DNA from: Nitrospira sp. CG24A
GTDB lineage: Bacteria; Nitrospirota; Nitrospiria; Nitrospirales; Nitrospiraceae
Assembly (NCBI GenBank): GCA_002869925.2
Contig: NEWT02000026.1
Location: 61,586 to 125,585 of the forward strand
DNA length: 64,000 bases
Direction: 5' to 3'
Positions 1-64,000 of this stretch are shown piece by piece. Within the stretch, counting starts at the first letter, position 1. Every line of letters begins with the position of its first letter. The notes beneath the pieces were generated by a model. The model was not told the origin of the DNA, did not search any database, and was given only the letters and a program-made list of their open reading frames with translations. A program made the translations under genes and the position numbers.

Positions 1-10134: not shown

Positions 10135-11763
10135 TCATAGCCACGACGCCCGCACGGCCAACCCGGCCAGCATCCAGGACGTGATCCAGCCAAGCCGGGC
10201 GACAGTGGCCTGGGAGACCTGTAGGAGCAACTCGAACGAGAAAAATAAAACAATCAGTTTCGCCGTCAACAGGCTGACATGCACATTGCCGATGGTCAGA
10301 TCCGGGAGGAACGGCAACATGAGGGCAAGGAACACGATCAAATAGTCCAACGGCGTCGTCTGGAACCGGTCGTTGCCGTTCAATCGAATCGTCAGAACGA
10401 CCAGCACCGCCAGAAGGACAAATCCGATGTTGAGAGGTGTCAAGAGACCCTGCATCAACCCCCGGGGCGCCAACTCGCCGTAATACATAATGAAGGTGCT
10501 GCCGATATACAGACCGATTCGAACAGCCAAGATCCTTCCCTTGGCGATCGCCAGCATTCCCAAGACAACCGCTAAGAGACCTGCTGCGATCAGTCCTGCA
10601 TCGCTGGGAACCTCTCGGGGAATGGCGACGCAGACTATGAGAAACAACGGAACCAGCCACTTCAACGCTTGGAGCGGCCACGCGCGCAGGGCTGCTGTGG
10701 ACGATGTCTCCCGTACGGCTTTCGGTGGAGGCATCGTGGCGCCGGTCGTCATGGATTGTGAGCGAGGGGCGAAGACAAACAGAGAGAGCACGACGCCGGC
10801 GAATAACAGATAGGCCAGCAGGACCACGACGTCGGTCTGCCAGCACAATAGATAGGCACAACCGATCGACAAGCCTTGTGTCATATAAATGCCTGTCACG
10901 GCCTGGCGATGTGTCAACCCCATGGCCAGGAGCTTGTGATGAATATGATTGCGATCCCCGACGAAGGGTGAACGACCTTCCAGGAGACGTTGCCCCATCA
11001 CACCCAGCGTATCGAGGAGCGGAATCCCCCAGAGGAACAAGACAATCAGCGGACTGTACGGCGCGCGCGCAGGGTCGACCAGAATAATGGCCGCCACCGC
11101 CAGGTAGTGGCCGAGGAACTGACTGCCCGAATCGCCCATGAACACGCGAGCCGGATAGGTATTGAACCGCAGAAACCCCAGCAGGCTTCCCAACACCGGG
11201 ACCATCAGCAACATCAACGTCGTGTCGTTGGCCTGGTACGCCAGATAGGCGATGCCGGCAAAACTGAGCAGTGACAGTCCACCGGCCAGGCCATCGAGCC
11301 CATCGGCCAGATTGACCGCGTTGGTCATCCCCACAATGACCAGCAATGTAATCGGCGCTGCTACCCACAAGGGGAAGGTCTGCTCGTCGAAGAACGGAAT
11401 CGACGTCACCTTGACGCCGGCAAACGCAATTACGATCGCCGCCGCCAGGATCTGACCGCCGAATTTCGTCCGGGGTCCGAGCTCCACACAGTCGTCCCAG
11501 ATTCCGAACAGGAGGATCACCACCCCACCCAGCAGGCTCGCCAGAATCATGTGGTCTTTGGGAGCCCAAACGAGCACAGCCGCTATCGTGCCGACCGCAA
11601 ACGCGATCCCGCCGACTTTGGCGATCGGCGCCGTATGTATCCGGCGGTCTCGAGGCACGTCGACAAACTGGAACCGCCACGCCGAGGCGGTCAACGCCGG
11701 AATCAGCGCCATGCAGATCAATAAAGACCCGACAAAACTGAAAAATAACGAAGCAGACATCAC
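10135..11763 (-). CDS. WecA/MraY-like undecaprenyl-phosphate sugar-1-phosphate transferase
   Basis: NAVNLADGLDGLAGG, FMGDSGSQFLGH, HIHHKLLAMG motifs. Confidence 0.9.
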   Translation of the reverse strand: MMSASLFFSFVGSLLICMALIPALTASAWRFQFVDVPRDRRIHTAPIAKVGGIAFAVGTIAAVLVWAPKDHMILASLLGGVVILLFGIWDDCVELGPRTKFGGQILAAAIVIAFAGVKVTSIPFFDEQTFPLWVAAPITLLVIVGMTNAVNLADGLDGLAGGLSLLSFAGIAYLAYQANDTTLMLLMVPVLGSLLGFLRFNTYPARVFMGDSGSQFLGHYLAVAAIILVDPARAPYSPLIVLFLWGIPLLDTLGVMGQRLLEGRSPFVGDRNHIHHKLLAMGLTHRQAVTGIYMTQGLSIGCAYLLCWQTDVVVLLAYLLFAGVVLSLFVFAPRSQSMTTGATMPPPKAVRETSSTAALRAWPLQALKWLVPLFLIVCVAIPREVPSDAGLIAAGLLAVVLGMLAIAKGRILAVRIGLYIGSTFIMYYGELAPRGLMQGLLTPLNIGFVLLAVLVVLTIRLNGNDRFQTTPLDYLIVFLALMLPFLPDLTIGNVHVSLLTAKLIVLFFSFELLLQVSQATVARLGWITSWMLAGLAVRASWL

Positions 11764-11781
11764 AGGCTCACAATATGTTCA

Positions 11782-13401
11782 TCAATCAGGCACATACGAC
11801 GGCAGTAACGGATGGACCGCTGCCGCCATCTGCATCACACGCTGATCCGCAGCCCCTTCCGTTTCACCGGGCTCCACAGCAGTCACCAACCGAATCAACG
11901 CGCCGTCAGACCGCCTCATCGTGACCCCGTCCCAGAGCAGAAAGAATTTGACCAGATATTCGCTCGTCACCAGTCGGTTCCGCTGCTTAAACCAATACAA
12001 CACCACTTGCCTCTGCGCGCCCTTCTGGATGGCGACACGGTTCGCGCGAAACCCATTCGCGGCCCCCAGACCCGCCGGCACGACCACCTCATTGAGCGCC
12101 GTGATCTCCCAGCCGCCTCCCGGAATACAGGTCTTGGGGGAATGCGTCGCCTGCCCTGATTTTTGGGAACGGTAGTAGGCCGCATAGACATTGATCGGCC
12201 CGCCGGGTCCTTGATAATTGGCCAACAAGTAGTCGTCGAAGCGCAGCACATCGACGTACTGTCGCTCCATCGCCATTGGCTCACCGTGCCACTCGGCGAG
12301 ATGCATCGGAAACTCGAGAAAGCTCTGGCGCGAAGGAGGAGCTTCCTCCCGCCCGACCACCTGGAACGAGACCACGGTGATTCCCAGGAGAAGCGTGACG
12401 CAGGCTATGACTGGCGCGCTGATCGACGGAAGAGGAAAAACCGGAGACGAGACAGTGGAAGTCCGGCCTGTCGTAAAGAGGTTGGACATGGCGGACGAGG
12501 GCTGACCGATTTTCCTAAGCAGCCACAACTCAAGACCCAACAGCGACAGACTCAGGACGAACAGGAACCATCCTTCGAACGCGTGCATAAATCCTTCAGC
12601 AGCCCCGTTCCCGAAGTACTCCACCAGTACACCGATCAAGCCGATTCGGAGTCCGTTCAACAGCACGGCCAACGGGATCGCCGAGGCCACCAGCACCACC
12701 CGTTTCCATACGCGGTCCTGAAACAGGTAGGCGCACAGCAACGTCAATGCCATCAGCGGAAAGAGATAGCGTAGCCCACTGCAGGCCTCGACCACTTGCA
12801 GTTGCATCGGCCCCAGATCGATGACATTGCCTTCCCGGAAGGCGGTGATTCCAACCAGTTGTAAACATCCGACGCCCAGCGCTGACGAGATCAGTTGCAG
12901 CGAAGAGGAGAGGCTCTGCTGCAGCATGTGAGGAGGAGGAATCATGACCAGCAAATACCCCAGCGGAAATATCATCCGATAGGTCGCCGAAAGGCCGGCG
13001 ATCGATAGGATCAACCCACTCAACACAAGCCAGAAAGAGAGATGCTGTAAGAAGTACAGCGTGGCGAGTTCCCCGACGATGAAGAGTCCCAACCCGAGTG
13101 TGACCGGGAGAAGCCCCCACCAGGTCGGCGCCAGTCCGGCGGCGAGGATGTCCTCGCGGCGCCACCAGATCAGGGCGAGAGAAATGACGGGTATGAATAT
13201 GCCATGGCCATAATCCTCATTCTCCATCCACTCGTCAAAGAGATAAGAAAAGCTGTTCCCGTATATGAGGCCGAGCAAGGCAACGACCACGATGCCGAGA
13301 AGACTCCACCACAGCGATGACGATCCGCCAAGACCTTTGAATGCTGCGGATGCCGCTTGTGGGGTGCCTTGATTTCCAACTGGAACAACTGAAGGCTTCA
13401 T
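11782..13401 (-). CDS. Exosortase fused to EpsI domain (XrtA/XrtD type)
   Basis: VVEACSGLRYLFPLMAL (catalytic Cys), LLNGLRIGLIGVLVEYFG, EGFMHAFEGW, then an EpsI-like domain (CIPGGGWEI). Confidence 0.9.
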   Translation of the reverse strand: MKPSVVPVGNQGTPQAASAAFKGLGGSSSLWWSLLGIVVVALLGLIYGNSFSYLFDEWMENEDYGHGIFIPVISLALIWWRREDILAAGLAPTWWGLLPVTLGLGLFIVGELATLYFLQHLSFWLVLSGLILSIAGLSATYRMIFPLGYLLVMIPPPHMLQQSLSSSLQLISSALGVGCLQLVGITAFREGNVIDLGPMQLQVVEACSGLRYLFPLMALTLLCAYLFQDRVWKRVVLVASAIPLAVLLNGLRIGLIGVLVEYFGNGAAEGFMHAFEGWFLFVLSLSLLGLELWLLRKIGQPSSAMSNLFTTGRTSTVSSPVFPLPSISAPVIACVTLLLGITVVSFQVVGREEAPPSRQSFLEFPMHLAEWHGEPMAMERQYVDVLRFDDYLLANYQGPGGPINVYAAYYRSQKSGQATHSPKTCIPGGGWEITALNEVVVPAGLGAANGFRANRVAIQKGAQRQVVLYWFKQRNRLVTSEYLVKFFLLWDGVTMRRSDGALIRLVTAVEPGETEGAADQRVMQMAAAVHPLLPSYVPD

Positions 13402-13416
13402 CCTGGTACTCCCTGG

Positions 13417-14214
13417 CTACGAATACTTTCTCAACCCGCTGAGTTCCAACGCCACATGTCCCGCAAATTGGACGCCTTCGATCATGATGCGCCGCCACAA
13501 CCGGCGGGGTTCATGCGCAAACCGCCAGAGCCACTCCAGGCCGAACTCTCCTACCCATTCAGGAGCCCGCGTGACCGTGCCCGCGAGAAACTTAAACGCA
13601 GCGCCGACACCAAGCACCAATGGCACATGGAGTTGCGCCCGGTGTTCGTAGATCCATTGTTCTTGCTTCGGGAGCCCAAGCCCCACCCACAACACATCCG
13701 GGCACGTATCGTTGATTCGCTGAACCATCGCGGCATCTTCTTCGGGGGTGACGGCGCGAAAGGGTGGAGAGACGCAATCGGCAATGACGATCCCGGGATA
13801 GGTCTCCTCTAATTTGTTTTGAAGATGGAGCAACGTCTGATCGGTGTCGCCGAAAAAGAAATGTTTCAGACCCGTGTGCTGATGATGTGCGAAGAATGCC
13901 TTCATGAGGTCGGTCCCGGTGACCCGGGTTTTCAACGGTACGCCTTTCCGGCGCGCAACCTTGATCAGAGAAATACCGTCGGGAACGATGAGGTCCGAGG
14001 TTTCGATCTTGGAGCGGAACTCCGGCCGCTTGTGGGCTTCAATGATGGCATGCATGTCGGCCACGACGACCCAGTGCATACGATCGCGCTGATGGGCGAT
14101 CCAGTGGGTCATCAGCGCCACCACATCGGGAATCTGCACCATATGCACTGGAATTCCCAGAATACGGATCTGCTGGATCGGCGGATGTTCTCTCACGGCC
14201 AATTCAGTCGTCAT
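13417..14214 (-). CDS. WecG/TagA/CpsF family glycosyltransferase
   Basis: VVVADMHAIIEA, DLIVPDGISLI, DVLWVGLGLPKQEQWI, GVGAAFKFLAGTVTRAPEW. Confidence 0.92.
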   Translation of the reverse strand: MTTELAVREHPPIQQIRILGIPVHMVQIPDVVALMTHWIAHQRDRMHWVVVADMHAIIEAHKRPEFRSKIETSDLIVPDGISLIKVARRKGVPLKTRVTGTDLMKAFFAHHQHTGLKHFFFGDTDQTLLHLQNKLEETYPGIVIADCVSPPFRAVTPEEDAAMVQRINDTCPDVLWVGLGLPKQEQWIYEHRAQLHVPLVLGVGAAFKFLAGTVTRAPEWVGEFGLEWLWRFAHEPRRLWRRIMIEGVQFAGHVALELSGLRKYS

Positions 14215-14544
14215 AAGTTACCTCGTTGCCAAACGTCCAAAATTCTGGAAGCCAAGTGTACCGTTAAGCCCGCTCGTACTGGGTCATCCTGGGCTCAATT
14301 GATCGTTAACAAATTGTTAACTTCGAGCAATGGGCGCTTTACCCTGGAAGGTCGGAACGATGGAGAGGAGACGGCGTCAAGGGACTTCAGAGAGTCAAGT
14401 TCCCCGCTGCGTGGCATCACCGCATTCAATTGTGAAGATTTCTCGGAGACGGAGAGGAGACCCGTGGCACGCGATGGAGAATGTCTAGGTTCAACTGGAA
14501 GATAAAGAAACCCCTCGCCGTGCGGGGGGGGGGGACGGAACGGT

Positions 14545-15717
14545 CTACCGTCGAATCTCCTGTTCAGCCGTCTTCAACAAGAGCGCGGGCTGAGAATTGC
14601 CTGCCGGAGAGATCACGCCTTCAAAGACCATCCTCATGCGATCGAGGTGCCGACCATCGGTATACTCCTGCTCGAACCGGAGTCTCGCATTAGCTCCCAG
14701 CCGCCTCATCTCGTCAGGTCGATTGAGCAGCCATTGAATCCGATCCGCCAAAGCTGTGGCATCGCCGATTGGAACTTCGATGCCGCTTTCGCCGTCACAC
14801 AATGTTTCCCCCAAGCATCCACGATCGGTAAAGAGAATGGGCAATCCGGCGGCCATCGCTTCCAGTACGACAAGCGGCTGTCCCTCTTGTTGAATTCCGG
14901 GGAAGACGAAGAGATCTGCCGCATGCAGCAACGCCGTTTTCTGCTCGCCTGAGACTTGTCCTGAAAATGTGATGGACGAACCGATTCCTTGTTGCGCGAT
15001 ATAGGCCTCCGCTTCTTTCCGATGCTCGTCATGCGACCAGGGACCCGCGAAGACGAACTCAACATCCGTTCGCTTCTGAAGCACCAGCGTAATGGCTTCC
15101 AGCAGGACGACGGCCCCTTTCATCTTATTCAGTGTATTGAGATAGAGCACCTGCCATTGTCTACACAGTCTGGGCGCGCCAGCGCACCCGACGCCACAAT
15201 CGGGGATGCCGTTGGGAACGACGGCGATTCGCTCGGGAGCGACTAGCCCCTGAAACTGATCCTGCAAAGTCTCTCCCAGCACAATCGCTCGAGCGACCGT
15301 CCGCATGAACAACCGGGTATACCAACGCATGGGAAACCATCGGCGCACATACCAATCCTGGAAGGCGGCTCCATGGAGATGAGCCGCCACCTTCGCGCCG
15401 GAGAGCACAGCCGGCCATACGAAGAAACTGTCTCGCAATACCCCGATGGTCGACTGGGACAACACAAGATAGACGACCTGTGGCCGTCGACGGATCAGCA
15501 GCCACAGCAGCCGTAACCATTGCCGGCAAAACAATGCCACATCGTACAAATCGGGTTTGTTGACATGCCCGATCCCTCGACGATCGGCCAGTTCAAGATG
15601 GCTCACCTCGAACGAATCATTGAGCGTGGAGTCGAGCAACGTCCGAATGGCCATCGCCACGCCGTGATACGGCGGAGGGGTGGGACCGATGATGAGCAGA
15701 CGAGCGCGCGGAATCAT
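14545..15717 (-). CDS. Glycosyltransferase family 4
   Basis: GPTPPPYHGVAMAIR and C-terminal VFPGIQQEGQPLVVLEAMAAGLPIL. Confidence 0.88.
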   Translation of the reverse strand: MIPRARLLIIGPTPPPYHGVAMAIRTLLDSTLNDSFEVSHLELADRRGIGHVNKPDLYDVALFCRQWLRLLWLLIRRRPQVVYLVLSQSTIGVLRDSFFVWPAVLSGAKVAAHLHGAAFQDWYVRRWFPMRWYTRLFMRTVARAIVLGETLQDQFQGLVAPERIAVVPNGIPDCGVGCAGAPRLCRQWQVLYLNTLNKMKGAVVLLEAITLVLQKRTDVEFVFAGPWSHDEHRKEAEAYIAQQGIGSSITFSGQVSGEQKTALLHAADLFVFPGIQQEGQPLVVLEAMAAGLPILFTDRGCLGETLCDGESGIEVPIGDATALADRIQWLLNRPDEMRRLGANARLRFEQEYTDGRHLDRMRMVFEGVISPAGNSQPALLLKTAEQEIRR

Positions 15718-16904
15718 TTGACCGCCGCTTTTGAGGGCCTCACGTCGTGACGGTCCGCTCTATCTGCCAGGGCAGGCCCGGCCAGAGCCGACCGAAGAAA
15801 CTGCACGATGGCCTCCGCAGATGGCTCGAAATCCGTGGCTTGTACCGATCGGTACCCGGCTCGCCCCATTTCCCTGCGGTCCTCGGGTGAGAGTGCAAGA
15901 ATGTCGAGCACCCGCTTTGCAGCTGAGGCATGCTCGGTGGGCACGATTGAGTAGCCGTTGACGCCTTCCTGAACGAGATCTGCGGTTGCGGCTGCGTAGA
16001 TGGAAGACACCACGGGAAGTTCAACAGCCATTGCCTCTGCCAGCACAGCTCCATAGGTATCGGAGAGCGTCGGGAACACAAACACGTCGGCCAGAGCCAA
16101 ATAGCGAGGCAGGATTTCCTGTTTGACGAACCCGATGAAATGCACATGGTGAAGCCCCTGCGCTCGGGCAATCGCTTCATAGGCAGGACGATCCTGGCCG
16201 TCGCCGATCAGCACCAACGAGGCCTCCGGCTGTTCTGCCACGACCCGTTCATAGATCGAGAGGAGATCCCGAAACCCTTTACGGTCCGTGAGCCGCCCCA
16301 CGGATACGATGATGGGCTGTGAAAAATGCCGGCGCAGATCTGCGTAGGGCTGAGTCGCTCGGAACGCGCGCGCCTCTTGGTGGAAGCGCCCGACATCGAT
16401 GGGCATCAGCGAGGTCAAGACGGATCGGCGCGTAGCGCCATAGTGAAGATAGGCCTCGAGCGCTTCGGTCGAAGACGCAATCGACGCTGTGGACCCTCTG
16501 GTCATCCATCGTCGAAGCGCGCGCCTGATGGCAGACGATTGCGCTCCATCGCGCAACGTAAATTCGCCCCAACCGACATAGGCCTTTCCGAACAGTTTGC
16601 AATAGATATAGGCTTCGATGTTTGCGGGAGCGAATCCGCCACTCACGACAATGTCTGGATTCGCGCGCAGCAACGCCGGAACTACACCATAGTTCCAGTG
16701 GAGCGAAACTTCGGCGGACGGCGGCCTGTGATGGAATCCGTGTAAGACCTTCGTCCTAAACGGAACAGGCCCAATGTCCCACTGCCGGTTTTCCTCCCGC
16801 TTCGCCATGAGGAACACGGTGAAGTCCTCCACTCGTCGGGCCATCGCCTCGAACAAGGGGATACGATAGGGCGCCAAAATATTCGTCACAACCGCGAGCT
16901 TCAT
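15714..16904 (-). CDS. Glycosyltransferase family 4
   Basis: MKLAVVTNILAPYRIPLFEAMA, IIVSVGRLTDRKGF, VFVFPTLSDTYGAVLAEAMAVELPVVSS. Confidence 0.88.
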   Translation of the reverse strand: MKLAVVTNILAPYRIPLFEAMARRVEDFTVFLMAKREENRQWDIGPVPFRTKVLHGFHHRPPSAEVSLHWNYGVVPALLRANPDIVVSGGFAPANIEAYIYCKLFGKAYVGWGEFTLRDGAQSSAIRRALRRWMTRGSTASIASSTEALEAYLHYGATRRSVLTSLMPIDVGRFHQEARAFRATQPYADLRRHFSQPIIVSVGRLTDRKGFRDLLSIYERVVAEQPEASLVLIGDGQDRPAYEAIARAQGLHHVHFIGFVKQEILPRYLALADVFVFPTLSDTYGAVLAEAMAVELPVVSSIYAAATADLVQEGVNGYSIVPTEHASAAKRVLDILALSPEDRREMGRAGYRSVQATDFEPSAEAIVQFLRSALAGPALADRADRHDVRPSKAAVK

Positions 16905-17773
16905 GCCAAAGGCTCCACCACCCATCCGCTTGCCTGTAGTCGCGCACGGACTGTTTCGCGCAGATAGATCGTATCTTCACGGCTCTTCCCGGCATGTGCC
17001 AGTACCGCTTTGTTTTCGAACAGGCAGCGATAAGGGCCGCATAACCCGTTTTCAGTCAACAACTCATGGATGGCCTGTAGACCGACCGAGCGTTGCTCCG
17101 ACAACCCGTTGCATTCAATCAACAAGAATTCGACAAGGCGTAGCTGAAAGCCAAATCCTGTCAGTACGTTGAATTCGAATCCTTCGACATCCAACTTCAC
17201 ATAGGTCGGCGTCACGGCTCGCTCGTGACAGAATGTGTCCACGCGCCGGCACGAGACTTCCACTGTTCGTCCTTCATGCTGAGCGACCGAATGATTGACT
17301 GAACTGCCGGCGTCATCCGTCAACCAAACAATCCCGTCGCGCTGCCCAAGTGCCATCGAGCAGACCGTGACATTTTTCCTGCCATTCAGCCGGACGTTTT
17401 CCGACAGGAGTTTGATGGTCATCGGATGGGGTTCGAATGCTATCACCTGGACAGTGGACTGCTCCGACGCCACCAACGTATATGATCCGATATTGGCTCC
17501 GATGTCGAAAAAGGTCCCGCCGTTGCGGAGGAGCCACTGCAACAGCCGCATATTGTTGTAGTCGTACAACCCTTGGCTGTTGATCAACGCGGACACCCCG
17601 CAGCGCCGGTGCGCAGCCACGATCCGGGAACCTGCGAGCCGTTGTTCAAAGGGAAACCAGTTGAAGGCCTTACGAACCTGCCAATGGGCATGTCTCAGCA
17701 GCCCCTGCCCTGTCGGCACATAGGGATTATCTACAATCTGCTGAAGCGAGTTGATCAGTTGTGCCAGCCCCAT
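16901..17773 (-). CDS. FkbM family methyltransferase
   Basis: GGTFFDIGANIGSYTLVAS, VIAFEPHPMTIKLLSENVRLNG, YVKLDVEGFEFNVLTG. Confidence 0.9.
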   Translation of the reverse strand: MGLAQLINSLQQIVDNPYVPTGQGLLRHAHWQVRKAFNWFPFEQRLAGSRIVAAHRRCGVSALINSQGLYDYNNMRLLQWLLRNGGTFFDIGANIGSYTLVASEQSTVQVIAFEPHPMTIKLLSENVRLNGRKNVTVCSMALGQRDGIVWLTDDAGSSVNHSVAQHEGRTVEVSCRRVDTFCHERAVTPTYVKLDVEGFEFNVLTGFGFQLRLVEFLLIECNGLSEQRSVGLQAIHELLTENGLCGPYRCLFENKAVLAHAGKSREDTIYLRETVRARLQASGWVVEPLA

Positions 17774-17775
17774 CG

Positions 17776-19347
17776 TTACCTCGCCCATCCGGCCGCCACA
17801 CGAATCCGTGTGGCCAGAGCCGACAAAATCAGCGCGTCGTCCGCTTCAAGTCGAGCCACACGTAATACGGCGATATACACTCCGCACGCCAAGAGACCCA
17901 CTGGGACATACGCCAAGGGCGAGAGGTGTGGCTTCACCAACCAAATCATCAGACCCATCACGCAACCAGCCATCAGTGGCTTTACGGCCGCCCACGTCCA
18001 TGGCAGCATCCGGTGCAGGCGCCATACTTGAGCGACACGTAGCCCGTTCAGCAGCACAAAACTTCCGGACGCCGCGCATGCTGCACCGACAGGGCCCCAA
18101 AGAGGAATCATTAAGGCTGTGATTCCGATCAAGATCGCTCCATACACTACGGTATTGACCAGCACGACCCGCGAATGACCGGACATCAACAGCACCGTAT
18201 TGGCACAGCCGCTCGACGCATTGACCAGATGGCCGATCGTAAGAATGGTGAGGATCGGACCGGCAGCGGCAAATTCAACTCCAAAGACGCTTAGCACGTC
18301 GCCTGCAAACAGGACCAAGAGGACACATAGCGGCATTGAGGCGGCCAGCGCGACTCGATGGACCAATTCGTAGCTCTCTTGAAATGTCGCCAGGTCCTTT
18401 GCCGCCCAGGCTCGACTAATGGTCGGGGCGAACACGACATCGAACGCTCCTAGGATGAGTGCCAAGATTGCAGCCGTCTGGAAGGCAACGAGATACAGCC
18501 CCACGTCGTGCGAGGAAGCCCAGTACCCCAAGATCATAATGTCGGCTCGCGGAGCCAACACGCCGAAAATATTGGCCGCTACCAACGGGAGACAAAAGGC
18601 CCCGAATGCACGGACCTCTTGCCGTTCGATTCCGGTGAAGTCACGGGCCGTCAACCATCCCCGGCGCATCAGCGCCCCGATCGCCAAGGCCGCACTGATG
18701 GCGAAGGTGAGAGCGAGTCCGAAGGTGACCCCGCCAAGACCGAACCCGCCCCAGAGCGCGAGTCCAGCCAACATCCATTTGCCGATCGGCTCCCATAGAT
18801 ATTTGATCGCCACCGTATAACGAACAGTCTGCATTGCTTGCATCGACGAGAGGAGAAGGCTCCCGAGTAGCCCACAGGGCAAAGCCAATGCGAACCACAG
18901 GAGAACGCTTGTCAGTCCGGGCTTACCGTATAACTGCACGGAGAGGGGAGTAGCCGAGAGAAGCAGACCGAGTGCGGCGATCAAGCCAAGACCCGTTACG
19001 AGAACGACAGCGGTCGCAATCGCACGGCGCGCGGCTTCTGCTTGTCCTTGCGCGCGATATTCGGACACAAATTTGATCGCCCCAGTGTCGACTCCTGCCA
19101 TCGCAACCAACAGCAGCGTGTTAAACATCGTGACACCAAGCGCGTAGATTCCAAAATCCTCCGCTCCCAACTGCCGAGCCAGGAACAGCATGAAGAAATA
19201 GTTCATGCCGTTGCCGAACACCGAGGCCACAAGCAACGATGCGCCACTCTCCATGAAGGAGGTTTTGCCATTCATGGAGAGGCCGGCCTTCGAAGCGCCC
19301 AGGACCTCCGATTCCGATGGCGCCCGCTGATCGATGTCTCTCTTCAT
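17776..19347 (-). CDS. Wzx-like flippase / polysaccharide biosynthesis membrane protein
   Basis: Polytopic; FFMLFLARQLGAEDFGIYALGVTMFNTLLLVAMAGVDTGAIKFVSEYRAQG. Confidence 0.85.
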   Translation of the reverse strand: MKRDIDQRAPSESEVLGASKAGLSMNGKTSFMESGASLLVASVFGNGMNYFFMLFLARQLGAEDFGIYALGVTMFNTLLLVAMAGVDTGAIKFVSEYRAQGQAEAARRAIATAVVLVTGLGLIAALGLLLSATPLSVQLYGKPGLTSVLLWFALALPCGLLGSLLLSSMQAMQTVRYTVAIKYLWEPIGKWMLAGLALWGGFGLGGVTFGLALTFAISAALAIGALMRRGWLTARDFTGIERQEVRAFGAFCLPLVAANIFGVLAPRADIMILGYWASSHDVGLYLVAFQTAAILALILGAFDVVFAPTISRAWAAKDLATFQESYELVHRVALAASMPLCVLLVLFAGDVLSVFGVEFAAAGPILTILTIGHLVNASSGCANTVLLMSGHSRVVLVNTVVYGAILIGITALMIPLWGPVGAACAASGSFVLLNGLRVAQVWRLHRMLPWTWAAVKPLMAGCVMGLMIWLVKPHLSPLAYVPVGLLACGVYIAVLRVARLEADDALILSALATRIRVAAGWAR

Positions 19348-19363
19348 GATCGACCAGCCATTC

Positions 19364-20524
19364 TTATCGAACGGATAGGTTCTTAGGAGCTTGCGGTGGG
19401 TCGAACCGACCATGGAATGGCTCACCTTTCAATGCCGCCGCCTGCTCATCCGTGAAGTACTTGTAGAAATAGACCGCGAGGCCGGTTTTCGGCCAACGCG
19501 ATTGGATCATAGAAACAGTTGAAGAGACCCATGCTCCCGAGCGGGGGAACCTCGGCTGCGTGGGAGTCTTAAGTTCCTCTTCCGTGGCCATGTTGCAGAT
19601 CAGCAAGGTCAGCGCATCGGGATTGTGCAATGCTCCGCGAACCGAGTCGGTGACACTGACATTTACTTTAGGGAAGTAGTCCATGCGCAAAATTACATCG
19701 ACGAGTCCCTCATTGACCCACTTCACGCTCGCAGCGCCCTGTTCAGGTCCGGCCTGTCCAGGAATCGCATCGACACTGATCAATAGCGATGGCTTGGATT
19801 GTCGGACTGCTTCAACAATCGAGCGCACCATGCTGGTCACGGCCTGTTCCTGAAACTCCGCAAGATGAGCGGCTTTGCCGAAGGTGAGCCGAAACAATGT
19901 GGAGTCAGCTGACAAGCTCCTGCCATACTGATTGGCATACTGGCTGGTGCAGAACTCGCTCGAACAGAGCCCGACTGCCCGCACATAGTCGAGGTTGATG
20001 CCGTCGACATCGTAATGCTCCACGACCTCCGAAATCAGATTAGTCATCCACTGGCGGAAGGCCGGATTGTGTACATCGAAGGCATTGGAAGGTGTGCCGG
20101 GCGGAGCATACTCAGGAAAGAGGTCTCCCTGCCGAAGCGTGAGTGTAAACCACGGATGCACTTCCATCCCTAACTCATGAGCTTTCTTGATCGCGTAGCG
20201 CAATGGATCGAAGTTGGTTTTCGGCCGATTCTTAAGCGCAATATCCCATGGAGCGTACTTCGACGGCCAAGCTGTGCCCCTTCCTTGCCAAACAGTGGGC
20301 ATGTAGACATTGAACCCGGCGGCTTTCAATCGCGTGAGGGCTCGATCGATATAGTGCTGATCGACCCAGTAGGGAATATCCCCGTCCAGCATGGCGAATT
20401 TGCCGGCAAACGTTTTCGCCTGAACCGGTGACGATTGAGCCTGAACAGGAAGTGCCTGCCCCATCAAGACCGTGAACCCAATCACACTCAAACCTATTCC
20501 AATGGGCCACCGTAGAATTGTCAT
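19364..20524 (-). CDS. GHL10-like family 10 glycosylhydrolase
   Basis: GFNVYMPTVWQGRGTAWPSKYAPWD, AHELGMEVHPWFTL, HYDVDGINLDYVR. Confidence 0.75.
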   Translation of the reverse strand: MTILRWPIGIGLSVIGFTVLMGQALPVQAQSSPVQAKTFAGKFAMLDGDIPYWVDQHYIDRALTRLKAAGFNVYMPTVWQGRGTAWPSKYAPWDIALKNRPKTNFDPLRYAIKKAHELGMEVHPWFTLTLRQGDLFPEYAPPGTPSNAFDVHNPAFRQWMTNLISEVVEHYDVDGINLDYVRAVGLCSSEFCTSQYANQYGRSLSADSTLFRLTFGKAAHLAEFQEQAVTSMVRSIVEAVRQSKPSLLISVDAIPGQAGPEQGAASVKWVNEGLVDVILRMDYFPKVNVSVTDSVRGALHNPDALTLLICNMATEEELKTPTQPRFPRSGAWVSSTVSMIQSRWPKTGLAVYFYKYFTDEQAAALKGEPFHGRFDPPQAPKNLSVR

Positions 20525-38177: not shown

Positions 38178-38888
38178 ATGGCAAAATATACAGTGTCACT
38201 CGCCGTCGCCGCTCTGGGACTGTGGCTGGCTGCAACCGCTCCGTCCCACGCATCGACGGTGACGCAGCCGGGCCCGCAGACTGGACTCACGTATGAATCG
38301 CAGGTCGTCATGGGGGATGGCGACCTCGCCCACTACCATGGATCGGTCGGAGCCAAGAGTTGGGCGGAGCCGGGGCAAGCGGCCGGCAGCAAAGGCTGGA
38401 CCCACACGTCCCATTGGACCGCGCTGGATCTCACCGGCCTCAGCGGCTCCACTCTCTTGACTGTGATACTGGAGCGGGGCGATGGCCCTCCCAATCCCAC
38501 CAGCAATAATCTGTTCCCCGCCTTCAGCATTTTTTCAGGGTGGGAAACCGTGAATCCCGATACCAATAATCACACGTTCAACAATACGGGAAACATCAGT
38601 TGGGCCACCAACCTCACCTACATCGATCATGTGGCCAACATCGGCGGACCGAACGGAACCGACAGCGGAACAGGAGTCGACTCCGTTTCAAAACAGTGGG
38701 TGTTGGCTCCCGGCCTCTATACGCTCAATTACGGAGGCAATCCGTCGTTTGCCCTCGGCCAGTCCGGATTCCATGACTTCTCTGCGACCCTGGGAACATC
38801 GCCGGTGCCGGTGCCAGCCGCGGTCTGGCTGTTCGGGAGTGGAATCGCTGCTCTCGTCGGACTCGCGCGGCGCCGGATGAACGCGTAG
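38178..38888 (+). CDS. VPLPA-like (VPVPA) CTERM sorting domain protein
   Basis: Signal peptide; SPVPVPAAVWLFGSGIAALVGLARRRMNA. Confidence 0.92.
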   Translation: MAKYTVSLAVAALGLWLAATAPSHASTVTQPGPQTGLTYESQVVMGDGDLAHYHGSVGAKSWAEPGQAAGSKGWTHTSHWTALDLTGLSGSTLLTVILERGDGPPNPTSNNLFPAFSIFSGWETVNPDTNNHTFNNTGNISWATNLTYIDHVANIGGPNGTDSGTGVDSVSKQWVLAPGLYTLNYGGNPSFALGQSGFHDFSATLGTSPVPVPAAVWLFGSGIAALVGLARRRMNA

Positions 38889-38912
38889 AACCTGACGTCA
38901 CAGGATGACAAG

Positions 38913-38966
38913 GAATCGGGTCGAGCAATCGAAGAAGTTTGACCGGCTCGACCCGATTCTTATTTT
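38913..38966 (+). terminator. Rho-independent terminator
   Basis: GAATCGGGTCGAGC...GCTCGACCCGATTC followed by TTATTTT. Confidence 0.75.
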
Positions 38967-38985
38967 CACCCGCCTACGCAGGGAG

Positions 38986-39107
38986 CCACGGCTGTCAAGC
39001 CGTGGAGGAATGCGCAGCGGGTGTCCTCCGAAGCCTTGGCGAAGGAGGACACGCTTCGGCGGGTTCCGCCGAAGACAAAAAAAGGGACCACGGCTGTAAA
39101 GCCGTGG
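38986..39107. repeat. Paired hairpin REP-like element
   Basis: CCACGGCTGTCAAGCCGTGG (38986-39005) and CCACGGCTGTAAAGCCGTGG (39088-39107) flank a CCGAAG/CTTCGG-rich core. Confidence 0.7.
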
Positions 39108-39152
39108 GGCTCCACTCGATGCGATGGAACACAATATCACCGGGGAGTCGCC

Positions 39153-39800
39153 ATGACTGTGACACGTTCTCTTGGTGCACTCTGTCTCGCCCTGATGCTG
39201 GGGTTCTCGATCTGCGCCGAGCCGCCAGCCCAAGCCGCCGCGATTGACCTGACGCAGATCGATTTCGAATTCGACGGCTCGCCCTGGACTGTCGGGTGGA
39301 AGTTTTCTGTCGATACTCCCTACGCCGTAGAGTCGCTCGGCGTCTATGACTCCGACCGGGACGGCCTTGTCGGCCCCGCGCAAGTCGGCCTGTGGCTGGC
39401 GTCCGGTGGCGATCCGCTGGTTCAGACCGCCGTAGCCTCAGGAACCGCCGGTGAACTCGACGGGTATTTCCGATTCACCGCGATTGCGCCGACGCTGTTG
39501 AATCCGGGCACGGAATATATCGTGGGATCTTACGTAAGCGGGAATCTGGCGACCGCGCTGTTCGGCGGCAATGGCACGGTCGATCCGCATATCAACGTGA
39601 TCGACGCGCGCTACTCGACGGAAGGCAGCGCCGCATTCGAATTTCCAGGCTTGACCGATCCGGGCACAGAGGGCGCAGCATTTCTCGGCGGCAACTTTCG
39701 CGGCGCCGTCAGTCCCGTCCCGCTTCCCCCCGCCGTGTGGCTGTTCGGAAGCGGGGTGGCTGGGCTTGTGGGTTTGGCGCGGCGGCGAAGCAGCACATGA
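39153..39800 (+). CDS. VPLPP-CTERM sorting domain protein
   Basis: Start at MTVTRSLGALCLALMLGFS; C-terminus SPVPLPPAVWLFGSGVAGLVGLARRRSST. Confidence 0.9.
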   Translation: MTVTRSLGALCLALMLGFSICAEPPAQAAAIDLTQIDFEFDGSPWTVGWKFSVDTPYAVESLGVYDSDRDGLVGPAQVGLWLASGGDPLVQTAVASGTAGELDGYFRFTAIAPTLLNPGTEYIVGSYVSGNLATALFGGNGTVDPHINVIDARYSTEGSAAFEFPGLTDPGTEGAAFLGGNFRGAVSPVPLPPAVWLFGSGVAGLVGLARRRSST

Positions 39801-39952
39801 TTCGTATTTCGTGAAGCGTATTTCGTGAGACGTGACGTGACGCGTGGAACGGGGTTCAATTGATGATTGAACCATCGCCTGTGGGTGAGGCCTCTGAATC
39901 CGGGACGACACACGATTAACGCTTCACGAAAGACGAAGGGGAAAGAACGACA

Positions 39953-41815
39953 ATGAACAAATTCTATTCGCAAGTCGGTATCAGTGTGGTCATCGGGATA
40001 CTCGCATTGACCGGTTCGGTTTTCTCCCAAGTCCCCGATCCGCCCCGCCCTCCGTCGCTCAAAACCGTGCCGGTGCCGGAGCCGACGAACCTTTCTGACT
40101 TTGTCAACGACCGTCAAGCCGCCATCCGTCTCGGCAAGGCGCTGTTTTGGGAGATGCAGGTCGGCAGCGACGGAGTCACCGCCTGCGCCAGTTGTCATTT
40201 CAGTTCAGGGATGGCCGACACGCGATCGAAGAATCAGCTTTCGCCAGGGCTGAAGCGTATCACGTCGACCGGCGCACCGAATCCCGACCGGACCTTCCAC
40301 AGAAATCTCGGCCCGGTGGGACAAGTGACGGGCTCCGATTTTCCTTTCTTCCCCGCGAGCAACGATGTCCTCTCTTCGCAGGGTGTCCGCAACTCCCTGT
40401 TCCTCGGCATTGGAAATGGCCCGGCTGATCTCACGCGCCAGGAACCGGATCCGGATGGATTTCGGGTCGGTTCAACGAACACCCGCCGCGTGGAACCACG
40501 GAATACGCCCACGGTGGTCAACGCCGTATTCAACCATCGTCAATTCTGGGACGGTCGAGCTGATCATGTGTTCAATGGCGTGAACGAAATGGGCGATCGC
40601 GATCCCAACGCCCGTGTCTTCCGTGCGGACACCCCGACCAACCCCATTCCCGTCCAAATCCAGATGGAGGACTCCAGCCTTGCTTCACAAGCGGTCGTCC
40701 CGCCGGTGAGTGGAGACGAAATGTCCGCTCGAGGCCGGACGATGCGGGATGTGGGCAAGAAATTCGCCCGCTGGGCGCCTCCTGGCCAGACGGCGACCAC
40801 TCTGCGCCCACTGGCCCTGCAACTCGTGCATCCGGAGGACAGCGTACTCGGTTCCTTGAGCCGGTGGCCGCAGAAAGGCCTGCACGCAGCCGGGTACTCG
40901 GAGCTGATTCAGGCTGCATTTCACCGTCAGTGGTGGGACTCGTCCAAACTGATTCGGGTGGGAACCGACGGGACACCCACCGTGATCGACCCGCCCGCTG
41001 GCCCCCTTGCCGCAAGCGACTACTCATTGATGCAATACAACTTCGCGCTCTTCTTCGGCCTGGCCATTCAGATGTATGAAACCACCCTCGTCGCCGACAA
41101 TTCGTCCTACGACCAGTTCATGGACGGCAACCCGAACGCCATCAGCCCGCAGGCCATCGCCGGCGTGGATTTCTTCCGCAACCAGATCCGCGGCCAATGC
41201 ATCAACTGTCACGAGGGCGCGGAAATGACCGGCGCCTCAGTTCGTCAAGTGCGGGCCAGCCCGACCCGAATCCGAGACGGACAAGCCGCGGATCGCGGCT
41301 TCAACAACATCGGTGTGCTGGGAACTCTTCAAGATTTGAGTTTGGGCGCGAAGGATTCCCTCGGCAATTGGCTGTCCACGGTGAAAGGCCTCACCCCGCC
41401 TCCGCCGGAACCCATCGTCGTGGACGGCGCGTTCAAGGTGCCGGGCCTGCGGAACGTCGAACTCACGGCGCCCTACTTTCACAACGGAGGCCAGCTCGAT
41501 CTCGATGCCTCGATCGAATTCTACAGCCACGGCGGAGACTCGCATGAACAGATGGTGACGCTCGACGGCATCCGCATCGAGCCGATGCCCATCTTCTCTT
41601 TTACCTCGGAGGAACACGAGGCCTTAAAAGCTTTCCTGCTCTCCTTGACCGACGAGCGGGTGCGCTTTCAACAGGCCCCGTTCGATCACCCACAACTGTT
41701 CATTCCGAACGGACCGGGCCTGCCACGCGCGATTATGCCCGGTGAGCAGCTGATGGAAATTCCCGCGGTCGGTCGTTTCGGCGGCGCGCCGCAGAAGAAA
41801 TTCCTGGAGCCATAA
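39953..41815 (+). CDS. Di-heme cytochrome c peroxidase/MauG-like protein (paralog of 34930-36951)
   Basis: CASCH and CINCH motifs; LGKALFWEMQVGSDGVTACASCH, FWDGRADHVFNG, VELTAPYFHNG. Confidence 0.88.
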   Translation: MNKFYSQVGISVVIGILALTGSVFSQVPDPPRPPSLKTVPVPEPTNLSDFVNDRQAAIRLGKALFWEMQVGSDGVTACASCHFSSGMADTRSKNQLSPGLKRITSTGAPNPDRTFHRNLGPVGQVTGSDFPFFPASNDVLSSQGVRNSLFLGIGNGPADLTRQEPDPDGFRVGSTNTRRVEPRNTPTVVNAVFNHRQFWDGRADHVFNGVNEMGDRDPNARVFRADTPTNPIPVQIQMEDSSLASQAVVPPVSGDEMSARGRTMRDVGKKFARWAPPGQTATTLRPLALQLVHPEDSVLGSLSRWPQKGLHAAGYSELIQAAFHRQWWDSSKLIRVGTDGTPTVIDPPAGPLAASDYSLMQYNFALFFGLAIQMYETTLVADNSSYDQFMDGNPNAISPQAIAGVDFFRNQIRGQCINCHEGAEMTGASVRQVRASPTRIRDGQAADRGFNNIGVLGTLQDLSLGAKDSLGNWLSTVKGLTPPPPEPIVVDGAFKVPGLRNVELTAPYFHNGGQLDLDASIEFYSHGGDSHEQMVTLDGIRIEPMPIFSFTSEEHEALKAFLLSLTDERVRFQQAPFDHPQLFIPNGPGLPRAIMPGEQLMEIPAVGRFGGAPQKKFLEP

Positions 41816-41884
41816 ACAGGCCATGTTTGTGATCGATGACGACCGAATCAGCGACGGTACACAGCAGTGAAAGGAGGTTCGGCG

Positions 41885-42289
41885 ATGGCAGACCGGCAGA
41901 CCGGTGAGAGAACGCGTGTGATGATTATAGAACAGGACTTGGGCGTTGGTTTGAAACTTGCCGATCTGCTCGCCACTCACGGCTATCAGCCGATATTCGT
42001 TCGATCCGTCGACGCTGCGATCGATGAACTCAGTGCCATCCACCCTCAGGCGATTGTTGTCGGACTCCCATCTGCCGAATCCCAGTCGCGGATGAATGCC
42101 GATGAAGTCTTGCTCATCATCCAGACAATTTGCCCTCTCGCACCGGTGGCCACGGTCGCAGGCCAGATCGTCGAGGACCTGACGCAAGTCGTGTTTCGCC
42201 AAGGGGCCCGCCGGTTTGTGGTCAAGCCGGTGGAATGCTCGCAGGTTGGTCAGGTGATCCTGTCGGAACTGAACGCGGCTGCGGCATAA
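41885..42289 (+). CDS. Stand-alone degenerate receiver-domain protein
   Basis: VMIIEQDLGVGLKLADLLATHGYQPIFVRSV.. IVVGLP where the phospho-Asp should be; FVVKP lysine kept. Confidence 0.7.
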   Translation: MADRQTGERTRVMIIEQDLGVGLKLADLLATHGYQPIFVRSVDAAIDELSAIHPQAIVVGLPSAESQSRMNADEVLLIIQTICPLAPVATVAGQIVEDLTQVVFRQGARRFVVKPVECSQVGQVILSELNAAAA

Positions 42290-42384
42290 GGGGCCTTGTA
42301 TGGCGTACACAGTGCACGCTGCGTATTCAAGGGGCACCTGAGAGCCTATTGCACGAGGGAAAAGGCCCTGTTTGTAACGGGAGT

Positions 42385-42630
42385 ATGTCTCTGATGAATT
42401 GTCATCGGTGCCATGGCTTCATGTGTCCCGCGGATCTCTTTGTTGGAGCGAGCGACAGCAGGCGGGACAGTGTTCGTGGGTGGCGTTGTGTCCTCTGCGG
42501 TGAGATCGTGGATCAAGTGATTGCGTGGAATCGCGTTCGTGCAAGAGACAGGCTATTGTCCAAACGACAGAGGAAGCCCCGGCATCCGGTTCTCAAAGTC
42601 CAGGTCTCATCGATCACTTGCACAATCTGA
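42385..42630 (+). CDS. Small zinc-ribbon-like protein
   Basis: CHRCHG...WRCVLCGEIVDQVI; related to 49586-49879. Confidence 0.5.
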   Translation: MSLMNCHRCHGFMCPADLFVGASDSRRDSVRGWRCVLCGEIVDQVIAWNRVRARDRLLSKRQRKPRHPVLKVQVSSITCTI

Positions 42631-42777
42631 ACCATCAGTGCACCCTCGTTGGTCTGTATCTACACAGAAGGCTTCGCACGTCTCCCTGGGATCTGTCGGT
42701 CCATATCGATGACACGGTCTTTTCGTCAGCGTCCTTCAACCCTGAAGCCTCTCTACGATACAGTGACTATTCGTTCT

Positions 42778-44574
42778 ATGAAGATGATGATGGGCTTGGT
42801 CACAACGTGCAGTTTCCTGACACTGATCGGACTCCTTGCTGACCTTCGACCTGCAAGCGCAGAGCTGCAGCCTGGTCAGGTCGTGATCCTCGCTAATGCG
42901 AAGAGTCCTGAGAGCGTGGCGGTTGCTGCGCATTACGCCACACAGCGCACGGTGCCGTTCAGCCACATTGTCCGGCTCGATCTCCCCTTTCGCGATACGC
43001 TCACTCGCCAGGAGTACGACGATCTGGTGGTGGCCCCGCTACGCCGCGCGCTGCAAGCAGGGGAGCTGTCCTCCACTATCCGAGTGATTGTGACGACGTA
43101 TGGTGTGCCGCTTCGCATTGAGGCGCCTATTCTGTCGAAAGACGAAAAGACCTGGCTGGCGGAGGCACAGAGTTGGGTCAAAGCCAGCCGCGCCAGATTG
43201 GAACAACTCCAACGCGCGTTCGAGCAGATGACGCCCGAATCACCGAAGACTGAGAATCCACCGACGACTTCAGCGCAGGAGATTCTTGAAATGGCGCGGA
43301 CCATGGCGCTCTTGCCGCGCGTCGATCAGGCTTGGCGCACGGCTGTGCAGCACATCCGGCAACTTTCTCAGCCGGAATCGGAGAAGGCCCTGCAGGAATT
43401 GCTACGCCTCACTCAGCAGTATGGCGGATGGGGCATTCTCCTCCAGAAAGAAGCGGGGGCCGGTCGGCCCGGTTCACCAGCCGAGAACCTGACCATGGCC
43501 GCCTGGCGACGACTTCTTGAACGAACCGATCCCTACTGGGCAGGACTTGGCCGCAAACCGATTTGGCTTCAACGGCAGCTCATCTACCGATGGGCAGAGC
43601 GGCTTTTCGGTCTGCGCGGCGTGCTCGAACTCGCGAGCGCCGAGGTGGACCTGCTCACCTACACCTATGCGGATGCAAGTCTCGACAGTGAACTCAGTCT
43701 GTTGTGGTGGGATCGAGACCTCTACCCGGTTGCCTGGCGCTGGGGAAATCCGTTGTTTCAGGACTCGGCTGCGGCCCCGACCGATCTCCCCATCCTCATG
43801 GTCAGCCGGCTGGATGCGCCGACCGCCGATCTTGCCAAAGGGCTCGTCGATCAGGCGCTGCAGGCGGAGCGCTCTGGATTGCAGGGCACTGTCTACTTCG
43901 ACGCGCGCGGGTTGAAGAACAAGGACGCCACCGACACCTACGGGGTCTACGATCAAAGCCTTCGGGATGCGGCAGAGGTGGTCAAACGGCAGTCATCGTA
44001 CCCTGTTGTCCTTGATAATGTTGAAGCGACGTTGAGTCAGCCAGGAGCGGCTCCGGATGTCGCATTCTATATTGGTTGGTACAAGCTCCGGTCCTATGAC
44101 GACGCGTTTACCTTCAAGCCCGGTGCGATCGGCTATCATATGGCGTCGGCTGAGGCGATCACCGTGCACGGTCGTGGCGAACGCGGGTGGTGCAAGAATG
44201 CGCTAGAGCGGGGGATTGCAGTGACGCTCGGCTCGGTAGGAGAACCCTACCTGGATGCGTTTCCTGAGCCGGCTCGTTTTACGACGCTGTTGCTGGCCGG
44301 AAAGTATTCGCTGATTGAGGTCTATTACCTGACGAGCCGATATGTTAGCTGGCGGATGGTGCTGTTCGGAGATCCGTTATACAGCCCTATGCGAGGACGA
44401 TCGCATCCAACGCCGAACTCCGGTATTCCTTTGCCTGTTCCCCCCTCGGAGCGACCACTCGGCGATCCTCCGGTCACACTCTCACAGAAACACCGGGATC
44501 ACAAAGAACAAACAACCATGCTGGTGAAACTTCTCCTCGACGCTGAAACCGGTAGCTCGAAGCCGCCTCAATAA
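42778..44574 (+). CDS. TIGR03790-like protein
   Basis: VVILANAKSPESVAVAAHYATQRTVPFSHIVRLDLP.., VIVTTYGVPLRI, WYKLRSYDDAFTFKPGAIGYHMAS. Confidence 0.75.
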   Translation: MKMMMGLVTTCSFLTLIGLLADLRPASAELQPGQVVILANAKSPESVAVAAHYATQRTVPFSHIVRLDLPFRDTLTRQEYDDLVVAPLRRALQAGELSSTIRVIVTTYGVPLRIEAPILSKDEKTWLAEAQSWVKASRARLEQLQRAFEQMTPESPKTENPPTTSAQEILEMARTMALLPRVDQAWRTAVQHIRQLSQPESEKALQELLRLTQQYGGWGILLQKEAGAGRPGSPAENLTMAAWRRLLERTDPYWAGLGRKPIWLQRQLIYRWAERLFGLRGVLELASAEVDLLTYTYADASLDSELSLLWWDRDLYPVAWRWGNPLFQDSAAAPTDLPILMVSRLDAPTADLAKGLVDQALQAERSGLQGTVYFDARGLKNKDATDTYGVYDQSLRDAAEVVKRQSSYPVVLDNVEATLSQPGAAPDVAFYIGWYKLRSYDDAFTFKPGAIGYHMASAEAITVHGRGERGWCKNALERGIAVTLGSVGEPYLDAFPEPARFTTLLLAGKYSLIEVYYLTSRYVSWRMVLFGDPLYSPMRGRSHPTPNSGIPLPVPPSERPLGDPPVTLSQKHRDHKEQTTMLVKLLLDAETGSSKPPQ

Positions 44575-44605
44575 TTTGTGTGGATCAGGCGCCGATATCG
44601 ATGGC

Positions 44606-46162
44606 TTACCGCGTAAGAATTGCCTGGTTATCGCTGGCCGCGAGTCCGTAATAGTACACGGTGACCTGTTTGGGATTCTTCCCCACGGGAATAGTCGCGG
44701 TAATCGTATTGGTCGCCGCATCAATCAGCGAGACGGTGCCGGCGTCGCCTGCCGTTGCATTCGTCACGACCGCTGCCTTGGCCGATCCGGCTCCCTGCGG
44801 CCCGGTGATCCAGAGATCCATGGCATGCATGTCCGCTGCGGGCAATGAGACTTCAGCCACAAATGTAGGGGGCGCAGGCAACGTCGATGGGTCGAAGACA
44901 AGCAGGCGGTCTAATTTCAGATTGTGAGCCTGTGCTGCAAAAGCCAAATCGCTGATCTTGTTCGAGAGCGACAGGTACAAACGCTTGCCGTCCGGTGTGA
45001 ACTGAAGGGGAGCCGGCCTGACGTTTTCCAGTTGGGGAATTGAAAACGGCGTGACGGACAGAATGGGTGCCGTCAGGTCGATCGTTCCGAATTTGCCGAT
45101 GACTTTTGTCGGATCGGAAAGCGTATCTTCTCCGATCAAAAGCAGGAATCGTCCGTTCGGTGTGATGCCGACAGAGCGATACAACGTCATGCTCGGCGCT
45201 GGAAGCATGATACTCACCGTCCTGGTCACGGTGAGCGTCTTGGGGTCAATTTCTACCACGGTTTCATAGCCAGACAGATAACCGTAGATCTTCTCCGTTG
45301 CCTGCGACCAGAACATCCCGGACGGGAGTGAGTGGTTCGGCGTCGTCGCGTCCCCGTCACACGTCTCCTTTGCGCTGTCGCACAAGTCGATTTTTGTAGA
45401 GAACTCACTCCATGCGACGTTGCCGTTTGCCGTCAGGACAGGAAGCAACACGCTAATGAGCCCCGTCGTCTTGCTGGAGACATATGCGTTCTCCTGTGCG
45501 ATGGCCGGTGGTCTGGCAAATGCGATCAGGTGCTCCCCTTTCCCGGAAAGACACGCTATCGAGGTGACACGTGGCTTTTCTCCACCCACGCCGAGATGAG
45601 AATTATGAAGGACTGAGACCGATCCACCCTGAGAACAGTTGGCGACCGTGTCAATGCCGGTAGCAGCGTCACCGTCGTTCATGGTCCAGAGCACTTCCTT
45701 GTCGACCGGATCCCTGTAGATGCGTGTGGGCCGCTGCCCGATCTTGACTCTAGGATCCTGCGGATTTTCGTCCAAAAAGCTCTCCAGAATCGGCGCGACG
45801 CCCCCTATCGGATCGATGGCGGCCACCTTGTTGGTCTCCGTGTTCGTCACGAAAACCCATTCTCCTAGAGAGAAGGTTACGCCGCCGATCGCATCGGCCT
45901 GCACTGGGCCGAGCGACAGGGTGCTGATAACGGGCGAATGCTTCCCATCGAGTCTGAGCGTGGTGAGCGTCGTGTCATCCTGGTTGACGACCAATGCCAT
46001 CGGGGTCGAGAGAGGCGAATTCGTTTCCGGGCCGCTGTCGCTGCCGCCGCCGCTGCAGGCTGCCAGCAGCATGAGAGCCGGCCACAGTGCGTGGCGAGGG
46101 ATCGAACGCATGCCCCGGAGATGCGTGCTGACTGACATAGCGGAGTACGTTGTATTGGTCAT
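44606..46162 (-). CDS. YVTN-like beta-propeller lipoprotein
   Basis: LLAACSGGGSDSG lipobox; VSLIDAATNTITATIPVGKNPKQVTVYY repeats; GGAGG before MTNTTYS. Confidence 0.7.
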   Translation of the reverse strand: MTNTTYSAMSVSTHLRGMRSIPRHALWPALMLLAACSGGGSDSGPETNSPLSTPMALVVNQDDTTLTTLRLDGKHSPVISTLSLGPVQADAIGGVTFSLGEWVFVTNTETNKVAAIDPIGGVAPILESFLDENPQDPRVKIGQRPTRIYRDPVDKEVLWTMNDGDAATGIDTVANCSQGGSVSVLHNSHLGVGGEKPRVTSIACLSGKGEHLIAFARPPAIAQENAYVSSKTTGLISVLLPVLTANGNVAWSEFSTKIDLCDSAKETCDGDATTPNHSLPSGMFWSQATEKIYGYLSGYETVVEIDPKTLTVTRTVSIMLPAPSMTLYRSVGITPNGRFLLLIGEDTLSDPTKVIGKFGTIDLTAPILSVTPFSIPQLENVRPAPLQFTPDGKRLYLSLSNKISDLAFAAQAHNLKLDRLLVFDPSTLPAPPTFVAEVSLPAADMHAMDLWITGPQGAGSAKAAVVTNATAGDAGTVSLIDAATNTITATIPVGKNPKQVTVYYYGLAASDNQAILTR

Positions 46163-46196
46163 GGAACCTCCACCCAGCATATGGGCCTCTCTCTGA

Positions 46197-47261
46197 TCAG
46201 AACAGCGGTGTCGTGGCAAAAGACTTTGTGATCCCGAAGACGTAGCCGATTGTTTGCTGCAAGTTCCCATTGAAGTCGCGGTAGATCGGTATTTGCGCAA
46301 TGACATAGAGCTGACCATAATCGAACACGTTGACGACGGCGCCGGTTGAAAAGGCCAGGTATGTGCTGTTTGTTGTGGGAACCGGCCGGTCGAGGATGTT
46401 TCCGTCAAGGAGCACGGGGCGGTTCAACGGGGCTCCTTGCAACTCGAACAGTTGCGACTCAATGTTGTCTTGTGTCTTGTACCGAAAATTAATCTGCTCA
46501 GTGAGCGTCAGCCAGGGCAGGGTGACGAGATTCACCCCGGTATTCAAGGCATACTCCTGTCCGGATTGGTAGCCGTCTGAATTACGCAGGTTGTAGCGCC
46601 AGTGCCCTGACAGAAACTGATTCAGCCGGTGCGGCAGCACTTCATAGGTCTGGTAGAATCCCGGCTGAAAGCCGAAGGCGCCTTTTCCGACCTGAAGCGT
46701 CGACTCGGCAAGCTGTCCGGGAGCCCCTTCATGCCCATAGTCCCCGGTGGGAAAATAGACCCCCATTTCAAACACGAGCATGCTGCGCAGTGTCGGCAGC
46801 ATGTTGTATTTCATCTTCAGCAACACGTCGCCGATGCCCTTATCGTTGGTATTCGTCAGGGTGCCTGCACCGATCTGCCCGATGGCATTGATCTGCCTGT
46901 ACGGAACCGCCAACGCGAGTCCGAACCGTTCAGTCAAGCCGTAATTCAGATCCAGCGTCGTGATCCGGACCAACGTGGCCAACTGGCTGACTTGAGAATT
47001 GCCTAGAATCAGTTGCTTCGTTTGTTGGTTGGCAAAGGGGATGCTACTGGCGCCGTCCGGCGGTATTTCATTGTTTGTATAGGTATGGGTCAGGTTCATC
47101 GTGAGTACCCCGGCGGGCGAGACCTGCTGCTGCGATCCGATGACGACGAAACAGCTCGCCGAACCACAGGATGCCTCTGCCGGCGATTTAATCCCCACTC
47201 CGAGTAGCATCAGGAGAGAAATACAGGCCAGCAGGCGCGGCCGGCTAATTCCCGTCTTCAT
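46197..47261 (-). CDS. Outer-membrane beta-barrel/transporter-like protein
   Basis: Signal peptide; TTLDLNYGLTERFGLALAVPYR, GIGDVLLKMKYNML. Confidence 0.65.
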   Translation of the reverse strand: MKTGISRPRLLACISLLMLLGVGIKSPAEASCGSASCFVVIGSQQQVSPAGVLTMNLTHTYTNNEIPPDGASSIPFANQQTKQLILGNSQVSQLATLVRITTLDLNYGLTERFGLALAVPYRQINAIGQIGAGTLTNTNDKGIGDVLLKMKYNMLPTLRSMLVFEMGVYFPTGDYGHEGAPGQLAESTLQVGKGAFGFQPGFYQTYEVLPHRLNQFLSGHWRYNLRNSDGYQSGQEYALNTGVNLVTLPWLTLTEQINFRYKTQDNIESQLFELQGAPLNRPVLLDGNILDRPVPTTNSTYLAFSTGAVVNVFDYGQLYVIAQIPIYRDFNGNLQQTIGYVFGITKSFATTPLF

Positions 47262-47575
47262 CTTCCAACCGCTTGTTGCCGTAGACGGACTCTCTCAGAG
47301 ACGGGATCTTTACTGCGGATTGGTCCAGACGATCCCTGGAGGGCCTGGGTTCCCTGAGTCATCTCCGCCGCAACCGGCACCCCGATACAGTGGTGATTAA
47401 TCAAGGCGGCGACCGTCTCGCTGAAAATCCGAAGACTACCGGCGCCAAGCCTGGTTCCACCAAGGCGGCCGGCTTCTACCCACCGATATACCGTCCAACG
47501 GCTGACGCTCAGGAGCCGCGCCGCTTCGTCGACCCGGAGTAGCCGTTTGTGCTGCAATGTCAGCATTTCGTCCAT
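47258..47575 (-). CDS. Excisionase/BldC-like HTH protein
   Basis: KRLLRVDEAARLLSVSRWTVYRWVEAGRLGGTRLGAGSLRIFSETV. Confidence 0.8.
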   Translation of the reverse strand: MDEMLTLQHKRLLRVDEAARLLSVSRWTVYRWVEAGRLGGTRLGAGSLRIFSETVAALINHHCIGVPVAAEMTQGTQALQGSSGPIRSKDPVSERVRLRQQAVGR

Positions 47576-47769
47576 GATCTATCTCCTCCCCACTCGTCGG
47601 AGTGTCTCTTGAAAAATAATGGAATACTGCCGATGCCGTAGATCCTGGCCATTAGGGCCGAACAAGGCGTCGACAGATTCAATGAATTATTTAGATGGAC
47701 ATCAGCCACGAAAGCATTATGCGCACCCACACAGAAGTGCGCACGACTGCCACAGGCTGATGGCAGCAC

Positions 47770-48147
47770 TCAGTTAGCAGGAAGATGGGGAGGGCTACGC
47801 GAAGAAGAGAGAACCGTGACGCCGATATCAGGCTTATCGGCCGATTCGATGTCGATCCATGAAAGAAAGGCAATGGTCGGAACGAAGACGGAGTCCGTAA
47901 GATCGAATCCCTGTCCCACCCCGCAGAGCCACGAACAGAGTGCGGAGGAATGGGTCGCCGCCTGGTGGTGGTCATGTTGTGCTTCATGAGCCACGGTTGC
48001 CGGTGAAGCAAGCGCAGGCACCAAGAGCAGGCAGGCCACCAATGGCAGCACGAGGATTTGTCGATTGAATCGAATCACGCTATCCCGCCATGCCGATACC
48101 GCCGGCCTCGGTCTGTTTCGATGAAGAGGATGGATTGCATGATACAT
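47770..48147 (-). CDS. Small His-rich LCxWxC protein (DUF2946-like), divergent copy
   Basis: Hydrophobic N-terminus, HEAQHDHHQAATHSSALCSWLCG, C-terminal RSPP. Confidence 0.6.
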   Translation of the reverse strand: MYHAIHPLHRNRPRPAVSAWRDSVIRFNRQILVLPLVACLLLVPALASPATVAHEAQHDHHQAATHSSALCSWLCGVGQGFDLTDSVFVPTIAFLSWIDIESADKPDIGVTVLSSSRSPPHLPAN

Positions 48148-48254
48148 CTTGCTCTCGGTAAACCCGGCGACACGAGCGAAAATTCCCCACCGTATGTAAT
48201 CTTCCTAGGTGCGAGAGGTGACACGTATGCCCCTTATACCCGTCCACCGATCGT

Positions 48255-48306
48255 TTGTCTACCTATGCTTGCTCACGGATGCAACAGTTGCTACACATGC
48301 TACATG
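48255..48306 (-). promoter_or_regulatory. Iteron promoter, class B, four or more repeats
   Basis: rc: TGTAGCATG TGTAGCAAC TGTTGCATC CGTGAGCAAGCATAGGTAGACAA; 17 bp from TAGACA to TATAAG. Confidence 0.75.
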
Positions 48307-48413
48307 TTTGTCAAAATCGAAAGATCCGCCCAAGCGTGGCGCTCAGTTCCGAGACGTTGGAGTGCCAGCCACGCCCGGTATCGGCCTTGCGGCCCAACCG
48401 AACCGACTCACGA

Positions 48414-48893
48414 CTACTTGATCATGAGCAGCGTCCCTCCGGGATCCTTCGGATTGAGATGATCGCGATAGGTCAACGTGTTCCCCTGTGTTGCATAGAA
48501 GAGGTCGCTGGTGGGGATGCCGATATATTTCGTCTCACCCGGTTTCAAGACGACCTGGGCTTTCAACACGGTCGGAGCGCGGTCATTCACCGCATCTGTC
48601 ATTTGGAACCCCCGCTCACCGGCGGATTTGTTCGTCACCTTCAGCAACACAGGCCGGCCTGGCCGAACTTTGAAATCGATCACCGTAATCGGAGGATACC
48701 AACTTTTCACTGTGCCGATTTCGATAGCGAACAACTGCGCATCGACATCGAGCTCTTTAAAAGACTGGCCGACCACCGATCCGGTTTCCAGGTCGCCGAT
48801 CTCGACTCCTCCGGCCTGCAGCGCGAACGCGGCCGGACCCATGATGAGCAGACTCGCCGAGACGAGAATGCCGGCAACAAGATGCTTGAACAT
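48414..48893 (-). CDS. Secreted cupredoxin-like protein
   Basis: Signal peptide from MFKHLVAGILVSASLLIMG; VIDFKVRPGRPVLLKVTNKSAGERGFQM.. beta-rich. Weak family call. Confidence 0.5.
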   Translation of the reverse strand: MFKHLVAGILVSASLLIMGPAAFALQAGGVEIGDLETGSVVGQSFKELDVDAQLFAIEIGTVKSWYPPITVIDFKVRPGRPVLLKVTNKSAGERGFQMTDAVNDRAPTVLKAQVVLKPGETKYIGIPTSDLFYATQGNTLTYRDHLNPKDPGGTLLMIK

Positions 48894-48912
48894 GTTCTGA
48901 CCTCCTCTGTGG

Positions 48913-49254
48913 TTAACGCGCCGAGGCATGAGTGCCGGATGATGTCGTGCAAGGAGGCATGCCATTCTCTTCGAGCACTTGCCCTCCGATCACCGTCTCG
49001 CCGACGACAAGAAACAAGACTCTGAGTCGTCTGGTCTGTTCGAGAAACTTTCCGCTGGCCACGGCGATCACTTCGTGTGTGCCATCGGCTTGTGCCAGGT
49101 CGCTCTCGATCGTCACGTTGTAAAATTCAAATCCCTCAAACACTGTGTTGAGTGCCTGTGCGCGCAGGAGTGTCGCAAGAGGCGGCTCATCGGCGAACGC
49201 CGGGCTCGTGAGGCACAGGATCATCGCCATTCCGAGTATGCACAGCAGACGCAT
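48913..49254 (-). CDS. Secreted protein of unknown function
   Basis: Signal peptide MRLLCILGMAMILCLTSPAFA; adjacent and co-oriented with the upstream ORFs. Confidence 0.55.
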   Translation of the reverse strand: MRLLCILGMAMILCLTSPAFADEPPLATLLRAQALNTVFEGFEFYNVTIESDLAQADGTHEVIAVASGKFLEQTRRLRVLFLVVGETVIGGQVLEENGMPPCTTSSGTHASAR

Positions 49255-49585
49255 CGCCGACCCCTTAAGAATATCGCCTTGCTAATCCGGTTACCGCCCC
49301 TGTGTCTACAGGTCCAGGCAGGCTCTTGCCTATGCCTGCTCCATCGTCATGAGCCCGCGATGTCCGTCGTGCCGGTGTTGGAGAAATGGGGAGAGGGAAA
49401 CGTATGGGCATACGTTTCCCCCCTCGGGACTCCCTGCGTGGTCAGCGCAGTCCAACCTGTGAAGTCCCGCCCGCAGTCTCATCGCACGAAGAGCACATCC
49501 TGTGCGCTCTGAGATCAGCGCACCATCGACACATCCCACAGGCAGCCGAATCGTCGATCGGAACCCGTCTGTCACGATTATCGGA

Positions 49586-49879
49586 TCAGGCATCCTGCCG
49601 TCCTTGGCGATGGCCACAATCACCCCTGCCGGCGAATTGTTTGATGACAAAGACCGACCATACAGCGACTGTGTGCTTGGTCTTCTTCCGCCGATCGCTC
49701 CCGTAGGTGGGCGTTCGGACTCGCCTTGGTTTTGGGTACGAGCGGCGTTGACGGTTGGAGACGATGACATGGTCGCTCACGTCCCCGCAGTGAACGCATC
49801 GCAGGGCTGGGATCCTGCTTCCTCCCTCGTAGATGATCTCGGGTACGCTCAGGCCGGCACAGCGGGTGCATTGCATCAT
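49586..49879 (-). CDS. Small zinc-ribbon-like protein
   Basis: MQCTRCAGL...LRCVHCGDVSDHVI; related to 42385-42630. Confidence 0.5.
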   Translation of the reverse strand: MMQCTRCAGLSVPEIIYEGGSRIPALRCVHCGDVSDHVIVSNRQRRSYPKPRRVRTPTYGSDRRKKTKHTVAVWSVFVIKQFAGRGDCGHRQGRQDA

Positions 49880-50013
49880 CGCTCCTTATTACACGGTTGT
49901 AAGTTGTGGGAGCACCTCGTCACGCGAGTTTCCCGCTTATACCGCGTTCATCACCACGTCATGGATCATGGGCATGATGTCCACCGTCGTAACCCTCAGC
50001 ACTCCCCGAAGGG

Positions 50014-50050
50014 CCGAGAAATCGGAGGGAGGCCACCTCCGACTCCTCGG
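50014..50050. terminator. Diverged copy of the 417-453 hairpin
   Basis: CCGAGAAATCGGAGG..CCTCCGACTCCTCGG followed by GCAGGCCTGGAG, as in GCAGGTCTGGAG after 453. Confidence 0.5.
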
Positions 50051-50098
50051 GCAGGCCTGGAGAAGAATGCGCAACTGCCAGACCCACTACCGGCTGCC

Positions 50099-50265
50099 TC
50101 ATACTTTTTTCTGTTTCTGGCCCATAGCCCGCGCATGAGTCCTTTTACTCCGTGAACCATCCTGGGCCTTTGGATGATCAACCCGAGCCCCATCGATCTA
50201 CCCGTCCACTGATTGGATGCGGAGTCACAACGGCTCCACAATTCGGCTATCCTGCCGTCGGTGTG
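50099..50265 (-). pseudogene. Decayed excisionase-like HTH gene
   Basis: Nucleotide match to both ends of 494-805 (CATCCTGCCG / ATGCGGAGT / CATCGAT.. / ACTCCGTGAACC..TTTCTGGCCCA) with the HTH core deleted. Confidence 0.7.
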
Positions 50266-50360
50266 GCGGGGGAGCGACCAACCCTGCGCTCCCCCCTACC
50301 GGAACATGTGTTAGGAGGTCAGCCGAACACCTGTCCCAATTCCACGCGACCACACGGCGC

Positions 50361-50909
50361 TCACCTCGCCATTCGTTTCTCAAAATATTCATCGTACCGA
50401 TGCACGAAGTCTTTCTGTGCAAGCGGCGCATGACAAGCGCGGCACTTGGTGAAATCTTCTGCCAAGGCTTTCCCGTCCGGCCCATAAGCCGCAAACACCC
50501 ACTGACCGTTCTTTAAATTGTCAGGCACCTCTTGTCCCCACCCTTCGCCCTTCCCCATCACCAAGATCTTCGCGAGGTCGTCTTTCACAAGCTTGCCATC
50601 CGCGCCGGTTTCCAGTGTCTCACCGGTCGTCTTGGCTTTATAGAGTTCCATGACCATCACCGTGCCGTTGGGAAACGGCTGCCCCGGATTCGTCTTGGCG
50701 CCGACCGGGTTGATGAACAACTCGCGTACCTGCTTCGCGTCCGGTCGCTGAATCTCCGACAAAAACTTCGGCCCGTTCTGATACCCGGCCGGCAGGGGGA
50801 GTTCACCATCCCTCGGCTTCACCGGTGCGGAAGAAGTGGGCGCCGGACCCATTTCCGCACAGCCCCATACCATGATGGCGCATAGCGCCAGTGCCCACTG
50901 TGTTCTCAT
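50361..50909 (-). CDS. Cytochrome P460 family-like protein
   Basis: Lipobox VWGCAE, YKAKTTGETLETGADGKLVKDDLAKILVMGKGEGWGQEVPDNLKNGQWVFAAYGPDGK, heme motif CRACH. Confidence 0.8.
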   Translation of the reverse strand: MRTQWALALCAIMVWGCAEMGPAPTSSAPVKPRDGELPLPAGYQNGPKFLSEIQRPDAKQVRELFINPVGAKTNPGQPFPNGTVMVMELYKAKTTGETLETGADGKLVKDDLAKILVMGKGEGWGQEVPDNLKNGQWVFAAYGPDGKALAEDFTKCRACHAPLAQKDFVHRYDEYFEKRMAR

Positions 50910-51066
50910 CGTCGGCCTCCATTCATATGAATTGCATGATCGATGGAACAGCCCCCCTAATTTTTACGCCCTCGCCGCTGCAGCCTCGACCGTGACACCC
51001 ACCCTGCCAATGTGAGAAACAACGTGTCGCATCGTGACACTCCTTTCATAGCACCTGAGTAAAAGG

Positions 51067-51105
51067 CCGGGGCGAAGGACAAAGGAGAAAACGCCTGCGC
51101 CCCGG
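51067..51105. other. Conserved intercistronic GC hairpin, copy 2
   Basis: CCGGGGCGAAGGACAAAGGAGAAAACGCCTGCGCCCCGG. Confidence 0.7.
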
Positions 51106-51232
51106 ATCAGTCCGAGCGAGGAGGCAGCCCGACCCGGACATCGATAGCTCACAAATATTTGTGTGGACGCGAAACCGAGATCGAATAAAGAAGCGCGAGA
51201 GGACTCAGAATGAAACGGCCGCCCGTGGTCCC

Positions 51233-51592
51233 TTATCCGATACAGACGAAGGACACCAACGGAGGCGCGCGAGAGTGGAGCAGGGAAGAAAAGGACGAAG
51301 GGGCTTCCTGATTGGGAGGCAAGGGCGCGAGCCGGACAACCAGGCTCGTTGCTAACGTCGGCGGCTCTGTGACCAGTCCGGCATCGGATGTGGACTGACA
51401 GGCCCAGGCGCAGAGCGCGTTGTGGGGAACAGCCTCGTGCGAATCATGATGCGCATGGCGGCTGGAGGGGTCGGCGTGATGCAACGCGCAACTCGCCGCC
51501 ATCGCCGCCAGCGACACATAGACCAGGGCCACAAGACCTGCGACAAGCGCGGTACTGCGTGATAGGCCAGGACGTGTCATCACCTTCTCCAC
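51233..51592 (-). CDS. Small His-rich LCxWxC membrane protein (DUF2946-like), copy 2
   Basis: Strong similarity to the 1320-1679 and 54100-54483 products; LCAWACQ, SRAPP. Confidence 0.7.
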   Translation of the reverse strand: MEKVMTRPGLSRSTALVAGLVALVYVSLAAMAASCALHHADPSSRHAHHDSHEAVPHNALCAWACQSTSDAGLVTEPPTLATSLVVRLAPLPPNQEAPSSFSSLLHSRAPPLVSFVCIG

Positions 51593-51624
51593 GATGGTAT
51601 GTCTATACGCGCCCGCCGAATATC

Positions 51625-51670
51625 TGTCTACCGACGCCTGCTCACGGAGGCTCCGTGTGCTACAAATTCC
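51625..51670 (-). promoter_or_regulatory. Iteron promoter, class B (copy 2)
   Basis: rc: TGTAGCACACGGAGCCTCCGTGAGCAGGCGTCGGTAGACAG; 17 bp to TATAGA. Confidence 0.65.
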
Positions 51671-51799
51671 ACGATGGGATGAGGTAAAGCCTCCGTCAAT
51701 TATCGTCAGATCGGATATAGTACGGCGGCGGATGGCAATAGCGGTTCAGTGCTACCGGCGACAGAAGACACCGGTAGCACCAGACTCAGGCTCCGTGAC

Positions 51800-52105
51800 T
51801 TACTTGTGCTTCTTCCCTTCGTGCGCTTTCGCGCTCATCTCGGCATGGGCGATCGATTCGTCGGCATGGGTAATCGCTTCCTTCGCATGCTCCAATGCTT
51901 CTTTGGCATGCGCATCGCCGGTTCCCTTGATGGACTCTTCGATATGGTGAATCGCTTCTTTCGTGTGCGCGACCCCTTCCTTGGCGTGCTTGATCACCTC
52001 CTGGGTATGATCGTCGCCTTTCCCCGCCAGCAAGATCGTCGGCTGCAGACTCAGCCCCATGCCGAGCACCGCCACTGTCATGACTGTCATCCATCTCTGC
52101 TTCAT
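51800..52105 (-). CDS. smbP: Small metal-binding protein SmbP-like
   Basis: Signal peptide then repeated HAKEGVAHTKEAIHHIEESI..HAKEALEHAKEAITHADESIAHAE heptad-like His repeats. Confidence 0.85.
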   Translation of the reverse strand: MKQRWMTVMTVAVLGMGLSLQPTILLAGKGDDHTQEVIKHAKEGVAHTKEAIHHIEESIKGTGDAHAKEALEHAKEAITHADESIAHAEMSAKAHEGKKHK

Positions 52106-52184
52106 CGGACACCCCTCCTTTATAAGGTGAATAGATCTTTACGAACTCTCCGAGTGCCTCCTTTCCTCCCTCTCGCTTTTCATC

Positions 52185-53339
52185 TCATTTTTTCTGTGCT
52201 TCCTGACTCGTCGCATTCGGCTGGTTTTCTTCATGCGAACGGGATGAGTGGGTGTGATGAACTCGAATCGTCGCCGCTCGCGCGGCGAAGAGGTTCGCTT
52301 CAGCCGATTGTCCGAGGCCATGCAAGAGGGCGGCATAGCGTTCACATAGCACGGCAATCGTCGGATGGTCTCGTCCGAGGGCCTTCTGCTGGATGACCAG
52401 TGCCTGTTGGTACCGAAACTTCGCCTCATCGACAAGTCCTCGCTCGTGCGCGAGCCAGGCCCAGTTTCCGAGAATCGTCCCGGTGAGCGCGGCCTCCGGT
52501 CCTGCCGCTGCCTCACTGACCGACAAGGCCTTATGATAGTATCGATCCGCAAGTTCAGGCAGCCCTTGGGCATGGTGGAGATTGGCCAGATTGTTCAGAC
52601 CGATCGCCACCGACGGGTGGTGATTCCCAAAACGCTCGAGTCGGAGGGCGAGGGCTTGCCGATACAGGGGTTCAGCATAGGTATAGAACCCCTTCTCGGC
52701 GTAGAGGGCTGCCAGGTTGTTCAGGAACGGCGAGGGGTCGATCGAGGTGGCTCCGTCGGCGCCAGCCAGGAGGGCTAGCGCCAGATGAAACCGTGATTCG
52801 GCTTGCACGAGGCGCCCCTGTTTCCGATACAGTCCTGCGAGATTGTTGAACCCGACAGCCAACTCTGGGTGGCCGCGACCTAAAGCTCGTTCCTCGATCG
52901 CGAGCGAGCGGAGATACGAGGCTTCGGCCAGATCGAAGGCCCCTTCCTCCTGATAGATTTCTGCCAGATTGTTCAATGCGGATCCTACATCCGCATGATC
53001 GGAGCCGAGTGCCTGTTCCCACCGGGCCAACGCCTGCTCATAGTAGGACTTTGCTCGGGCGTACTGGCCCTGTGCATGGTAGACGAGGCCTAAATGATTC
53101 AGCGTCGCCGCCACCCGCCTGTCGCCGGGCTCGAACTGTTCCGCCTCATGGCGTGCCAACAGAAACAGGCGCTCTGCGTCCTCATACTGGGCTTGATCTC
53201 GCGCCGCGGTTCCCAATTCCGTCAATGTCTGCCAACGATCCAGCGTGCCTGCCTCTGCAAGCCATGGGACGCAGGTCAACAAGAACAGCGCCATGGCGAT
53301 CACGAACGCCTGTCGTGTCCTATCGAGAGTCAGAACCAT
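52185..53339 (-). CDS. Secreted TPR-repeat protein (kinesin-light-chain type)
   Basis: Repeated ALNNLAEIYQEEGAFDLAEASYLRSLAIEERALGRGHPELAVGFNNLAGLY units. Confidence 0.85.
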   Translation of the reverse strand: MVLTLDRTRQAFVIAMALFLLTCVPWLAEAGTLDRWQTLTELGTAARDQAQYEDAERLFLLARHEAEQFEPGDRRVAATLNHLGLVYHAQGQYARAKSYYEQALARWEQALGSDHADVGSALNNLAEIYQEEGAFDLAEASYLRSLAIEERALGRGHPELAVGFNNLAGLYRKQGRLVQAESRFHLALALLAGADGATSIDPSPFLNNLAALYAEKGFYTYAEPLYRQALALRLERFGNHHPSVAIGLNNLANLHHAQGLPELADRYYHKALSVSEAAAGPEAALTGTILGNWAWLAHERGLVDEAKFRYQQALVIQQKALGRDHPTIAVLCERYAALLHGLGQSAEANLFAARAATIRVHHTHSSRSHEENQPNATSQEAQKK

Positions 53340-53342
53340 GAG

Positions 53343-53894
53343 TTACCTCGTTTCTGATGAGAGAAGAAGCGTGACATCTGTCATGTTTCCAGACAGCTCG
53401 ATCCAATAGCCCACCCCTTTCTTCAACCGATACTGGATCGTCTTGAAGAGCGTGGCACAGCCTGTCTGCATCTCGAACTGCGTAGGCTCCACTCGCGCCT
53501 GCCCGTGCGCGACTTCAATCCAGACAGCAGCTCCCGCACTGATGCGGTAGAGCCCGTCCTCTGGGACGGACAACGCCACAAGCCCCGCGTTGGGACTGGC
53601 AAGTTTCGGGGTCGCGACAAGGGTAACGGCCTCGCGGTGGTGCAGGGTCACCAAGAGTGCTTGCCGGTTCGGACTGATCGGCGGAGCAGCCCCTCGTTCG
53701 GTCAGGGCGGTCAGGTTCCGTGGGGCGCCCGCCATCGCCGCCAGTTCAGTTTGGACATCCAGCGCATAGTGATCGCAATTGCCGCGCATCTCGTCGATCG
53801 GTCGTGAGGCCTGAGCCATCACCGTCTCGCCCTGCACCACCACCACGAGACACAGCCCCATTCCGATCGTCCAACTGCAGAGGGGGATATTCAT
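53343..53894 (-). CDS. Secreted protein of unknown function
   Basis: Start MNIPLCSWTIGMGLCLVVVVQG; probable operon with the TPR and SmbP genes. Confidence 0.6.
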   Translation of the reverse strand: MNIPLCSWTIGMGLCLVVVVQGETVMAQASRPIDEMRGNCDHYALDVQTELAAMAGAPRNLTALTERGAAPPISPNRQALLVTLHHREAVTLVATPKLASPNAGLVALSVPEDGLYRISAGAAVWIEVAHGQARVEPTQFEMQTGCATLFKTIQYRLKKGVGYWIELSGNMTDVTLLLSSETR

Positions 53895-53931
53895 GACCTG
53901 GATCCTTGAAGCACCTTGCGGTGAAAAAAGA

Positions 53932-53969
53932 CCGGGGCGGAGGACAGGGAGGAAACACCTGCGCCCCGG
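53932..53969. other. Conserved intercistronic GC hairpin, copy 3
   Basis: CCGGGGCGGAGGACAGGGAGGAAACACCTGCGCCCCGG. Confidence 0.7.
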
Positions 53970-54099
53970 ATCAGTCCGAGCGAGGAGGCAGCCCGCCGGA
54001 CATCGATAGAACAACAATCGTCAATAGTGTGTGTACGAAGCCGAGATCGAAGAAGGGGGCGCGAGAGGAAGCAGAACGAAGCAACCAGCCCGGGGCCCC

Positions 54100-54483
54100 T
54101 TATCCGATGGGGACGAAGGGTCCAGACGGAGGCGCGCGGGAGCGAAGCAGAGAGGAAGAGAGCGAAGGGGTTTCCTGATTAGGAGACGAGACCACCAGCC
54201 GGACAACCAGCTCTGTTGCCAACGACGCCGACTCCGTCGTGAGCCCAGCATCAGACGTGGCCTGACAGGCCCAAGCGCAGAGCGCATTGTGCGGAGCCGT
54301 CTCGTGAGAACTCTGGTGTGTGTGGCCGTTGGAGGGATCGATGTGACGCAACGCGCAGCCAGCCGCCATGAACGCCAGCGACGCATAGACCAGGGCGACG
54401 AGCCCGGCGACAAGCACGGTATGGCGTGATCTGGCAGAACGCATCATCACTTTCTCCACGAGGTCACTGCTTATACGCGTCAA
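54100..54483 (-). CDS. Small His-rich LCxWxC membrane protein (DUF2946-like), copy 3
   Basis: Paralog of 1320-1679; LCAWACQ, SRAPP. Start may be the Met at 54447. Confidence 0.7.
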   Translation of the reverse strand: MTRISSDLVEKVMMRSARSRHTVLVAGLVALVYASLAFMAAGCALRHIDPSNGHTHQSSHETAPHNALCAWACQATSDAGLTTESASLATELVVRLVVSSPNQETPSLSSSLLRSRAPPSGPFVPIG

Positions 54484-54491
54484 CGGATCAC

Positions 54492-54530
54492 CTGTCTACC
54501 GACGTCTGCTCACGGATGCTACAGTTTTCG
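54492..54530 (-). promoter_or_regulatory. Iteron promoter, class B (copy 3)
   Basis: rc: CTGTAGCATCCGTGAGCAGACGTCGGTAGACAG; 17 bp to TATAAG. Confidence 0.65.
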
Positions 54531-55117
54531 ACACGACACCGGTGTTCAGGCTGAAGGCTTGTAGAGGTCAGGCTTCTTGCGCAACGAGGATTCAGGCTCC
54601 CTGCGCAAGGCTTCGGCTGACTTCCGCGCATTCAGTTGCTGAAAGTCGATGGTTATGGTGTTGTGATGTGCATTCGGATACATAGCACTTCTCTCCGTTG
54701 CGTTAAATGTCCGACCCCAAGCAGTCAATACACTTCCTGTTTTTCAAGGCCTGTGGCCTCGCATCTGGCCGGATCTCCCTTTAGGAGCTGATGAGCAAGC
54801 AGCACGACAACCCTGATTTTGATCTTCCAGGAATCTTGTCGCTGCTCTACTAATGAAGAGGGGGTGTGGGCACACTTCGTTACAGTGATCATCACGCAGG
54901 ATATAGTGGCTTGGCCACCCCTGCCATGTCAGGCGACATGGCAGCCGTGCGAGCCTTGTATCAAAGCTCGCACGGTCTCATACGGTCGGCGACTGCACCC
55001 ACCACCCATCCGAGCCGTCTACTGATGGGCACTCATCGATGTCGATGATGGATGCCGCGGACTGGCAAACGCCCCGAGCATCAGCCGGCGGCTCGCCATC
55101 TTTGTAAATCTTTCCCG

Positions 55118-57184
55118 CTACAACGTGAAATTCACACCGCCGAAGAATTGCCGTGGCGCCCCGATCCAATTTGTTCCACCGAAATTCGATGCCAGATATG
55201 TGTCGTTGAGTATATTTTCTCCGATTACGAACATGCTGACATTCTTATAGATGGGATATGAGCCGTAGAGATCCAAAATGAACTGGTTGCTCAGCTTGGT
55301 CCCGTTATCGGGTTGGGCAAAGATCCGTTCATTGGCTCGCATGCGAAGCGAAAAATCGAGTCCCTCCGGATCGCGGTACCGCAGAGTAGCGGTCTGAGAA
55401 TGGAGCGGGACATTGGGACTGCGCTTCCCAACGACAGTGGGATCGGTGGGATTGTCCGTGATGGTGGAGTCGGTATAGGTGTAGCCGAATATCGCTGACC
55501 AGTATTGTGTCAGCTCCACTTCGCCCAAGAGTTCGACTCCCCGGCTCCGGAGTTTTCCCACATTGAAATATTGCAGCGTGAAGACGGGAAAGAAGCTGGT
55601 GGGGATTGGCGTAATCGCGTGATTGACCTCATTCCAAAAGACATTGGCCTGTCCTTTGAATCTCCCGCTATAGACATCGAAGCCGGCATCGCCGCCCCAC
55701 ATGGTCTCGGGAGCCACCTGATTGTTGCCCAGCAAGGCAAAGTTCGACGTGACAAAATTGTAATGCAGGGCGTCAAGGGTCGGGGCTCGAAAGGCCCTAT
55801 ACACGGAGGCTCGGAAGGCGAGGGGTTCAATAATTTGATAGCGTAGGGCCAGTTTAGGATTGAGCTGCAGCCGTTCCTGGTTCTCCAAGTTGGTCGTCGT
55901 CCCCGGAGCGGATTCCTGCTTCGACGCATAGTTTTGGTAGTAATCCAACCGCAGACTGCCCAAGAGTTCGAGATTCGGTATGGGGACGATGCTGACTTGA
56001 CCAAATGCGCCCGCAAACAGTTGGCTTCCATGCCCATTGAGGGTGGTGGGGCTGGCTCCGGGCGCGCTAAAGCGTTGCGAGCGATCGACGGCCTGGATTT
56101 GGCGCAGATCTACCCCGAGCTGAAACGAGCGAAACGTTTCGTTGATCGTCCGTGAATACTGGGAAGAGCCGCCAATGCTGGTGACGGGGATCTGATGGAA
56201 AGCCGACAGAAAGTTTGAATTCCGATTCCCTGGTGTCACGAAGGAAGCAGTATTGAATTCCTGTTGCTGTTGCAGATAGAACGCATTGGCCTCTAGAGTT
56301 TCCTGCTCGCTCAATTTCCACGTCGCTCCCGATTGGAAGTTCACCGTATTCTGGCGGTTATCGTCCAACGCGCGGCCAATGTTTTGGCGGCTGTTGTAAT
56401 AATTAACGCGGCCAAACCACTTGAAATCCGGCGATTGGTAATCCGTTTTGAATTGAACATTGGCGTTTGAGCTACCGGCGTTTTGGTCGATTGCGCCTCG
56501 CAGGTCCGCTTGTTGCGGTGTATAGCCATCAGTCTGTTGGTAATTGACATTTGCACTGATTCCAAATCGATCATTGATCCGATTGCTGACATAGGTGTTC
56601 GTCCGAAACGTTCCATTGGATCCACCCATCAGGCTTTGGCTCACCGTTCTTTCTCCGGCATTGCGGGTAATAATGTTAATTACTCCTCCCATCGCGAAGT
56701 TGCCCCATAGACTGGACGCTCCTCCGCGGACGACCTCCACTCGTTCAATCGTCTCCTTGGGCACCATGTTCCATTGCGTCGTCCCGAAGAAGGGATCGTT
56801 CAGAGGAACCCCATCCACTAAGACCAGGGTACGAAGATCACCCAGGCCTCGCATTCCGGCAAGGTTGCCTGTCGGATGTTGCGTGAAGCTATTCAAAAAA
56901 GGCATGTTGATACCAGGGACGGTGCGCAGGATGTCGTCCGTACCGATCGCGGGTGCGTCCTTGACGTCCTGCCGAGTCACCACCGAGACACTCACGGGCA
57001 TATCGGCCAGCGACCGTGCTGTTCGCGTAGCGGTCACGACGACGGGTTCAACGTTCAACTCTTCCGGCTGCGGCGCTTGCGGTGGCACGGACTTGTCTTG
57101 GGCATGCACGCTCGCAATGGGTGAAAATAGGGAAATACCGGTCAATAGAGATACGACAAGCAATAACCGCACATAGTTTTTCAT
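55118..57184 (-). CDS. TonB-dependent receptor
   Basis: Signal peptide MKNYVRLLLVVSLLTG; plug EPVVVTATRTARSLADMPVSVSVVTRQDV; IERVEVVRGGASSLWGNFAMGGVINIITR. Confidence 0.92.
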   Translation of the reverse strand: MKNYVRLLLVVSLLTGISLFSPIASVHAQDKSVPPQAPQPEELNVEPVVVTATRTARSLADMPVSVSVVTRQDVKDAPAIGTDDILRTVPGINMPFLNSFTQHPTGNLAGMRGLGDLRTLVLVDGVPLNDPFFGTTQWNMVPKETIERVEVVRGGASSLWGNFAMGGVINIITRNAGERTVSQSLMGGSNGTFRTNTYVSNRINDRFGISANVNYQQTDGYTPQQADLRGAIDQNAGSSNANVQFKTDYQSPDFKWFGRVNYYNSRQNIGRALDDNRQNTVNFQSGATWKLSEQETLEANAFYLQQQQEFNTASFVTPGNRNSNFLSAFHQIPVTSIGGSSQYSRTINETFRSFQLGVDLRQIQAVDRSQRFSAPGASPTTLNGHGSQLFAGAFGQVSIVPIPNLELLGSLRLDYYQNYASKQESAPGTTTNLENQERLQLNPKLALRYQIIEPLAFRASVYRAFRAPTLDALHYNFVTSNFALLGNNQVAPETMWGGDAGFDVYSGRFKGQANVFWNEVNHAITPIPTSFFPVFTLQYFNVGKLRSRGVELLGEVELTQYWSAIFGYTYTDSTITDNPTDPTVVGKRSPNVPLHSQTATLRYRDPEGLDFSLRMRANERIFAQPDNGTKLSNQFILDLYGSYPIYKNVSMFVIGENILNDTYLASNFGGTNWIGAPRQFFGGVNFTL

Positions 57185-57304
57185 CACGCCCTCCTGGAGA
57201 TACAATGAGAAGCCGGCTCGTCGGCCGTCTTGCCGAAAATAGCGCAAGCCGTGCCCAGCTTGAACTCATGACATGCCGATGAACGGACCGCTAGAATGTA
57301 GACG

Positions 57305-57649
57305 CTAGGTTTTAGACTTAGACAGGCGCACTGGAGGGCCTCGCATCTCGGGCAGTATCTCGGCTCTTGTGAGCAGGCGTTGCGTCAACACAGTGGCAAT
57401 GCCGATGAAAACTAAACCTGGCAGGGTGCGGTCCCACAGACTGATGAAGGGTGGAGACGAAGATAGTTGGCATGACCAGTCGCATAAGATCGTGTGGGGA
57501 TATAAGTGGTCATGTGCGTGAGCCTGGTGATGAGAATCGAATGTCGGACCGAGCGGGCAAGCTGCCGCGAGCGCCATCAGCAAGGCATAGACGGCCAGTA
57601 AAACGGTTGCCCCTGTTTTGAGCCGTCGGGAGAGGTCCGAAGCTCTCAC
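57305..57649 (-). CDS. Small His-rich LCxWxC protein (DUF2946-like)
   Basis: HHQAHAHDHLYPHTILCDWSCQ, C-terminal RGPP. Confidence 0.65.
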   Translation of the reverse strand: MRASDLSRRLKTGATVLLAVYALLMALAAACPLGPTFDSHHQAHAHDHLYPHTILCDWSCQLSSSPPFISLWDRTLPGLVFIGIATVLTQRLLTRAEILPEMRGPPVRLSKSKT

Positions 57650-57695
57650 GTGGCGCTCCGTAGGAGTGCTTTACGCATTCGTGTTCATCATCGCG

Positions 57696-64000: not shown

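Follow-up and report, generated by a model that had tools for sequence, protein, structure and literature searches.

Five promoters in the 64-kb window (the whole stretch of Nitrospira DNA analysed here) carry a repeat array of one type, called class B, and to judge from their sequence they look like the operators of a regulon. We consider it likely, taking the model as a whole, that the class B sites are metal-homeostasis operators that would be read by a small HTH_17 protein and would head uptake operons gated by leader peptides.

Class B Promoters in the Window

Direct reading has located all five sites on the minus strand, each with the -35 element TAGACA and a TATANN -10 element at a distance of 17 bp, or of 18 bp at the 59-kb site (Table 1). 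The positions agree with those proposed in the earlier note, and so do the genes that follow, namely LCxWxC ORFs at four sites and a BNR-CPCCR gene at the fifth. The same sites have been recovered by a matrix derived exclusively from other genomes (78 sites), with the window copies left out: they rank first with scores of 52.6, 42.4, 41.6, 34.5, and 26.7, followed by a next window position at 5.9 and compared with a maximum of 6.1 over 20 shuffled windows. For the 22-base core CGTGAGCANACGTNGGTAGACA, four matches with ≤3 mismatches have been found in the window versus 0.01 expected, and a genome-wide search at this threshold has found no copy elsewhere in the 3.36-Mb genome. A plain consensus promoter scan has missed the class B promoters because it demands a T at the last -10 position.

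The 32-mer that had been quoted for the whole class is indeed the 54.5-kb copy, and it is not the reading of the other copies, which deviate from it mainly by the first unit (1742 and 51655), by extra units (48286 and 51655), and by an inserted unit (59063). The extra 9-bp units described for the 48.3-kb copy are real and read TGTAGCATG (48304-48296), TGTAGCAAC (48295-48287), and TGTTGCATC (48286-48278); the 51.6-kb and 59.0-kb copies each carry one extra unit as well. The notion of a repeated recognition unit that varies in number, overlaps the -35 element with its last copy and recurs at the promoters of one metal block has held up.

Table 1. Positions of class A and class B elements and of associated genes in the window.
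Feature	Position	Strand	Details
Class B promoter	1689..1742	-	site 1742-1712; TAGACA-17-TATAGC; -10 at 1694-1689
Class B promoter	48233..48304	-	site 48286-48256; TAGACA-17-TATAAG; -10 at 48238-48233
Array of the 48.3-kb promoter	48233..48304	-	TGTAGCATG TGTAGCAAC TGTTGCATC CGTGAGCAA..GGTAGACA (-35 TAGACA)
Class B promoter with extra unit TGTAGCACA	51602..51664	-	site 51655-51625; TAGACA-17-TATAGA; -10 at 51607-51602
Class B promoter, top match in the window	54470..54523	-	site 54523-54493; TAGACA-17-TATAAG; -10 at 54475-54470
Class B promoter with inserted unit	58999..59063	-	site 59063-59023; TAGACA at 59028-59023; 18-bp spacer; TATATA
Leader ORF, CAWAC ... RAPP	1320..1661	-	
Leader ORF, CSWLC ... 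RSPP	47770..48147	-	alternative start 48078
Leader ORF, CAWAC ... RAPP	51233..51577	-	
Leader ORF, CAWAC ... RAPP	54100..54447	-	
Leader ORF, CDWSC ... RGPP	57305..57649	-	between BNR gene and TonB receptor
HTH_17 candidate regulator	494..805	-	behind leader and HMA protein
HTH_17 (BldC/Xis-like) candidate regulator	47258..47575	-	behind leader 47770-48147
HTH_17 candidate regulator	59615..59794	-	between TonB receptor and ExbB
Periplasmic heavy-metal-associated (HMA) protein	781..1083	-	
TonB-dependent receptor, no STN domain	55118..57247	-	behind leader 57305-57649
BNR-repeat protein with CPCCR	57696..58958	-	first gene after the 59-kb site
ExbB-like proton channel	59107..59532	-	
Second TonB-dependent receptor	59914..62271	-	upstream of HTH_17 and ExbB genes
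Class A site	25837..25901	-	upstream of PEP-CTERM gene 25058-25609
Class A site	26901..26965	-	upstream of PEP-CTERM gene 25946-26689
Class A site	38059..38123	+	upstream of PEP-CTERM gene 38178-38888

Conservation and Architecture of the Class B Sites

Across the family, 88 of 178 genomes carry the class B core at ≤2 mismatches, as a rule confined to one or two blocks of a given genome, and matches to the backwards motif, used as a control, have been rare. The exact 23-base form has been found at 29 places among 85,488 species genomes, including FP929003.1 of Ca. Nitrospira defluvii, and all of these records are titled Nitrospira or Nitrospirota except for one, which is titled Nitrosospira isolate NOB2 and which we suspect to be a naming slip.

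The consensus of 82 aligned sites reads TGTAGCATC CGTGAGCAN CCGTC GGTAGACA, followed by 17 bp and TANANG. Its first nine bases, the unit TGTAGCATC, lie outside the search pattern and seed, so that their conservation provides independent evidence. Extra units have been observed almost exclusively at -9/-10 and -18/-19 bp (with single matches at -24 and -36), from which a 9- to 10-bp periodicity follows; a longer array is exemplified by TGTAGCATCC GTGAGCACCC GTGAGCATAC GTCGGTAGACA. Within the class B site, the units are spaced by 9 and then 10 bp, and the third one is weak as a repeat. The -10 element of the family ends with G instead of T and is CGTA-like in many relatives.

Several genomes that possess HTH_17 and lack the strict motif carry a diverged motif, e.g., TGTTGCARSGAGTRGCATCCATCGGTAGACR, ahead of a leader beside HTH_17. 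Such diverged operators, found in five fetched loci (L110 at 17680, L112 at 8222, L114 at 7407, L117 at 8172, and L123 at 8086), are tied to a leader/HTH_17 pair adjoining an OmpR-type gene and possibly represent a third class of sites. A plasmid origin of the 48-kb operon has been considered as well and has been rejected, as no match was found.

Probable Leader ORFs Behind the Class B Sites

The small LCxWxC proteins encoded behind the sites are probably metal-sensing leader peptides, a role that was missed in the earlier note. In the window, the 1.3-kb leader precedes the HMA and HTH_17 genes, the 47.8-kb leader the genes of HTH_17 and of an outer-membrane-type protein, the 51.2-kb leader a cytochrome P460 gene, the 54.1-kb leader the genes of a secreted protein and a TPR protein, and the 57.3-kb leader a TonB receptor gene. 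Leaders stand as the first gene of operons with copper-related, TonB or PepSY genes, save for 57305-57649, which follows the BNR gene as the second gene of its operon. In Nitrospira loci generally, the genes after the leaders encode a TonB receptor, PepSY, HMA or HTH_17 proteins.

The association has been quantified on 103 distinct Nitrospira sites by counting short ORFs that start 45-330 nt downstream and end with R[AGS]PP. Such an ORF is present at 83 of the 103 sites, versus 152 of 3000 random positions (5%) in long loci, while scrambled versions of the tetrapeptide have been found at 0-4 of the 103 sites; the ∼20% of sites without an RxPP leader precede BNR genes and some others. This site-based count has been used in place of the invariance of RxPP in our leader alignments (A3 and A4), which results from selection of the members and is not evidence. 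The leaders can be sorted into three or more families, among them those termed CxWxC (the LCxWxC proteins), VCxTC, and HCNE. The distance between the second Cys and the Arg is 41 or 42 residues in the CxWxC leaders (n = 24, 17-68% identity to the first), the last WxC Cys of the VCxTC leaders (n = 10) lies 44 residues from the Arg, and the Cys-to-Arg spacing is 54 in the HCNE leaders (n = 5). In the CxWxC leaders, a CxxxC motif is combined with a C-terminal R[AGS]PP at near-fixed spacing, and in this respect they agree with the CruR/CutF type. Eight of the 24 CxWxC leaders match DUF2946 (PF11162) at E-values up to 0.05 (best 0.001), the one member scored in full has missed the curated cut-off (18.2 versus 23.7 bits), and VCxTC and HCNE leaders have given no DUF2946 match. 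Since this match is weak, we refer to the leaders as CruR/CutF-like, i.e., as peptides that would work in the same way, and do not claim them as established members.

Further arrangements of these genes have been observed. In the fetched locus L050 (7104-17122), three leader-TonB receptor units stand in tandem, with a separate class B site for every leader, and are followed by a leader ahead of a PepSY_TM and HlyD/ABC/FtsX set. A C-x-C-C motif occurs in two BNR-repeat genes of the window, 57696-58958 and 63211-63858 on the minus strand; the former lies directly after a class B site, as do its relatives in three other loci (L033, L048, and L054).

An HTH_17 Protein as the Candidate Reader

The best candidate for reading the repeats is the small HTH_17 protein that is encoded in the same operons. 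The three HTH_17 genes of the window, out of 10 HTH_17 matches in the genome, all lie in or adjoin class B operons. Two of their products score 45.6 and 38.8 bits with PF12728 (HTH_17), compared to a cut-off of 27, and the third is also above this cut-off in the genome scan. The BldC subfamily model NF033787 has not been reached (23.8 and 25 bits versus a cut-off of 77), and the candidate is, by its sequence profile, related to BldC and not BldC itself. A structure model predicts a winged helix with a pLDDT of about 90 or higher for residues 11-60, for which the closest PDB structures are 4j2n, 6ama, and 6amk, i.e., Pukovnik Xis and BldC-DNA complexes; the sequence profile leads to the same two proteins.

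Of 178 genomes in total, 84 of the 88 motif-positive ones encode HTH_17, versus 26 of the 90 motif-negative ones (Fisher 5e-22, with phylogeny ignored), and the same trend has been seen inside three genera (g1, g14, and g16). Motif and HTH_17 lie within 10 kb of each other in 58 of the 66 genomes with both listed, versus about 3% expected for a 4-Mb genome. The order site-leader-HTH_17 within 0.5-0.95 kb has been observed at 29 loci, and among L017-L046 (n = 30), which comprise the best site per genome, this order describes a nonrandom sample of sites. Up to three or four HTH_17 paralogs occur per genome, and HTH_17 is the sole DNA-binding family recognised by eye among the families common to at least five fetched blocks. 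What the sequences show is the array with the layout of its repeats, its conservation, the gene order, the features of the leaders, and the family and predicted fold of HTH_17; that HTH_17 binds the array is inferred. The co-occurrence could also reflect a gene block that travels together as a whole rather than recognition.

Class A Sites of the PEP-CTERM Region

Class A sites, upstream of PEP-CTERM genes, have the form TCACATCTGTWGCAAC...GGTAGC...TA at 25.9, 26.9, and 38.1 kb and are weaker at 28.5, 33.8, and 34.8 kb. They have also been found upstream of related PEP-CTERM genes in two other genomes (G137 and G142), with more examples in a third (G161). The PEP-CTERM region further contains two CCP/MauG di-haem peroxidase-like genes on the plus strand, 34864-36951 and 39953-41815, the first of which follows a class A-like site. 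The minus-strand gene 23657-24979 joins a PEP-CTERM-like membrane segment to a receiver-like portion and a DNA-binding domain of the OmpR type, a fusion that has the look of an exosortase-processed regulator; in other Nitrospira, its relatives are located immediately upstream of a diverged class B site, a leader, and HTH_17.

The earlier note had proposed that class A (25.9-38 kb) uses the same repeat logic as class B and thereby links two regulons, which the sequences support in part. TGTWGCA and GGTAG(C/A) are common to both classes, and the first unit lies 47-48 bp from the -10 element in class A and 48 bp in class B. The similarity is real, with the first unit and its 47-48 bp spacing in common, yet the two classes give separate matrices, and they may or may not form one regulon.

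Alternative Readings

That the similarity of the two classes arises by chance, with two unrelated regulators and repeats that are superficially alike, is a serious possibility, falling only a little short of probable. The matrices are distinct, class A sites have not been picked up when the window was scanned with the class B matrix, a conserved TCACATC prefix belongs to class A alone, and the alignment of the two matrices is weak (z about 2, in a global comparison confounded by overlap length). A chance resemblance would have to account for TGTWGCA, GGTAG, and the 47-48 bp distance to the -10 element in all class A sites examined. The OmpR-type regulator 23657-24979 is a good candidate for the reader of class A, and the existence of such a rival regulator speaks against a shared recognition unit. 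An ordinary role of the LCxWxC ORFs as small periplasmic metal-binding proteins, with which their signal-like N termini, their His/Cys segments, and a DUF2946 match that is weak and limited to some of them would agree, is unlikely in view of the R[AGS]PP ending at 83 of 103 sites, which recurs in several unrelated families at near-fixed Cys-to-Arg spacing within each.

Regarding the reader of class B, proteins of the OmpR family are able to bind direct repeats adjacent to the -35 element, which is also the arrangement of the class B sites. PhoP and PmrA are named in the paper on BldC (PMC5859096). An OmpR-type response regulator such as 23657-24979, which adjoins class A genes and in several genomes has relatives located upstream of diverged class B sites, might read the class B repeats and leave HTH_17 as a bystander. 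We regard this as quite improbable: in many class B-rich genomes, including N. defluvii, the only OmpR homologs are distant, generic ones encoded outside the block, as in G017 with its best OmpR match at 2.38 Mb and the motifs at 0.62-0.64 Mb, and HTH_17 adjoins the sites. The distribution of the class B motif over the family is not followed by any OmpR gene, and on this ground this type of regulator has been set aside as the class B reader. There is similarly little to recommend an ECF-sigma promoter composed of GGTAGACA and the -10 element (often CGTA), with the upstream units as a sigma-associated element only, despite the very high conservation of GTAGACA, the CGTA-like -10 in many relatives, and a last -10 base that is wrong for sigma-70. 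The window copies, TATAAG and TATAGA at 17 bp, are near sigma-70, and units repeated in tandem upstream are not characteristic of ECF promoters. None of the Sigma70_r4_2 matches of the genome falls inside the window, and the TonB receptors are without the STN signalling domain; a FecI-type ECF sigma regulon is unlikely, as neither nearby ECF sigma genes nor a receptor STN domain have been found.

Proposed Circuit and Comparison With Known Systems

Our preferred reading, with HTH_17 as the reader of class B, may be outlined as follows. The operator would consist of three units of about 9-10 bp (GTAGCATCC, GTGAGCANNC, and GTCGGTA), at times of four or more, arranged head-to-tail, and the last unit extends into the -35 TAGACA. 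HTH_17 protomers would line up on these units as a head-to-tail oligomer, meet RNA polymerase at the -35 element, and set the transcription of the class B operons. Activation, for which a class II arrangement was suggested in the earlier note, is slightly favoured over repression because the -10 element is poor; repression would fit the layout too. The transcript would open with the leader ORF, which would be translated first, and its nascent Cys/His segment may sense a metal, probably copper. The C-terminal R[AGS]PP may act as an arrest motif in the manner of CruR and CutF, deciding on the expression of the rest of the operon, so that the leader would gate the uptake genes behind it as well as, in many operons, the HTH_17 gene, whose position after the leader suggests that the amount of HTH_17 would itself track the metal signal. 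A tentative extension, which we put forward as a possibility short of an expectation, is a metal-gated feedback: the reader would be made only when its leader signals low metal, and one nascent-chain sensor would set a BldC-like regulator for all leader-headed uptake operons and perhaps, by way of the unit common to both classes, for the PEP-CTERM surface genes too.

BldC of Streptomyces binds in head-to-tail fashion to direct repeats of 9 bp, the number of which varies (PMC5859096). BldC, Pukovnik Xis, and RdfS belong to the same sequence family as the HTH_17 candidate and share its predicted fold, and the class B repeats resemble those of BldC in their 9-bp unit, their variable number, and their distance of about one helical turn. 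The BldC consensus AATTNNNNC is unlike the class B unit GTAGCA/GTGAGCA, and in contrast to BldC the class B sites abut the -35 element of metal operons, with the HTH_17 genes inside the operons that they would control. CruR of Bordetella pertussis, with a Cys pair and RAPP separated by 45 residues, is a nascent-chain copper sensor that controls a TonB receptor operon (PMC9426467). The Nitrospira leaders resemble CruR (the DUF2946 uORF of the bfrG operon) as short first-in-operon leaders with a Cys pair and a C-terminal RAPP at near-fixed spacing, and the orders leader-TonB receptor and leader-PepSY likewise occur in CruR operons. They differ by CxxxC in place of CxxC, by a spacing of 41-44 (or 54) residues in place of 45, by the weak DUF2946 match, and by comprising three or more leader families that share an operator and have a linked regulator. 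CutF of Rhodobacter capsulatus carries CxxxC and a proline-rich C terminus (PMC9973294); the leaders are similar to CutF and CutF-like proteins in these features and in their position in copper operons, and differ by the RxPP ending. The main text of that paper does not mention Nitrospirota, and no tie to a BldC-like regulator has been found in the passages considered.

Implications for Nitrospira

Nitrospira are major nitrite oxidisers, some of them complete ammonia oxidisers, and are hard to grow and to manipulate; to our knowledge, little is known about the control of their metal uptake. In the titles and abstracts retrieved from the open-access literature no description of such a metal-control circuit has been found, and the combination of iterons, leaders, and HTH_17 in metal uptake does not seem to have been described so far. 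The analysis names a specific operator together with a candidate regulator and the target operons, all of which are open to testing in a surrogate host. The CruR/CutF concept, so far one of individual operons, would thereby be widened to a regulon of multiple operons in which a single promoter type serves several families of leaders. The analysis also suggests that BldC-like proteins may serve as local regulators beyond Streptomyces development and phage excision, their main known settings.
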